In this document: positions 1 through 64,000 of the stretch, in pieces
How positions within the stretch are numbered: position 1 is the stretch's first letter
How the letters are laid out: every line of letters begins with the position of its first letter
Assembly: GCA_016213245.1 (NCBI GenBank)
Contig: JACRBC010000021.1
Span: 1 to 64,000 of the forward strand
Reading direction: 5' to 3'
DNA: 64,000 nt
Origin: Candidatus Solibacter usitatus
GTDB lineage: Bacteria; Acidobacteriota; Terriglobia; Bryobacterales; Bryobacteraceae
Program-made: the position numbers and the translations under genes
The notes under the pieces: model-generated
Seen by the model: only the letters and a program-made list of their open reading frames with translations
What the model was told of the DNA's origin: nothing
The model's database searches: none

Positions 1-17
1 CTTTTGAGTGCTGACCC

Positions 18-85
18 TTACCCGCTTGCTGACGCTCGCGGCTCTACTTGGTTACCCGCTCGCTGACGCTCGCGGCTCTACTTGG
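18..85. repeat. Two tandem copies of a 34-bp GC-rich intergenic repeat
   Basis: Positions 18-51 and 52-85 are head-to-tail copies of the same 34-bp unit, beginning ttacccgct and ending ctctacttgg, with one mismatch (t/c at the tenth base). They lie downstream of the stop of the 220-2676 gene and are not part of a supported reading frame. From memory, similar units built around cgctgacgctcgcgg recur between genes in Solibacter-like and planctomycete genomes. That link is recollection and inference, because only two copies are visible here. Confidence 0.8.
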
Positions 86-219
86 GGGGATTAGGATGAA
101 TGAATCCTGTTTTCAAGATTATTTTACTACATCGCGAGGGGGTCGTCGGCCGGGGCGGGCAGGCGGGTGGGCTGACGTTGCAAGATCGTGATGTGGAAGA
201 AGCCGAGGGCTGCGGGCGG

Positions 220-2676
220 TCAGTGGTACCAGTCGAGCAGTTTCACCGTCACGCCCGTGCCGGCCAGAGCGGCGCTGAAGGCGTTGAGATCGGCGCCGCG
301 GTAGTGATAGGGGATGGCGACTTTGGGGTGGAAGGCCTTGACGGCATCGGCTGCCTCTTCCGGCGTCATGGTGTAGGGGAGGTTCATGCACACCAGGGCG
401 GCGTCGATGTTTTTCAGGGCGCGCATTTCGGCGATGCCTTCGGTGTCGCCGGCGATGTAGAGGCGGAAGCCGCCATAAGTGACGATGTAGCCGTTGCCGC
501 GGCCTTTCTCGTGGTAGACAGCGCCTTCCTTGGGGCCGCGCTTGAGGTTGTACATGGGAATGGCTTCGATGCGCCAGGGGCCAACGGAGGTGGACTCGCC
601 GTTGCGCATGACTTTGGGGGATTCGATCTTGGGGGCGGCGGCTTCGGGAGCGACGACGGGCGCGCCGGGCTTGCGGGCGGCGCCGAGGGCCTTGGGGTCG
701 AGGTGGTCGCCGTGAATGTCGGTGATGAGGACGAGGTCCGCTTTGGGGAGGGCGTCATAGCCGGCGCCGGTGGGATCGACGTGGACGACCTGGCCGCCGG
801 CTTCCAGCATGAAGCTGGCGTGACGGATGGCGGTGAGCTTGAGCGAGCCGGCCTGGGTCTCGAAGGACAGGGTGGGGTGGGTTTGGGCCGGGAGCGCGGC
901 GGCGAGGAGCTCGTCATCGACGGCGGGCGCCATGTCGCGAAGGCGGAAGTAGGTGGCGCGGGCGTTGGGGTCGGCGAACTCGGTGAGGCGGAGACGGAGG
1001 TCGTGTTTGGGCTGGGTGGCGTAGCCGGGCCGCCAGGCGCCGGCGAGGCAGGCGAGGCCGCCGGGGCGGAGGGAGTCGTCGGCGGACAGTTGGAGCGAGG
1101 CGGGGTCGAGGGTAAAGCTGGTGAGATCGGCGGAGTCGAGCGCGGCGAGGGAGGGGTCGGCGGATGGGTTCAAAGAGAAGACGACTGGCCCGCGGAGGAC
1201 TGCAACACGGCCGGCCTGGCGCTGGCGGCCGCGGACGAGGCGGAAGTCCATGGGCAGGTTGAGCTGGGCGCGGTCGCCGGATTTCCAGAGGCGAGTGACC
1301 TTGGCGAACGATCCGGGCTGGGGTGCGGCGGCGGGCTGGCCGTTGATGGAGAGGGTGGCGCCCTTGGCCCAGGCGGGGATGCGGAGTTGAAGCTCGAAGG
1401 AAGCGGGGCGGGCAGGATCGATTTCGATGGTGACGGCGCCGGAGGAGGGGTAGGTGGTCTCCTGGCGCAGAGTGACGGGCACACCAGCGAGATCGATGGA
1501 TGCCTGCGAGGCGGTGTAGAGGTTGACGGCGAGGCCCTGGGTGGTGCGGTAGTAGATCATTTCAGGGAGTTCGGAGACGATGCGGCGGTAGTTGCCGGGG
1601 CAGCAGTAGGTATCGCCGGGGTGGTATTCGCGCGGGCCTTCGAGCGGGGAGTAGTAACGGATGTGGCGGCCGCCGGGCGACTGGGCGGCAAAGAGGGTGT
1701 TGTGGATGGTGCGCTCCATGAGGTCGCCCATGCGGGGGTCGGAATGGAGGCGGAGGAGGCTGTCGAGGAGGCGCAACTGGTAGGCGGTGGCGCAGGTTTC
1801 GGCGAGCTGGCCGCGGCCGTTCTGGTCATCGGTCCAGATCTCCCACTGGCCGGCGCCGCCGGTGACGGCCATGCCGTCGGAGCGGGTGAAGAAGTCGAGG
1901 GCGCGAGAGGACTGGCGGAGGAGGCGGGGATCGGGCTGGAGGCGGAAGAGTTCGAGCTGGGCGAGGGAGCGGGCCATGAAGGCGTAGATGTGGCCCTCGA
2001 TGCCGTCGCGGCGGCCGACGATGACGGGCAGGTCCCATTGCGGGAGGCCGCGGGTGGCGGTGACGAAGTCGAGGTAACGGCGGTCGCCGGTGGCCTGGTG
2101 GAGGTGGAGCATGGTGCGCTCGATGCCGGTGACGGCGACGTGGGTGGCGACGCCGGTGCGCCGGCCCCAATCGGGCGGGATTTCGGCCCAATGGGCGAGG
2201 ACGAAGTTGGCGGCTTTGACGGCGGCGGCGAGGGAGGGCTGGTGGTGGAAGAGGGTGAAGTTGTCAGTGAGGCCGGCGATGAGGTAGCCGGTTTCGTGGA
2301 CGTCCCAAAGGACGGTGACGCGGCGCGGGGGCGAGAAGAAGCCGATGTAGCCGTCAGGAGACTGGGCGGCGAGGATGCGGCTGACGAGGTGGTCCTTGAG
2401 GGCGGCGACCTTGGGGTGGCCGGAGTAGGCGGCGAAGCGGACGGCGGACATGAGGAGCTTGCCGAGGCCGATGTAGCCGCCGGGCGGGTCCTGCTTGTCC
2501 AGGGGGGCGAGGAAGTCCTTATCGGCGTCGAGGACGAGGAGGTTGTTATGGATGGTGACATCGATGCGGCGGCCGATTTCGCCGGAGACCTTGACGTGGC
2601 GGATGTCGAGGGGCTGGAGGGGATCGGCGGCTGGGGCGGCGAGGGCGAGGGTGAGGAGGGTGAGGGTGCGGATCAT
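220..2676 (-). CDS. Secreted GH127-type glycosidase fused to a C-terminal metallo-beta-lactamase-fold domain
   Basis: This 818-residue protein has a short hydrophobic N-terminus (about 1-17) suggesting secretion. Residues about 20-585 match the GH127 (DUF1680) beta-L-arabinofuranosidase family. The family's zinc/thiolate set is visible as E293 and C295 in ETC and C358-C359 in YCCPGN; one of the paired cysteines is the family nucleophile. E279 is a candidate acid/base. Residues about 610-818 form an UlaG-like metallo-beta-lactamase fold with DIHGDHLD (653-660), GDT (743-745) and a late histidine (H791). The first histidine of the usual HxHxDH motif is Asp653. The substrate is probably an arabinofuranose-containing glycan, which is family inference. 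The ATG overlaps the TGA of the upstream GNAT gene by four bases, so the two are translationally coupled. The fusion is continuous with no internal stop. Confidence 0.85.
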   Translation of the reverse strand: MIRTLTLLTLALAAPAADPLQPLDIRHVKVSGEIGRRIDVTIHNNLLVLDADKDFLAPLDKQDPPGGYIGLGKLLMSAVRFAAYSGHPKVAALKDHLVSRILAAQSPDGYIGFFSPPRRVTVLWDVHETGYLIAGLTDNFTLFHHQPSLAAAVKAANFVLAHWAEIPPDWGRRTGVATHVAVTGIERTMLHLHQATGDRRYLDFVTATRGLPQWDLPVIVGRRDGIEGHIYAFMARSLAQLELFRLQPDPRLLRQSSRALDFFTRSDGMAVTGGAGQWEIWTDDQNGRGQLAETCATAYQLRLLDSLLRLHSDPRMGDLMERTIHNTLFAAQSPGGRHIRYYSPLEGPREYHPGDTYCCPGNYRRIVSELPEMIYYRTTQGLAVNLYTASQASIDLAGVPVTLRQETTYPSSGAVTIEIDPARPASFELQLRIPAWAKGATLSINGQPAAAPQPGSFAKVTRLWKSGDRAQLNLPMDFRLVRGRQRQAGRVAVLRGPVVFSLNPSADPSLAALDSADLTSFTLDPASLQLSADDSLRPGGLACLAGAWRPGYATQPKHDLRLRLTEFADPNARATYFRLRDMAPAVDDELLAAALPAQTHPTLSFETQAGSLKLTAIRHASFMLEAGGQVVHVDPTGAGYDALPKADLVLITDIHGDHLDPKALGAARKPGAPVVAPEAAAPKIESPKVMRNGESTSVGPWRIEAIPMYNLKRGPKEGAVYHEKGRGNGYIVTYGGFRLYIAGDTEGIAEMRALKNIDAALVCMNLPYTMTPEEAADAVKAFHPKVAIPYHYRGADLNAFSAALAGTGVTVKLLDWYH

Positions 2677-3137
2677 GCGGGTGGGGGGGTGAGCCGGAGT
2701 TCGTAACAGAACGAGTTGTCAACGCAGCTCGGATGGTAGGGCGGGATGCGCTGGAAGCCGAGGGATTCGTAGAGGGCGATGGCGGTCCTCATAGACGGCA
2801 GAGTATCGAGGCGGACGGCGGAGTAGCCGGCACGGCGGGCGTGGCCGATGAGAGCGACGGCGAGCGAGCGGCCGGCGTTGAGGCCGCGGGCTTCGGGCTG
2901 GACAAAGAGGCGTTTGATCTCGGCCGAACCGTCGTGGAGGGGGCGTAGCGCGCCGCAGCCGAGCGCCCGGGGGCCGTCGAAGGCGAGGAGGATGACTTCG
3001 TAGAACGATTCGAGGGCGGCGAGCTCCCGCTCGAAGCCGGCGGCGCAGACCAGGACGCCGGGGATTTGGACGTACTGGCGGAATAGGGCGCGGGCGGTGT
3101 CGAAATCGTGGGCCGTGGACGCTTTTCGCAGGTCCAT
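2673..3137 (-). CDS. GNAT family N-acetyltransferase
   Basis: A 154-residue single-domain GNAT protein. The acetyl-CoA binding motif A region is visible as RLFVQPEARGLNAGRSL (about 94-110), followed by the typical ALYESLGF motif near 125-132. The acceptor substrate cannot be told from sequence. The ATG at 3135-3137 was taken because only 36 bp separate it from the divergent mazG start. Its stop overlaps the start of the GH127 fusion gene (ATGA), so both are probably on one transcript. A role in that pathway is possible but not shown. Confidence 0.85.
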   Translation of the reverse strand: MDLRKASTAHDFDTARALFRQYVQIPGVLVCAAGFERELAALESFYEVILLAFDGPRALGCGALRPLHDGSAEIKRLFVQPEARGLNAGRSLAVALIGHARRAGYSAVRLDTLPSMRTAIALYESLGFQRIPPYHPSCVDNSFCYELRLTPPPA

Positions 3138-3173
3138 GATGAACTCTATGTTACGCTGGAAATTCCCCTCGTG

Positions 3174-3983
3174 ATGCCGGACGCAGAAAGTCTATCCGCC
3201 GGGCAAAGATTCCAGCGGCTGGTTGAAATCATGGCGCGCTTGCGCGCGCCGGGAGGCTGCCCGTGGGACCGCGAGCAGACCTTCGACAGCATCAAGCCGT
3301 ACACGCTGGAAGAGACCTACGAGGTACTGGACGCCATCGACCGGCGTGATTACCGCGGTCTTGCCGAGGAGCTGGGCGACCTGATGCTGCAAGTGGTGTT
3401 TTACGCGCAGATGGCGGAGGAGGCGGGGCATTTCCGGATCTCCGGCGCGCTGGACGCGGTGAACGAGAAGCTGGTGCGGCGGCACCCGCACGTGTTTGGG
3501 GACGGCGACGCGAAGACGCCGGAGCAGGTGCTGAAGCGCTGGGATGAGATCAAGGGCGAAGAGAAGCAGGGGCGGGGAGAAAAGAGCGGCGGGCTGCTGG
3601 ACGGGGTGGTGAGCAATCAGCCGGCGCTTTGCGAAGCGGCGCAGATCTCGCGGCGGGCGGCGGGGGCCGGGTTCGACTGGCCGGAGATCGGGCAGGCGCT
3701 CGATAAGGTACGGGAAGAGCTGGACGAGCTGGCTCGGGCGCGGGCGGACGAGAGCCAGGAAGAGATCGAAGGCGAGATCGGGGACCTGCTGTTCACGATC
3801 GTGAACGTGGCGCGGTTTCTGAAGGCGGATCCGGAGCAGGCGCTGCGGAAGACGAACGCGAAGTTCCGGCGGCGGTTCGCGCACGTGGAGGAGGAGTTGA
3901 AGCGGCGGGGGCGGCGTGTGGATGAGTCGAACCTGGAAGAGATGGAGGCACTGTGGCAGCAAGCCAAGCAGGCAGACCGATAG
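3174..3983 (+). CDS. mazG: Nucleoside triphosphate pyrophosphohydrolase MazG
   Basis: MazG hydrolyses (d)NTPs to NMP and pyrophosphate and is linked to nucleotide sanitation and ppGpp control. The 269-residue product has two MazG-type helical repeats, as in E. coli MazG. Metal-binding acidic motifs are visible as EETYE (46-50) and EELGD (65-69), and a second copy appears around residues 180-230. CPWDREQTF (29-37) is a family signature. The reading frame stays open further upstream, but ATG 3174 gives the family-typical N-terminus and avoids overlap with the divergent GNAT gene. GTG 3171 is an alternative. The 3' end overlaps the next gene by 31 bp. Confidence 0.93.
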   Translation: MPDAESLSAGQRFQRLVEIMARLRAPGGCPWDREQTFDSIKPYTLEETYEVLDAIDRRDYRGLAEELGDLMLQVVFYAQMAEEAGHFRISGALDAVNEKLVRRHPHVFGDGDAKTPEQVLKRWDEIKGEEKQGRGEKSGGLLDGVVSNQPALCEAAQISRRAAGAGFDWPEIGQALDKVREELDELARARADESQEEIEGEIGDLLFTIVNVARFLKADPEQALRKTNAKFRRRFAHVEEELKRRGRRVDESNLEEMEALWQQAKQADR

Positions 3984-4711
3984 AGCTGCGGCACCTGACG
4001 GCGCTGCCGGACCTGACCGATGCCGTGCGGCTGCAGCAGGAGATCTGGGGATTCGAGGACATTGAACTGCTGCCGCTGCGGCTGTTCGTGGTGGCGACGA
4101 AGGTGGGCGGGCAGGTGATCGGCGCCTACGACGGGGAGACGATGATCGGCTTCCTGCTGGCGATACCGGGGCTGAAGGGTGGCGCAACCACTTATCTGCA
4201 CAGCCACATGATGGGAGTGCAGCCGCCGTACCGCAACCTGGGCGTGGGGCGGATGCTGAAGCTGAAGCAGCGCGCCGAGGCGCTGTCGCGCGGGATCGGG
4301 CTGATTGAGTGGACGTTCGATCCGCTGGAGCTGAAGAACGCGTATTTCAACATCGAGCGGCTGGGCGCGGTGGTGCGGCGGTATGTGTTGAACCAGTATG
4401 GGACCACGACGTCGCACCTGCACGGCGGGTTGCCGACGGACCGCTGCGTGGCGGAGTGGTACATCAGCGGGGAGCGGGTGGCGGCGATTCTGGAGGGGCG
4501 GCCGGACGTGAGACGCGAAGTGGTGGAGCGGATCGCGGTGCCGGTGGAGATTGCCGAGGTCCGGACAAGCGCTCCGGAGCGGGCGCGGGAGACCCAGCGG
4601 GAGGCCAGCGAGCGCTTTGTGGAGTGCTTCGATCGCGGGCTGGCGGTGGTCGGGTTTGAGAGATCTGACGAGTTTGGCACGTACTTACTAGGACCATGGC
4701 ATTCAAAATAG
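3953..4711 (+). CDS. COG3375-type GNAT acyltransferase
   Basis: A 252-residue predicted acyltransferase with an N-terminal GNAT fold. It shows HSHMMGVQPPYRNLGVG (about 83-99) as the acyl-CoA binding segment and a C-terminal extension beyond a single GNAT domain. I recognise the COG3375 family, which often sits beside N-acylamino-acid racemase/o-succinylbenzoate synthase genes, as it does here. In some bacteria a GNAT of this kind succinylates D-amino acids for the racemase, so that role is a reasonable inference. GTG 3953 is preceded by ggagg at 3944-3948 with good spacing. The gene overlaps mazG by 31 bp and the next gene by 16 bp, which points to one operon. Confidence 0.85.
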   Translation: MAASQAGRPIELRHLTALPDLTDAVRLQQEIWGFEDIELLPLRLFVVATKVGGQVIGAYDGETMIGFLLAIPGLKGGATTYLHSHMMGVQPPYRNLGVGRMLKLKQRAEALSRGIGLIEWTFDPLELKNAYFNIERLGAVVRRYVLNQYGTTTSHLHGGLPTDRCVAEWYISGERVAAILEGRPDVRREVVERIAVPVEIAEVRTSAPERARETQREASERFVECFDRGLAVVGFERSDEFGTYLLGPWHSK

Positions 4712-5817
4712 ATCAAATCCGGCTGCATTGGATTGAAATGCCGCTGGTGCATTTTTTCGAGACGAGTTTCGGCCGCACCTACGGGCGCAAGATGGTACTG
4801 GTGGAGGCGGTGAGCGGGGGCGTCTCGGGGTGGGGGGAGGTGACCTGCGGCGAGCAGCCCTACTACAACGAAGAGTGGACGGAAGGGGCGTGGGAGCTGC
4901 TAAAGAGCTACGTCGTTCCGTCGCTGCTGGGCAGGACGCTGGAGACGGCGGCGGAGGCCGGCCGCCACACGGCGGGGATGAAGGGCCACCGCATGACGCG
5001 CGGCGGGATGGAGACGGCGTGCTGGGACCTGGAGGCGCGGCTCAAGGGCGTGCCGCTGTGGAGGCTGATCGGCGGGGGGGCGCGGAAGGAGATCCCGTGC
5101 GGGGTGTCGATCGGGATTCAGGACAGCGTTCAGCAATTGCTTGGCAAGATCGGCACGGAAGTGGAGGCGGGGTACCGGCGGATCAAGATGAAGATCAAGC
5201 CGGGGTGGGACGTGGAGGTGATCCGCGAGGTACGGCGGGAGTTCCCGTCCATCCCGCTGATGGCGGACGCCAACTCAGCCTACACGCTGGGCGACATTGA
5301 GAGGCTGAAGCGGCTGGACGAATTCGGGCTGATGATGATCGAGCAGCCGCTGGCGCACGATGAGATTATCGACCACGCGCAGTTGCAGGCGGCGCTGGAG
5401 ACTGCGGTGTGCCTGGACGAGTGCATCCGCACGGCGCACCACGCCGAACAGGCGATCCGGCTGAAGGCGTGTAGGATCATCAACATCAAGCTGGGGCGGG
5501 TGGGCGGCTTCGCCGAAGCCAAGAGAGTGCACGACGTGTGCGAGGCGAACGGCATTCCGGTGTGGTGCGGGGGGATGCTGGAGTCGGGGGTGGGGCGCGC
5601 GCACAACATCGCGCTGGCGACGCTCAAGAACTTCACGCTGCCGGGCGATGTCTCGGCGAGCCGCAGGTACTGGAAACGCGACATCATCGACCCGTGGGTG
5701 GAAGTGACAAAGCAGGGGACGATTGAGACGGGTGACGGCCCGGGCTTCGGATATGATCTGGACCCGGACTTTCTGGCCAGCGTGCGGGTCAGGCAGGAGA
5801 GTTTCACAGCGCAGTGA
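4696..5817 (+). CDS. o-Succinylbenzoate synthase / N-acylamino-acid racemase family enolase
   Basis: The 373-residue protein belongs to the muconate-lactonizing subgroup of the enolase superfamily. The active-site set is complete: the KMK pair (K164, K166), metal ligands D191 (DANSAY), E216 (IEQPL) and D241 (DECI), the second-side lysine K265, and the late GGMLESGVG segment (292-300). Family members either dehydrate SHCHC to o-succinylbenzoate in menaquinone synthesis or racemise N-succinyl amino acids, and sequence alone does not separate the two. The neighbouring COG3375 acyltransferase, and the lack of other men genes here, favour the N-succinylamino-acid racemase role (inference). ATG 4696 lies inside the preceding gene and the stop overlaps the next start. 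Confidence 0.88.
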   Translation: MAFKIDQIRLHWIEMPLVHFFETSFGRTYGRKMVLVEAVSGGVSGWGEVTCGEQPYYNEEWTEGAWELLKSYVVPSLLGRTLETAAEAGRHTAGMKGHRMTRGGMETACWDLEARLKGVPLWRLIGGGARKEIPCGVSIGIQDSVQQLLGKIGTEVEAGYRRIKMKIKPGWDVEVIREVRREFPSIPLMADANSAYTLGDIERLKRLDEFGLMMIEQPLAHDEIIDHAQLQAALETAVCLDECIRTAHHAEQAIRLKACRIINIKLGRVGGFAEAKRVHDVCEANGIPVWCGGMLESGVGRAHNIALATLKNFTLPGDVSASRRYWKRDIIDPWVEVTKQGTIETGDGPGFGYDLDPDFLASVRVRQESFTAQ

Positions 5818-6701
5818 AGCCGAACCGCGGGAAGCTGTACGGGTTGGTGTCGGTGATGACGCTGATCTGGAGCTTGAACGTCATCGTTGCCAAGCTCGCG
5901 CTGCGGAGCTGTCCGCCGCTGCTGATGGGCCCGCTGCGGGCGGCGCTGGCGGCGGTGCTGCTGGCGCCGGTGTATGCGTGGGCGCGCGCGCGGCAGCGGA
6001 CGGAGGAGCGGTGGACGCTGCGGGACGTGGCGGCGCTGTCGGTGCTGGGGGTATTCGGCATCACGCTGAACCAGGTGTTTTTCGTGCTGGGGATGAAGGC
6101 GACCAGCGTGGCGCACGCGGCGCTGGTGATCGCGACGACGCCGTTGCAGGTGATGCTGCTGGCGGCCATGCGGGGGCAGGAGCGGATCACGGCGCGAAAG
6201 GTGGCGGGGATGGCGGTGGCGATCGGGGGCATCGCGGTGCTGAACCTGGGGCCGGGGAGGAACCTGCACGGGGCGACGCTGGCGGGCGACTGCTTCGTGT
6301 TGTTGGGCGCGCTGTGCTTCTCGCTGTACACGGTGTTCGGCAAAGAGGTGAGCGGGCGGCACGACCTAATCAAGGTGAACGCGATCGGCTACGCGGCCGG
6401 GGCGCTGGCCGGAGCGCCGCTGCTGGCGCAGCAGGCGATGCGGTTTGACTTCACGGCAGTGCCTGGAGCGGGGTGGTGGGCGCTGGCCTACATGGCGCTG
6501 CTGTCGTCGGTGGCGTGCTACCTGATCTTCTACTACGCGCTGAACCACCTGCCGGCGTCACGAGTAGCGGTGTTTTCGTACGTGCAGCCGGTGATCGCGT
6601 CGGTGGCGGGACTGGCGATACTGAGCGAGCCGATCACGGGAGCGGTGGCGGCGGGGGGACTGCTGGTGCTGAGCGGCGTGTGGATCACGGGGCGGGGGTA
6701 A
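5814..6701 (+). CDS. EamA/DMT family transporter
   Basis: A 295-residue integral membrane protein with about ten hydrophobic segments arranged as two EamA repeats, typical of drug/metabolite transporters. These usually export amino acids or other small metabolites; the substrate is not predictable. The GTG start (5814-5816) overlaps the stop of the racemase gene, so translation is coupled. An exporter for the acyl- or D-amino acids handled upstream is a possibility only. Confidence 0.88.
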   Translation: MKPNRGKLYGLVSVMTLIWSLNVIVAKLALRSCPPLLMGPLRAALAAVLLAPVYAWARARQRTEERWTLRDVAALSVLGVFGITLNQVFFVLGMKATSVAHAALVIATTPLQVMLLAAMRGQERITARKVAGMAVAIGGIAVLNLGPGRNLHGATLAGDCFVLLGALCFSLYTVFGKEVSGRHDLIKVNAIGYAAGALAGAPLLAQQAMRFDFTAVPGAGWWALAYMALLSSVACYLIFYYALNHLPASRVAVFSYVQPVIASVAGLAILSEPITGAVAAGGLLVLSGVWITGRG

Positions 6702-6705
6702 GAAG

Positions 6706-8004
6706 ATGGCGGGGTTCACAAGGCTGCTGCGGGAGAATCGCAACTACCGGCTGACCTGGACGGGGCAGGTGGTGAGCGAGGTGGGGGACAATTTCAATAA
6801 CATCGCGGTGTTCGCGCTGGTGATGGAGCAGACGCACTCGGGGCTGGCGGTAACGGCGGTGATGCTGGCGCGGGCGGTGGCGATGCTGATGGCCGGGCCG
6901 GTGGCGGGGATCGTGCTGGACCGCGTGGACCGGCGCAAGGTGATGATCCTGAGCGACCTGACCAGGGCGGTGGTAGCGCTGGGGTTCATCTTCTGCACAG
7001 GGAAAGAGAGCGTGGGGTTGCTGCTGGGGCTGAGCGCGCTGCTGATGTTCGCCTCGCCGTTTTTCACCAGCGGGCGGGCGTCGATTCTGCCCGTGCTGGC
7101 GAGCAAGGAAGAGCTGCACACGGCCAATTCGCTGACGCAGACGACGCAGTGGACATCGGTGGCGCTGGGATCGTTCCTGGGCGGGGCGATCGCCAAAGGG
7201 CTGGGTTACGACGCGGCGTTTGTGTTCAACGCGCTGTCGTTCCTGGTGTCGGCGGGATGCATCGGGCTGTTGCGGGTGCCGGCGGGGGCGAGCTTCAAGG
7301 CCGAGCGGCGGGACATCGGCGAGGACCGGGTAGCGCGGCCGTGGCGGGAGTACAAAGACGGCCTGGCATACATGGGGCGGACGCCGCTGATTCTGGGGAT
7401 CGCGCTGGTGGGCGTGGGGTGGGCGACGGGAGGCGGGGCGGCGCAGATCCTGTTCAGCCTGTTCGGCGAGGTGGTGTTCCAGCGAGGGGCGGCGGGCATC
7501 GGGGAGGTGTGGGGGTGCGCGGGCCTGGGACTGATCGCCGGCGGGGTGGCGGCCAACGTGTGGGGGAAGAAACTGCCGTTCGAGCGGTACAAGTGGGCGG
7601 TGGCGGCGTGCTACGTGGTGCACGGCGGTGCATACGTGCTGTTCAGCACGCGGCGCAGCTACGCGGCGGCGCTGGTGTTCATCGCCATTTCGCGGGCGGC
7701 GGTGGCGGTGAGTTCGGTGCTGAACTTCAGCCAGGTACTGCGGCACGTGCCGGATTCCTACCGCGGGCGGGTGTTTTCGACGATGGAGTCGATGGTGTGG
7801 GGGACTATGATGGTGTCCATGGTGGCTGCCGGGGTGGCGTCGCGGACGGTGGATGCGAGAACGATCGGGGTGGTGGCGGGCTGCCTGAGTTCGATGACGG
7901 CGCTGGGTTGGGGCCTGGCGCAGTCGCGCGGGCTGCTGGTGGAGCCTCCGCTGGAGGGCGTGGATCCGCGGGAGATCGAGGTACACGGAGAACCGAATGC
8001 GTGA
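6706..8004 (+). CDS. Major facilitator superfamily transporter (MFS_3/DHA3-like)
   Basis: The 432-residue protein has the twelve-helix MFS pattern. The cytoplasmic loop between helices 2 and 3 carries GIVLDRVDRRKVMI (about 65-78), the A-motif variant of EntS/DHA3-type exporters. Export of a small molecule from the cytoplasm is the family role; the substrate is unknown. ATG 6706 follows the previous stop by four bases. Its end overlaps the next gene by 8 bp, in keeping with a continuous operon. Confidence 0.88.
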   Translation: MAGFTRLLRENRNYRLTWTGQVVSEVGDNFNNIAVFALVMEQTHSGLAVTAVMLARAVAMLMAGPVAGIVLDRVDRRKVMILSDLTRAVVALGFIFCTGKESVGLLLGLSALLMFASPFFTSGRASILPVLASKEELHTANSLTQTTQWTSVALGSFLGGAIAKGLGYDAAFVFNALSFLVSAGCIGLLRVPAGASFKAERRDIGEDRVARPWREYKDGLAYMGRTPLILGIALVGVGWATGGGAAQILFSLFGEVVFQRGAAGIGEVWGCAGLGLIAGGVAANVWGKKLPFERYKWAVAACYVVHGGAYVLFSTRRSYAAALVFIAISRAAVAVSSVLNFSQVLRHVPDSYRGRVFSTMESMVWGTMMVSMVAAGVASRTVDARTIGVVAGCLSSMTALGWGLAQSRGLLVEPPLEGVDPREIEVHGEPNA

Positions 8005-8725
8005 CCTGACGGGGCAGTCGATTCTGGTGACAGGCGGGGCGCGGCGGATTGGCCGGGCGATCGCGCTGCGGCTGCACAGAGAAGGCGCGCAGGTGCTGAT
8101 CCACTACGGCACGTCGGAAGAGGAGGCGCGGCGAACGGCTGAGGAGTGCGGCGGCGCGCCGCTGTTCCGGGCCAACCTGGGGAGCGTGGAGGCGATCGGC
8201 GCGATGTTCGGCGAGATCGAGGCGCAGGTGGGACGGCTGGACGGGCTGGTGAACAACGCGGCGCGGTTCGCGGGCGTTGCGGCGCTGGAGATGACAGAGG
8301 CAGACTGGGACTCTATCCACGCGGTGAACCTGAAGGCGGTGTTCTTTTGCGCACAGCAGGCGGCGCTGTTGATGAGGAAGAACGCCGGTGGCGAAGGGCG
8401 GATCGTGAACATCAGTTCGATGGGGGCGTATCTGACGTGGCCGGAGCACGTGCATTATTGCGCGTCGAAGGCGGGGGTGGTATCGCTGACGCGGTCGCTG
8501 GCCAAGGCTCTGGCGCCGGGGATCACGGTGAACTCGGTGGCGCCGGGGGTGGTTCCGTTCGAGGAGAGCGAGGATCCGCGGATCGTGGCGATGGCGGCGG
8601 CTACGCCGGCCGGGCGGGCGGGGACGGGGGAAGAGATCGCCGAAGGGGTAGTGTATTTCCTGAAGGCGAGCGGGTTTGTGACAGGGCAGGTATTGCAGGT
8701 GGACGGGGGGCTGGGGCTGCGGTAG
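7997..8725 (+). CDS. Short-chain dehydrogenase/reductase
   Basis: A classical SDR of 242 residues. The NAD(P)-binding motif is TGGARRIG (12-19), the structural motif is NNAA (about 86-89), and the catalytic residues are Ser in ISSMGAY and Tyr/Lys in YCASK (about 151-155). The arginine in TGGARRIG resembles FolM/pteridine-reductase-like SDRs that prefer NADPH, but 3-oxoacyl reductase-like activity is also possible. It is the last gene of a run that uses strongly G-ending codons; the next gene shows a different codon style. Confidence 0.88.
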   Translation: MRDLTGQSILVTGGARRIGRAIALRLHREGAQVLIHYGTSEEEARRTAEECGGAPLFRANLGSVEAIGAMFGEIEAQVGRLDGLVNNAARFAGVAALEMTEADWDSIHAVNLKAVFFCAQQAALLMRKNAGGEGRIVNISSMGAYLTWPEHVHYCASKAGVVSLTRSLAKALAPGITVNSVAPGVVPFEESEDPRIVAMAAATPAGRAGTGEEIAEGVVYFLKASGFVTGQVLQVDGGLGLR

Positions 8726-8946
8726 GGTAGGTGAACCCATACGGAAGCACCCAGCGCGGATTGGGTGGCAGCGCGCTGGAAGCCGGAGAGGGCAGCACCG
8801 GGGAGGGACATGGCGGCAGCCTGAGCGCCGCCGGCGTGGCTGACGGCGGAGACGAGGGTGCGGGCCTGGGGGGCGTCGCTGGCGATGGCGGGATCACGGC
8901 CGGTTTGGCGGGGTATGACCGCACGGGCACGATATACTTCTACTGA
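8726..8946. other. Intergenic segment with a possible gene remnant on the minus strand
   Basis: No start-to-stop gene is supported here. On the minus strand, about 8745-8935 reads in one frame with the C-ending codon style of the genes to the right, including stretches such as LVSAVSHAGGAQAAAMSLPG. It has no plausible end, because the frame runs on into antisense of the SDR. It could be a truncated 5' part of a lost gene or chance in GC-rich DNA. The promoter of xdhC should lie near its right end; agatatacttc-like A/T bases occur at about 8930-8940. Confidence 0.4.
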
Positions 8947-9783
8947 ATGGACGTTTTGGAAGAAGTGGTGCGCCTCAGGCGGCTGGGGCAACGGTGCGCG
9001 CTGGCCACGATCGTGCAGGCCAGCGGCTCGATCCCGAGCTACGCCAGCGCGAAACTGCTCGTCCGCGACGACGGCTCGATCCTGGGCACCATCGGCGGGG
9101 GCTGCGTGGAGGCCGAAGTCTGGAACGGCGCCCGCGAAGCGATGGAATCCGGCAAGCCCCGCCGCCTCACCTTTTCCCTGAGCCAGGACGCGGCCTACGA
9201 CAACGGGCTCATCTGCGGAGGCCAACTGGAAGTGTTCATCGAACCGATCGAACCGCAGCCGCGTGCCATCCTCTTCGGCGCCGGCCACATCTCGAAGGGC
9301 TTGTGCCAGGTGGCGTCGCTGGCCGGTTTCCGGACCGTGGTGGTGGACAACCGCGAATCCTTCGCCAACCGCGACCGCTTTCCCCTGGCCGACGAAGTCC
9401 ACGCCGCCGAGTACGAGGAGGTCTTCCCGAAGCTGGAGGTGAATTCCTCCACCTATCTCGTCATCGTGACGCGCGGGCACAAGGACGACATGCGCGTCCT
9501 GCGCTGGGCCGTGACCACGCCTGCCCGCTACATCGGCATGATCGGCAGCCGCCGCAAGGCTCTGGCCGTGGCCAAGGAACTGGAGAAGGAAGGCATCCCG
9601 CGCGAGGCTTTTGAACGCGTCTCTTCGCCCATGGGCCTCGACATCGCCGCCCAGTCGCCGGAAGAGATCGCCGTCAGCGTGATGGCGGAGATCATCGCCG
9701 TCCGGCGCAACGCGGGCTCCGGCTGGCGCGAGGTCCGAAAGACGGTTTTCCACCACGAGGAAGAGCGGGCGATCTCCAGGTGA
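8947..9783 (+). CDS. xdhC: XdhC/CoxI family molybdenum cofactor insertion factor
   Basis: The 278-residue protein has an N-terminal XdhC/CoxI domain with GTIGGGCVEAEV (about 48-59) and a conserved ICGG. A C-terminal Rossmann domain begins at LFGAGHIS (about 110-117). XdhC-type proteins bind molybdenum cofactor, promote its sulfuration and insert it into xanthine-dehydrogenase-family hydroxylases. The gene is translationally coupled (GTGA) to a MocA-like nucleotidyltransferase, the expected partner for making the dinucleotide form of the cofactor. No molybdenum hydroxylase gene is present in the window, so the client enzyme lies elsewhere. Confidence 0.92.
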   Translation: MDVLEEVVRLRRLGQRCALATIVQASGSIPSYASAKLLVRDDGSILGTIGGGCVEAEVWNGAREAMESGKPRRLTFSLSQDAAYDNGLICGGQLEVFIEPIEPQPRAILFGAGHISKGLCQVASLAGFRTVVVDNRESFANRDRFPLADEVHAAEYEEVFPKLEVNSSTYLVIVTRGHKDDMRVLRWAVTTPARYIGMIGSRRKALAVAKELEKEGIPREAFERVSSPMGLDIAAQSPEEIAVSVMAEIIAVRRNAGSGWREVRKTVFHHEEERAISR

Positions 9784-12770
9784 CTCATGGTTCATCGAAC
9801 ATAGCGGCCGTGCTCCTGGCCGCCGGCGCGTCATCGAGGATGGGCCGGCCCAAGCCGCTGCTGCAGTATCAGGGGCGGACTTTCCTGGACCGCCAGATCA
9901 CAGCCTACTCGGAGCTCTGCGAGCAGGTGGTGGTGGTGCTGGGCCATGCCGCCGAAGAGATCCGTGCCGGACTGGAGCCGGGGTCGAACGCGGTTTTCGT
10001 CACCAACCCGGAGCCCGAACTCGGACAGGCGAGTTCGCTGCAGTGCGGCCTGCGCGCCCTGGCTCCGGATACCGGAGCCTTCTTCTTCCTGCCTGTCGAT
10101 GGACCGGGAGCGAGTCCGGAGACGCTACGGGCGCTGGCCGCGGCATGGCGGACGGAACAGCCGCTGCTGGCGGTTCCCAGATACAGCGGCCGGAACGGGC
10201 ACCCGGTTCTCGCCGACGTTTCCCTCGCGGACGAGTTCCTGTCGCTCGACGGCGGCCGCACGGCGCGCGACGTCGTCCAGGCGCACCGCGATCGCACGGT
10301 GTATGCCGACGTAGACGATGCCGCCGTGCTGCTGGACATCGACGATCCGGCTCAGTATGAGTCGCTCCTCAAAGGCACAGCCGCAAGCTCCGGCAAGCGG
10401 GTCCCCAGCATCGCCGCCCGCATCCGCTGGGGTCTGGCCGCGCTCGTCCTGTTGGCCGCCGTGGCCGGCTTTGTCGTGCCCGCGCTCGATGCCGCCCGCA
10501 TGCGCCAACCTCTCGAGTCGGCCCTGCAACGCACGCTGGGACGCAAGGTGGAGTTTCGCGAAGTGCGCTACCAGGTTTTTCCCCGGCCCGGCCTTTCGGC
10601 GACGGACCTTGTGATCCCCGACGATCCCGATTTTGGACTGGAGCCCCTTGCCTACGTCGGCGAGATGCAGGCCGGCATCACCCTGGGAAGCCTTTTCGGC
10701 GGCGAACTGAGCATCTCCTCCGTGCGCCTGGTGGAGGCCAGCGTGAATGTGGCGCACAGCCCCGGGCTCGGCTGGAACGTCCCCCGGCTGCTTGAGCGCA
10801 TGGCAGCGGGGGTGCGAACTTCGGGAGCGGCTCCAACACTCGAAATGCGGGAAGGGCGTATCAACTTCAGGCGGGGCACGCTGAAGTCGGCCTACTTCCT
10901 GAACGCGGTTGACCTCGATCTCGAGCCGGCCGGCCGGGCGGGCGCGCTGGAGTGGCGCTACGAGGCGTCGCCGTCGCGGACCGATCGCGCCGGGCAGGGA
11001 TTCGGGCGCTTCTCCGGCAGCGGCAAGTGGACGCCCCGGCCCGGACAGGAAGGCCGGCTCGAGCTGGAAATGGAACTGCAACGCAGCGCGGTGAGCGAAG
11101 TCGCCACCCTCGTGGCCGGGCGCGATCTCGGCCTGCAGGGCCGGTTCTTCGCTCGCGCCCGCTTCGACGGCCCGCTCAGCCGCATGGAGCTGCGCGGCTC
11201 CATGTCCCTGGAAAACCTCGACCGCCCCGGTTTCTTTGGCCTTCGCGGCCGTGAGGGGGCCCTCGCATATGAAGGCTCCCTCAACCTCGCTGCCGAGGAG
11301 CTGCACCTGGCCAGCGTCAAACCCGCGGATCGGACGGCGCTGCCGTTGAGCGTCACCATCGGCTGCACGAGACTTCTGGCCAACCCACAGTGGTCGGCGG
11401 AGTTCGGTTTCGACGAGATTCCCGCGCCGGCTCTGCTGGACTTCAGCCGCCGGCTGGGCGCACGCGCGCCCGACGGGTTGAAGGTGGAGGGCGCGGTGGT
11501 CGGGTCCATCCGCTTCTCGGAAGAAAAGACGCTCGGCGGCGGCGTCGAACTCAGGGGCGCCAGCGTGGCGCTGGGCGATGCGGGTCCGGTCAAACTGGAA
11601 ACGGCCCAGGTCTCCTTTGAGAACGCCGAGGTCCTGCTGGCTCCCGTGGTTGTCACAACGCCGGGAGGCAACAGGGCGCAAGTCTCCGGCAAGTGGCAGT
11701 TGGACTCCGAGTCGCTGGAGTTCAAGTTGGCGACCGAGGGGCTTTCCATCGAGGAACTCAAGTCGGCCGGATCCGGCCTGAAGGCGGTGGAACCGCTGCC
11801 CGCTCTCGATTGGTGCCGCTCCGGCCAACTCAAAGGTGCACTGCAATACCGACGCGCGCCTGGCCTTGCGGCTTTGCCGCCCGAATGGCAGGGGGAGTTC
11901 CAACTGCGCCGCGGACTCTGCGGCGTCGAGGGGGCCAGCGCGCCGATCCGGCTCGATTCGGCGACCTTCGTTTTCCGCGGCGCCGATTGGAGCGCAAGGA
12001 ACTTGAGGGGACAGTGGGGCTCCTTAACGATCCGGGGCGAAGTCAGCTCCCGTTTGAGCGCCGCGCGTCCCATCACTTTCAGGCTGAGCCTGGATGCGGC
12101 CGGCGGAGAAGAGGTGGACGAATTCCTGCGCCCGGCACTGGCCGCGCGGCGCGGCTTCATCGAGCGCACGCTGCGCAGGCCGCCCCCATTACCTGCGTGG
12201 CTGCGCGGCCGGCGCGCGCAGGGTGAGATCCGCATTGCCGCGCTCAGGCTTGGCGACCAGGACTTCCAGGACTTTCGCGCCGCGGTGTTCTGGGACGGCG
12301 CAACCATCGAACTGCCCGATTTCTCGGCCAGTTGGGATAAGGCCAGGGTCGGCGGGCGCATCCGCGTGCGGCTGGGCGGCGAGTGGCCGGAGTACTCGGT
12401 GCTGGGCCATGTCGCCAACTATGACTGGAACGGCGGGCAACTGGAGACGGAATTCGATCTCGCCGTTCCGGGTCTTCGTGCTCCCCTCTCCTCCCGGCTC
12501 AAGTCGTCCGCTTCGGTCGCAGGCCGCAACATCTCCCTCGGGGAAGATACCTTCCGGACCCTGACCGCGTGCCTGGACTACGACGGCGAGCGGGCCGCCC
12601 AGCGGCTGAGGCTCAATTGCCTGGAGGCGCAATCGGGCGGCGAGTGGCTGCTGGGCCAGGGTTTCTCGAGCCCGGACGGCCGGCTCTCCATCGAACTGGC
12701 CGGGCCGAAGAAGTCGCTCCGGTTCACCGGAACAACCGCCCCTTTTCAGATTGAGCCCGCGGCTCGCTGA
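9780..12770 (+). CDS. MocA-like molybdenum cofactor nucleotidyltransferase fused to an AsmA-like envelope domain
   Basis: This 996-residue frame has no internal stop. Residues 6-195 form a MobA/MocA-type nucleotidyltransferase: LLAAGASSRMGRPKPLL (12-28) is the NTP/magnesium motif, D107 sits in VDGPG where MocA usually has D-Q-P, and GHPVL (140-144) is the family's substrate loop. A basic linker leads to one strong membrane helix (about 217-236). The remaining 750 residues are beta-rich and resemble AsmA/DUF748-type proteins of the cell envelope. The enzyme domain should be cytoplasmic and the AsmA part periplasmic. The GTG start at 9780 overlaps the xdhC stop. No ATG or GTG near the domain boundary would make a clean separate AsmA gene. 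Confidence 0.8.
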   Translation: MTHGSSNIAAVLLAAGASSRMGRPKPLLQYQGRTFLDRQITAYSELCEQVVVVLGHAAEEIRAGLEPGSNAVFVTNPEPELGQASSLQCGLRALAPDTGAFFFLPVDGPGASPETLRALAAAWRTEQPLLAVPRYSGRNGHPVLADVSLADEFLSLDGGRTARDVVQAHRDRTVYADVDDAAVLLDIDDPAQYESLLKGTAASSGKRVPSIAARIRWGLAALVLLAAVAGFVVPALDAARMRQPLESALQRTLGRKVEFREVRYQVFPRPGLSATDLVIPDDPDFGLEPLAYVGEMQAGITLGSLFGGELSISSVRLVEASVNVAHSPGLGWNVPRLLERMAAGVRTSGAAPTLEMREGRINFRRGTLKSAYFLNAVDLDLEPAGRAGALEWRYEASPSRTDRAGQGFGRFSGSGKWTPRPGQEGRLELEMELQRSAVSEVATLVAGRDLGLQGRFFARARFDGPLSRMELRGSMSLENLDRPGFFGLRGREGALAYEGSLNLAAEELHLASVKPADRTALPLSVTIGCTRLLANPQWSAEFGFDEIPAPALLDFSRRLGARAPDGLKVEGAVVGSIRFSEEKTLGGGVELRGASVALGDAGPVKLETAQVSFENAEVLLAPVVVTTPGGNRAQVSGKWQLDSESLEFKLATEGLSIEELKSAGSGLKAVEPLPALDWCRSGQLKGALQYRRAPGLAALPPEWQGEFQLRRGLCGVEGASAPIRLDSATFVFRGADWSARNLRGQWGSLTIRGEVSSRLSAARPITFRLSLDAAGGEEVDEFLRPALAARRGFIERTLRRPPPLPAWLRGRRAQGEIRIAALRLGDQDFQDFRAAVFWDGATIELPDFSASWDKARVGGRIRVRLGGEWPEYSVLGHVANYDWNGGQLETEFDLAVPGLRAPLSSRLKSSASVAGRNISLGEDTFRTLTACLDYDGERAAQRLRLNCLEAQSGGEWLLGQGFSSPDGRLSIELAGPKKSLRFTGTTAPFQIEPAAR

Positions 12771-12824
12771 CCCTGCCTCCCATCCGCGTTACACTTCAAG
12801 ACAGAAGAGGGTTTCTCTGTTTTG

Positions 12825-14000
12825 ATGGACCACGAACAGGAACGCCAGCCATGGCACGATGAGGACGCCGCCCGCAGTGCGGATTTCATCGACACCGAGC
12901 GCGAACTTGCCCGCGAACAGATGAACGCCGCCTGGCAACTGCACATCGAGCAGTTGCAGGAGCAGTTGGAAAAGGGCTGGCGCGAACATGTCTCTCGCGC
13001 GGTCGACGAACGCTTTGAGGCTCTGCGCGAGCGCTTCGAGGAAGAGTTGGAGCGCCGCTCGGCGGTGCGCGCCGCCGAAGAGGCCGCGCGCAGCCGCGCC
13101 CTCGCCCTGCGCGCCGTCAGTGAATTGCTGAACCAGACCGCCCGCCGCCTCGACCAGTCCACCGGCGGCGACTCCTGGGCCTCCGCCCTGCTGGATGGCG
13201 CCGGCGCCTTCACCAGCCGTGCCATCCTGTTCAGCGTCGCCGGCGATGAGTTGCAATACGAGGACCACCGATCGGAAGGCAGCGAGAACTTGTCGTCCTT
13301 GATCGACGTCCGCATCCCGCTGGCTCAGGCGCCCGCCTTCGCGGGAGTTCTCGAAACGATGGACGCCGTCATTTGCATGGCCACGCCCGGCGAGATCTCT
13401 CTCCCTTTGGCCGGTCTGCTGGAAGGCGTCCCCGAGCGGCGCGCCAGTCTCCTCCCGATCGTCATCGGGCAGAGCGAGGGCAACCGCCGGGTGACCGCCG
13501 TGCTCTACGCCGAGGGCGGCGGCGAGCCCCTGGATGTCAATGTCCTGGAGGTCATCACCACGCTTGCGGGCGCGACTTTGGACTCCCGTCAGGCGGCCCG
13601 CCGGCCGGTCACGGCGGCGCCCGCCGGCGGATTGATGGGCATCGCTCCGGCCGGGGCCTTGCAGGCGGTGCCGCCACCGGGCCCCCCACCCTCCTCTTCC
13701 GGCGACGCCGCGCGCATGCCGCGCGACGAGCAGGAATTGCACGCCCGCGCGCAGCGCTTTGCGCGCGTGCGGGTCGCCGAAATGCGCCTCTATCAGGCTC
13801 AGGCTGTGCGCCGGGGCCGCGAAGAGTCCTGCCTCTACGCCGCCCTACGCGGCGAAATGGAGCGCGGCCGGGCGCAGTTCAAGCACGAGTTTATGATCGT
13901 GCCTTCCATGATCGACTACTTTCACACAGAGCTGGTTCGCACCCTTGCCAATGACGACGCGACGCTACTCGGACCGGATTACCCTGGCCCCCTGGCGTAA
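12825..14000 (+). CDS. Coiled-coil protein with a GAF-like middle region, function unknown
   Basis: A 391-residue protein. Residues about 15-110 are highly charged and heptad-like, predicting a coiled coil. About 115-265 alternates strands and helices in a way that resembles a GAF fold, with no recognised ligand residues. A proline/alanine-rich linker (about 270-300) precedes a helical C-terminus. ATG 12825 was preferred to the in-frame TTG directly before it. The 3' end overlaps the lytic transglycosylase gene by 50 bp, so the two are probably coexpressed. No catalytic motif was recognised; a sensory or scaffolding role is speculation. Confidence 0.75.
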   Translation: MDHEQERQPWHDEDAARSADFIDTERELAREQMNAAWQLHIEQLQEQLEKGWREHVSRAVDERFEALRERFEEELERRSAVRAAEEAARSRALALRAVSELLNQTARRLDQSTGGDSWASALLDGAGAFTSRAILFSVAGDELQYEDHRSEGSENLSSLIDVRIPLAQAPAFAGVLETMDAVICMATPGEISLPLAGLLEGVPERRASLLPIVIGQSEGNRRVTAVLYAEGGGEPLDVNVLEVITTLAGATLDSRQAARRPVTAAPAGGLMGIAPAGALQAVPPPGPPPSSSGDAARMPRDEQELHARAQRFARVRVAEMRLYQAQAVRRGREESCLYAALRGEMERGRAQFKHEFMIVPSMIDYFHTELVRTLANDDATLLGPDYPGPLA

Positions 14001-16155
14001 CGCCGCGGCCGTCTTCGCGCTGCTCCTGCAGCCCGCCGCGGCTCAACCCGCTCCGGCTCGCGACGACGCCCTGCTCCGCCTCAAGGCCGGCGTGGAGGCG
14101 CTGGAGCGCGGTGATGCCGCGGCCGCCCTCCGCTACCTGTCATCCTCATCCGCCGGGGCGCCCCTCATCGCCGACTACACCGCCTGGTGGACCGCCCAGG
14201 CGCACGCCCTGCTCAAGAACCACCCGGCCGTCGCGCCTGCGTTGGAGCCGGTCTGGCGCTCCCCGCTCCCTTCGCCCCTCGCCGGCCGTGCCGCCATCCT
14301 CGCCGCCCGGTCCCTGATTGAAGTGGAATCCTTTCAAAAGGCCCTGGATACGCTCGCTCGCGTGCCGCAGGACCAACTGCCGGAGCCCCAGGGCCAGCTC
14401 TTGCTGGCGCAGGCCAGCGAGTCGCTGGGGGATCCGCTGTCCGCCGCCACCCACTTTCAGGCCGTCTACTACGGCTTCCCTCTCTCGGAAGAGGCCCGCC
14501 AGGCCCGGGCGGCACTTGACCGCCTGGAGCGGCAGGTGGGCGATCGTTTTCCTCCGGCGATGCCCCAATCCCGGCTCGACCGTGCCCAAAAGCTCCTGGA
14601 CGCCAAACAGGCCGCCCGCGCCAGGGAGGAGTACCAGGAGATGGCCCCTCTGCTCGGCGGCCTGGAGCGCGAGCAGGCCCGCGTGCGCATCGCTGCCGCC
14701 GACTATCAGGCCCGCAAGACGGATGGCGCCATCGCCTGGCTCCGCTCCCTCCAATTGGCTGAGCCGGAGGCGGAGGCCGAGCGGCTCTTCTGGCTCGCCT
14801 CCTGCTACCGCCGCCTCGACCGCGACGATGAGATGCTGGCGGCGGTGGCCGAGGCCGGCCGCCGCGCTCCCGGCTCGCCCTGGCGCCTGAAGGCATTGGT
14901 GATGGCCGCCAACAGCCTCATGGTCCGCAATGACTGGCAGCGCTACACTCCGCTCTTCCAAGCCTGTGCCGCCGATTTCCCCACCTCCGAGGACGCGCCC
15001 CTCTGCCATTGGAAGGCCCTCTGGCGGACTTACCTCAACCGCCGGCCCGAATCGCCGTCGCTCCTCCGCGATCACCTGATCCGCTTTCCCGCCTCCGACA
15101 AGGCCGGCACGGCTGTGTACTACCTGGGGCGGCTGGCCGAACGGACCGGCGACGCCGCTTCCGCCCGCCGCTACTTTTTGGAATTGCAGACGCGCTTCCC
15201 GAACTACTACTACACGCTGCTGGCACGGGAGCTGCTGAATCGCCCCGAACTCGCCCGCGCGCCCGCGGCTCCGGAGACCGACCGCTTCCTGGCCTCCATC
15301 GCCTGGCCCGGCCGCGCCCGGCAGGCCGACGCCGCCGCCGACCCAGTCACGCTCCGGCGCCTGGACCGCGCCCGTCTGCTCTCCCGCGCCGGCCTGGAAT
15401 CCTGGGCTGAAACCGAGCTCCGCTTCGGCGCCCGCAACGGCGGCAAGCCATTTCCCCTCGCCGTCGAACTCAGCGAAACCGCCATTCGCCGCGGCGACCA
15501 CGCCATGGCGTTGCGCTACATCAAGGGAACCGTGCCCGTCTACCTCTGGCTCAACCGCGACGGCGCGTCGATGCGCTTCTGGAAGCTGGCCTTTCCCTTC
15601 CCCTTCCGCGCGCGCATCGAACGCTTCGCCCGCGAGCGCGGCCTGGACCCCTTCCTGATCGCCGCTCTCATCCGCCAGGAGTCCGAATTTGATCCCAAGG
15701 TCGTCTCCTACGCAGGCGCCATCGGTCTCATGCAGGTCATGCCGCCCACCGGCCGCGAACTCGGCCGGCGCCTCGGCCTTGGACGGATCACCGCTGCCCG
15801 CCTCAAGGATCCCGATACCAACCTCAACATCGGGACCTACTACTTCAAGCGCCAGCTCGATGCACGCGACGGCAGCGTCGAGGACACACTCGCCGGCTAT
15901 AACGCCGGCCCCACCCGCATCCCCTCCTGGCATGGATGGGCCGACACGCTGGAGCCCAGCGAGTTCGTCGAGACCATCCCCTTCGCACAGACCCGCGACT
16001 ACGTCCAGATCATCCTCCGCAACGCCGACTTTTATCGCTGGATCTACGGCTCTGAGCCTTCACCGGCCGTTGAACCCGCCGTCCAGCCCAAACGTGCTTC
16101 CGCCAAACCGGCCCCCGCCAAACAGACAAGGTCCAATGTCAGACGAAGGAAATAG
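13951..16155 (+). CDS. slt: Soluble lytic murein transglycosylase (Slt70-like)
   Basis: The product is 734 residues from ATG 13951. It has an N-terminal signal peptide ending near AAAQPAPA, a long helical TPR-like superhelix (about 40-540) and a C-terminal SLT domain. The catalytic glutamate is E577 in RQESEFDP, followed by GAIGLMQVMP and YNAGPTRI, the diagnostic SLT motifs. The enzyme cleaves the MurNAc-GlcNAc bond of peptidoglycan in the periplasm, forming anhydro-muropeptides. The start lies inside the previous gene and the end overlaps the aminotransferase gene by 20 bp. A lysine-rich tail follows the catalytic domain. Confidence 0.93.
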   Translation: MTTRRYSDRITLAPWRNAAAVFALLLQPAAAQPAPARDDALLRLKAGVEALERGDAAAALRYLSSSSAGAPLIADYTAWWTAQAHALLKNHPAVAPALEPVWRSPLPSPLAGRAAILAARSLIEVESFQKALDTLARVPQDQLPEPQGQLLLAQASESLGDPLSAATHFQAVYYGFPLSEEARQARAALDRLERQVGDRFPPAMPQSRLDRAQKLLDAKQAARAREEYQEMAPLLGGLEREQARVRIAAADYQARKTDGAIAWLRSLQLAEPEAEAERLFWLASCYRRLDRDDEMLAAVAEAGRRAPGSPWRLKALVMAANSLMVRNDWQRYTPLFQACAADFPTSEDAPLCHWKALWRTYLNRRPESPSLLRDHLIRFPASDKAGTAVYYLGRLAERTGDAASARRYFLELQTRFPNYYYTLLARELLNRPELARAPAAPETDRFLASIAWPGRARQADAAADPVTLRRLDRARLLSRAGLESWAETELRFGARNGGKPFPLAVELSETAIRRGDHAMALRYIKGTVPVYLWLNRDGASMRFWKLAFPFPFRARIERFARERGLDPFLIAALIRQESEFDPKVVSYAGAIGLMQVMPPTGRELGRRLGLGRITAARLKDPDTNLNIGTYYFKRQLDARDGSVEDTLAGYNAGPTRIPSWHGWADTLEPSEFVETIPFAQTRDYVQIILRNADFYRWIYGSEPSPAVEPAVQPKRASAKPAPAKQTRSNVRRRK

Positions 16156-17344
16156 CCGCTTCCGCGCCGCGCGCGTCGCCCGCTTCACTGAGAGCGTGAT
16201 CCGCGAGATGACCCGCCTCGCCATCCGTCACCAGGCCGTCAACCTCGCCCAGGGATTCCCGGACTTTCCCGCTCCCGATGTGCTGAAGGAGGCCGCCGCG
16301 CGAGCCGTGGCCGAGGATTACAACCAGTACGCCATCACCTGGGGCTCGAAGCCCCTGCGCGACGCCATCGCCGCCAAGTACCTGCGCTACCACGGCCTGG
16401 AACTCGATCCCGAGCGCGAAATCACCGTCGTTTGCGGATCCACCGAGGGGATGGTCGCCTCACTGCTGGCTACCACCAACCCCGACGACGAAATCGTCAT
16501 GTTCGAGCCGTTCTACGAGAACTACGGCCCCGACGCCGACCTCTGCTCGGCCCGCCGCCGTTATGTCTCGCTGCACGCGCCAGAGTGGAGCTTCGACCCC
16601 GCCGAGCTTCGCGCCGCCTTCGGCCCGCGCACCAAGGCCATCATCCTCAATTCCCCCCACAACCCCACCGGCAAGGTCTTCCAACGCCAGGAACTGGATC
16701 AGATCGCCGCGCTTTGCCAGGAATTCGACACCCTCTGCATCACCGACGAGATCTACGAGCACATCGTCTACGACGGCGCCGTCCATGTTCCCATGCTCAC
16801 CCTCCCCGGCATGAGGCAACGTACCATCCTCATCAGTTCCATGTCGAAAACCTACTCGGTGACGGGCTGGCGCGTCGGCTGGGTCCTGGCGCCTCCGCAC
16901 CTCACGGCGTCCATCCGCAAAGTTCACGATTTCCTCACTGTCGGCGCCGCCGCGCCGCTCCAGCAAGCCGGTGTTCTCGCCCTCTCCATGCCGGATGAGT
17001 ACTACTCCTCTCTCGCCGGGCACTACCTCCAGCGGCGCGACCTGCTGATGGACCATTTGGCCGCCGCCGGCCTGCCCTGCACCCGGCCCGGCGGGGCCTA
17101 CTACCTGATGGCGGACATCACACCATTCGGGCTTTCAGATGATCTTCTCTTTATTCGTCATCTAATTGAAAATATTGGGGTTGCCGCCGTCCCCGGCAGC
17201 AGCTTCTTCGCCACCCCGGGCTGCGGCGCGCAGTTTGTTCGCTTTTGTTTCTGCAAAAAATATGAGACTCTAGAGCAAGCAGGACGACTATTGAGAAGGA
17301 TGCGTTCTGGAGAGTTGCATGTTGCCGAACTTCCTAGTTCCTGA
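16136..17344 (+). CDS. PLP-dependent class I/II aminotransferase
   Basis: A 402-residue fold-type I aminotransferase. The cofactor-binding residues are N176 (HNPTG), D204 (TDEIY) and the Schiff-base lysine K238 in SSMSKTYSVTGWR, with a late arginine in the RFCFCK region. It resembles the methionine/kynurenine aminotransferase group (YbdL-like), which transfers the amino group of methionine, glutamine or aromatic amino acids to a keto acid. The exact substrate is not set by sequence. The frame extends upstream through the transglycosylase gene in the wrong frame, so ATG 16136 is the credible start. The 3' end overlaps the next small gene by 26 bp. Confidence 0.9.
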   Translation: MSDEGNSRFRAARVARFTESVIREMTRLAIRHQAVNLAQGFPDFPAPDVLKEAAARAVAEDYNQYAITWGSKPLRDAIAAKYLRYHGLELDPEREITVVCGSTEGMVASLLATTNPDDEIVMFEPFYENYGPDADLCSARRRYVSLHAPEWSFDPAELRAAFGPRTKAIILNSPHNPTGKVFQRQELDQIAALCQEFDTLCITDEIYEHIVYDGAVHVPMLTLPGMRQRTILISSMSKTYSVTGWRVGWVLAPPHLTASIRKVHDFLTVGAAAPLQQAGVLALSMPDEYYSSLAGHYLQRRDLLMDHLAAAGLPCTRPGGAYYLMADITPFGLSDDLLFIRHLIENIGVAAVPGSSFFATPGCGAQFVRFCFCKKYETLEQAGRLLRRMRSGELHVAELPSS

Positions 17345-17702
17345 CCAAGTCATTCGGGAGAACGGGTGCGGACCGGCGATTCACGTTGGGGACCCCGCCG
17401 ATAGCGTCTTGTCAGTGACGCTCGGGATCAATCGCATCATCGAGCAGGAGAGCCTTGACCTCACCATCTGGGCGTCAGCCGATGGGCAAAACTGGGGAGA
17501 TAAGCCCGTCGCCGCGTTCCCCCAGAAATTCTACTGCGGCGTCTACACCCTCATGGTCGATCTCACCAACCGCCCCGATGCCCGCTATGTACGCGCCGCC
17601 TGGAAACTGAGCCGCTGGGGCAGAGGCGAACCGACACCGCTGTTCGGCGTCTATGTCTTCGCTGAACAGGTCCACGAGAGCCTCATGAAGGTCGCGGTGT
17701 AA
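17319..17702 (+). CDS. Conserved small protein of unknown function
   Basis: A 127-residue soluble protein without signal peptide or recognised domain. Its composition and alternating pattern suggest a beta-sandwich: LDLTIWASADGQNW (about 46-59) and YTLMVDLTN (about 76-84) look like strands of a discoidin/galactose-binding-like module. ATG 17319 has ggagag at 17309-17314 as a ribosome binding site. It overlaps the end of the aminotransferase gene, so it belongs to the same transcript. Confidence 0.75.
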   Translation: MLPNFLVPDQVIRENGCGPAIHVGDPADSVLSVTLGINRIIEQESLDLTIWASADGQNWGDKPVAAFPQKFYCGVYTLMVDLTNRPDARYVRAAWKLSRWGRGEPTPLFGVYVFAEQVHESLMKVAV

Positions 17703-17735
17703 CACCGCGGGCGAGGCCGCCGCGGGCCCGGAATC

Positions 17736-18536
17736 ATGTCAGCGGCAATGTTCGGGTCGATGCTTGTCTATCTCGGATTGCTCGCCGCCGCTGGCGGCAC
17801 TCTTTCGCTGCTTCGGCCTCTGCCCGGTATCCACACCCGCCGCCGTGCCCTCGTCCTCTTCCTCCTCGGGTGGTTCGCCGTCGCCGCGGGTGTTGCTCTT
17901 CCGGCTGGGTTGACTCAGGACGCCGGCCCGCCGTCTGAGTTGGACCGCTTCGTTCCCTCCTACCAGTTCAGCGAATTGCACTCCATTCGCATCCGTGCTC
18001 CGGCCGCGCAGGTCTACCGCGCCATCAAGTCCGTCACGGCCGGCGAGATCTTCCTCTTTCAGACCCTGACCGCGATCCGCAGGCTTGGGCTGCCCGGACC
18101 GGAGTCCATCCTCCATGCCCCGGAGCGCCAGCCGCTGCTCGATGTCGCCACTCGCACCACATTCATCCTGCTGGCCGATCATCCCGGCAGGGAAGTCGTG
18201 ATCGGCACCTTCGTGCAGGCTCCTCCGGGCTGGCGGCGTCAGGGCGGATTGTCCCCGAACGCCTTTCAGGACATACGCGGCCCCGGCTTTGCCGTCGCCG
18301 GCATGAATTTCGTCGTCCGGGACGCCGGACCGGGTGAGTCCATTGTGACCACCGAAACGCGCGTCCACGCCACCGATGCGGCGTCCGCCAGGCGCTTTGC
18401 CGCCTATTGGCGAGTAATCTATCCCGGCAGCGCGCTCATTCGCCGCATGTGGCTGCGCGCCATCGCCCGGCGTGCTGAAACGGCGTCCGTAGACACGCAG
18501 AAAGGGCGGCCCGCTGGGGCCGCCCTTGCCCGGTGA
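17736..18536 (+). CDS. Membrane-anchored protein with SRPBCC/START-like domain
   Basis: The 266-residue protein begins with two hydrophobic segments (about 5-27 and 38-58). A soluble domain follows: IRIRAPAAQVYRAIKSV (about 84-100), then strands and a long C-terminal helix, the layout of an SRPBCC lipid-binding fold. No catalytic residues are expected and the ligand is unknown. The last codons include a perfect GC hairpin (18502-18527), so the C-terminus KGRPAGAALAR is encoded by what looks like the transcription terminator. Confidence 0.7.
   Translation: MSAAMFGSMLVYLGLLAAAGGTLSLLRPLPGIHTRRRALVLFLLGWFAVAAGVALPAGLTQDAGPPSELDRFVPSYQFSELHSIRIRAPAAQVYRAIKSVTAGEIFLFQTLTAIRRLGLPGPESILHAPERQPLLDVATRTTFILLADHPGREVVIGTFVQAPPGWRRQGGLSPNAFQDIRGPGFAVAGMNFVVRDAGPGESIVTTETRVHATDAASARRFAAYWRVIYPGSALIRRMWLRAIARRAETASVDTQKGRPAGAALAR
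18502..18527. terminator. GC hairpin, probable bidirectional terminator inside the end of a CDS
   Basis: The arms aagggcggccc and gggccgccctt form a perfect 11-bp stem with a gctg loop. It ends seven bases before the TGA of the 17736-18536 gene and 25 bp before the stop of the convergent TonB-receptor gene. Its flanking A and T residues would give a short U run in either direction. Confidence 0.7.
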
Positions 18537-18551
18537 TTGGCGTGAAGCGCT

Positions 18552-21500
18552 CTACCAGTAGGCCTTGATGCCGATCTGGATCTGGCGCGGGTAGCCGTTC
18601 TGATCCGACGCCTGGTTCGGGAACATGGAGCCGAAGTTGGCGTCGTCAGGATTGGTGATGAAGCCGTTGTTACGGCCGTAGAAGTTGTGGTTCAGGAGGT
18701 TGAACGCCTCCAGGCGGAACTGCACCCTGAGCCGCTCGGTGACGTTCGTCATCTTGTTGAGCGACGCGTCCATGGTGAAGGCATGGTGCTTGCGGATCTG
18801 GCCGGAGCGCGACGGCGTGTAGCGCGGAGCGTAGCCGGCGGTTTGCAGCCAGACGTAGTTCGAAGGATCGGCGCCGCAGCCCTTGGCGATGGAGTAGGCC
18901 TGCGGGGCAATGGACCCGTCGTTCTGCTGTCGCAGCACGCAGGGGTTCCAGCCGCGCACCTGGTGAGCCTTCCAGTCCGTGGAACCGTCCCAACCGCCGC
19001 CGGGCGTGCGCGGATCCTTCAGCATGATCACGTTACCCGGAAGGTCGTTCGGCTCGCCGGAGCTGTTGTTGTAGTAGGTGGTGAACTGCCAGCCCGAGAT
19101 GAGCCGGCTGGCGAAACCGTTGCCGCTGTTCCCCCACTTCTGGCCCTGGCCAAAGGGGAGTTGGTAGACGGTGTTGAACTTGAAGATGTGGGCCCGGTCG
19201 TTGAAGTACAGACCCTGCTGGTTCACATTGGCGAAGGCGTCGTTGTAGCCCCAGCGCTCCAGCATCTTGCTCCAGGTGTAGTTGGCCATGAGGGTGAGGT
19301 TGCGGCCCATCCTCCGGTTGTAGTTGATCTGCAGCGAGTTGTACCAGATCTTCGAGGTGTTGCGGCCCTGTTCCAGCAGATCGCCGTTGAACTGCGGGAA
19401 GGGGCGGTTTATCTGGTACTGAGAGACTGTGTTGGCCGTATAGAAGGCGGTGCCGGCAAAGGCGGGCAGACTCCTGAAGGGGTTTGTCACCTGGCTGTCG
19501 CAGAACACCGGGCTGCCGCCCTCCTGGAGGTTGCACTTCTTGCGGAAGTCCAGCGAAGGGATGTTGAAGTTTCTCTGGTCGTTGGCGCCGATGGTGCGGC
19601 TGCCGACGTAGGAGAGATCGAGCGTCGAGGTGGACGACATCTGGTACTGGAAGCCGTAGGAGAATTGATGGACGTACGGCGTCCGGAACTTCTCGCCATT
19701 AAACCAGTTGTTGTTGCGGCCGACGAAGGTGGCAGCGCCGAGGCTGGAACCGGTCGGCGTGTTGACGCTGCTGGGGTAGGGGTTGGAAAGGACGTTGGCA
19801 ACCGGCGTGCGGTTGCCGTCGTTGCTGACCACCATTGGGGTGGTGGTGGCGAAGCCGGCGGTCTGCAGGTAGTCGTTGTTGGGGTTCATCGAGTAGATGC
19901 CCCAGCCGCCGCGCATCACCAACTTGCTGTTGATCTGGTAGGCCGCGCCGAAGCGGGGCTGCCAGTTATTCAGGTCGTTGTTGGACGCGAGGCGGGGGAC
20001 GCCGTTGGCGCCGGCGAAGCGGAAGCCGCCCTTGAGCGTGGAGATCTGCGGATAGAGGGCGAGCATGCTGGCCGGAATCTGGGAGACGATCGGGCTGGCC
20101 GCCGCGGAGTCGAAGCCGCGGTTGATGCGGTTGTACTTCTCCGACGCCGCCCCATTGTAATCCCAGCGCAAGCCGACATTGACGGTCAGTTTGCGGCTCA
20201 CCTTCCAGTCGTCCTGGAAGTAAGGCGCAAAGTACCACTGCTGGAAGAACGGGTACAGAGGATAGTTCGAGTACGCCGCGTCATTCTGCAGGCCGAGGAG
20301 GAAGCTGGCGTAGGAGTCGCCCGCATTGGCTTCGCCCTGGTTGAACAGCCGCTGCGTCCAGTTCCTGGTGGCGCGGAAGTACAGGATGGAGCCGGAGTTC
20401 TGCTGGATGAAGTGGATGCGGCGGATGTCGCCGCCGAACTTCATCGTGTGCGCGCCTAGGATCTTCGTCACGTTGGACATGATCCCGTAGTTGTTGGTGA
20501 TGTTGATGCCCTGGTAGCGGCCGAGCGTGGAGTAGCCATCAAACGTCCACTCGCCGAAGTACGTCGGGCTGGGGAGCCTGCTGACGAGCGACGAGGGCAG
20601 GCCGAGCGAGGTCAGGTCGAAGCCGGTGTTGGCCTGGCCGCGGCCGGTCTCGATGAAGCGGTTGTAGGAGGCGCGCACATTGAGGATGAGAGTCGGCGAG
20701 AGGGTGCTGACCCAGTCCGCCACGTAGGCGTCGTTGATGCGCTGGAAGGGCTGCTGGCCATTGGTCCCGGGCTTGTTGTCGATGTTGTTGACGGCGCGGT
20801 CTTCCGTGCGGTCGTTGGAGGCGTGGCGGAAGAAGGCGCGGTGCTTGTCGCCGAAGTTCCAGTCGAATTTGAGGATGAGGTTGTAGAACTTATCCTTGGC
20901 GGCATACTCGCGGTTGAGATTGTTGGTGTTGGAGTAGTTCACCCCGGCGGTCCTGGCGTTGGGCGCCGGCATATAGGCGGTGACGGCCTTGGCGACCGGA
21001 TTGATCATGCTGGCGGGGATCATGTTGCCGGCGAATGGCGTGCGCACCGGGTTGCCGTTGGCGTCGGTGGTGGCGTTGAAGGGATTGTAGATGGTGATGG
21101 GCTGGCCGTTGCCTTGCACGAGCTTGGAGAAGTCGCCAGTGCGCATCTCGGGCTCGGGGTAGGAGTTCTGGAGGAACTGAGGCCACTTTTCCCGGTAGTT
21201 CTCGAAGCTGCCGAGGTAGAAGAGCTTCACCGTGCCGTCCTTCTTGAGGAGCTTGGGCAGATAGACCGGGCCTTCCACCTGGAATCCGTACTGGTCCAGA
21301 GTGTGGTCCGGGCGCTTGCCGCCGGTGGAGTTGCTCTGGAAGGTGTTGGCATCGAGAGGCCGCCGGCGCATGAACTCCCAGCCGGTGGCGTGGAACTGGT
21401 TGGTGCCACTCTTGAGGACGACGTTGAAGACGCCGCCGCCGGTCTTGCCGTATTGCGCGTCGTAGGAGTTCTGCTGCACGCTGAACTCCTGCACGGCGTC

Positions 21501-22145
21501 GACGATGGGCACGTAGGCGATGTTGTTGCCGCCCGCCTGCCCGTTGTTGGGAGCGCCGTCCATCAGGAACTCGTTATTGGACTGGCGGCCGCCGTTGACC
21601 GACCACTCGGCGATGGCGCCGTTGTCGAAGGGGCGCTGCCAGATGGCCGCGCCGCGGAAGGTGACGCCGGACATCATCGACCCGAGGATGTACGGATTGC
21701 GCGAGTTCAACGGCATTTCCGCGACCTGCGTCGTGCTGATGGTGGCGACGCGGCTGGCTGTCTGGGTTTCGAGCGCCGCCGATTCGGCCGTGACGTTGAT
21801 GGATTCGGTGACGGCGCCGACTTCCAGCACAACGTCGATACCAAGCACCCTGCCGACTTCGAGCGTGAGGTTTTCGCGGTTGTACTGCTTGAAGCCCGCC
21901 GCGGTCACGGTCAGTTTGTACTGGCCGGGCCGCAGGAAGGGGATTGTGTAGGTTCCGGCAGAGTCAGTGGTGGCGTTGGAAGTTTCATTGTTCGCCACGT
22001 TGACGGCCTGGAGTTTAGCGTTCGGGACGGCGCCACCGCTGGCGTCGAGCACACGTCCCGAGATGGTAGCGCGGAACTCTTGCGCCGGAGCGAACATCGC
22101 TGCCAGGCACAAAAATACGAGAACAGATACAAGTCTCTTTCTCAC
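18552..22145 (-). CDS. TonB-dependent receptor, Oar/carboxypeptidase-regulatory type
   Basis: The product is 1197 residues from GTG 22145. A signal peptide (about 1-22, ending APAQ) is followed by a carboxypeptidase-regulatory-like beta domain (about 28-105, GRVLDASGGAVPNA). A plug domain (about 110-260, with PLNSRNPYILG and VNGGRQSNNEFLMDG) leads into a long outer-membrane beta barrel ending in an aromatic residue (KAYW). Proteins of this type are plentiful in acidobacteria and probably import large substrates such as glycan fragments; the ligand is unknown. The frame stays open for 24 codons upstream, but GTG 22145 starts the signal peptide directly and has caggggg upstream. The divergent ASPIC gene starts 84 bp away. 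Confidence 0.9.
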   Translation of the reverse strand: MRKRLVSVLVFLCLAAMFAPAQEFRATISGRVLDASGGAVPNAKLQAVNVANNETSNATTDSAGTYTIPFLRPGQYKLTVTAAGFKQYNRENLTLEVGRVLGIDVVLEVGAVTESINVTAESAALETQTASRVATISTTQVAEMPLNSRNPYILGSMMSGVTFRGAAIWQRPFDNGAIAEWSVNGGRQSNNEFLMDGAPNNGQAGGNNIAYVPIVDAVQEFSVQQNSYDAQYGKTGGGVFNVVLKSGTNQFHATGWEFMRRRPLDANTFQSNSTGGKRPDHTLDQYGFQVEGPVYLPKLLKKDGTVKLFYLGSFENYREKWPQFLQNSYPEPEMRTGDFSKLVQGNGQPITIYNPFNATTDANGNPVRTPFAGNMIPASMINPVAKAVTAYMPAPNARTAGVNYSNTNNLNREYAAKDKFYNLILKFDWNFGDKHRAFFRHASNDRTEDRAVNNIDNKPGTNGQQPFQRINDAYVADWVSTLSPTLILNVRASYNRFIETGRGQANTGFDLTSLGLPSSLVSRLPSPTYFGEWTFDGYSTLGRYQGINITNNYGIMSNVTKILGAHTMKFGGDIRRIHFIQQNSGSILYFRATRNWTQRLFNQGEANAGDSYASFLLGLQNDAAYSNYPLYPFFQQWYFAPYFQDDWKVSRKLTVNVGLRWDYNGAASEKYNRINRGFDSAAASPIVSQIPASMLALYPQISTLKGGFRFAGANGVPRLASNNDLNNWQPRFGAAYQINSKLVMRGGWGIYSMNPNNDYLQTAGFATTTPMVVSNDGNRTPVANVLSNPYPSSVNTPTGSSLGAATFVGRNNNWFNGEKFRTPYVHQFSYGFQYQMSSTSTLDLSYVGSRTIGANDQRNFNIPSLDFRKKCNLQEGGSPVFCDSQVTNPFRSLPAFAGTAFYTANTVSQYQINRPFPQFNGDLLEQGRNTSKIWYNSLQINYNRRMGRNLTLMANYTWSKMLERWGYNDAFANVNQQGLYFNDRAHIFKFNTVYQLPFGQGQKWGNSGNGFASRLISGWQFTTYYNNSSGEPNDLPGNVIMLKDPRTPGGGWDGSTDWKAHQVRGWNPCVLRQQNDGSIAPQAYSIAKGCGADPSNYVWLQTAGYAPRYTPSRSGQIRKHHAFTMDASLNKMTNVTERLRVQFRLEAFNLLNHNFYGRNNGFITNPDDANFGSMFPNQASDQNGYPRQIQIGIKAYW

Positions 22146-22229
22146 TTGGACCCCCTGCAAGTTCTTCTTCTGCCGCGAGGCGCTACGCGGCGCCCCGCTG
22201 GAAAGCGATACTATCACAGAAACGGACCG

Positions 22230-23834
22230 ATGCGAGCACTAATTGCAATCGCTTGCTTTTTCTCTTCGCCAGCCTGGAGCCAGAGCCCCTTTTCCCAGCA
22301 GCAGACATCTATCCGGTTCATTCTAAAGAACTCCCAATCTCCCGAGAAGCACCAGATCGAGACCATGCCCGGCGGCGTGGCTGTCTTTGACTACGACAAC
22401 GACGGCCGGCCCGACATCTTCTTCGTCAACGGCGCCCTGCAACCCTCCCTCGGCAAGTCCGGCCCCGACTGGTACAACCGCCTCTACCGCAACCTCGGCG
22501 ACTGGCAGTTCGAAGATGTCACCGAAACGGCCGGGCTCCGCGGCGAGGGCTACGGCATGGGTGTGGCCGCCGCCGACTACGACAACGACGGCTGGACCGA
22601 CCTGCTGGTCACCAGCGTCGGCTTCAGCCGCCTCTACCGCAACCGCGGCGATGGCACCTTTGAAGACGTCACCGCCAAAGCCCGTATCCCCGCCACGGGC
22701 TGGCCCATCTCCGCCGGCTGGTTCGACTACGACAACGACGGCCGGCTCGACCTCTTCATCGTCAACTACTGCGTCTGGAATCCGGCCACCGAGCCCTTCT
22801 GCGGCGACCTCAAAGCCGGCTACCGCACCTACTGCCACCCCAAGTACTACGAAGGGCTTCCCAACACGCTCCTCCACAACAACGGGGACGGTACCTTCAG
22901 CGATGTTTCCAGGGAGTCCGGGGTCGGCGCCAAACCCGGCAAGGGCATGGCCGTCGCCTTCGCCGACTATAACGGCGATGGCCGCATCGACGCGCTGGTG
23001 ACCAACGACACCGCGCCGAACTTCCTCTTCCGCAACGACGGCGCCGGCCGCTTCACCGAGGTCGGCCTACCCGCCGGCGTGGCCATCATCGACGACGGCA
23101 AGGTGCTCTCCTCCATGGGCGCCGAGTTCAAGGATCTCGACAACGACGGCCGTCCGGACATTTTCGTCACCGCCCTCGCCAACGAGACCTTTCCCTACTT
23201 CCGCAACCTCGGCGCCGGGCTCTTCGAGGACCTCACCTACCGCAGCCGCATCGGCGCCGCCTCCATTCCGCACAGCGGCTGGAGCGCCGGCGTCTTCGAC
23301 TTCGACAACGACGGCTGGAAGGACATCTTCGCCGCCAATGGCGACGTCCAGGACAACACCGAGGTGTTCTCCAACCGCGCCTCCAAGCAGCGCAACCAAC
23401 TCTTCCGGAACAGGGGGGACGGCACATTTGAAAGCACCCTGCTTGGCAGCGCGGCCCAGCACCGCGGCGCCGCCTTCGGCGATCTCGACGGCGACGGCCG
23501 CATCGACGCCGTGGTCACCCGGCTGAACGAACCCGCCGTGGTCTATCGCAACACCTCGGGCGAGGGCAACCTCTGGCTGGGCGTGAAACTGATCGGCAGG
23601 AAGAGCAACCGCGACGCCATCGGCGCCCGGATTCGCGTCGTCGTAGGCGGCCGGGAGCAGTTCTGGACCGTCTCCACGGCCGGCGGCTACCTCAGTTCCA
23701 ACGAGAAGACGGCCCACTTCGGCCTTGGCAAAGCCCAAAGGGCCGAAGTCGTGGAAGTCGCCTGGCCAGCCGGCGGCAAGACGGTGTTGAAAGACGTCAA
23801 GGCTGGCCGTGTCATCACTGTGGCGGAGGAGTGA
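22230..23834 (+). CDS. Secreted FG-GAP/VCBS repeat protein with ASPIC/UnbV C-terminus
   Basis: A 534-residue secreted protein with a signal peptide (about 1-18). At least seven calcium-loop repeats of the form D-x-D-x-D-G-x-x-D are visible, for example DYDNDGRPDIFF, DYNGDGRIDALV and DLDGDGRIDAVV, consistent with a seven-bladed propeller. The C-terminus (about 445-530) matches the ASPIC/UnbV domain, with GARIRVVVGG and GGYLSSNE. The family is related to CRTAC1 and is common in acidobacteria; its biochemical role is not established. ATG 22230 begins the signal peptide, and the longer upstream open frame is antisense to the TonB receptor. The 3' end overlaps the convergent TPR gene by 20 bp. Confidence 0.9.
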   Translation: MRALIAIACFFSSPAWSQSPFSQQQTSIRFILKNSQSPEKHQIETMPGGVAVFDYDNDGRPDIFFVNGALQPSLGKSGPDWYNRLYRNLGDWQFEDVTETAGLRGEGYGMGVAAADYDNDGWTDLLVTSVGFSRLYRNRGDGTFEDVTAKARIPATGWPISAGWFDYDNDGRLDLFIVNYCVWNPATEPFCGDLKAGYRTYCHPKYYEGLPNTLLHNNGDGTFSDVSRESGVGAKPGKGMAVAFADYNGDGRIDALVTNDTAPNFLFRNDGAGRFTEVGLPAGVAIIDDGKVLSSMGAEFKDLDNDGRPDIFVTALANETFPYFRNLGAGLFEDLTYRSRIGAASIPHSGWSAGVFDFDNDGWKDIFAANGDVQDNTEVFSNRASKQRNQLFRNRGDGTFESTLLGSAAQHRGAAFGDLDGDGRIDAVVTRLNEPAVVYRNTSGEGNLWLGVKLIGRKSNRDAIGARIRVVVGGREQFWTVSTAGGYLSSNEKTAHFGLGKAQRAEVVEVAWPAGGKTVLKDVKAGRVITVAEE

Positions 23835-24522
23835 GGCGCACTGTGAGCTTGGCCAGCAGCAGTCCGGCGGCCTCGTGTCCTGGTTGGAGCGCCACGGCGC
23901 GTTCCAGCGCCGCCACCGCCTCCCGGATGCGGCCGCTTTGAGAGTACGCCAGTCCGAGCACGTAGCGCGATTCGGCCGATTCGGGCTGCTGCGCCGCTTC
24001 CAGCAGCCGTACCGCCTCCGGCGCGCGCCCCTGCCGGATGAGGAACCGGCCGTAGCCGATCGAGGCCTGCTGCTGCGCCGCATCCCTGCGTGCCAGCGCG
24101 GCGCGGAAGCCGGCCTCGGCCGCCCGCTCCTCTCCCAGCGCCTCGCGGCACTGCGCCATCGCCGTCTCCGCCCGGCCCTTCACCGGGTCGACACGCAACG
24201 CGGTGGCCAGCGGCGTCAGGGCCTCCCGGTAGCGATCCGTCGCATACAGGTTCCGGCCCAGGTAGTAACAGGCGTCTTCCAGTCCCGGCGCCAGCTTGCA
24301 GGCCTTGCTGAAGGGCTCGATGGAGTCGTGCAACAGCTCCATTGAGGCGAAAGCCACGCCCACCGCCTTCCAATACTGCGCGTTGGCGGGATCCAGCCCG
24401 GCGGCTCGCTGGAAATGGGGGAGCGCCTCGGCCGCCCGCCCCTGCCCGATCAGGGACGAGCCGCGCTGATAGGCTTCACGAGCCTCGGGCGGTGCGAGCA
24501 GTAGGAAGACAAGCGCCAGCAA
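23815..24522 (-). CDS. Secreted TPR-repeat protein
   Basis: A 235-residue protein with a short hydrophobic leader and about five tetratricopeptide repeats (for example ALPHFQRAAGLDPANAQYWKA around 33-53), predicting a protein-binding solenoid outside the cytoplasm. The only start codon close to the leader is TTG 24522, twelve bases after the stop of the permease gene. It is the last gene of the membrane fusion protein/permease operon, so it may be an accessory subunit of that exporter (inference). It ends tail-to-tail with the ASPIC gene, overlapping it by 20 bp. Confidence 0.78.
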   Translation of the reverse strand: MLALVFLLLAPPEAREAYQRGSSLIGQGRAAEALPHFQRAAGLDPANAQYWKAVGVAFASMELLHDSIEPFSKACKLAPGLEDACYYLGRNLYATDRYREALTPLATALRVDPVKGRAETAMAQCREALGEERAAEAGFRAALARRDAAQQQASIGYGRFLIRQGRAPEAVRLLEAAQQPESAESRYVLGLAYSQSGRIREAVAALERAVALQPGHEAAGLLLAKLTVRLTPPPQ

Positions 24523-24534
24523 GCTGATTCGAGT

Positions 24535-25788
24535 TTACTCCGTGCGCAGCGCTTCCGAGGGGTCCAGCCGCGAGGCGCGGATCGCCGGAATCATGCCGCT
24601 CGCCAGCCCCACCAGCAGCAACACACAGAATGAAACGAGCACGGTCAGCGGCTGCACCGCCAGCACCAGGTCGCCCTTGCCCGTCGTGTCTTCAAACAGG
24701 CCGCTCAGCATCGGTAACGGGGGGATCACCCAGGCCACCGCATAAGATAGCGCCACGCCCACGGCGCCGCCGGACAACGTCAAGAACAGCGCTTCGGCCA
24801 TGAACTGCCCCGCAATGTGCCTGCGCCGCGCGCCCAGCGCCCGCCGCAGCCCGATCTCCCGCGTCCGCTCGTTCACGCTCACCAGCAGGATGTTCATCAG
24901 CCCGATGCCCCCGATGGCCAGCGTCAGCAGCCCGATGAACAGCAGCAGCACCTGTAATCCGATCGTCAGCCCGTCGATGATCGGACGCAGGTTCGACGTC
25001 CCGAAGTGCGTCACGGCGCGCTTGTCGCCCGGGTTGAAACTGAAGCGCTTGGCCATGGCCGCCCGCAGTTGCTCCAGCGCCTTTTCCTCGTAGATGGGCG
25101 CAATTGGCTGGATCACCAGATTGGAGGGGTAGCGCGCGTTCCACAAGTCGGCCGCCGAATCGTACGGGATGAACGCCGAGCGCTCGTCAGGCCCGTAGTA
25201 GTTGCCGAATTGCAGCTTGCGGTCCATGATGCCGACGACGTGAAAGCGCACGCCCTGGATCGTTACCGTCTCGCCGATCGCCGGCCGTCCCGAGAAGAGC
25301 TTCTCCTTCAGCCAGCCTCCCAGGAACACCACCCTGCGCCTCTCGGAAAGATCGTCGCGAGTGATCCAGCGGCCCTCCATCGGGATTTCGTTGCGGATGT
25401 CGCCGTACTCGACGCAGACGCCGCGGATGGGCGCCGATGCCGTCCGGTCCTGATAGGAAATCCCCACCCGCCGAATCGTTTCCGGACAGATCTTCCGGAT
25501 CAGCGGCGACTCCGCCTGGTAGGTCTCCAGGTCCGCCAGGTCGAAGCGAATCCGGCGCCCGGCGCGCTCCCCGCCGGCCTGCTCGCTGGTCTGTCCCGGA
25601 AAAACCACCACCGCGGACTTGGAAAAATTCTGGAACGTCCTCACCATCAGCGTCCGGAACCCGTCCCCATACGCCATCAGTAGCGTCACCGCCGCAATGC
25701 CCCAGACAATGCCCAGCATCGTCAGCAGGCTGCGCGCCGGATTCCTCCGCAGCGAGTCCCAGGCCTGGACGATCACCTCTCGCAGCAC
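24535..25788 (-). CDS. MacB/FtsX-type ABC transporter permease (second copy)
   Basis: The 417-residue protein has one N-terminal membrane helix (about 20-42) and a large periplasmic MacB_PCD-like domain (about 45-260). Three C-terminal helices form the FtsX domain, with VNERTREIGLRRALGARR (about 307-324) as the family signature. These permeases work as mechanotransmitters that drive periplasmic export rather than lipid-bilayer transport. No ATP-binding domain is present here or in neighbouring genes. It lies six bases after the related permease gene. Confidence 0.9.
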   Translation of the reverse strand: MLREVIVQAWDSLRRNPARSLLTMLGIVWGIAAVTLLMAYGDGFRTLMVRTFQNFSKSAVVVFPGQTSEQAGGERAGRRIRFDLADLETYQAESPLIRKICPETIRRVGISYQDRTASAPIRGVCVEYGDIRNEIPMEGRWITRDDLSERRRVVFLGGWLKEKLFSGRPAIGETVTIQGVRFHVVGIMDRKLQFGNYYGPDERSAFIPYDSAADLWNARYPSNLVIQPIAPIYEEKALEQLRAAMAKRFSFNPGDKRAVTHFGTSNLRPIIDGLTIGLQVLLLFIGLLTLAIGGIGLMNILLVSVNERTREIGLRRALGARRRHIAGQFMAEALFLTLSGGAVGVALSYAVAWVIPPLPMLSGLFEDTTGKGDLVLAVQPLTVLVSFCVLLLVGLASGMIPAIRASRLDPSEALRTE

Positions 25789-25794
25789 GGCGCT

Positions 25795-27054
25795 TCAGCC
25801 TCCCGCCTCGAAGCGCAACGCTTCAATCGGATCGATCGATGCTGCCCGCTGGGCCGGGTACAGCGCCGAAAGAAACGCCACCAGCCCCAGCAACCCCACG
25901 CACGCCGCGCCCACCTGCCAGGTGGCCCACAGCCCGGCGAAATACTGCGGCATCGGCAGCTTGTTCACGAAGTGACACACGGTGTGCGCAAACACCATGC
26001 CCACCGCGCCGCTGAAAAACACGATGATCGACGTCTCCAGGAAGAACATCATGAGGATCTCGCGCCGCGTCGCGCCCACCGCTTTCCTCAGCCCGATCTC
26101 CCGCGTCCGCTCCCGCACCGCCACCAGCATCACGTTCATCGTGCCGATGCCGCCCAGCAGCAGCGTCACCACGCCCATCGCCCCCAGGAAGTACTTCATG
26201 CCGTCGGTCATCGTCGCGAATGCACGCGACTCCTTCACCGTGTCCCACACCATCGCCGCTTCCTTGTCCGCGGGATCGAAGCCGTGGATGCGCCCCAGCC
26301 CGCGCCGCACCTGCGCCAGGCACTCCTCGTGCACCTCCAGCGACTTGGCCTTGACGATGAGCTGGTCGATCGTCTGCGACGGATAGGGTGGCGGCTGCGG
26401 CAGGTCGCGGATCATCGCGCCATAAGGCACAAACACCTTGTTCACGTCCCTGCCGTCGTAACTCGAGTCCTGCTCCTTGGTCTCCATCACTCCGATGACC
26501 TGATACGGGATTCCGGAAACCGTAATCGTTTTGCCGACAGCCCCGCGCTGGCTGAAAAGCTGCTTGCGCACGTCGCTGCCCAGGAACGCCACGCGCCGGC
26601 CCTGGTGATCGTCCTCCCAACTGAAGAAACGCCCCTCGGCGGCCGGCAGGTGACGCATCTTCTGATACGGCGGCTGCGAGCCGCTCACAAGAAAACTGCC
26701 GGTGTTGTAGTCGCTGCGCACCGCCACCGCGCCCCGCGTCAGCTCGGGCATGATGAATTCGCATGCCGGGCACTGCGGCCCCAGCAGCAGGTGATCCCGG
26801 ATGCTCCACATCACCCGCCGGCCGGCTCGTTCGCCCCCCGCCTGCAGCGATGTCCGCCCAGGGAAGGCGATGATGATGTTCTCGCCGAACTGCGCCGCCA
26901 CCCGCCGCTGCCCCTCCCGCAGTCCGTCTCCGGCGCCCGTCATCAGCGTGATCGACACCACGCCCCACATCAGCCCGAACATCGTCAGCCCCGCCCGCAG
27001 CTTGTGGGCCAGCAGCGTCCCGATCGTGTCGGCGATGAGGTCCCGGAAGGTCAA
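25795..27054 (-). CDS. MacB/FtsX-type ABC transporter permease (first copy)
   Basis: A 419-residue paralogue of the next gene with the same arrangement: an N-terminal helix (about 18-40), a periplasmic domain, and three FtsX helices. The signature VRERTREIGLRKAVGATRREI lies near 312-332. The two permeases probably form a heterodimer. The gene starts four bases after the membrane fusion protein stop, which supports one polycistronic message. The ATPase must be supplied from elsewhere in the genome. Confidence 0.9.
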   Translation of the reverse strand: MTFRDLIADTIGTLLAHKLRAGLTMFGLMWGVVSITLMTGAGDGLREGQRRVAAQFGENIIIAFPGRTSLQAGGERAGRRVMWSIRDHLLLGPQCPACEFIMPELTRGAVAVRSDYNTGSFLVSGSQPPYQKMRHLPAAEGRFFSWEDDHQGRRVAFLGSDVRKQLFSQRGAVGKTITVSGIPYQVIGVMETKEQDSSYDGRDVNKVFVPYGAMIRDLPQPPPYPSQTIDQLIVKAKSLEVHEECLAQVRRGLGRIHGFDPADKEAAMVWDTVKESRAFATMTDGMKYFLGAMGVVTLLLGGIGTMNVMLVAVRERTREIGLRKAVGATRREILMMFFLETSIIVFFSGAVGMVFAHTVCHFVNKLPMPQYFAGLWATWQVGAACVGLLGLVAFLSALYPAQRAASIDPIEALRFEAGG

Positions 27055-27058
27055 GGCG

Positions 27059-28267
27059 CTACTGCAAGATCACTTTCTGGCCCTGCGCCAGGCCAGCCAG
27101 GAGTTCAGTCTTCACCCCGTTGGAGATGCCCAGCTTGACGCCGATCTTCTTGCGTCCCTTCTCCTCGGCCGCGTCGGGGACCTCCACCGCGGCATTGCGC
27201 TGATTGTCGTACACCACCGCCGCCTCCGGCACCAGCAGCACGTTCAGCTTCTCTTCCAGAATGATCTCCGCGTTGGCACTCATGTTGGCCTTCAACTCGC
27301 GTCCCGGGTTGTGGATCGATACCTGCACCTCGAACGTCGTCACGTTGTCCTTCTCCACCCCGTACGGCGATATCCGATACACCTTCCCGTCGAACTTCCG
27401 GTCCCGGAAGCTCTCCACTACGATCCGCGCCGGTTGGCCGAGGTACACCTTCCCGATATCGGCCTGGTCCACCTTCCCTCTCACGAACACGTCGCCCACA
27501 TCCCCCAGCGTAAACAGCAGCGTCGACTGCGACCCCATCACCAGAATCGAACTCACCGCGTTGCCCACTTCCACGTTACGCGACAGCACCAGCCCGTCGA
27601 TCGGGCTCACGATCGTCGAGTTGCGCAGATCCTCGTCCGCCCGCTCCAGCATGGCCGTCGCCTGCGCCACCTGCGCCTTCGAGCGCGCAATCTCCGCCCT
27701 GGCCACCGCCAGGTTCCGCGCCGCGCTCGATTGCTTGTTCAGCCCCATCTGGTAGCCCTTCTCCGCGTCTTCGACCACGCTCTTGGCGATCAGCCCCTGG
27801 CGATGCAACTCCCGCCCACGCTCCATCGCCGACTTCAGAAACGGCAGGTCCGGCCCCTCGGCCTCCACCTTGTTGCGCTCCAGCGACGCATAGGCGGATT
27901 CCTCAGTCGCCTGCGCCGCCTGCAGGTTCGCCCTGGCCTCGCGGACACGCGCCTGCAACTCTTCCTTGTCCAGCTCGGCCAGAATCTGGCCCTGTGCCAC
28001 CGTGTCCCCGTAGTTGATGAAGATCTTCTTCACAAGCCCGCTGGCCTTGGATTTCACCTCCACCGTCGCGCGCGGCTCGATCTTGCCCGTGGCCACCACC
28101 GAGCGCGCGATGTTGCCCTGCTCCACCGCCGAGATCTTCGACGGGTCGATCTTGTTGTTCGGCTTCAGCGCCGCGCGGACGCCCATGCCCGCTCCCGCCA
28201 GCACGAGAAGAATGACGCCGGCCCAGATCCAGCGCCGCTTGGATGATCTTTTTCCGTTGCCTGCCAT
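27059..28267 (-). CDS. Periplasmic membrane fusion protein of an ABC efflux system (MacA/HlyD type)
   Basis: The 402-residue adaptor has one membrane anchor (about 13-33), a biotinyl-lipoyl-like half domain (GKIEPRATVEVKSKASG, about 61-77) and a long coiled-coil hairpin (about 100-215). The second lipoyl half (IVSPIDGLVLSR) is followed by beta-barrel domains. It would link the two downstream permeases to an outer-membrane channel, as MacA does for MacB. ATG 28267 was chosen because it has aggag eight bases upstream and starts the basic/hydrophobic anchor; the open frame upstream has no coding support. It is the first gene of the operon. Confidence 0.9.
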   Translation of the reverse strand: MAGNGKRSSKRRWIWAGVILLVLAGAGMGVRAALKPNNKIDPSKISAVEQGNIARSVVATGKIEPRATVEVKSKASGLVKKIFINYGDTVAQGQILAELDKEELQARVREARANLQAAQATEESAYASLERNKVEAEGPDLPFLKSAMERGRELHRQGLIAKSVVEDAEKGYQMGLNKQSSAARNLAVARAEIARSKAQVAQATAMLERADEDLRNSTIVSPIDGLVLSRNVEVGNAVSSILVMGSQSTLLFTLGDVGDVFVRGKVDQADIGKVYLGQPARIVVESFRDRKFDGKVYRISPYGVEKDNVTTFEVQVSIHNPGRELKANMSANAEIILEEKLNVLLVPEAAVVYDNQRNAAVEVPDAAEEKGRKKIGVKLGISNGVKTELLAGLAQGQKVILQ

Positions 28268-28372
28268 GATGATTGCTCCTGCGATTCTGCCCCGCCGCGT
28301 CTGGTATGCGCGGGGCCAGTTCCTCGTTACATTAGCTTCAGACGATCCACCTACCCCCTTTGTTCCGCCGAA

Positions 28373-28390
28373 ATCTCCCGCGCGGGAGAT
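28373..28390. promoter_or_regulatory. 18-bp perfect palindrome covering the ribosome binding site of the M20 gene
   Basis: ATCTCCCGCGCGGGAGAT reads the same on both strands. Its right half contains the Shine-Dalgarno gggag (28384-28388), and the ATG of the amidohydrolase follows at 28394. As DNA it could be an operator for a dimeric repressor. As RNA it could fold into a 7-bp hairpin with a gcgc loop that hides the ribosome binding site. It lies in the divergent region between the exporter operon and the M20 gene. Confidence 0.6.
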
Positions 28391-28393
28391 AAG

Positions 28394-29959
28394 ATGAAGT
28401 CCATGACCCGCACCCTGCTCATCCCATTGGCCTTGGCCACCTCCTGCCTGGCTCAGGCGCCGCCGGAGGACGTCTTGAAACAGGCCGCCCAGGAAATGGT
28501 GGATGGGCGCAACCAGTTGACCCAGAGGATCGTCGATTCCATCTTCTCCTTCAGCGAGCTCGGCTACCAGGAGCATCAGACCTCCGCCTATGTCACCGCC
28601 ATCCTCGAACAGAACGGCTTCAAGGTCACCCGCGGCATCGCCGGCCTGCCCACCTCCTGGGTCGCCGAGTGGGGGGCTGGGAAGCCCGTCATCGGATTCA
28701 TGGCCGACATCGATGGGCTACCGGAAACTTCGCAAACCCCCGGCGTCGCTTTTCACAAGCCGCTCATCGACAACGGCCCCGGCCATGGCGAAGGGCACAA
28801 CGCCGGCCAGGCGGTCAACGTCACCGCCGCGCTTGTGGTCAAGGAGCTGATGCAGAAGCACGGCATTACCGGCACCCTGCGCCTCTATCCCGGCGTCGCC
28901 GAAGAGCTCATCGGCAGCCGCACCTACATGGTCAACGCCGGCCTGTTCAAGGATGTCGACGTGATGCTGTCCACCCATATCTCCTCCGATTTCGGCACCG
29001 GCTACGGAGCCATCGGCTCCGGCCTGGTCTCGGTGGAGTACACCTTCACCGGCCGCAGCGCCCATGCCGCCGCCTCTCCCTGGGCCGGCCGTAGCGCGCT
29101 CGACGCGGTTGAGCTGATGAATGTCGGCTGGAACTACCGCCGCGAGCACCTGCGCACCGAGCAGCGTTCGCACTACGTCATCACCCACGGCGGCGATCAG
29201 CCCAATGTCGTGCCGCCCGTCGCCAAAGTCTGGTACTACTTCCGCGAGTGGGACTACCCGCGAATCAAGGAACTGCACGAGCTCGGCACCACCATCGCCC
29301 GCGGTGCGGCTCTGATGACCGGCACCGAGTTCACCGAGCGTGTTCTGGGCGCCGCCTGGCCCGGCCATTTCAACAAGCCGCTGGCCGAGGCGCTGTCGGC
29401 CAACATCGCCCGCGCTGGCATGCCCCAGTGGTCCGCCGATGACCAGGCCCTGGCCAAGGCCGCGCAAGCGGAACTCAAGTCCACTGCCGAGGGACTCCAG
29501 ACGGCTGTCAAGCCGTTGGTCAAGCCCGAAGAAGCCGGCCGCATGTACGGCTCGGACGACATCGCCGAGGTGAGCTGGAATCTGCCAACCGTCGTGCTCC
29601 GCTTTCCCGGCAACATCCCCGGCATGATCGGCCATCACTGGTCCAGCTCCATCGCCATGGCCACCCCCATCTCCCACAAGGGTTCCACCGCCGGCGCCAA
29701 GGCCCACGCCATGACCGCGCTCGATCTATTGACCAAGCCGGACCTGCTCGCCGCCGCCAAAACCTACTTCGCTACTCAGACCCGGGAAACCAAGTGGCAG
29801 TCCCTCGTCCCCATCGGCCAGCCGCCCCCGGTCTATCTGAACAAAGAAAAAATGGAGCGCGTGAAACCACAGTTGGAGAAACTGCGCTACGATCCCGCCC
29901 GCTTCCCCACGTACCTGGATCAACTCGGTGTGCGCTATCCTACCGTGAAACAACCATGA
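28394..29959 (+). CDS. Secreted M20D-family amidohydrolase (AbgB-like)
   Basis: A 521-residue peptidase M20 family protein with a signal peptide (about 1-21, ending SCLAQ). Metal-binding motifs are visible: GHGEGHNAG (130-138, with H131 and H135), the E170-E171 pair in GVAEELIGS, and a distal histidine in GHHWSSS near 415. A dimerisation domain lies between about 205 and 330. The closest group I recognise is the p-aminobenzoyl-glutamate hydrolase subunit B type, which removes acyl or amide groups from amino acids; the substrate here is unknown. The stop overlaps the start of the next membrane protein (ATGA). The ribosome binding site lies within a palindrome. Confidence 0.9.
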   Translation: MKSMTRTLLIPLALATSCLAQAPPEDVLKQAAQEMVDGRNQLTQRIVDSIFSFSELGYQEHQTSAYVTAILEQNGFKVTRGIAGLPTSWVAEWGAGKPVIGFMADIDGLPETSQTPGVAFHKPLIDNGPGHGEGHNAGQAVNVTAALVVKELMQKHGITGTLRLYPGVAEELIGSRTYMVNAGLFKDVDVMLSTHISSDFGTGYGAIGSGLVSVEYTFTGRSAHAAASPWAGRSALDAVELMNVGWNYRREHLRTEQRSHYVITHGGDQPNVVPPVAKVWYYFREWDYPRIKELHELGTTIARGAALMTGTEFTERVLGAAWPGHFNKPLAEALSANIARAGMPQWSADDQALAKAAQAELKSTAEGLQTAVKPLVKPEEAGRMYGSDDIAEVSWNLPTVVLRFPGNIPGMIGHHWSSSIAMATPISHKGSTAGAKAHAMTALDLLTKPDLLAAAKTYFATQTRETKWQSLVPIGQPPPVYLNKEKMERVKPQLEKLRYDPARFPTYLDQLGVRYPTVKQP

Positions 29960-31089
29960 GCCAGACCACTTCGCGGCGCCTGGAACCGCTCGATACTTTG
30001 AGGGGCCTCATCATGGTCCTGATGGCGCTCGACCACGCCAGCTTTTTCCTCGCCCGAGTCCACCCTTTTGAGTTCTGGAGCGGCCCGCTGCCCGATTACG
30101 GCAGCAGCGCCTCCTGGTTCTTCACTCGCTGGGTGACGCACTTCTGCGCCCCGGGATTCTTCTTTCTGATGGGATCCGGCATGGCGCTCTTCTCCGCCTC
30201 GCGGCTGGAGGCCGGCTGGAGCCACCAGCGCATCTCCCGTCACTTCCTCCTGCGCGGCCTTCTCCTCATCCCCGTCTTCTATCTGTTGGAGGCGCCCGTG
30301 TGGATGGCCGCCATGGGCGGCCCCAGAGGCGGCAAGATGAGTTTCATCGTCCTCACCGTGCTTATCACCCTCGGCCTCTCCATGATCCTGGCCGCGCCGT
30401 TGCTCCGCCTCAGCACCCGCTCGTGGCTCGCCATGGCCTTCATCGCTATCATGGCGCCGGACTTTCTCATCCCCACTCTCATGAAGCACGGCGGCCACGT
30501 AGGCCTGATCATGCGCATCTTCGTCGTGCCCGGAGAGACCTTTCCCATCTCCACCATGTACCCCATCCTGCCGTGGTTCGGCATCTGCGCCCTGGGCATC
30601 GGTTTCGGTCAACTCGTCGAACGAAGCCGCGACCTCGCATTGCGCGCCATGCTTCCGATGGGGCTTGCTTACCTGCTGGCCTTCGCCGGTGTCCGCATCG
30701 GCGGAGGTTTCGGAAACCTGCGCGAGGCGGCCGGCGCCGGCTGGATCCCCTTCCTCACCGTCGTCAAGTACCCACCCAGCCTGGCCTTCAGTCTTCTCAC
30801 GCTGGGCGGCAACCTGACACTGCTGTCGCTCTTCCACCGCGCCGGACCGTGGCTCGACGCCTTCAAGCGACTGCTGTCTGTCTTCGGCCAGGCGCCGTTG
30901 TTCTTCTACCTGGCCCATCTGTACGTTTTCCTGATCTTGCGCTTCGCTCTTTTCCCGCGCGACGCCGCGCCGCAATGGGCGCTCTATCCCGCCTGGTTGG
31001 CCGGCGTGGCACTTCTGTATCCCGCGTGCAAGTGGTACCGGAGTTTTAAGTCAGCCAAACCCGACGGCTCTCTCTGGCGGATGTTCTGA
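29956..31089 (+). CDS. HGSNAT/DUF1624-type multi-pass membrane acyltransferase
   Basis: The 377-residue integral membrane protein has about ten hydrophobic segments. Its opening RRLEPLDTLRGLIMVLMALDH (split between residues 7 and 27) is the signature of the heparan-alpha-glucosaminide N-acetyltransferase/DUF1624 family, where the histidine in the first membrane segment is thought to carry the acetyl group across the membrane. The acceptor is unknown. ATG 29956 overlaps the M20 stop, so the two products are made together. Confidence 0.85.
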   Translation: MSQTTSRRLEPLDTLRGLIMVLMALDHASFFLARVHPFEFWSGPLPDYGSSASWFFTRWVTHFCAPGFFFLMGSGMALFSASRLEAGWSHQRISRHFLLRGLLLIPVFYLLEAPVWMAAMGGPRGGKMSFIVLTVLITLGLSMILAAPLLRLSTRSWLAMAFIAIMAPDFLIPTLMKHGGHVGLIMRIFVVPGETFPISTMYPILPWFGICALGIGFGQLVERSRDLALRAMLPMGLAYLLAFAGVRIGGGFGNLREAAGAGWIPFLTVVKYPPSLAFSLLTLGGNLTLLSLFHRAGPWLDAFKRLLSVFGQAPLFFYLAHLYVFLILRFALFPRDAAPQWALYPAWLAGVALLYPACKWYRSFKSAKPDGSLWRMF

Positions 31090-31101
31090 GCGGCCGTCCG
31101 C

Positions 31102-31887
31102 CTACTCGTACTTCAGCTCGCTGCCGAGCATGCTGTGAGGAATGGCGAACACCGCCAGCGTGACCAGCGCGGCTGCCGCCACCCACCAGCCCGCCTGCCC
31201 GTTTCGCCGGACCTTCAGCCACGCGATCACCCAGCCGAGCCATACCGCCAGCGTCTTGTTGTCCGTCAGATCCGTGCCGAATGGCCAGCCGGTCCAGTAG
31301 GCGCCAAAGGCGTACTTCTGCACCACCGGGCCCAGGCATAACCCGCCCACGGTCAGCAACCCGATCGTCCAGACGATCAACTTCAGGTACGAGGGGCTGG
31401 GACTGAAATACTCCACGCCGGCGCGCGTCGCCAGCAGCATCCCCGCGAACATGCAGATGACGTGCACGGCCAGCACGGGCAACGGCACTTCCCCCTTGAA
31501 GCGGATCACCACCGGCTGCCCGCCGAGCGTCACCCGCTCTTCGTGTTCCTGCAGAATCACGCGGTACACCAGCTTTCCCGCCGGCGGCTGGTGCGGCAGG
31601 CGCGCCGTCAGGTCGCCGCCGTTCCGCTCCATTTTGAGATAAGTCCACTGATCCTGGGCCTTGAAACGCTCCCACGCCAAGGCGCCCTGAACGGCCTGGC
31701 TCGCCGCCCCTACACGCACCTCTGCGTCGCCGTCGCCCTGCGCTCTCGGCAGCCGGTACTTGATCTCTTCCGTGCCCAGCCTGACCTTGCCCCGCGCCGG
31801 ATACGACGGGCCTGTCGTCCGTTGGTAGACAGCCGATGCCAGCGTAATGAGAAGGGCGATGATCCAGAGAACTGAAGACCGGCGCAC
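31102..31887 (-). CDS. Membrane protein of unknown function
   Basis: The 261-residue protein has an N-terminal membrane helix (about 5-23), then a beta-rich extracytoplasmic domain (about 28-128). Four further hydrophobic segments follow (about 133-150, 168-190, 213-225, 233-252). No family was recognised. GTG 31887 lies four bases after the GNAT stop, and this is the last gene of the minus-strand operon. The stop is 12 bp from the convergent HGSNAT-like gene. Confidence 0.75.
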   Translation of the reverse strand: MRRSSVLWIIALLITLASAVYQRTTGPSYPARGKVRLGTEEIKYRLPRAQGDGDAEVRVGAASQAVQGALAWERFKAQDQWTYLKMERNGGDLTARLPHQPPAGKLVYRVILQEHEERVTLGGQPVVIRFKGEVPLPVLAVHVICMFAGMLLATRAGVEYFSPSPSYLKLIVWTIGLLTVGGLCLGPVVQKYAFGAYWTGWPFGTDLTDNKTLAVWLGWVIAWLKVRRNGQAGWWVAAAALVTLAVFAIPHSMLGSELKYE

Positions 31888-31891
31888 GCAG

Positions 31892-32368
31892 CTATTGTTT
31901 CAGAATCCGCCCGAAGTCGTCGCGCGTCAGCCGCATCGTCATCCAGTCGCTGAGGTGGCTGGCGCCGAAGCGGGCATAGAACTCCTGCGCCAGGCGGTTC
32001 CAGTCCAGCACCACCCACTCCATGCGGCCGCACCCGCGGCGCTCGGCCTCGGCCACCAGTTCCTTGAAGAGCGCGGCGCCCGCGCCCCGGCCGCGGAATT
32101 CCGGCTGCACGAAGATGTCTTCCAGATACAGCGTGGGCAGGGCCAGAAAGCTCGAGTAGGTCTCCAGCACCAGCGCGTACGCCGCCGGAACCCCGTCGGC
32201 GTACGCCAGGTAGGCTTCCAGCCGCGGCCTGCCGCCGAAGATGTCCCGCAGCAGGCGCCCCTGCGCCGCCTCGTCCGGCGGGTCGAGCTTCTCATAGTCG
32301 GCCAGGGCCCGGATCAGGTCGAGCAGGATCGGCCCCTCATCCGGGCTGGCGCGGCGGATTTCAAGCAT
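31892..32368 (-). CDS. GNAT acetyltransferase, diamine/spermidine acetyltransferase-like
   Basis: A 158-residue GNAT protein. LEDIFVQPEFRGRGAGAAL (about 82-100) is the acetyl-CoA motif, and EWVVLDWNRLAQEFY (about 116-130) is the signature shared with the SSAT group that acetylates polyamines and other primary amines. The precise amine substrate is not predictable. It starts 11 bases after rtcB and belongs to the same operon. Confidence 0.87.
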   Translation of the reverse strand: MLEIRRASPDEGPILLDLIRALADYEKLDPPDEAAQGRLLRDIFGGRPRLEAYLAYADGVPAAYALVLETYSSFLALPTLYLEDIFVQPEFRGRGAGAALFKELVAEAERRGCGRMEWVVLDWNRLAQEFYARFGASHLSDWMTMRLTRDDFGRILKQ

Positions 32369-32379
32369 GCAATCCCAGC

Positions 32380-33810
32380 CTAGCCTTTAATCACACCCAT
32401 TGGACGCAGCCGCGCCACTTTGCGCGCCAGCCCCGCCCGATGGACCACGTCGATCACCTCGTCCACGTCCTTGTACGCCTCCGGGATCTCCTCCACAATG
32501 CCGTCGCGGGTTTCGCTCCGTACGAGAATCCCTTTCAGCTCCAGAGACCGCTGCACGTCGCGCGCGTCCCGCCCCGCCTTGGCCGCGTGGCGGCTCATCA
32601 GCCGCCCCGCCCCGTGGCACACGCTGCCGAATGTCTCCTCCATCGCCCCCTCGCAGCCCGCCAGCACCCACGAGGCCGTCCCCATGCTGCCCGGAATCAG
32701 AACCGGCTGTCCCGCGCCGCGATACTCCGCCGGAATCTCACTGTGACCAGGCGGGAACGCTCGCGTCGCCCCCTTGCGGTGCACCAGCACATCCACCGGC
32801 CGCCCCTCGAACGTATGCCTCTCGCGCTTGGCGATGTTGTGGCACACGTCGTAGAGCAACTCGAGCTTCGCCGCCACGCCAAACACTTTTTCGAAACTGC
32901 CCCGCAGAAAGTGGAGTATCGACTGGCGGTTGGCCCACGCAAAGTTGGCCGCCGCCCGCATCGCCTTCAGGTACGACCGTCCCTCGTCGCTCTGCACCGG
33001 CACGCACGCCAGTTGCCGGTCCGGCAGCGTGATGCCGTACTTCTTCATCGCGCCGCCCATCTGCGCCAGGAAGTCCGTGCACACCTGGTGGCCCAGCCCC
33101 CGCGAGCCGCTGTGGATCAGCACCACCACCTGTCCCTCATGCAACCCGTATGCCTCAGCCGCATCCGCCGCCTCGATCCGCTCCACGTACTGAATTTCGA
33201 GAAAATGATTGCCGCTCCCCAGCGTGCCCAGTTGCGGCCGCCCGCGCTCCTTCGCCCGCGCGGACACCTCTCGAGGATCGGCGCCAGCAAGGCGGCCTCC
33301 CTCTTCACAGCGCGCCGTGTCGGACGCCTCGCCGTAGCCCTGCTCGATCATCCACTGCGCCCCGTTCTCCAGCACCTCGTCCAGTTGCCGCTGGCTGATA
33401 TCGAGATGTCCCTTGCCGCCGACGCCGCACGGCACGTCGCCGAACACCCGGTCGATCAGCTCCCTCATCCTTCCCCGCACCTCGGCCGCCTCGAGGTTCG
33501 TCCGCGCGAGGCGTACGCCGCAGTTGATGTCGTAGCCCACCCCGCCCGGCGAAACCACCCCACGCCGCCAGTCCATCGCCGCCACGCCCCCGATCGGAAA
33601 GCCGTACCCCTGGTGAATGTCCGGCATGGCCAGCGATGGGCCCACAATGCCCGGCAGGCAGGCCACGTTCACCGCCTGCTCCAGCGCCTTGTCTTTCTGG
33701 ATCAGCTCCCGCAGCGCGTCGCTGGCGTAGAAAACGACATCGGTCTTCATCCCCGCGCCCGCATCGCGCCGGATGCGATTGCGTACCTCGTCGATCCGTT
33801 CCACCTGCAT
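32380..33810 (-). CDS. rtcB: RNA-splicing ligase RtcB
   Basis: RtcB joins RNA 2',3'-cyclic phosphate or 3'-phosphate ends to 5'-OH ends using GTP. The 476-residue protein keeps the manganese and guanylylation residues: D94 and C97 in GYDINCG, the GSGNHFLE motif (198-205), HSGSRGLGHQ (233-242), HRKGATRAFPPGH (344-356), and H399 in CHGAGR as the histidine that takes GMP. ATG 33810 was chosen over the longer frame because it sits one base after the archease stop and gives the usual RtcB N-terminus. Pairing with archease indicates the archease-stimulated type of enzyme. Confidence 0.96.
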   Translation of the reverse strand: MQVERIDEVRNRIRRDAGAGMKTDVVFYASDALRELIQKDKALEQAVNVACLPGIVGPSLAMPDIHQGYGFPIGGVAAMDWRRGVVSPGGVGYDINCGVRLARTNLEAAEVRGRMRELIDRVFGDVPCGVGGKGHLDISQRQLDEVLENGAQWMIEQGYGEASDTARCEEGGRLAGADPREVSARAKERGRPQLGTLGSGNHFLEIQYVERIEAADAAEAYGLHEGQVVVLIHSGSRGLGHQVCTDFLAQMGGAMKKYGITLPDRQLACVPVQSDEGRSYLKAMRAAANFAWANRQSILHFLRGSFEKVFGVAAKLELLYDVCHNIAKRERHTFEGRPVDVLVHRKGATRAFPPGHSEIPAEYRGAGQPVLIPGSMGTASWVLAGCEGAMEETFGSVCHGAGRLMSRHAAKAGRDARDVQRSLELKGILVRSETRDGIVEEIPEAYKDVDEVIDVVHRAGLARKVARLRPMGVIKG

Positions 33811-33811
33811 G

Positions 33812-34228
33812 TCAGATGTCGAGGTAGACCTCGGCCTCCCACACACCATTCTGCTCGCCAATGCGAAGCTGGTGGAACGTCGCCGCCTTCACCACTATCC
33901 GCGGCCGGTGACGCGTGTCATCTCTCGCCTCGCCCAGCACTCGCCCCACCACCCCGCCCTCCTCGATACTCACCGCCTCAAACCGCGCCGGCACCCAGCG
34001 CCGGCCATCCAGCAGGAACAGAACCTCGTTCAGCCAGTTGACCAGCAGTTCACCCTCGTCCGAGCCCGTGGCCGTAACCTCGCGCGGTTCGAACGCCACT
34101 GCGCCGGAGGGGTCCAGGGCCACCTCCACCAGTGCATGCGCCGCCTGGATGAACAACTCTTCCAGCGTATCGGCGTGAGCCCGGAATCCCGTATCGGCCG
34201 TATGCGCCAGGATCTCGTAGCCGGGCAT
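33812..34228 (-). CDS. Archease, RtcB activator
   Basis: A 138-residue archease. The family opening HTADTG (9-14) carries the metal-binding aspartate D12, and the C-terminal VYLDI ends in the conserved acidic residue. Archease promotes guanylylation of RtcB and multiple turnover. The gene is directly upstream of rtcB with a one-base gap, the usual arrangement for this pair. Confidence 0.94.
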   Translation of the reverse strand: MPGYEILAHTADTGFRAHADTLEELFIQAAHALVEVALDPSGAVAFEPREVTATGSDEGELLVNWLNEVLFLLDGRRWVPARFEAVSIEEGGVVGRVLGEARDDTRHRPRIVVKAATFHQLRIGEQNGVWEAEVYLDI

Positions 34229-34238
34229 CCCGCTCCGC

Positions 34239-35351
34239 CTACGCCTTGAGCCGCCGCGCCAGGAACGGCAGCCCCTGCCGCCCCCAGAACTGGTGGTCGC
34301 GCGGGTGAATCTCCAGCCCGCACTTGTCCGCCGCGCCCATCACCTCGAACACTTTCTTCGTCTCTTCAAATGCCTGCCGCGCGCCGGCCACCGGGAAGAT
34401 GTTGTCCTTTTCGCCGCTCTCGGAAAACAGCGCCCGCGGCGCCACCAGCCCGGCGATGTCGCTGGCCTCCGCCCAGTTCAGGATCCCGGGGATGTAGTTG
34501 TCCATGCAGTGCGCCAGGCTCAGGATCGAGTCGCGGTACATGCACAGGTAGCCGCTCACCAGCGCCGCGCGGATGCGTGTGTCGAGCGCCGCTGCATACA
34601 GCGTGATGGTCCCGCCGCCGGAAATGCCCATGCAACCCACGCGCCCGGCATCCACCTCTTTGCGCGTTTCCAGGTAGTCGATCGACCGCATCATGTCCCA
34701 CACGCGCCAACCGATCATCGTCTCTCCGTACAGCAGCGCCGCTCCCGCCGCCGGCTGGCACGAACTCGTACCCGGCCTCTGTTTGCGCGCCTCTTCCCCG
34801 CGCCGGTGCCCGAAGCCGATCGGCTCCACCGCGAACGCCGCCAGGCCCTGTTCCACCGCCTGGATCGCAAAGTCGTACTGGTATCCCGCTTTCACGGTCC
34901 TGTCGCCGCCGTCTTCGGCGATCCCCACGATGTCATCCACCCCGCGCCCGTGGCCTGGGATGCACAGCGCCACCGGCGCCGGCCGCGCCCCATTCTTCGG
35001 CAAAAGCAGATAGGCGAACACCTCCAACCCCGGGCGGCTCTCGAAGACGATGGTCTCGCGCGTGTAGCCGGCGAACTCGCGAGTCTCCAGAATCTTTGCG
35101 TTCAGCGCCGTGCGTGCCGGGAAGCCGCCCACCAGCGCCTCCACTTTGGCCCGCAGCTTCTTCTGCCAGTTCCGCGCCTCCTTGGCCGTCTTGGCCCGGA
35201 ACTTCAGCCGCCGCGGCGCTTGCTCCCACCTCTGCCGGCCCCACGCCACGACGTCGTAGTTGGGCTCAGGGTGCTTCGGAGCCGGTTTCTGTGCCTTGGC
35301 AATGACGGAGGGCGCGATGGCGGCGAGTGCGAGTCTTCTGCGGGTGATCAC
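34239..35351 (-). CDS. Secreted alpha/beta-hydrolase (acetyl-xylan-esterase/dienelactone-hydrolase-like)
   Basis: A 370-residue protein with an arginine-rich signal peptide (MITRRRLALAAIAPS, probably Tat-type) and an alpha/beta-hydrolase fold. The nucleophile is S244 in GISGGG. A likely catalytic Asp lies in SGEKDNIFP (about 325) and the His in RDHQFWG (about 357). Family members deacetylate polysaccharides or hydrolyse other esters; the substrate is unknown. GTG 35351 overlaps the stop of the cpaF-like gene, so the two are coupled despite having no obvious shared function. Confidence 0.85.
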   Translation of the reverse strand: MITRRRLALAAIAPSVIAKAQKPAPKHPEPNYDVVAWGRQRWEQAPRRLKFRAKTAKEARNWQKKLRAKVEALVGGFPARTALNAKILETREFAGYTRETIVFESRPGLEVFAYLLLPKNGARPAPVALCIPGHGRGVDDIVGIAEDGGDRTVKAGYQYDFAIQAVEQGLAAFAVEPIGFGHRRGEEARKQRPGTSSCQPAAGAALLYGETMIGWRVWDMMRSIDYLETRKEVDAGRVGCMGISGGGTITLYAAALDTRIRAALVSGYLCMYRDSILSLAHCMDNYIPGILNWAEASDIAGLVAPRALFSESGEKDNIFPVAGARQAFEETKKVFEVMGAADKCGLEIHPRDHQFWGRQGLPFLARRLKA

Positions 35352-36694
35352 AGATTCACATCTACCACTTCCTGCCAGATGCTTTCAGGCACCTGGATTC
35401 CCATCATCCGGAAGCGGTCCATCAGGCGGGGCCTGTAACCGGTCCATTTGAAGCTGCCCTGCACCTTGCCGGCTTCATTGATCCCCGCCCGGGTGAAGAC
35501 GAAAATATCCTTCGTCTTCACCCGGTCGTCCTCCACGCCGGCCACCTCGGCGATGGTCGTTATCTTGCGGCTGCCGTCCTGCAGGCGCGCCACCTGCATC
35601 ACCAGCTTGATCGCGTTCGACATCTGCTGTACCAGCACGCGCGAGGGAATCTCGATGTCGGCCAGCAGCATCATCGACTCCAGCCGTGAAAACGCATCGC
35701 GCGGCGAGTTGGCGTGAATCGTCGTCATCGATCCCTCCACGCCCGTATTCATCGCCTGCAGCATGTCCAGCGCCTCCGCGCCGCGGCACTCGCCGATGAT
35801 GATGCGGTCCGGCCTCATACGCAGCGCCGTCCGCAGCAACTGCCGCTGGTTGATGCCGCCCTCCTTGTTCAGGTTGGCCGGCCGCGTCTCGAACTTCACC
35901 ACGTGCCGCTGCTGCAACTGCAGTTCGGCCGTGTCTTCAATGGTGATGATCCGCTCCTCCTCCGGAATAAAGCGCGACAGGGCGTTCAGCGTCGTCGTCT
36001 TGCCGGAGCCCGTCCCTCCACTGATCAGGATGCTCACCTTGGCCTGCGCGCACGCCGCCATGAAGCGCAGCATCGCCGGAGAGAGCGTCTTCCAGTTCAG
36101 CATCTCCTCGCTGGTCACCACGTGCCGCCCGAATCGCCGGATCGAGAGCGACGGGCCGTCCAGCGCCAGCGGCGGGATGATGGCGTTCACGCGCGAGCCG
36201 TCCAGCAGCCGCGCGTCCACAATCGGCTGCGCCTCGTCCACGCGCCGCCCCACCTGGGCCACGATCTTCTCGATGATGTGCAGCAGGTGCTGGTTGTCAC
36301 GGAACCGGATGGAGGTCAGTTGCAGCTTGCCTCCGCGCTCGACGTACACCTTGTCCCACTTGTTCACCAGGATGTCGGAGATCGACGGGTCTTTCAGCAG
36401 CGGCTCCAGCGGGCCCAGCCCCAGAACTTCGTCCAGCACCTCCTCCACCAGCCGGTTCTGCTCGGCCGTGGTCATCGGCACCCGCTCGTCTTCGATCAGG
36501 CGCTCCACCACTTTGCCGATCTCCGCTCTCACCCGGTCCTTCGGGATCGAACTGACCCGGTCCATGTTCAGCACGCCGAGCAGCTTGCGGTGGATCTCGC
36601 TCTTCAGTTCGAACGCGCGCCCCGCCGCGCGCGCCTGCGTCATGGCCGCGCCGGCGGCCGGTCTCGGTGGAGTTGGTCGCTGGAAATTACCCAT
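35348..36694 (-). CDS. cpaF: CpaF/TadA-type secretion ATPase
   Basis: A 448-residue hexameric secretion ATPase of the type II/IV (GspE/VirB11) superfamily, CpaF branch. The N-terminal domain covers about 25-200. Walker A is GGTGSGKT (226-233), Walker B lies around RIIIGECRG (about 295-303), and the histidine box is TTIHANSPRDA. CpaF powers Flp/Tad pilus assembly, but no other tad or cpa gene is nearby, so its partners must be elsewhere or it acts in another machine. It lies 15 bases after the selenoprotein gene. Confidence 0.92.
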   Translation of the reverse strand: MGNFQRPTPPRPAAGAAMTQARAAGRAFELKSEIHRKLLGVLNMDRVSSIPKDRVRAEIGKVVERLIEDERVPMTTAEQNRLVEEVLDEVLGLGPLEPLLKDPSISDILVNKWDKVYVERGGKLQLTSIRFRDNQHLLHIIEKIVAQVGRRVDEAQPIVDARLLDGSRVNAIIPPLALDGPSLSIRRFGRHVVTSEEMLNWKTLSPAMLRFMAACAQAKVSILISGGTGSGKTTTLNALSRFIPEEERIITIEDTAELQLQQRHVVKFETRPANLNKEGGINQRQLLRTALRMRPDRIIIGECRGAEALDMLQAMNTGVEGSMTTIHANSPRDAFSRLESMMLLADIEIPSRVLVQQMSNAIKLVMQVARLQDGSRKITTIAEVAGVEDDRVKTKDIFVFTRAGINEAGKVQGSFKWTGYRPRLMDRFRMMGIQVPESIWQEVVDVNL

Positions 36695-36709
36695 TTGGTT
36701 ATGCTGCCC

Positions 36710-37045
36710 TCAGAAGCCGGCCCACTCGCCCTCATCGAAGCCAAAGAGGATCTTCGCGCCCTTCTTGAGCAGCGGTCTCCTGATCAGGTTCGGGTTGGCT
36801 GCCATCAGCCGGATCGCCTCCTGGCGGGCCGGCGGGTTCTCCTTCATGTTCCTTTCTCTGTACAACTCGTTCCTCGCGTTCAGAAACAGCCGGTGATCCC
36901 GCGCACCGATCAGTTCATCGAGATCCTCCTCGCTTAAACCCTTGTTCAGGTCGACGGTCTCGATCCGCACACCCTTCCCGGCCAGGAAACTCCCGGCCTT
37001 GCGGCAGGTGGTTCAAGTGGGCTTGGTGTAGAACTTCATCGCCAT
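36710..37045 (-). CDS. ArsC/Spx-fold reductase with predicted selenocysteine (UGA at 37013-37015)
   Basis: Read through one in-frame TGA, this is a 111-residue ArsC-family protein. The N-terminus is MAMKFYTKPT, then the TGA codon (residue 11), then TTCRKAGSFL. Homologues have the catalytic cysteine at this place (KPTCTTCRKA), so the site becomes a U-x-x-C redox pair. The rest of the family pattern is intact after the TGA, including NPNLIRRPLL (about 85-94) and ILFGFDEGEW (about 99-108). ggag lies eight bases before ATG 37045; ATG 37039 is an alternative start. A hairpin follows the TGA. The family reduces arsenate or other oxidised substrates with thiols. selD in the same window also carries a TGA at its cysteine, which supports Sec decoding over a nonsense mutation. 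Automated callers would see only a truncated gene ending the frame at 36970. Confidence 0.82.
36980..36998 (-). promoter_or_regulatory. Predicted bacterial SECIS hairpin of the ArsC-like selenoprotein gene
   Basis: On the minus strand, 14 nt after the TGA, GGCCGGG pairs with CCTGGCC (seven pairs, one G-U) around the five-base loop AGTTT. The loop G and U fall about 26-27 nt from the U of the UGA, within the range described for bacterial SECIS elements. The structure is inferred from base pairing only. Confidence 0.6.
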
Positions 37046-37084
37046 GTGAAACGCTCCAGATTCATGATAGACCGCGGGGCGCCC

Positions 37085-37408
37085 TCAGTACCGCGGCACC
37101 GCCGCATCCACCTGCGTGCTCCACCGTTCAATCCCGCCGGCCAACGACACGCAGTTGCCCACACCCTGTCCCCTCAGCCAGTTCACAACCCGCAAGCTCC
37201 GCACCCCGTGATGGCACACGATCACCAGCAGTGTTTCCTCCGCCAGCGCCTCAAGCCGTTGGAATTCCTGCCGCACCTCGCCCATCGGCACAAGCTCGGC
37301 CCCCTCGATGCGAGCCGCCTCCCATTCGGCCGGCTCCCGCACGTCGATCAGCCTCGCGTGGCCGGCGTCCAGCTTTGCTTTGGCCTCCGCCGGCGAAACT
37401 TCATACAT
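37085..37408 (-). CDS. Single-domain rhodanese-like sulfurtransferase
   Basis: A 107-residue rhodanese domain with IDVREPAEW (21-29) and the active-site loop CHHGVRS (65-71), where C65 would carry the persulfide. Such proteins move sulfane sulfur, or in some cases selenium, to acceptors. ATG 37408 was preferred to the upstream TTG at 37423. It lies 39 bp before the Sec-containing ArsC-like gene and is the first gene of the long minus-strand set, so a shared redox role is plausible. Confidence 0.88.
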   Translation of the reverse strand: MYEVSPAEAKAKLDAGHARLIDVREPAEWEAARIEGAELVPMGEVRQEFQRLEALAEETLLVIVCHHGVRSLRVVNWLRGQGVGNCVSLAGGIERWSTQVDAAVPRY

Positions 37409-37416
37409 TTGTGGGG

Positions 37417-37445
37417 TTCTCAAACATGGGATTTTAGCGTAGAAT
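37417..37445 (+). promoter_or_regulatory. Candidate sigma-70-type promoter of the class III aminotransferase gene
   Basis: TTCTCA (37417-37422) and TAGAAT (37440-37445) are separated by 17 bp and match four and five of six consensus bases. The predicted transcript starts near 37452 and has a leader of about 115 nt before ATG 37567. The call rests on consensus matching in an A/T-richer island only. Confidence 0.45.
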
Positions 37446-37566
37446 CAAGTCATGGTGGCAACACCGGCCAGCATTCGCCCCTTCCTCTTCGCCTGCGACT
37501 AGCGCACGCGCACCCCTTCGCGTTTTCATCCCCCTGCCAGCCAGTGTGTCCGCTTCGGAGGTTCCC

Positions 37567-38919
37567 ATGCATTCGACCGTGCGCAACGATCTGCCGTCCC
37601 TCACCACCACTCTGCCCGGCCCCAAGGCCCAGGCCATCATCGAACGGGACCGCAAGACCATCTCATCGTCTTACACCCGCGGCTACCCGCTCGTCATCGC
37701 CCGCGGTGAAGGCGCCATGGTGGAGGATGTCGATGGCAACCGCTTCCTCGACATGAACGCCGGCATCGCCGTCGTCGCCACCGGCCATTCCCACCCCAAG
37801 GTGGTGGCCGCCGTGCGCGCCCAGGCCGAGAAGTTCATCCACATGTCGGGAACCGATTTCTACTACGAGTCCATGGTCGAACTCGCCGAAAAACTCGCTT
37901 CGCTTGCTCCCGGCTCTGATGACAAGCGGGTGTACTTCGGCAACTCCGGCACCGAGGCCATCGAGGCCGCACTGAAGCTCGCCCGTTATCACACCGGCCG
38001 CGACAAGTTCATCGCCTTCCTCGGCGGCTTCCACGGCCGTACGATGGGCGCGCTGTCCCTCACCGGCTCCAAGAGCGTGCAGAAAAAGGGTTTTGGGCCC
38101 CTGCTCGGCGGCGTCACACACATCCCCTATGCCTACTGCTACCGTTGCGCTTACGGCAAGCGGCCCGACACCTGCGGCGTCGAATGCGTCAAGGTGCTCG
38201 AGGAGCAGTTGTTCAAGACCATCCTGCCCGCCGAGGAAGTCGCCGCCGTCTTCGTCGAGCCCATCCAGGGCGAGGGCGGCTACGTCGTCCCGCCCCGCGC
38301 CTTCTTCGATCAGCTCCGCGCCCTCTGCGACCGCCACGGCATCCTCCTGGTCGCCGACGAGGTGCAGAGCGGCATGGGCCGCACCGGCCGCATGTTCGCC
38401 AGCGAGCACTTCGACCTGGTCCCCGACGTCATCGCCCTCGCCAAGGGCATCGCCAGCGGCATGCCCCTCAGCGCCACCATCGCCAAGGCCCGCTACATGC
38501 AATGGAAACCGGGCGCGCACGCCTCCACCTTCGGCGGCAACCCGGTGAGCATCGCCGCCTCACTGGCCACCATCGAACTGCTCGAACAGGGCCTCATCGA
38601 CCACGCCGCCCGCCTCGGCGCCCGCATGAAGGCCCGGATGGCTGAATGGCCGGCGCACTCTCCCATCATCGGCGACGTGCGCGGCGAGGGGCTCATGCTC
38701 GCCCTCGAAATCGTCAAAGACCAATCCTCCAAGGAGAGGGCGCCTGAAGTCCGGGACCGCATCGTCCACCTCGCTTTCGAACGCGGACTCCTCGTCCTCG
38801 GCGCCGGGCCAAACTCCATCCGCCTCTCACCTGCCCTCGTCCTCTCCCAGGACCAAGCCGATTTCGCCCTCGATACCCTCGAGGAGTGCATCCGCGAGGC
38901 TACCAGTCCGACCGCCTGA
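37567..38919 (+). CDS. Class III PLP-dependent aminotransferase (acetylornithine/GABA family)
   Basis: A 450-residue fold-type I enzyme with GNSGTEAIEAALK (125-137), D264 in ADEVQSGMGR, and the Schiff-base lysine K293 in ALAKGIASG. Family members transaminate omega-amino groups of GABA or acetylornithine. This one has a four-cysteine insert, CYRCAYGKRPDTCGVEC (191-207), that I associate with the archaeal-type acetylornithine aminotransferase subgroup, some members of which are amino-acid racemases. ATG 37567 has ggagg five bases upstream, which decides the start over GTG 37546. Confidence 0.9.
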   Translation: MHSTVRNDLPSLTTTLPGPKAQAIIERDRKTISSSYTRGYPLVIARGEGAMVEDVDGNRFLDMNAGIAVVATGHSHPKVVAAVRAQAEKFIHMSGTDFYYESMVELAEKLASLAPGSDDKRVYFGNSGTEAIEAALKLARYHTGRDKFIAFLGGFHGRTMGALSLTGSKSVQKKGFGPLLGGVTHIPYAYCYRCAYGKRPDTCGVECVKVLEEQLFKTILPAEEVAAVFVEPIQGEGGYVVPPRAFFDQLRALCDRHGILLVADEVQSGMGRTGRMFASEHFDLVPDVIALAKGIASGMPLSATIAKARYMQWKPGAHASTFGGNPVSIAASLATIELLEQGLIDHAARLGARMKARMAEWPAHSPIIGDVRGEGLMLALEIVKDQSSKERAPEVRDRIVHLAFERGLLVLGAGPNSIRLSPALVLSQDQADFALDTLEECIREATSPTA

Positions 38920-38938
38920 TTCCCGCTACACTGTTCTG

Positions 38939-39475
38939 GTGGCCAGCCCGCGCATACTCGACGTCGGTTGCGGCATCAATAAGCTGCCCGGCTCGCTCGG
39001 TGTCGACCGCAATCCGCGCAGCAACGCCGATGTCCTCTGCGACCTCGACCGATTCCCCTACCCCTTCCGCGACTCCACCTTCGATCGCCTCCAGGCCATC
39101 CACGTCATCGAGCACGTCTCCGATGTCCTTCGCACAATCGAGGAGTTCCACCGCCTGGTCCGCCCCGGCGGCACCATTCGCCTGGAAACCCCCCACTACA
39201 CCGATTTTTCAAGTTTCTGCGACCCCACCCACCGCTGGCACCTCAACTCGTTCTCCTTCAGGTATTTCGGCGATGACAACGCCGGCTACGGCTTTTACTC
39301 CACCGCACGCCTGCGTGAGAAAAAAGTCCGCCTCCGCCTACTTGCTCTCTGGAGGTATCTGGGATTCGAGCTGCTTGTCAACGCCTTCCCGCGTTTCCGG
39401 CGCTTCTGGGAGCACTACCTGTGTTACGTCGTCCGCGGTAAGGTGATCGTATTCGAGTTCGAAGTCCTGAAGTAG
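38939..39475 (+). CDS. Class I SAM-dependent methyltransferase
   Basis: A 178-residue methyltransferase. ILDVGCGINKLPGSLGVD (about 6-23) is the SAM-binding motif I and acidic loop, and the HVIEHVSDV and LVRPGGTIRLETPH segments are motifs of the Methyltransf_11 group. The acceptor is unknown. The GTG start at 38939 follows the aminotransferase stop by 19 bp, and the next gene begins two bases after its stop. Confidence 0.86.
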   Translation: MASPRILDVGCGINKLPGSLGVDRNPRSNADVLCDLDRFPYPFRDSTFDRLQAIHVIEHVSDVLRTIEEFHRLVRPGGTIRLETPHYTDFSSFCDPTHRWHLNSFSFRYFGDDNAGYGFYSTARLREKKVRLRLLALWRYLGFELLVNAFPRFRRFWEHYLCYVVRGKVIVFEFEVLK

Positions 39476-39477
39476 GC

Positions 39478-39909
39478 GTGCTGCTCCTGCCCTTGTTGGA
39501 ACTCTGTGACCGGATCCGCCACCGCGCCCGGCTTCGCCGCTGGAACCCCGACGCCGCCTGGGGCCGCCGCGCTGAAGACCTCGCCCATCGCCACCTCCAG
39601 AGGGCAGGTATGCGCGTGGTTGCGCGAAACTGGACCCGTCCCGGCCTCCGTGGCGAAGTAGACCTGGTCGCCTGGGACGGCGATCGCCTTGTCTTCGTCG
39701 AGGTCAAGTCCCGCCGCGATTCCCTCCACGGTCCCCCCGAGCGCGCCATCGATCCCCTCAAGAAGCTGCTTGTCGGCTCAGCCGCCTTCTATTTCCTCCG
39801 CCGCTGGCGAGTCCCTCCTGATCGGGCGCGCTGCGACCTCGTCACCGTCGTCTTCCACCCCTTTCAGATCCGCCACATCCCCGACGCCTGGTCGCTACGC
39901 GAATCCTAA
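39478..39909 (+). CDS. YraN/UPF0102 family endonuclease-like protein
   Basis: A 143-residue restriction-endonuclease-fold protein. GRRAEDLAHRHL (about 29-40) is the family opening, and RGEVDLVAWDGDRLVFVEVKSR (split as 58-68 and 69-79) contains the D and E-x-K catalytic triad. Its cellular role is not well defined. The GTG start and two-base spacing place it in the operon with the methyltransferase. The stop overlaps the convergent gene by four bases. Confidence 0.9.
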   Translation: MLLLPLLELCDRIRHRARLRRWNPDAAWGRRAEDLAHRHLQRAGMRVVARNWTRPGLRGEVDLVAWDGDRLVFVEVKSRRDSLHGPPERAIDPLKKLLVGSAAFYFLRRWRVPPDRARCDLVTVVFHPFQIRHIPDAWSLRES

Positions 39910-40226
39910 ACCTCCATTTCGTACAGCCTGACATCGTCCAGCAATCGCCGCACAACGCCATCCCGCGCCGCCGACTCCAGCATACAGCGCTGCTTCCCGC
40001 TCGAGCCTTCCACGCGCACCTTCGCTCCCTGCCGGCTCACCCGCCACGCCGAGCGGGCTCCATGTGACCAATGAAGATGCTCCGGCGGCCCTTCCCCGCC
40101 CGCGATCATCTGCATGCCGCCCTCCGGCCCGACGAATATCGTCCAATCCCCCGTCCCGAGCCCCGCCTCCACGGAATCCGTGGCCGCCTCCAGCAATCCG
40201 CGCGCGCTCTCGATCAACCCATCCAT
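39906..40226 (-). CDS. Small soluble protein of unknown function
   Basis: A 106-residue protein without signal peptide, membrane helix or recognised domain. The pattern (helix about 2-20, then strands WTIFVGPEGGMQM, AWRVSRQGAKVRVEG and VRLYEMEV) suggests a small beta-sheet protein. aagagg precedes ATG 40226. It converges on yraN with a four-base overlap, and its codon use matches its neighbours, which supports a real gene. Confidence 0.65.
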   Translation of the reverse strand: MDGLIESARGLLEAATDSVEAGLGTGDWTIFVGPEGGMQMIAGGEGPPEHLHWSHGARSAWRVSRQGAKVRVEGSSGKQRCMLESAARDGVVRRLLDDVRLYEMEV

Positions 40227-40525
40227 GCCTCTTACATCGGCCAGTGTTGCTCCCTTTTGAGGAAAGCCATTTCAAACGGGCCGTCATGGGATGACGATGC
40301 GGCCGCAATTCCATGTCACCGGGACCGACCCCGGCCCGGCTGTCAACGTCCTGGCCTCAAGGATCACGCCAGCCTCGCCCATATCGTCGATGGGATGCGC
40401 TCTCTTTCCTGGCATCTCGACGAGATGCTCCATTCCCATCGCGCTGCCGCCTTCGGCGACGAACGGGTGAAACGCCGCCGCGCCGCCTCCGGCTGATCAG
40501 CGGAGCTGTGCTATGATTCCGGCGA
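40227..40525. pseudogene. Intergenic segment with a possible frameshifted small ORF (plus strand, about 40291-40496)
   Basis: No intact gene is seen. On the plus strand, ATG 40291 opens a frame (MTMRPQFHVTG). Inserting one base near 40352 would join it to a second frame with protein-like sequence (LAHIVDGMRSLSWHLDEML) ending at TGA 40494-40496, giving roughly 69 residues. Without that frameshift neither part is convincing. It may be a decayed gene, a sequencing error or chance. Confidence 0.25.
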
Positions 40526-41203
40526 GTGTTCGAGAATCTGCGCATCCACCCGGCTCTGGCGTTCATTTTCGACATGGATGGCGTGATTGTGGAATCGACT
40601 GAGCTGCACACTCGGGCGTGGGATGAGTACCTGTCACGCCAAGGTATGGCGGCCAACGGCATCATGTCCCGCATGCTGGGAAAGCGGAACGACCAGATCG
40701 TCCACGAGATTTGGGGTCCGGACCTGCCCGAGGCGGAGGTGTTCCGCCACGGGGCGGACAAGGAGCGGCTGTACCGCGAGCTGATGGGTGCGGAATTGGA
40801 CCGCCACCTGGTGGGTGGCGTGCGTGAGTTTGTGCGGGCGGCGCACGCGGCTGGCGTGAAGTGCGCCCTGGCCACCAACGCGGAACCCCTGAACGTTGAA
40901 TTCGTGGTGGGCGGATCGGGGTTGAGGCCTTGCTTCGGCACGCTGGTGGACGGCCACCAGGTGAAGAACGCCAAGCCCGATCCGGAGGTGTTTCTGACGG
41001 CGGCATCGCGCCTCGGCGTCCGGGCGGAGAACTGCATTGTCTTTGAAGACTCGCCCGGCGGCATGACCGCCGCGCGTGCGGCGGGAGCCCGCGTGGCCGG
41101 GCTGCTCACCACTCTGAGGGAGGCGCCGCTGGCCGACCTCTCCATTCCGGATTTCCACGACCCACGTCTGCTGCCATGGCTTTCGACGCTCCAACCCCGA
41201 TGA
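40526..41203 (+). CDS. HAD-superfamily phosphatase/phosphomutase (beta-phosphoglucomutase-like)
   Basis: A 225-residue HAD subfamily IA protein. FDMDGVIVES (14-23) carries the nucleophile and general-acid aspartates. ALATNAE is motif II, the lysine of KNAKPDPEVF is motif III, and VFEDSPGGMTAA is motif IV. Substrates are small phosphorylated sugars or similar metabolites. GTG 40526 is the only start upstream of motif I. The stop overlaps the start of the following gene (ATGA). Confidence 0.9.
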   Translation: MFENLRIHPALAFIFDMDGVIVESTELHTRAWDEYLSRQGMAANGIMSRMLGKRNDQIVHEIWGPDLPEAEVFRHGADKERLYRELMGAELDRHLVGGVREFVRAAHAAGVKCALATNAEPLNVEFVVGGSGLRPCFGTLVDGHQVKNAKPDPEVFLTAASRLGVRAENCIVFEDSPGGMTAARAAGARVAGLLTTLREAPLADLSIPDFHDPRLLPWLSTLQPR

Positions 41204-42672
41204 ATTCGACCACCGTGGCCACGGCGGTGGTGTCCATTGTCGCCGCTTCGCTGGTATGGTGGCGCCGCGTGCGCAGGCTGACGCGGTTGCGCCAGACGGT
41301 GGCGCACATCAATGCCCTGTCGGAGGAGATTCTGTCGGCCCACTCGGCGCCCGAGATCGTGGACCAAATCGCCAAGGCCCTGCCCGAATTGCCGCCGCTG
41401 GCCTCGGCGTCGATATTGTTGACGGATCCCGAATCGAGTGAGCTCGTTTTGGCGGCGGGCCCGGCAGGGGGGCGCGACGTGGCGTTGCGGTGCCACCGGA
41501 GCCGGGCGGTGGCGAGCACGGACCAGGAGATCTGCCTGCCGATGTCGGCCCTGGGGTCGCATGCCGGGGTCTTGCGGCTGAGCGCGCTGGAACCGTTGCG
41601 GCCGCAGGAGGACGAGATCGGCGCCCTGCGGCATCTGGCCAACCAGGTGGCCATCGCGTTGAGGTTGTTGGACCAACGCTCGCTGCGCGAACAGATTCTG
41701 CGCAGCGAGAAGGTGGGCGCGGCAGGGCAGTTGATTTCCTCTATCGCGGCCGAGCTGAAGCCGCCACTGGAGCGGATCGCCGCCACCGGGCTGGAATCGG
41801 TCGCCCGGGATACCGAAATCGCCCTGCGCACTCTGGACCGGCTGATCTCCTTCGGACGGCCGGACCAGACGCGGATCCAGCCGGTCGACATCAACCTCTC
41901 ACTGCGCGAGCTGATGGACTTCCGCGCCCAGCCATGCAGGCTGCACCATATCTCGCCGGAGTGCAACCTGCTGGACGGTGAACTGTTCGTGCTGGCTTCC
42001 CGCGGCCAGATCGAGATGGCGCTGCTGAGCCTGCTGGTACACGCGGAACAGTCGCTCCAGCACTCGGTTTCCAAGGTCCTTTCGGTCTCCTCACAGGAGA
42101 GAGCCGGGCGGGCGCTGCTCTCGATTTCATTCCCCGCGGTTTCAGTTGAGGGGCAATCGGAAAGCGGAGGCGGCAGTTGGGGGCTGGCCGTGGCTCGCGG
42201 CATCATCGAGAACCATGGAGGGGAGTTGCAGGTTGCCACTTCGCCGGCCGGGAGCCGCTTTGACGTCGATTTGCCGCTGACCGACGCCCGGGCCGCGGGC
42301 GACCGTCCGCCGGGGCGGCAGGGAGCGGCGCGTCCGCTGACCATCCTGCTGGCCCACCCCGACGCCGATGCGCTACGGCCGGTTCTCCATATGCTCAGCG
42401 CACGCGGCCATCGCGCGGTGCTTGCGCTGAGCGGGGGCGAGGCCGTCCACTTCGCATCGCGATTGCGCTTCGACGCGGTCTTCGCCTCACGCGACTTACC
42501 GGACCTCGACTGGAACAGCGTTTCGGAGAGATTGCGTGAGCACACGGCCTGCATCGGACAACTGGCCACGCCCAGTGACCCGGCCAAGCCCGGGACCGTC
42601 ACCCTGCACCTGCCGCCCGAGGAGGGCGCGCTCGACCGGATGCTGCTCGACGTCGAGCGGACCGCGCAGTGA
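41200..42672 (+). CDS. Degenerate sensor histidine kinase with GAF-like, ATPase-like and pseudo-receiver regions
   Basis: The 490-residue protein has a membrane helix (about 5-21), a GAF-like domain (about 40-157), a DHp-like helical pair (about 160-235), an ATPase-like region (about 255-360) and a receiver-like C-terminus (about 380-485). Key residues are missing. In SSIAAELKPPL (180-190) the phosphoacceptor His is A184. The N-box is SLLVHA (277-282), without its asparagines. In DAVFASRDLP (425-434) the receiver aspartate is S430. It is therefore probably not an active phosphotransfer protein. Translation is coupled to the HAD gene. Confidence 0.75.
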   Translation: MNSTTVATAVVSIVAASLVWWRRVRRLTRLRQTVAHINALSEEILSAHSAPEIVDQIAKALPELPPLASASILLTDPESSELVLAAGPAGGRDVALRCHRSRAVASTDQEICLPMSALGSHAGVLRLSALEPLRPQEDEIGALRHLANQVAIALRLLDQRSLREQILRSEKVGAAGQLISSIAAELKPPLERIAATGLESVARDTEIALRTLDRLISFGRPDQTRIQPVDINLSLRELMDFRAQPCRLHHISPECNLLDGELFVLASRGQIEMALLSLLVHAEQSLQHSVSKVLSVSSQERAGRALLSISFPAVSVEGQSESGGGSWGLAVARGIIENHGGELQVATSPAGSRFDVDLPLTDARAAGDRPPGRQGAARPLTILLAHPDADALRPVLHMLSARGHRAVLALSGGEAVHFASRLRFDAVFASRDLPDLDWNSVSERLREHTACIGQLATPSDPAKPGTVTLHLPPEEGALDRMLLDVERTAQ

Positions 42673-42684
42673 GACAATAATCAC

Positions 42685-43179
42685 ATGGTCAAGCCGGGCC
42701 TTCGACTCATCGGCGCGGCGCTGCTGCTGTGCGCCGCCATCCCCGCCCAGAAGAAGTATGCCGGACCTCGCCCGCCCAAGCCCGACGTCCCCTTTCTACT
42801 GCACGCCGGGAAGCTCGTCGAACTGGAGACGGGCACGGCGGCCGAGTCTCAGGACAAAGACGGCACGCTGTACACGGTGGGAGGCGCGACATCGCCGGCG
42901 CGCACGCCGATGAGTGAGCCGATTTTCATCTTCCAGGCGGCGAAGATCAATCCGGACCGCCTCTCGCTGTACAAGATGGAGGTCCGCGGGGGTAGCCGGG
43001 TGTTGCTGTTGCCGCCGCCGAACAAGCGCAAGAAGGATTCGGCCAGACCGCTGTTCCTGATGGTGACGCCGCTGGCGCCGGGGCTGTTCAAAGTCGAGGT
43101 GAACGAGTTCATCGACAACGGCGAGTATTGCCTCTCGCCGGAGGGTTCAAACCAGGTCTTCTGCTTCACCACGTATTGA
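42685..43179 (+). CDS. Secreted protein of unknown function
   Basis: A 164-residue protein with a signal peptide (about 1-21, ending AAIPAQ) and a mature part rich in lysine and proline. Predicted strands such as VRGGSRVLLLPPP and GLFKVEVNEF suggest a small beta domain. Two cysteines near the C-terminus (YCLSPEG and VFCFTTY) could form a disulfide. It starts 12 bases after the degenerate kinase and may be cotranscribed with it. No family was recognised. Confidence 0.7.
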   Translation: MVKPGLRLIGAALLLCAAIPAQKKYAGPRPPKPDVPFLLHAGKLVELETGTAAESQDKDGTLYTVGGATSPARTPMSEPIFIFQAAKINPDRLSLYKMEVRGGSRVLLLPPPNKRKKDSARPLFLMVTPLAPGLFKVEVNEFIDNGEYCLSPEGSNQVFCFTTY

Positions 43180-43291
43180 CCGCTCGTTGAGCTGCAACCA
43201 GGCAGCCGTCATACTCCCACATCGCCACACCTCCACCCAGACTGGCACGGCCGTGTGCCTTTACAATGGTCCCTTGCACCCCGTTGCGTCC

Positions 43292-45430
43292 ATGACCGGC
43301 GGCGCGGCGCTCACTCTCGCCGCGGCCTACGCGCTGGGGCGCCTGGCCTGGCTCAGGCGGGCGCCGCATTGGACCCTGGCGCTGGCCACGGGCGCTTCCA
43401 TTCTGAGCGCCGCTGTCTTCTTGCTGCTGCTGGCCGGCAGTGCCACTCTCACCACGCTCGGCGCCTTGACCGCCGGTAGCGCCTGCACGTTGCTCTGGCG
43501 CCCGCGGCGCCCGGAGGTGCGATTCAGGGAGCTGCTCAGCCTGCCCGCGGTCTGCATGGCGGCGTACTTCATGCTGTACCTGGTCCACGCCGCGGCGCCG
43601 GAGATCCAACCCGACGCGGTGACCTACCATCTGGGGCTGGTAAACGAGTGGCTGCGGCTGCATGGCTTTTCGCCGCGCATCGGCTTTTACGAGGTGATGC
43701 CGCTGGGGTTGGAGACGTTGTTTCTGCCGGCGTTCGCCGCCGGCGCTCACAGCGCCGCCAAACTGGTCCATTTCGCCTTCCTGTGCGCCACCGTCCCATT
43801 GATGCTGCGCGCCGGCCGGTTGCTGGATCTGAGCCGGAAGTCTTCCCTCTGCGGCGCGGCGCTGTACGCCCTGGCCCCGGTGGTGGCCGTGAGCGGCACG
43901 TGCGCATACAACGATGCGGCACTGGTTTTCTTCAACGTCGCGGTTTTCGTCCTGCTGGCCGAATTCGAAGCCGCGCCGCGCGAGCGCATTCTTTTCCACG
44001 CCGGGTTGGCGGCTGGTTTCTGTTATGCCATCAAGCTCAGCGGATTGCTGGCCGTTCCGGGAGCGCTGGCCTGGATCCTGTGGCGGCGGCGCTGGCGGGG
44101 GGCGGCCGTTTTCGCGGCGGGCGCCTGTGTCCCGATGCTGCCGTGGATGATGCGGGCGGCGTGGCTGACCGGCAATCCTCTGGCGCCGCTGGCCAATCGG
44201 ATCTTTCCCAACGACGCGTTTCACGCCTTCAGCGAGGGGGTCCTCGCCCAGTACCTTGGCGACTACGGAGGTGTCCGCTGGCACCAGATACCGTGGGCCA
44301 CCACGGTCAGCGGGCAGGAACTGCAGGGACTGGCCGGGCCGGTGTTTCTGCTGGCGCCGCTGGCCCTGCTTTCGCTACGCAAGCCCGCCGGGAGAGCCTT
44401 GCTGGCCGCCGCACTGGTCCTGCTGCTCCCGTGGACACAGAACATCGGAGTGCGCTTCCTGATGCCTTCGCTGGCGTTCGTGTCGCTGGCGCTGGCGGCT
44501 TCCCTGCCCCGGCGGGCGATGCTCGCGCTGGCTGGGGCGCAGGCGGCAATGTGCTGGCCGGCCATGCTGGACCTCTACAACAAGCCCGGCGCATGGCGGT
44601 TGCACGGATTCCCCTGGCAGGCCGCGGTGCGTATCGAAACGGAAACCGAGTATCTCGCCAAGCACCTTTGGGAGTTCCCCATCGCCAAGATGGTCTCCCG
44701 TCATCTGCGACCGAACGAGCCGGTGTTCGACCTGTACTCGCTGCCATACGCGTACTTGCAAACGGCTCCGACCGGCCCCATGCCGTCGGCACAGGTGGAT
44801 CGCATCGTGATGGCTCTGCACCTGGCGGCCAGCCGTTACCCGGAACAACTTTACGCACTTCCGTGCCGCTTCCCACAGCAGTTCGTCCGCGCGGTCCGGA
44901 TCCGGCTGGAGAAACCTCTCCCCGCATCCTGGTCGCTCTCCGAAGTGGTGTTCCACAGGGGTGACACGCGCCTGGAGATCTCCCGCAACTGGTTGGTGGA
45001 CGCCAGCCCCGCCCCGGGCGACGCCTGGCTTGCCGTCGACGGAAACCGCGCTACGCGCTGGAGTTCAATCGAGGACTCCCACCGCGGCATGTACTGGCAA
45101 CTCACCTTCGACCGCCCCGTGCCGCTGACGGGGCTCACGCCGCTGATGGCCAACCTGGAATCGCCCGCCATGATCGCGGTGGAACTCCAAGGGCTCGACC
45201 GGAAGTGGCGCAACGTGAGCCGGGGCGCCGAGCGCTCGGCGCCGCAGGTGAATTTCTACCGCCGCTCGGCCATCCGCTTCATCCAGTCCCAGGGCTTCGG
45301 CTGGATCGCGATCCGCATCGGCGGAGGCGGCCACGGAGACGCGGGCCAGTCCTTCGCCATGGTGCCCGATGCGTGGGGCCTGGAACTGCTGGATCGCGTG
45401 GAGAACGCGGGTCTGTTCAGGATCCGCTGA
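43292..45430 (+). CDS. GT-C-type membrane glycosyltransferase with C-terminal discoidin-like domain
   Basis: The product is about 712 residues if ATG 43292 is the start; the open frame begins at 43187 but its first residues do not look coding. It has ten or more hydrophobic segments up to about residue 430. The first large loop holds PDAVTYHLGLVNEW (about 78-91), comparable to the acidic catalytic loop of ArnT/PMT-like GT-C enzymes. The extracytoplasmic tail (about 450-712) contains WLAVDGNRATRWSS and YWQLTFDRP, hallmarks of F5/8-type discoidin sugar-binding domains. It probably transfers a sugar from a polyprenyl-phosphate donor on the periplasmic side (inference). Confidence 0.75.
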   Translation: MTGGAALTLAAAYALGRLAWLRRAPHWTLALATGASILSAAVFLLLLAGSATLTTLGALTAGSACTLLWRPRRPEVRFRELLSLPAVCMAAYFMLYLVHAAAPEIQPDAVTYHLGLVNEWLRLHGFSPRIGFYEVMPLGLETLFLPAFAAGAHSAAKLVHFAFLCATVPLMLRAGRLLDLSRKSSLCGAALYALAPVVAVSGTCAYNDAALVFFNVAVFVLLAEFEAAPRERILFHAGLAAGFCYAIKLSGLLAVPGALAWILWRRRWRGAAVFAAGACVPMLPWMMRAAWLTGNPLAPLANRIFPNDAFHAFSEGVLAQYLGDYGGVRWHQIPWATTVSGQELQGLAGPVFLLAPLALLSLRKPAGRALLAAALVLLLPWTQNIGVRFLMPSLAFVSLALAASLPRRAMLALAGAQAAMCWPAMLDLYNKPGAWRLHGFPWQAAVRIETETEYLAKHLWEFPIAKMVSRHLRPNEPVFDLYSLPYAYLQTAPTGPMPSAQVDRIVMALHLAASRYPEQLYALPCRFPQQFVRAVRIRLEKPLPASWSLSEVVFHRGDTRLEISRNWLVDASPAPGDAWLAVDGNRATRWSSIEDSHRGMYWQLTFDRPVPLTGLTPLMANLESPAMIAVELQGLDRKWRNVSRGAERSAPQVNFYRRSAIRFIQSQGFGWIAIRIGGGGHGDAGQSFAMVPDAWGLELLDRVENAGLFRIR

Positions 45431-45433
45431 GCG

Positions 45434-46417
45434 TCAGGAGGCGGGCAGCGTCTTGCGAGCGATATCGGCGGCGATCTGCGCACCGTGGAAGCGGCCGTTC
45501 TCGATGAAGACCTCGTTTGTGTGCATGCCGGCGACGAGCACGCCGGCCAGGTAGACGCCGGGCCGCTCGCTCTCCCAGGTCTCGGGATCGAGCTTCGGCC
45601 GACGCGTCTCCGGATCGAAGCGGATGCCGTGGCGATCGAGAAAATCCGTGTCCGGGTGGTAGCCGGTCATGGCGAAGACGAAGTCGTTCTTGATGCGCAC
45701 GGGCCCCTGGGGCGTGGCCAGCGTCACGAAGCGCTGCTCGATGCTCTCCACGCTGGAATTGAAGTAGGCGGGAATCTCGCCGGTCCGGATGCGGTTTTCA
45801 ATATTGGGCAGGATCCAATACTTGATGCGCTGCGACAACTCCGCCCGGCGGTGCACCAGCGTGACGCGCGCGCCGGACCAGTGCAGCTCCAGCGCGGCGA
45901 TGGCGGCCGAGTTCTTGCCGCCCACCACGAGCACATCGTGGCCATAGAAGGGGTGAGCCTCTTTGTAGTAGTGGATCACCTTGGGCAGCTCCTCGCCGGG
46001 CACGTTGAGCAGGTTGGGACGGTCGTAGTAGCCGGTGGCCAGGATCAGCTTGCGTGCGCGATGGGCTTGCCTGGTCCCGGTGCGATCCTCCGTGTAGACG
46101 GTGAAATCGCCGTCCGAGCCCTCGAAGCCGGTGACGCGCTCGTACTGGCGGATGTCGAGACCGTAGTGGTCCGCCACCCTGCGGTAATACTTCAGCGCCT
46201 CGCCGCGTACCGGCTTCTCGCCGAGGCTGGTCATCGGGATGCCGCCGATCTCCAGCAGTTCGGGCGTGGTGAAGAAGACCATGTTGGTCGGGTAGTTGTA
46301 GAGAGAGTTGGTGAGGCAACCCTTGTCGAACAGGACGCAGGCGAGGCCGCGCTTCTTCAGCTCGATGCCGCAGGCCAGCCCGGTGGGTCCCGCGCCAACA
46401 ACCACCGCATCGAGCAT
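45434..46417 (-). CDS. ypdA: YpdA/Bdr-type flavin-dependent thioredoxin-reductase-like oxidoreductase
   Basis: The 327-residue protein has an N-terminal FAD motif GAGPTGLACG (8-17), the family signature NYPTNMVFFTT (about 41-51), and a second dinucleotide motif VVGGKNSAA (about 164-172). No CxxC active-site pair is present, as in YpdA. Family members are proposed bacillithiol-disulfide reductases, so the organism may use bacillithiol or a related thiol (inference). The ATG directly abuts the TAG stop of alaS, which suggests cotranscription. Confidence 0.88.
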   Translation of the reverse strand: MLDAVVVGAGPTGLACGIELKKRGLACVLFDKGCLTNSLYNYPTNMVFFTTPELLEIGGIPMTSLGEKPVRGEALKYYRRVADHYGLDIRQYERVTGFEGSDGDFTVYTEDRTGTRQAHRARKLILATGYYDRPNLLNVPGEELPKVIHYYKEAHPFYGHDVLVVGGKNSAAIAALELHWSGARVTLVHRRAELSQRIKYWILPNIENRIRTGEIPAYFNSSVESIEQRFVTLATPQGPVRIKNDFVFAMTGYHPDTDFLDRHGIRFDPETRRPKLDPETWESERPGVYLAGVLVAGMHTNEVFIENGRFHGAQIAADIARKTLPAS

Positions 46418-49060
<2,643 letters not shown>

Positions 49061-49087
49061 CACTCCATTTTGACACAGCCCCAACCG

Positions 49088-49597
49088 TCAGCCGTTTGGG
49101 AAGAGGTCGTCGTGGGTCACCTGCAAGCTGTACTCGGGCATGCGCAGGGCGGCCACTTCGCGCAGTCCATCGCTGCCGTACTCATGCATCGACTTGCTCG
49201 CCGGGTCGATCACCCAGATGTGGGGCACCCCAAAGCCGCGGTACTCGCGCAGTTTGGCCATCAGGTATTGCGCTTTGTCATCGGGCGACAGGATCTCGAT
49301 GACAACGTAGGGGGGGATTGAAGGCACCTGCTCGGCCGGTTCGGCGCCTGCATAGACCGCGATATCGGGAATCCGGCAGCGCGTCTCTGCTGTGCGATTC
49401 CTCAATTCAGGAAACGCAAACAGGCCGGGCTGTTCTTCCCAGCGAAGAAAGGCCTTCAGAAGGAGCTTCTGCAATCTTGCGTGGTCGAGCGGCGGCATGG
49501 GTTTTTCGAACACCTCCCCGTCGACATACTCGCAGTCCATCTCCGGGTACGAAGTCTTGAGGTACTCTTCCAGGCTGATGAGCGCCTTCGTCGCCAT
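49088..49597 (-). CDS. Uma2/DUF820 family putative endonuclease
   Basis: A 169-residue protein of the Uma2 restriction-endonuclease-like family. PDIAVYAG (about 77-84) supplies the aspartate and YVVIEILSPDDK (about 97-108) the E and K of the PD-(D/E)XK core. IWVIDPASK is also typical. The function of this widely multiplied family is unclear; many copies occur in cyanobacteria, planctomycetes and acidobacteria. It ends 27 bp before alaS on the same strand. Confidence 0.9.
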   Translation of the reverse strand: MATKALISLEEYLKTSYPEMDCEYVDGEVFEKPMPPLDHARLQKLLLKAFLRWEEQPGLFAFPELRNRTAETRCRIPDIAVYAGAEPAEQVPSIPPYVVIEILSPDDKAQYLMAKLREYRGFGVPHIWVIDPASKSMHEYGSDGLREVAALRMPEYSLQVTHDDLFPNG

Positions 49598-49623
49598 AGC
49601 CTCATCATACGCTCAAATGCGCG

Positions 49624-49651
49624 AAAGGCGGGACCGTTGGGCCCCGCCCTT
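49624..49651 (-). terminator. Hairpin downstream of the second TonB-receptor gene
   Basis: ggcggg (49627-49632) pairs with cccgcc (49643-49648). An inner cc/gg pair and outer aa/tt pairs interrupted by two mismatches extend the stem, with a gttg loop. It lies 27-54 bp past the stop of the receptor gene and resembles a rho-independent terminator with a weak U run. Confidence 0.5.
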
Positions 49652-49677
49652 CGCCAGTGTGGAATGCGCGCCGGAAG

Positions 49678-52600
49678 TTAGAACTCGTAGCGCAGCCCGA
49701 ACTGCATCACGCGCGCACCGCCCAGCACGTTGCTGTACTTGCCGAACGTGCCGCCGACGGAGATGTCGAGCGACAGGCTGTTGACGTCGAACTTGGCGGT
49801 GTTGGTCAGATTGAACGTCTCCCAGCGGAATTGCAGGGAGTGCTTGTCGCTGTAGGGCATAGTGAAACGCTTGGCGACGTTCAGGTCGATGTTGAAAACC
49901 CCGTCCCCACGCAGGCCGTTGCGAGTGCCAATACCGCCCGGCATTTCGTAGTCGAAGGCGGCCATGGCCGCCTTCGGATCGGCGAAGAGGCTCGGCCCGC
50001 CGCCGGCCAGCGGAGAGTTCCCGGTGTGGCTGGTGGAGACGGGCTTGCCGTTCCACAGCGCCCAGTTGTTGTTGTTCCAGTTGGTGGGCCAAACGCCGGT
50101 TTCGTACACGCTGATGGGGAAGCCGCTGGACCAGCGCCAGACGCCGGCAAGCTGCCAGCCGCCCACGATGGCATCGGCCCACCCAGGCATGGCGGAGGCG
50201 TGCTTCTTGCCTTTGCCCACCGGCAGGTTGTAGACGCCCATCATGTTGAACAGGTGGGTGTTGTCGTAGTCCGATACGCCCTTCATCAGCCCCGGCTGCC
50301 AGGGGTTCCAAAGAACGCCCGAGGAGCTGGCGGCGCGCTCGGTATTCGATCGCAGGTCGATGGACTTCGAGAAGGTGTAGTTCACATCGACCGTGTCGCC
50401 GCCCGAGAAGCGCTTGCGCACATTGAGCTGCGCGCCGTGGTAGTTGCCGCCGCCCACCGAGCTGAACACCGACAGGTAAGAGTACTGCGGGCTGTAGAAA
50501 GCGTACGGCCCGAGGTCCGAGCACCGTCCGCGGCCTTCGCAGTTGGCCAGACCGGCGCCGGTGTCGAGCTGGTAGAGCGCGTAGGTCCAGTCATACTGGT
50601 TGGCGTTGAAGCGTCCGTATACAACCTGTGTGGCCGACAGCGAGCTGGTGGCCGCCTTGCTGTAAAGGTTTTCCCAGTAGGGCACCTTCTGGACGTTCGC
50701 CGTGGCCACGCCGGCGTTCACCTGGCGAGCAAGAATCGTGGCGGCCTCAAAATAGGTCATACCCGACTTGGGGTCCTTGAGATCGGTTGGCATGGCCGCG
50801 TCGCGCCGGATCATCGAGCGCCGTGACTGCCGCCCGACATAGGAGCCCTGTACGAACCAGCCGCCTTCCAACTCGCGGCCGATGCTGAGGTTCATGCTCA
50901 TGTTGTAGGGCGCCTTCAACGTGTCGTCCAGGCCGTTGGTGATGGCGAATGCATCCGGGTACTGAGCCGGGAACTTGGCCGGCGGCGCGGCCGGCAGCAG
51001 GCCCGCTGGTATGCTGCTGATGCCTGAGTAGCGCGGAGCCGAGGCGATGGTCTGCACCGCCGCCGGATTGGTCAAAGCGTTGGACAGGCCGAACGCCGTA
51101 GCGTCGTAGGAGCGCATCAGGGCCGACCCGAACAGGTCGTAGTACATGCCCCAACCGGCCCGGATCGAGGTCCTGCCGGGGCCGCCGGTGAGTTTGCCGA
51201 TCCATCCGCTGCTGGTCTGAGGCGACCAGGCCAGCGACAGACGGGGCGCGAAGTTGTTCTTGTGGAATTCGTAGAGGTCCCGTCCGCCCTGGCTCTTGGG
51301 CACGAACGAGATTCTGCCGGCCGCCATCTGGCTCTTGCCCTCCTGTGCCAGCGCGCCGCGCTGGTTGAACCAGTCGCCGATCCTGATGTTCGGGGAGACC
51401 TGCTGGCCGTTGGCTTCGTAGTAAGGCGGCATCAGCGAGTAGCGAAGACCCGCGATGACCGTAAGCCCGCGGCTCACCTTCCAGGTGTCCTGCACATACA
51501 TCTCGTACTCGGAGTTCCTGAAGTTGCGCGACACCGGCGCGCCGTTGGGCAGCACCGTTCCGTCGACGAGATAGTTGTACTGGGCATTGCCCTGCGTCAC
51601 CAGGCCCATCACATCCGCCATGGCCCAGCGGAAGAGCGTGAACTGGCTGGAAGGCAGGTCGGTCCACGGGGCGTTCAATCCGGCGCCGCTGTTCACCAGC
51701 CACGAAGAGTTGGCCGCCGCGCTGGAAAACGAATTGCCCAGGCTGTCGCGCCGGTTCTGGCTGAACCGGGCGACGAAGCCGAACTGGATGTTGTGCGAGC
51801 CCTTGATCCAGTTCATGTCCTCGCTGAGAGTGTGCACCGGGATGATCGCCCGGAAGCCACGCGAAAGGCCGGTGTATGCGTCCAACCCGCGCAGCGTCAC
51901 GGCCGAAAAGTTAGCGATGCCGGTCGACTCCCGGCCCTGCCGCGTAAAGCCGTAGCGGAAGTTGCTGATCAGCGTGGGCTCGAGGACACTCGTCAACCCC
52001 ACGGCCATGCCCTTGTTGTTGGTGAGGCCCACCGAGTTGGCCGGCTGGCCGGCGAACTGCGGCATACCCTGCTCGTTGTCGTTCTGCAGATTCGCGCGGA
52101 CGAACATGGTGTGCTTGCTCTGCGAATCCAGAATGTAGTCCATACGTCCGATGTAGGTGTTCCAGCGCAGCGGGGTCGGCGCCGTAAAGCGGTACCCCAC
52201 CAGGTTCAGCCCGTCGCCCACGGAGAAGTCGTTCGGCACGGGGTACTTCTGCATGTCCGCCAGCGCCGCCGCGTTCACGCCGCGCGGATCCAGCTTGAGG
52301 GCGATCTCCGCGGGAGTGATTGTGGCCACCGAGCCGTCGCTGCGCCGGTAGTGCATGATCCCCTGGCGCATGTCCATGGACGGCACGTTTCGAAGCGCCT
52401 GCCCATCCTTGGCGTCCCGGCGGCCCTCCCAGTTGCCGAACAGGAACATCCGGTTCTTCACAATCGGCCCGCCCATCGACACGCCGTAGATGTTGCGGAT
52501 CAACTTGGGCCGCGGGGCCTTGCCGTTCACAGGCGCCAGAGACTTGTTCAGGAAGAAATCGTTGGCGGTTGTGGCAGTATTGCGGTGGTACTCATACAGC

Positions 52601-53340
52601 GACCCGTGCAGGTCGTTCGTCCCGCCCTTGGTCACCATCACCACCTGCGCGCCCGATGTGCGCCCGCTGTCGGCGTTGGCGTTCAGCGTCGTGACGCGGA
52701 ACTCCTGCACGGAGTCCGGCGTCATGCGCAATACGCTGGTGAACGCATTGCGGTCCATCTGGTCGTTCACGTCCACACCGTCCAAAGTGACGTTTGCCTG
52801 GTCGCTCTTGCCGCCGTTCACCGCGCCGTTGCGCGAATCGTTGTCATCCTCCTTGGTGAACACGACGCCCGGCTGCAGCGCCAGTAGGCCCACAATGTTG
52901 CGAGCGTTCAAGGGCATTTGCAGGATCGGCTTGCTGTCGATGGCGTTGCCGATGGAGGCGTCCACCGTATTCAGATGCGCCGCCTCGGCTGTCACCGCGA
53001 CCGTCTCGGTCAACTGCCCCACCTCCAGCTTCACGTTCACCGTAGAAGGATTGTTCACAAGCAGCTTCACGTCGTTCACCGTAGCAGTGCGGAAGCCCGT
53101 CGCTTTTACGGTGATCCGGTAGTTGCCTGGAATCATCTGCAGAAACGCATAGGCGCCGGCAGAATCCGTGGTGACACTGCGTTTCACGCTGGTCTCGGTG
53201 TTTTCCAGGTCGATGGCGGCGTTCGGGACAACCGCGCCCGAGGCGTCCGTCACCACGCCGTTGACCTGAGATGTCGCCTGCGCCCAAAGAGCGGGATGCA
53301 ATGCGAAAAGCAGAAGTGAGAGGAACAGCAGCTTTTTCAT
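49678..53340 (-). CDS. TonB-dependent receptor, Oar/carboxypeptidase-regulatory type (second)
   Basis: A 1220-residue outer-membrane protein with a signal peptide (about 1-21, ending LWAQA). A carboxypeptidase-regulatory beta domain (GVVTDASGAVVPNA, about 28-41) precedes the plug with PLNARNIVGLLALQPGV (about 144-160) and VTLDGVDVNDQ. The barrel ends in GLRYEF with the terminal aromatic expected for BAM insertion. It has the same architecture as the 18552-22145 receptor but differs widely in sequence. The substrate is unknown. ATG 53340 has taggga upstream. The 190 bp between it and pyrF contain no gene. Confidence 0.92.
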   Translation of the reverse strand: MKKLLFLSLLLFALHPALWAQATSQVNGVVTDASGAVVPNAAIDLENTETSVKRSVTTDSAGAYAFLQMIPGNYRITVKATGFRTATVNDVKLLVNNPSTVNVKLEVGQLTETVAVTAEAAHLNTVDASIGNAIDSKPILQMPLNARNIVGLLALQPGVVFTKEDDNDSRNGAVNGGKSDQANVTLDGVDVNDQMDRNAFTSVLRMTPDSVQEFRVTTLNANADSGRTSGAQVVMVTKGGTNDLHGSLYEYHRNTATTANDFFLNKSLAPVNGKAPRPKLIRNIYGVSMGGPIVKNRMFLFGNWEGRRDAKDGQALRNVPSMDMRQGIMHYRRSDGSVATITPAEIALKLDPRGVNAAALADMQKYPVPNDFSVGDGLNLVGYRFTAPTPLRWNTYIGRMDYILDSQSKHTMFVRANLQNDNEQGMPQFAGQPANSVGLTNNKGMAVGLTSVLEPTLISNFRYGFTRQGRESTGIANFSAVTLRGLDAYTGLSRGFRAIIPVHTLSEDMNWIKGSHNIQFGFVARFSQNRRDSLGNSFSSAAANSSWLVNSGAGLNAPWTDLPSSQFTLFRWAMADVMGLVTQGNAQYNYLVDGTVLPNGAPVSRNFRNSEYEMYVQDTWKVSRGLTVIAGLRYSLMPPYYEANGQQVSPNIRIGDWFNQRGALAQEGKSQMAAGRISFVPKSQGGRDLYEFHKNNFAPRLSLAWSPQTSSGWIGKLTGGPGRTSIRAGWGMYYDLFGSALMRSYDATAFGLSNALTNPAAVQTIASAPRYSGISSIPAGLLPAAPPAKFPAQYPDAFAITNGLDDTLKAPYNMSMNLSIGRELEGGWFVQGSYVGRQSRRSMIRRDAAMPTDLKDPKSGMTYFEAATILARQVNAGVATANVQKVPYWENLYSKAATSSLSATQVVYGRFNANQYDWTYALYQLDTGAGLANCEGRGRCSDLGPYAFYSPQYSYLSVFSSVGGGNYHGAQLNVRKRFSGGDTVDVNYTFSKSIDLRSNTERAASSSGVLWNPWQPGLMKGVSDYDNTHLFNMMGVYNLPVGKGKKHASAMPGWADAIVGGWQLAGVWRWSSGFPISVYETGVWPTNWNNNNWALWNGKPVSTSHTGNSPLAGGGPSLFADPKAAMAAFDYEMPGGIGTRNGLRGDGVFNIDLNVAKRFTMPYSDKHSLQFRWETFNLTNTAKFDVNSLSLDISVGGTFGKYSNVLGGARVMQFGLRYEF

Positions 53341-53530
53341 AAGAACTCCCTAAGATCCAGCCGGGCTGGCAGATGGTCTCGGATCAACCCGCGGACGGCC
53401 AATCCCGTTACGTGGCAATCACCTTCCGGGAACAGCGGCACCCCAAACCATACGGGCTCTGAGGGACGCGGCAAACTGACCAAACCCCGGAAGATCTGGT
53501 TGCACTTTTAGCAGACAATCGATGCGGGTG

Positions 53531-54223
53531 TCAAACGGTTTCTTTGATCGCGGCCATGATCCTGGCTGCCGCGGCGGTGGGATCGGCGGCCCGGGTGATC
53601 TCCCGGCCCACCACCAGATAGGTGGCGCCGCGGCGCATGGCCTCGGCCGGCGTGGCCACACGCTTCTGGTCGCCTCTGTCCGCCCCGGCCGACCGCACGC
53701 CGGGGACAAGCAGGATGGTGCCAGGACCGCAAAGGGCGCGCAGGCGCTCGACCTCCAGCGGCGAGCAGACCAAGCCGTCGGCGCCGGCCTCGATCGCCTT
53801 CCCGGCGAGCCACTGCACCTGCTCGGCCACCGTGCGCCCGGCCACCCCGATGTCTTCGAGGTCATCCTGATCGAAGCTGGTCAGCACCGTGACGGCCAGG
53901 ATCTTCAGGCCCGACCCGGCTGTGCCCTCCTTCGCCGCGCGTACAACCTGCGGGCTGGCGTGCACGGTCAGCAGGCTCGCGCCCAGCGCGGCCACGCTCG
54001 CCGCGGCGCGCTTGACGGTCTCGTGGATGTCGTACATCTTCAGATCCACGAAGACCCGCTTGCCCTGCGCGACCAGTTCCTTCACGAAGTCCGGACCTTC
54101 CGCCGCAAAGAGCTCCAGGCCAACCTTGTAGAAGCCGATGGCCGGACCCAGGCGGTTCACAATCTCTCTCGCCTCAGCGGCCGAAGGCACGTCGAGCGCG
54201 ACGATAATGGGGTTCTCTGTCAT
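53531..54223 (-). CDS. pyrF: Orotidine 5'-phosphate decarboxylase
   Basis: Catalyses the last step of UMP synthesis. The 230-residue protein starts PIIVALDVPS and has the catalytic DLKMYDI (60-66, pattern DxKxxDI), TVHAS and the phosphate-gripping PGVRS and VVGREI segments. Length and motifs are typical of the bacterial PyrF group 1. The ATG overlaps the selD stop (ATGA), so both are translated from one message. Confidence 0.95.
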   Translation of the reverse strand: MTENPIIVALDVPSAAEAREIVNRLGPAIGFYKVGLELFAAEGPDFVKELVAQGKRVFVDLKMYDIHETVKRAAASVAALGASLLTVHASPQVVRAAKEGTAGSGLKILAVTVLTSFDQDDLEDIGVAGRTVAEQVQWLAGKAIEAGADGLVCSPLEVERLRALCGPGTILLVPGVRSAGADRGDQKRVATPAEAMRRGATYLVVGREITRAADPTAAAARIMAAIKETV

Positions 54224-55194
54224 AAGACTCGTATGGGCGATTCGCCCCGCTCCGTCACGCGGCCGATTACGCGGCCGGCGGCCCCTTCAGGCGCGACGGA
54301 AAGCAGCAGTCCGCCGGAGGTCTGCGGGTCGTAGAGCAGGGCCTCCACCTCGGGGCGCAGGTCCTGGGCGAAACGGACGGCGCAGGAGACAAACTCGCGG
54401 TTGTTCTTCAGCCCAGCGGGCAGAGCGCCCTGCGCGGCGTACTCCAACGCGCCGGGCAGAAGCTCGATCGCAGCGGAGTCGATCTCCAACGTGACGCCGC
54501 TGGCCAGCGCCATCTCCCGCGCGTGACCCAGCAGCCCGAACCCGGTGATGTCCGTGCAGCCGTGGGCGTCAGCATCCGACTTGTTCAGCTTGAGCATCGA
54601 CGCCACGGCGGCGGCCACATCCTCATCCCGCGCCAAGCCGCGCTTCAGGGCCGTTGTGACCACGCCGGTTCCGATGGGCTTGGTCAGCACCAGCACGTCA
54701 CCAGGCCGCGCGCCGGCGTTGGTCCAGACGCGCTCTGGTCGGACCACGCCGGTGACGGCGTAGCCGAACTTGATCTCGTCGTCATTCACGCTGTGACCGC
54801 CAAGAACGACGCAGCCGGCCTCGATCATCTTCTCCGCGCCGCCCTTCAGGATCTCGGCCAGCTCCTCCAGATCGCCGGCGCCGGGGTAGCAGAGGATGGA
54901 GAGCGCGGTGAGCGGCCGACCGCCCATGGCGTAGACGTCGCTTAGCGCATTGGCGGCGGCGATGGCGCCGAAGGTATATGGGTCGTCGACGATGGGGGTG
55001 AAGAAATCCACCGTCTGCACCAGGGCACACTCCGGGCTCAGCCTGTAGACGCCGGCATCATCCGACGTCTCAAAGCCCACGATCACGTTCGGATCTTTCA
55101 GCCGGGGGATGCCCGGCAGCACCTGGTCCAAGACCTTTGGACTGAGCTTGGAGGCTCAACCGGCGGCTTTGACGTGTGCGGTGAGTTTCTTCAT
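54220..55194 (-). CDS. selD: Selenophosphate synthetase with predicted active-site selenocysteine (UGA at 55156-55158)
   Basis: SelD makes selenophosphate from selenide and ATP, the selenium donor for Sec-tRNA. Read through one TGA, the protein has 324 residues. The N-terminus MKKLTAHVKAAG is followed by the TGA at codon 13 and then ASKLSPKVL. This aligns with the E. coli motif GAGCGCKISPKVL, where Cys17 is catalytic, so Sec13 replaces that cysteine and the essential lysine is K16. Downstream, DDAGVYRL, TVDFFTPIVDDPYTFG, GGHSVND and DPQTSGGLLL are all present. A reading that starts after the TGA would lack the catalytic residue. Sec-containing SelD is a known selenoprotein. The gene is coupled to pyrF and divergent from the GH51 gene. 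Confidence 0.93.
55127..55152 (-). promoter_or_regulatory. Predicted bacterial SECIS hairpin of selD
   Basis: Starting three bases after the TGA on the minus strand, TCCAAG pairs with CTTGGA (six pairs) around a 14-base loop that contains GGT close to its 3' side. The GGU falls 24-26 nt from the U of UGA, close to the loop position in the ArsC-like gene here. The structure is inferred from pairing only. Confidence 0.55.
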
Positions 55195-55239
55195 TGCAAT
55201 CGCTTTCAATCTGCGCCGGGCGCTTATATAGTATGTAAC

Positions 55240-56802
55240 ATGCAACGCCGCAACTTCCTCGCCGCTTCCGCCGGCGCGCTGGTAGCGCCCCGCGTCTCCC
55301 AAGCCGCCAACGGCGCCGTCACCGTGCTGCTGAACGAGCCTATCGGCACGATCTCTCCGCTGGTGCACGGGCACTTCGTCGAGCACCTGGGCGGCGTGGT
55401 CTACGACGGCATCTGGGTGGGCGAAGGCTCGAAGATTCCCAACGTCGCCGGCATCCGGAAGCCGCTCATCGACGCGTTGAAGAAGATCCAGGCGCCGCTA
55501 TTCCGCTGGCCGGGCGGCTGTTTTGCGGACAGCTATGACTGGCGCGACGGCATCGGCCCGCGCGAAAAGCGCCCCAAGCGGGTCAACTTCTGGGAGCGAT
55601 CCGGGATGCTGGCCAAGATGGAGGGCGGCAAGGCCAAGTTCGACCCGAACGAGTTCGGCACCAACGAGTTCATGCGCTTCTGCCAGGAAGTGGGCGGCAA
55701 ACCGTATGTGGCGGCTAATCTGCGCTCGGGCACGGCGCGCGACTTCAACGACTGGGTGGACTACTGCAACGCCCCTTCCGGGGCGACGACGTTGGGCACG
55801 CAACGCGGAACGGCGCCCTTCAACGTGGAGTACTGGGGTATCGGCAACGAGAGCTGGGGCTGTGGCGGCGACTTTACGCCAGAGGAGTACTCGGTGGAGT
55901 TCCGGCGCTTCACCTCGTGGGTCCCGCGCTTCAATGTGCCGCTCAAGTTCATCCCCTCCGGCCCCAACGGCGCCGACCTGAACTGGTCGCGAGGCTTCTT
56001 CCAGGCGCTGATGCGCAAGAGCCCCGGCATGCTCAACCGTGTGTGGGGCTGGGCGCTGCACTACTATTGCGGCACCACCGGCGGTCCGGTGGAGTTCACG
56101 AGCGACGAGTACTACGAGTTACTGACGCGCGCGGTGCGCATGGAGGAGCTCATCACCAGCCACTGGACCGTCATGGGCGAGTACGACCGCGAGCACCGCG
56201 TCAAGTTCGCCATCGACGAGTGGGGCGCCTGGCACAAGGCGGGCAGCGAGGTGGCGCCGCATCACCTGTTCGGCCAGATTGGCACCATGCGCGACGCGCT
56301 GATCGCCGCCCTGACGCTGGACATCTTCCACCGCCATGCCGACAAGGTGGCCATGGCCAACGTGGCGCAGCTCATCAACTGCATCCACAGCCTGTTCATC
56401 GCCCATGAGGACAAGTTCCTGGCGACGCCCAACTACCACGTCTTCGACATGTACAAGGACCACCACAACGGCCAGGCCGTGCGGAGCGTGTTTGCCGCGC
56501 CGCGCCGCGGGAAGCTGGCGGGCTTCGACGGTTCGGTTTCGGTACAGGGCAAGAAGCTGGTGCTGACCTGCGCCCACACGGACCTGGGTGGGCCGCTGCC
56601 GGTGGAGGTGACCCTGACCGGCGGCACGGCCAGGAACGCCTCCGGACACGTGCTGGCGGCCGACAGCCCGAAGGCCCACAACACCTTCGACCGGCCGGAG
56701 AGCGTCAAGCCGCGCGCCCTCAAGGTGGAGGCGGCCGGCGACAAGCTGCGGCTGGAGATGCCGCCGGCCTCGGTGGCACGAATCGTCGTCGAACTCGGTT
56801 GA
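55240..56802 (+). CDS. GH51 alpha-L-arabinofuranosidase, Tat-exported
   Basis: A 520-residue glycosidase with a twin-arginine-like signal (RRNFLAASAGALVAP). The retaining GH51 residues are visible as E204 in GNESWG (acid/base) and E327 in IDEWG (nucleophile). RWPGGCFADSYDWRDGIGP (split around 89-107) is a strongly conserved family segment. The C-terminal beta domain begins near 400. It removes alpha-L-arabinofuranosyl side chains from plant arabinans or arabinoxylans. The start lies only 45 bp from the divergent selD start, across an A/T-rich stretch that may hold both promoters. Confidence 0.92.
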   Translation: MQRRNFLAASAGALVAPRVSQAANGAVTVLLNEPIGTISPLVHGHFVEHLGGVVYDGIWVGEGSKIPNVAGIRKPLIDALKKIQAPLFRWPGGCFADSYDWRDGIGPREKRPKRVNFWERSGMLAKMEGGKAKFDPNEFGTNEFMRFCQEVGGKPYVAANLRSGTARDFNDWVDYCNAPSGATTLGTQRGTAPFNVEYWGIGNESWGCGGDFTPEEYSVEFRRFTSWVPRFNVPLKFIPSGPNGADLNWSRGFFQALMRKSPGMLNRVWGWALHYYCGTTGGPVEFTSDEYYELLTRAVRMEELITSHWTVMGEYDREHRVKFAIDEWGAWHKAGSEVAPHHLFGQIGTMRDALIAALTLDIFHRHADKVAMANVAQLINCIHSLFIAHEDKFLATPNYHVFDMYKDHHNGQAVRSVFAAPRRGKLAGFDGSVSVQGKKLVLTCAHTDLGGPLPVEVTLTGGTARNASGHVLAADSPKAHNTFDRPESVKPRALKVEAAGDKLRLEMPPASVARIVVELG

Positions 56803-56803
56803 G

Positions 56804-59176
56804 TTATTTCGTCACGGGAGGCGCTGGCGCCTCGTCTGCCGATCCCGTAAGCAGGCCCGGCACGGTCTGTGAGAAGACCTCGTCGATGCGCTCGGCGAAG
56901 AAGAACTCCATCTCCTTGCGGACGTGCTCGGGCAGGTCGCGCAGGTCCTTGCGGTTGGCCGCGGGCATGACGACTCGACGGATGCCGGCGCGGCGGGCGG
57001 CGAGTACCTTCTCCTTGACGCCGCCGATGGGGAGGACGCGTCCGGTGAGGGTGATCTCGCCCGTCATGGCGGTATCGGAGCGCGCCACCTTCTTCGAATA
57101 GAGCGACGCCAGGGCGACGGCCAGGGTAATGCCGGCCGAGGGACCGTCCTTGGGGATGGCGCCGGAGGGGACGTGGATGTGGACGCCGGAATCGGAGAAG
57201 ACGTCGGGGTTGATACCGAAGTCGGCGGCATGCGCCCACAGGAAGCTCTGCGCGGCCTTGGCCGATTCCTGCATGACGTCGCCGAGCTGGCCGGTGAGGA
57301 TCATGCCTTTTCCCTTGGGCAGCAGCGTGGCCTCGATGTAGAGGACATCGCCGCCGGAGGGGGTCCAGGCAAGTCCGGTGGAGACGCCGGGCGGCAGGTT
57401 TTCGCGGGCGGGCTCGGGGATGAAGGTCTCCGGGCCGAGCAGATCGACGATCATCGCCGGGGCCATGGGCATGGCGCCGGTGCGGCCCTCGGCGAACTTG
57501 AGCGCGGCCTTGCGGCAGAGGCTGCCGATGGAGCGCTCCAGGTTGCGCAGGCCGGCTTCGCGCGTGTAGCACTCGATGATCTTGAGCAGGCCGTCCTCGG
57601 GGAATTGAACAAGCTCGGCGTTCAGCCCGGTCTCGGTGAGCTGGCGCGGGACCAGGTACTTGTTGGCGATGGCGACCTTTTCCTCTTCGCTGTAGCCGGC
57701 CAGGCGGATCACTTCCATGCGGTCCAGCAGGGGCTGGGGCAGCGTGTCGAGCGAGTTGGCGGTGGTGATGAACATGACCTTGGAGAGGTCAAAAGGCAAG
57801 TCGAGGTAGTTGTCGCGAAAGGTGGAGTTCTGCGCCGGGTCGAGCACTTCGAGCAGGGCGGCGGCGGGGTCGCCGCGGAAGTCGCGGCCGAGCTTGTCCA
57901 CCTCGTCGAGCATGACCACCGGATTAGCGGAGGCGGCACGGCGCATGGCCTGAATCAGCCGGCCGGCCATGGCGCCGATGTAGGTCCGGCGATGGCCGCG
58001 CAGCTCGCTCTCGTCGTGCAGGCCGCCGAGGGACATGCGCTCGAACTTGCGGCCGAGGGCCCGGGCGATGGACTGGCCGAGCGAGGTCTTGCCGACGCCG
58101 GGCGGTCCGACGAAGCACAGGATGGGGGCCTTGGCGCCGGGATTGCGCTGGAGCACGCCGAGGTGCTCGAGGATGCGCTCCTTGACGTCCTCCAAGCCGT
58201 AGTGATCGTCGTTGAGGATGCCGCGGGCGCGGGCGATGTCGAGGTTGTCCTCGGTGGCGGCGGTCCACGGCAGTTCGAGAACGAGTTCGAGCCAGGTGCG
58301 CAGGACATGGCGCTCGGGCGACTGGTCGGGCAGCCGGTCGAAGCGCTTGTACTCGCGCTCGGCCTCCTTGCGCGCCTCGGCCGGCAGCACGGCTTCATCG
58401 AGGCGTTTGCGGAGCTCCTCGGTCTCGGCCTTGGCCGGGTCGTCCTCGCCCAGCTCCTGCTGGATGGCCTTCATCTGGCGGCGGAGGACGTACTCGCGCT
58501 GCTCCTTCGACATCTCCTCCTGGGCCTCGGAGACGATCTTCTGGCGGACTTCCAGGACGCGGATCTCGTCGGTGAGGTACTTCACCGCGAGTTCGAGCGC
58601 CTCCTTGAAGGTCACCGCGGCGAGCAGCGCCTGCAATTTGTCCATGTCGAGGTTGAAGGCTGTGGCCAGCAGCCACATGAGTTTCTGGGGATCGTCGGCG
58701 GAGGCCAGCAGAGAGGAGATCTGCTCGGCCGCCTGCGGGTTGGTGCGCTCGATGGCCCTGGCTGCGAGCTCAAACAGCGCCGACTGAAGCGCCTTCTCCT
58801 CCGAGGTGTGCTCGGTGGTCAGCGGCATGGGGATGGCCTTGGCGCTCAGGTAGGCCCCGGGCTGCTCCACGGTGACCACGCCGACGCGTTCCAGTCCGGC
58901 GGCGACGATCTCGATCAGCGCCGGGGAGGAACGCAGGACCTTGCGGATCTTCGCCCGCGTGCCGAAGTTATACAGATCGGCCGGGCCGGGAGTTTCGATG
59001 GAGGGGTCGCGCTGTCCGATGAGAATCAGCTCGCCCTCGTGGTCCTTGATGGCGGCTTCGACGGCGGCGCGCGAGGCGTCGCGTCCGATCGACAGCGGCA
59101 GGGCGAGCCGCGGGAAGAGAACGATGTTCTTGAGAGGAAGGACGGGAAGTTGGATGATGTCGGGTTGATCGGACAT
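56804..59176 (-). CDS. lon: ATP-dependent protease Lon
   Basis: A 790-residue LonA with an N-terminal substrate-binding domain (about 8-200), an AAA+ domain with Walker A GPPGVGKTS (about 357-365), and a C-terminal Ser-Lys protease domain with S680 in KDGPSAGI. It degrades misfolded and regulatory proteins in the cytoplasm. aggagg nine bases before the ATG is a strong ribosome binding site. The stop is one base from the convergent GH51 stop. clpB lies just upstream, so two quality-control genes are adjacent. Confidence 0.96.
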   Translation of the reverse strand: MSDQPDIIQLPVLPLKNIVLFPRLALPLSIGRDASRAAVEAAIKDHEGELILIGQRDPSIETPGPADLYNFGTRAKIRKVLRSSPALIEIVAAGLERVGVVTVEQPGAYLSAKAIPMPLTTEHTSEEKALQSALFELAARAIERTNPQAAEQISSLLASADDPQKLMWLLATAFNLDMDKLQALLAAVTFKEALELAVKYLTDEIRVLEVRQKIVSEAQEEMSKEQREYVLRRQMKAIQQELGEDDPAKAETEELRKRLDEAVLPAEARKEAEREYKRFDRLPDQSPERHVLRTWLELVLELPWTAATEDNLDIARARGILNDDHYGLEDVKERILEHLGVLQRNPGAKAPILCFVGPPGVGKTSLGQSIARALGRKFERMSLGGLHDESELRGHRRTYIGAMAGRLIQAMRRAASANPVVMLDEVDKLGRDFRGDPAAALLEVLDPAQNSTFRDNYLDLPFDLSKVMFITTANSLDTLPQPLLDRMEVIRLAGYSEEEKVAIANKYLVPRQLTETGLNAELVQFPEDGLLKIIECYTREAGLRNLERSIGSLCRKAALKFAEGRTGAMPMAPAMIVDLLGPETFIPEPARENLPPGVSTGLAWTPSGGDVLYIEATLLPKGKGMILTGQLGDVMQESAKAAQSFLWAHAADFGINPDVFSDSGVHIHVPSGAIPKDGPSAGITLAVALASLYSKKVARSDTAMTGEITLTGRVLPIGGVKEKVLAARRAGIRRVVMPAANRKDLRDLPEHVRKEMEFFFAERIDEVFSQTVPGLLTGSADEAPAPPVTK

Positions 59177-59206
59177 TGCTGAATTCCTCCTGGCTCAGTG
59201 ATAGCA

Positions 59207-59218
59207 GATTCGCGAATC
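59207..59218. promoter_or_regulatory. 12-bp palindrome upstream of lon
   Basis: GATTCGCGAATC is a perfect 12-bp palindrome 31 bp upstream of the lon start and just downstream of the clpB hairpin. It could be an operator for lon, but only one site is visible and no regulator is identified. Confidence 0.3.
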
Positions 59219-59229
59219 GAATTCGGTGC

Positions 59230-59255
59230 GGGGGACACACTGAAGTGTGTCCCCC
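59230..59255. repeat. REP-like hairpin between clpB and lon, possibly the clpB terminator
   Basis: The arms ggggGACACACT and AGTGTGTCCCCC form a perfect 12-bp stem with a two-base ga loop, eight bases past the clpB stop. No U run follows, so it is not a textbook intrinsic terminator. From memory, hairpins with gacacac/gtgtgtc arms next to G/C runs are a recurrent dispersed intergenic element in acidobacterial and planctomycete genomes. Only one copy is seen here. Confidence 0.65.
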
Positions 59256-59262
59256 AGGTTTC

Positions 59263-61812
59263 TTATTGCGAGGCCGCTGGCTCCCTTTGTTCCAGCGTCA
59301 ATTCGCCGCGATTGTCGGAGACGAGCAGGTGCTGCCCGTCGCGGATCTTGCCTTCGAGGATGGCGCGGGCGATGCGGTTTTCCAGCTCGCGCTGAATGGC
59401 GCGTTTGAGCGGGCGGGCGCCGAAGTCGGGCTCGTAGCCCACGGTGACCAGGTGGTCGCGGGCGCCGTCGGTCAGTTCAAGCGTGATGTGGCGGGCCTCC
59501 AGGCGCGGGCGCAGACGCTCAATCTGGATGTCCACGATGCGGCGCAGGTGCTCCACGCGCAATGGATGGAAGATGACGATGTCGTCGATGCGGTTCAGAA
59601 ACTCCGGCCGGAATGTCTTGCGCAACTCTTCCATGGCGGTGGCATGGTTGGAGGTCATAATCAGGATGGCGTTGCGGAAGTCGACCGTGCGGCCCTGGCC
59701 GTCTGTCAGGCGCCCATCGTCCATCACCTGCAGCAGGACGTTGAAGACGTCGGGGTGAGCCTTCTCAATCTCGTCGAACAGGATGACGGCGTAGGGCCGC
59801 CGGCGCACGGCCTCGGTGAGTTGGCCGCCCTCCTCGAAGCCGACGTAGCCCGGGGGCGCGCCGATCAGCCGTGAGACGTTGTGCTTCTCCTGGTACTCCG
59901 ACATGTCGAGGCGGATGAGCGCCTTCTCGTCGTCGAAGAGCGTTTCAGCCAGGGCGCGCGCCAGCTCGGTCTTGCCGACACCCGTAGGCCCGAGGAAGAG
60001 AAACGTCCCGATGGGACGGCGCGGATCGTTCAGGCCGGCGCGGGCGCGCTGCACCGCCTCCGACACCACCTGCACGGCCTCATCCTGGCCGACCACGCGG
60101 CGGTGAAGTTGAACGGCCAGGTGGAGCAGCTTGTGCAATTCGCCCTCCAGCAGCTTGGTGACCGGAATACCGGTCCAGCGAGCGACCACTGTGGCGATGT
60201 CCTCCTCGTCGACCTCCTCCTTGAGCAGGCGGTTGCGCGAGTCCTTCTCCGCCAGAGCGCGCTCCTCGTCGAACAGGGACTTTTCCAGGCCGATCAGCGT
60301 GCCGAACTTCAGCTCGGCGACCTTGCCCAGGTCGTAGGCGCGCTCGGCGATCTCGATCTGCTGCTTGGTGGCCTCAATCCGCTGGCGCAAGTCGCGCAGC
60401 TTCTGCACGGCGTCTTTTTCGCCCTGCCAGCGGCCCTTGAGCTCGTCGGCCTCCTTGTTGAGCGAGAAGAGCTCCTCTTCGAGCTTGGCCAGACGCTCGC
60501 GGGACGACTCGTCGGTCTCCTTCTTCAAAGCCTCCCGTTCGATTTCGAGCTGGAGTTTGCGACGCAGCTTCTCGTCCAGCTCGCCCGGCAGGGAGTCGAT
60601 CTCGGTGCGCAGCCGGGCGGCGGCTTCGTCCACCAGGTCGATCGCCTTGTCGGGGAGGAAGCGTTCGGTAATGTAGCGATCAGATAGGGTCGCGGCCGCC
60701 ACCAGGGCGGTGTCCTTGATGCGCACGCCGTGGTGGACCTCGTAGCGCTCCTTCAGGCCGCGCAGGATCGAAATCGTGTCCTCCACCGAGGGCTGATCGA
60801 CGGTCACCGGCTGAAACCGGCGCTCCAGGGCGGCGTCCTTCTCGATGTACTTGCGGTATTCGTCCAGCGTGGTGGCGCCGACGCAGTGCAGCTCGCCGCG
60901 AGCCAGCATCGGCTTCAGCAGATTGCCGGCATCCATGGCGCCTTCGGCCTTGCCCGCGCCGACGACGGTGTGGAGCTCGTCGATGAAGAGGATGATCTGG
61001 CCGTTGGAAGCGGCCACTTCCTTCAGCACGGCCTTCAGGCGCTCTTCGAATTCGCCGCGGAACTTGGCCCCGGCAATGAGAGCGCCCATGTCGAGGGCGA
61101 CGACGCGTTTCTCCTTCAGGCCCTCCGGCACGTCGCCGCGGACGATGCGCTGGGCCAGCCCCTCGGCGATGGCCGTCTTGCCGACGCCGGGCTCACCGAT
61201 CAGTACCGGGTTGTTCTTGGTGCGGCGGGAGAGCACCTGGATGATGCGGCGGATCTCGTCGTCGCGGCCGATCACAGGGTCCAGTTTGCCCTTGGATGCC
61301 TCCGCGGTCAGGTCCCGGCCGTAGGTCTCCAGCGCCTGGTAGGTGTTTTCCGGGTTCTGGGTGGTCACCCGCTGCGAGCCGCGCACTTCGCGCACGGCCT
61401 GGTCCAGGCGGGCGCGGGTCAGGCCGGCGTCGGAGAGGATCTGGCGCGAAATCCCGTTGCCTTCAAACAGCGCCAGCAGGAGGTGCTCGACGGAGACAAA
61501 ATCGTCCTTGAGTTTGCGGGCCTCCTGCTCGGCGTTGGCCACCACCGCCGCCAGCCGCTGCGTGAGGTACATCCCGGAGCCGGAGGTGGTCACCTTGGGG
61601 AGCTTTTCCAATTCCGACAGCAAGCGGCGGTGGATCGGTTCCAGGTTCAGCCCGGCTTTGAGCAGAATGGTGGTCGACAGGCCGTTTTCCTGCTCCAGGA
61701 GCGCCAGAAAGAGGTGCTCGACATCCACCTGCTGGTGGGAGAGCCGCGCGGCCAGGGTCTGAGCAGACGAGAGGGCCAGTTGGGATCTTTCGGTGAAGCG
61801 TGAGAGGTCCAT
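59263..61812 (-). CDS. clpB: ATP-dependent disaggregase ClpB
   Basis: An 849-residue Hsp100 protein with the N-terminal double Clp repeat (about 1-145), the first AAA+ domain with Walker [10 protein letters not shown], a long coiled-coil middle domain (about 400-520), and a second AAA+ domain with GPTGVGKTE. The protein ends in a C-terminal D2-small domain ([15 protein letters not shown]). It resolves protein aggregates together with DnaK. It lacks the ClpP-binding loop expected of ClpA/ClpC and keeps the ClpB-type middle domain. ATG 61812 begins the usual [14 protein letters not shown] and has ggagc upstream; the 13 codons further upstream are not family-like. Confidence 0.95.
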
Positions 61813-61886
61813 GATGAGAGCTCCGTGCTTCCATTGAAACACGAGTCGCACACATGAGCAAGTACATATCCGATAATTTGAGCGTG

Positions 61887-61914
61887 ACTATATCACATTT
61901 TACCGGACGCTCAA
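61887..61914 (-). promoter_or_regulatory. Candidate promoter of clpB
   Basis: On the minus strand, TTGAGC (61909-61914) and TATAGT (61887-61892) are 16 bp apart, matching four and five of six sigma-70 consensus bases. The -35 box lies in the last codons of the M14 peptidase gene. The -10 is embedded in GTGATATAGTCAC, a small inverted repeat that could bind a regulator. No HspR (HAIR) or CIRCE element is recognisable. Confidence 0.5.
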
Positions 61915-64000
61915 GCCCAGGGCATTGAAGAGCAGCCGGAACGTTCCAAAGCTCTGCCCCCGGAACTGCGGCCGGAAGCCGAACAGCACCACGTGCCCCT
62001 GGCCCAGGCGGGCGTCCACGACAGCCGCCTTACCGGCGGCGACCCGCTCGCCGGAGAGCCAGCCGGAGGCGAGCAGTTCTTTGCTGGCATACCAGACCGC
62101 CGCTTTCACCTCCCGTTCGCCCTTGTTGAACTCCGGCAGCACGGTGATTTCAAAGGCCTGCCCTCCGGTGGAGGTCGCGTAGGCCTCTTTCGGCATGCCG
62201 GCGGCCAGCGGGTGGGCAGGATCGGTGGTGATGCGGAGAATCGACCCTGGGCAATACCAGGCGCCGGAGGACTCCCCCTCGGCGCCTGCCCGAATGAGCC
62301 CTCGGACGCCGATCGGGAACAGCTCCAGGGGCAATTCGGAGGCCGAGTCCAGGGTGACGAGGGTGCCGCCCTGTTCGACGAATTCCTGCAGGTTGCGTGC
62401 GCCCTCCAGTCCGATGCCGCCGGTGAATTCCGGCCGCTGGGCGTTCTTGGCGTCGGCGAAGCTCTGCCAGTCGGCCCGGCCCTGGCTCTCCCCCTGGCGG
62501 CTGCCGTGGAGGATGGAGGCCATCGACTGCTGGGCGAGAATGATGGCGTCGTACTTCCGCCTGAGCGCTCCGGCCCGGATCTCGTCGTTGCGCACCAGGG
62601 AGTGATCGATGTGGAAGTAGTCCAGGACCCACTGGGTCCAGCCGGTGTCGATGTTGGCGGTATATGGGCTGTAGAGCGCCACCCTTGGTCTCTGAGCCCC
62701 GCCATTGGGGAACCAGGAGGCGGGCGGGGCAGAAGGAACGATATCGGCGACCGCTTCCGTGCGGATGTCGATGGGCTGATCGATGCGGTCGAATTGAACT
62801 CCCATCTGGAAGGGCAGGGTCCAGCCGGCCAGGTCGTAGGGACGCCTGGTGGGGCCGGTGGCGCCGGAACGGATTTCGGGGTACTTCTGTGGCTCCATGA
62901 GATCGACCAGGTAGGGACGGAAGGGCTGGGAGGCGAGCAGCACGTAGTCGCCCTGTGCCCAGCTCTTGCCGTTGAGGTTGAAGGCGGAGGCGGCGCGGCG
63001 GACCTCGACGCCAGACGCCTGCATGCGCCGCAACATCTCCACCGCGGCCCAGGCAGCGGGCTGCGAAGCGGGGATCACGTAGGCATAGGGACCGCCCTTC
63101 TTCCCGGCTTCGATCTGTGCGCTGGCCATCTGCCAGGCTTTCAGCAGGAAGTGGTCCGGGCGCGATGCGGCCAGTTCCAGGATGGCGAAGTCGGCGGTGA
63201 GTATGTAGTCCACGGCGTCCATGAGCGCCCAGCGGCCGCCCAGCCAGGGTCTCTGGTAAAACACGGTCGGCTCCCGGGCGGGGATGCCGGAAGAGAAGCG
63301 CTCCGGGATTTCCGACGGCTGGTAGACCCTTGGCGTGGCGTACTGGTAGAGCGCGGTCTCGGTGAGGATGCCGTGCATGTTGTGGAAGGCCGGCGCCGAG
63401 CGCAGGCCGCCGTTCCACCAGGCGTCGAAGTTCAGGTAGGAGATGGCGCCGGGCTTGTTCTCGCGGGCGAAGCGCTCCTTCATGGCGGAGCCAATCAGGT
63501 TGATGCCCTCCATCACGGCCGACGGGATGTGCGGATTGAGCGGCTCGGCGTAGGGGGGGATGAAGATGCGCGCCGGGAAGGGCGCCACCTGGTGCTGGTT
63601 GTAGACAATATGCGGGAACCACTCGCGGAAGAGCAGCCGCGAGACATGGCGCGTCTCGGGCAGGTTGAGCATGAACCAGTCGCGGTTGTTGTCGTGGCCG
63701 GCGTACTTCTGATAGAGCTGCGGCAACGGGGCCAGCTCGTGCGGCGTACCCAGGTTCTGCCGGTACCACGACGCCGTCATATCCAGGCCGTCGGGATTGA
63801 TGACAGGAACCTGCATGAGGATCACGTTGTCGCGGATGCGGCGGATCTCGTCGCTCTCGCCGGTGAGCATGCGGTAGGCCAGGTGCGGGGCGTGCTGGGC
63901 CGGGGCGACCTCGGTGGCATGCAGCCCGGAGTCGATCCAGACGATGGCCTTGCCTTCGGCGGCGAGTTTGGCGGCCTCTTGCCCGGTTGCCAGGCCAAGC
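61900..64000 (-). CDS. M14-family zinc carboxypeptidase, 5' end outside the window
   Basis: The visible 700 residues run in frame to the window edge, so the N-terminus is missing. An apparent ATG at 63870 is internal: upstream codons still read IDSGLHATEVAP, which contains the H-x-x-E zinc motif of M14 peptidases. The third zinc ligand is the histidine in YNQHQVAPFPA, and VPVINPDGLDM is the substrate-pocket segment. The C-terminal 250 residues form an extra domain, possibly a class-I glutamine-amidotransferase-like fold. Related acidobacterial proteins are secreted. The stop is TAA at 61900-61902. Confidence 0.88.
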   Translation of the reverse strand, partial: LGLATGQEAAKLAAEGKAIVWIDSGLHATEVAPAQHAPHLAYRMLTGESDEIRRIRDNVILMQVPVINPDGLDMTASWYRQNLGTPHELAPLPQLYQKYAGHDNNRDWFMLNLPETRHVSRLLFREWFPHIVYNQHQVAPFPARIFIPPYAEPLNPHIPSAVMEGINLIGSAMKERFARENKPGAISYLNFDAWWNGGLRSAPAFHNMHGILTETALYQYATPRVYQPSEIPERFSSGIPAREPTVFYQRPWLGGRWALMDAVDYILTADFAILELAASRPDHFLLKAWQMASAQIEAGKKGGPYAYVIPASQPAAWAAVEMLRRMQASGVEVRRAASAFNLNGKSWAQGDYVLLASQPFRPYLVDLMEPQKYPEIRSGATGPTRRPYDLAGWTLPFQMGVQFDRIDQPIDIRTEAVADIVPSAPPASWFPNGGAQRPRVALYSPYTANIDTGWTQWVLDYFHIDHSLVRNDEIRAGALRRKYDAIILAQQSMASILHGSRQGESQGRADWQSFADAKNAQRPEFTGGIGLEGARNLQEFVEQGGTLVTLDSASELPLELFPIGVRGLIRAGAEGESSGAWYCPGSILRITTDPAHPLAAGMPKEAYATSTGGQAFEITVLPEFNKGEREVKAAVWYASKELLASGWLSGERVAAGKAAVVDARLGQGHVVLFGFRPQFRGQSFGTFRLLFNALGLSVR

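Follow-up and report, generated by a model that had tools for sequence, protein, structure and literature searches.

The DNA analysed here (the window) comprises 64,000 nucleotides from Candidatus Solibacter usitatus and contains, on its minus strand, a frame of the ArsC/Spx type that is interrupted near its start by TGA. To an ordinary gene finder the gene appears split in two. The question raised by this locus is whether the TGA is read as selenocysteine (Sec) and, if so, which reaction the product would catalyze. As judged from sequence comparison, the product of the gene is almost certainly a selenoprotein with the thioredoxin-like fold shared by ArsC, Spx and YffB. To the best explanation as a whole, a predicted selenoprotein acting as a selenothiol-disulfide oxidoreductase, we assign a probability of roughly 0.8.

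Reading frame

The proposed gene (36710..37045, minus strand) encodes 111 amino acids when the internal TGA is counted as Sec, and its product scores 59.3 bits against the Pfam ArsC model (cut-off 24). The read-through translation begins MAMKFYTKPT-U-TTCRKAGSFL and ends at a TGA stop at 36712-36710. The internal TGA (37013..37015, minus strand) is codon 11 and, as the initial annotation had claimed, takes the place of the active-site Cys; its assignment to Sec is based on the Cys codon found in part of the relatives and on the Sec machinery of the same genome, both described below. The codon TGC (37004..37006, minus strand) specifies Cys14, the probable resolving thiol of a U-x-x-C center, the redox motif of the window protein being U-T-T-C. 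A GGAG resembling a ribosome binding site (37054..37057, minus strand) lies 8 nt ahead of the ATG at 37045, in agreement with the site proposed for this upstream start. It had also been expected that a standard caller would yield a headless fragment, and the ORF list prepared without read-through indeed offers an 86-aa fragment with a GTG start (36710-36970) and nothing else. Since the product lies below the NCBIfam cut-offs of the nearest models (see below), genes of this type have probably entered annotations in such a headless form.

Codon 11 in related genomes

The read-through protein was searched in 257 genomes of the order, 121 of which gave a match. Close relatives were defined by at least 53% identity and comprise 84 genomes, i.e., that of the window and 83 others, which were fetched; the remaining matches are distant. 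The codon for residue 11 is TGA in 65 of these genomes and TGC or TGT in 19, with no other codon at this site, and the Cys/Sec pairing anticipated for this residue is thus present. Three positions further on, at residue 14, Cys is found in 83 of the 84. Residues are conserved on both sides of the TGA, the 66-row alignment (A2) having 11 invariant columns.

It might be argued that the TGA reflects a pseudogene, a sequencing error or an ordinary stop, and that the true product is the 86-aa ORF further downstream, since the standard list gives the GTG fragment alone and two of the 65 TGA genes carry an extra TAG within the match (G178 and G225; a third, G226, has a second TGA). The TGA nevertheless occupies a single codon position in 65 of 84 genomes, and its recurrence in so many separately assembled genomes argues against the error that the initial annotation had considered. 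Together with the conserved flanking residues, the conserved hairpin and the presence of decoding machinery, this makes the explanation very improbable.

A second collection contained 390 relatives; among the best 80 of the 390, titled mostly Bryobacterales, Bryobacteraceae, Terriglobia or Acidobacteria, 60 have TGA and 20 have Cys, 69 of these 80 loci being duplicates of the first set and six having been typed by a second reading after the search pattern had missed them. At the level of the phylum, 17 of 396 genomes matched at 1e-25, and 15 of the 17 have one TGA anywhere inside the match; one of the other two matches does not span the Sec site. A search of plasmids returned 14 records, all below 60% identity.

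The distribution of the two codons requires eight Sec/Cys changes on the tree. Good support is confined to 10 of its 81 inner branches, and the supported branches force only one change. Independent-pairs tests on this tree, in which Sec was compared once with the hairpin and once with the machinery, have no power, since the protein is short, the tree is poorly resolved and each test contains a single supported pair. Occurring naturally in 65 Sec and 19 Cys versions, the gene provides material for studying the cost and the loss of selenocysteine.

SECIS-like hairpin

Decoding of a bacterial Sec codon would employ a hairpin downstream of the TGA, and the initial annotation placed one 14 nt after it, with a stem of 7 bp. 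The start at 14 nt stands, while folding gives an apical stem of 8 bp with the loop GUU (hairpin 36980..36998, loop 36990-36988, minus strand). The distance from TGA to loop is 22 nt, and the minimum free energy (MFE) is -14.7 kcal/mol over 25 nt. The bSECIS model, as given in PMC13188914, allows a loop of 3-9 nt, an upper stem of 4-16 bp and a spacing of 16-37 nt, with G in the first two loop positions and an MFE of -7.5 or lower. The hairpin at the site where a SECIS element was to be looked for agrees with these published constraints. Equal fold stability was reached in 0.4% of 1000 synonymous versions of the window gene. Neither Rfam at gathering thresholds nor ARAGORN, which found no tRNA, returned anything in the window, and neither result speaks against a bacterial SECIS.

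The hairpin follows the codon. Using five fixed registers, a stem of at least 5 bp was found in 62 of the 65 TGA genes and in none of the 19 Cys genes; one of the three TGA genes below this length, G245 (3 bp by the fixed registers), forms 7 bp when a different register is allowed. In the 65 TGA genes the apical stem run averages 6.60 bp, as compared with 1.70 bp (sd 0.17, maximum 2.22) in 200 synonymous-codon shuffles, and 2.11 versus 2.05 bp in the Cys genes. Two registers, which differ in the letters of both arms, account for the TGA genes other than G245. The first is used by 40 genes (37 and 3 when divided by loop size), most commonly with the arms GCCAGG and CCTGGC, and its inner position 19-33 is unpaired in 9 of the 37; the second is used by 24, most commonly with GCGAAG and CTTCGC.

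The loop is more uniform. The letters GAGTT are present in 62 of 65 TGA genes, and 63 of the 65 place the serine codon AGT there; both are absent from all 19 Cys genes, which encode other residues at this point. Of the 233 Ser codons counted over 11 ORFs of the window, 16 are AGT, and it seems that the RNA loop fixes a residue of the protein. The same order also contains 15 more distant ArsC-like UxxC genes with TGA (L133-L147), of which the three scanned (L134, L137 and L142) fit NF041106, and GAGTT is present in all 15. It lies one nucleotide further from the TGA in these genes, which shifts it relative to the codons and points to a constraint on the RNA. The comparison strongly supports a mechanism in which SelB, carrying Sec-tRNA, would bind the hairpin 14 nt downstream so that the ribosome reads UGA-11 as selenocysteine.

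Two Cys genes from outside both the first set and the order, L220 and L227, retain 7 and 5 bp of the hairpin, respectively; a third Cys gene beyond the first set, L224, does not fold it. L220 and L227 have probably exchanged Sec for Cys only recently, and they represent further material on the loss of selenocysteine.

Selenocysteine machinery

The initial annotation called for selA, selB and tRNA-Sec to be sought in the genome. All are present, together with selD, in the draft genome to which the window belongs and which is 78.6% complete (tRNA-Sec, 78.8 bits; SelB, 354.6; SelA, 412.1; SelD, 362.2). The selD gene (54283..55188, minus strand; TIGR00476) is in the window itself, about 17 kb from the ArsC-like gene. 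It contains one in-frame TGA at 55158-55156 (AAGUASKLSPK), at what we take to be the usual Sec/Cys site of SelD.

Two window genes with in-frame TGA could also be accounted for by a genome-wide reassignment of TGA, e.g., to Trp. However, the 19 homologues without TGA all have Cys and none has Trp, the ArsC-like gene and the rhodanese upstream of it both end with TGA, and a Sec system is present in the genome. Reassignment is thus scarcely credible.

Among the relatives, SelB was detected at an E value of 1e-60 in 59 of 65 TGA genomes versus 12 of the 19 with Cys (Fisher p 0.008, uncorrected for kinship). The tRNA-Sec was sought in 17 of the 84 genomes. It is present in all six TGA genomes without SelB and in four other, SelB-bearing genomes, and was not found in any of the seven Cys genomes without SelB. 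All 65 TGA genomes therefore show SelB or tRNA-Sec, and in 7 of the 19 Cys genomes neither of the two was found. Machinery and codon are linked only in part, as the remaining 12 Cys genomes keep SelB.

Fold and catalytic residues

A structure model with Cys in place of Sec has a pLDDT of 91.3. Its nearest structures are 3gkx (Z 17.1), Spx (1z3e; Z 15.7) and YffB (1rw1; Z 15.6), with E. coli ArsC (1i9d) at Z 13.6; the Z scores against 21 ArsC, Spx and YffB rows range from 12.0 to 17.1. Both the fold and the Pfam score place the protein in the ArsC superfamily (PF03960), within which two specific functions have to be considered.

The protein might be a Sec-containing arsenate reductase, with Sec11 attacking arsenate as Cys12 does in the plasmid-type ArsC. 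The ArsC fold and Pfam score are in keeping with this, and the window protein is the only match to TIGR00014 (glutaredoxin-type arsenate reductase) in its genome (E value 0.001). None of six genus members has a protein above the cut-off of that model, i.e., no other ArsC of this type was found. For comparison, two ArsC proteins from the order were aligned with it, L149 and L148, the latter fitting TIGR00014; the invariant Arg90 of the window protein falls at the catalytic Arg94. The positions of Arg60 and Arg107, which we assigned on the presumption that the ArsC motifs mark them, are occupied by Asn56 and Phe103, respectively; Asn56, like Arg90, is invariant in the 84 relatives. Of the catalytic set Cys12/Arg60/Arg94/Arg107, Cys12 is thus replaced with Sec and only Arg94 of the arginines is kept, and the score of 34.3 bits is far below the TIGR00014 cut-off of 106.05. 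In PMC5155266, the catalytic arginines are named as required, and ArsC-like proteins of Pantoea without Arg60 or Arg107 made no contribution to arsenic resistance. Neither of the two flanking genes is an ars gene, so that the locus, as far as the flanking pair is concerned, is not an ars operon, as had been stated. The doubt expressed in the initial annotation about arsenate as the substrate is borne out by the loss of two of the three classical arginines, and we regard arsenate reduction as unlikely.

Alternatively, the protein could be a redox-sensing partner of RNA polymerase that resembles Spx but has UxxC in place of the CxxC switch. TIGR01617 (Spx/MgsR) is its best NCBIfam model (67.9 bits), Spx 1z3e is second in the fold ranking, U-x-x-C coincides with the C-x-x-C of Spx, and Arg58 is found at the place of Spx Arg60, a residue important for activation. 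The score is, however, under the cut-off of 75.05, although a Cys relative (L070) reaches 83.1; another relative, L132, has 71.0. According to a reading of the profile alignment, Spx Gly52 is replaced with Asp50 and Lys62 with Glu60. Gly52 is needed for contact with the alpha subunit of RNA polymerase (PMC2801614). Moreover, the chain has 111 residues versus 131-132 in Spx chains. An Spx-like role is accordingly quite improbable. The loss of the two ArsC arginines, together with the replacement of Spx Gly52, favors a general selenothiol-disulfide oxidoreductase.

Genomic neighborhood

The gene had been described as lying between a rhodanese and a CpaF ATPase, and at the window locus this is correct. 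The rhodanese (37085..37423, minus strand, with the start as in the mechanical ORF list; Pfam Rhodanese, 62.7 bits) is a single-domain protein with the active-site loop CHHGVRS, encoded on the same strand 39 nt ahead of the selenoprotein ATG. The product of the other neighbor belongs with the CpaF/TadA-type ATPases of type II/IV secretion; it scores 210.8 bits against Pfam T2SSE and 323.3 bits, which is under the cut-off, against TIGR03819.

As a general setting, only the rhodanese half of this arrangement recurs to any extent. A rhodanese is directly upstream in 33 of the 84 relatives, where it is the most frequent neighbor, accompanies both Sec and Cys versions and has its active-site Cys in all 33. 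In the other 51 none was detected directly upstream by the search used, which a more divergent rhodanese could escape. CpaF is a neighbor in 6 of 84 and is unlikely to be a functional partner. Other recurring neighbors, weak matches included, are a hydrolase (21 of 84), argD (18), archease (15), rtcB (13) and an acetyltransferase (6), mostly in the closer relatives.

In two genomes (G220 and G226; loci L116 and L107) the selenoprotein gene is directly followed by a second ArsC-like gene lacking the active-site Cys (NSPATRAA in G220), the product of which may be a non-catalytic partner.

Proposed function

Based on the fold, the motif and the neighboring genes, the window protein is probably a small selenothiol-disulfide oxidoreductase. 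In the proposed reaction, Sec11 would attack an oxidised substrate (a disulfide, a persulfide or a similar compound), Cys14 would resolve the resulting selenenylsulfide, and a cellular thiol system would regenerate the protein. As to the electron donor, the bacillithiol enzyme BshC is above the cut-off in all six genus members, and the glutathione synthetase TIGR01380 was found in none of the six, a test that covers this one type of enzyme. Taken together, these results would make bacillithiol/bacilliredoxin or thioredoxin a likelier donor than glutathione.

The frequent upstream rhodanese weakly suggests a sulfur-related substrate, e.g., the persulfide of the rhodanese itself, and we tentatively consider that the two proteins may work together. 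It is a good deal more speculative, and on balance doubtful, that they form a dedicated selenium-sulfur relay in acidobacteria using bacillithiol and not glutathione. In such a relay the rhodanese would carry the persulfide, and the U-x-x-C protein would reduce or transfer it; if true, this would give the ArsC fold a role in persulfide chemistry.

Comparison with known systems

The protein does not represent a new kind, inasmuch as ArsC-like selenoproteins, including those with UxxC, are already in print (PMC2398784, PMC13188914 and PMC1794560). "Arsenate reductase 2" (cd03032) of the Global Ocean Sampling selenoproteome, with 42 sequences, shares the ArsC/Spx-type domain and UxxC, but consists of marine reads and can be likened to the window protein by description only (PMC2398784). 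The same applies to the ArsC-like selenoproteins predicted in the cultured bacteria Desulfotalea and Desulfuromonas (PMC1794560). The arsenate reductase selenoprotein of the Sargasso Sea (TIGR00014) shares the ArsC superfamily and the Sec at the catalytic position; it is, however, a classical ArsC with UxxS, i.e., with Ser and not Cys third after Sec (PMC1088965).

Spx (1z3e, 7f75) and YffB (1rw1, 2kok) have the same fold as the window protein, and Spx also has the CxxC position. Neither contains Sec, and Spx differs in its longer chain and in Gly52 and Lys62, which the window protein does not keep. In Brucella, YffB contains only one cysteine and is a glutathione-binding protein (PMC3169414). 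A search of open-licence papers in PubMed Central gave no description of this subfamily in acidobacteria nor of its rhodanese neighbor.

The closest description is that of NF041106 (ArsC_rel_Se_1, "ArsC family (seleno)protein"), an arsenate reductase-like group with the ArsC fold and UxxC (PMC13188914). Members from the same order (L134, L137 and L142; 123-137 bits) have a SECIS-like hairpin whose apical letters agree with those of the window gene but lie one nucleotide further from the TGA. The window protein is 23-26% identical to these three and has 33.5 bits against the cut-off of 85. Judged by these sequence models, it very probably adds an ArsC-like UxxC selenoprotein that lies below the cut-offs of both NF041106 and TIGR01617.
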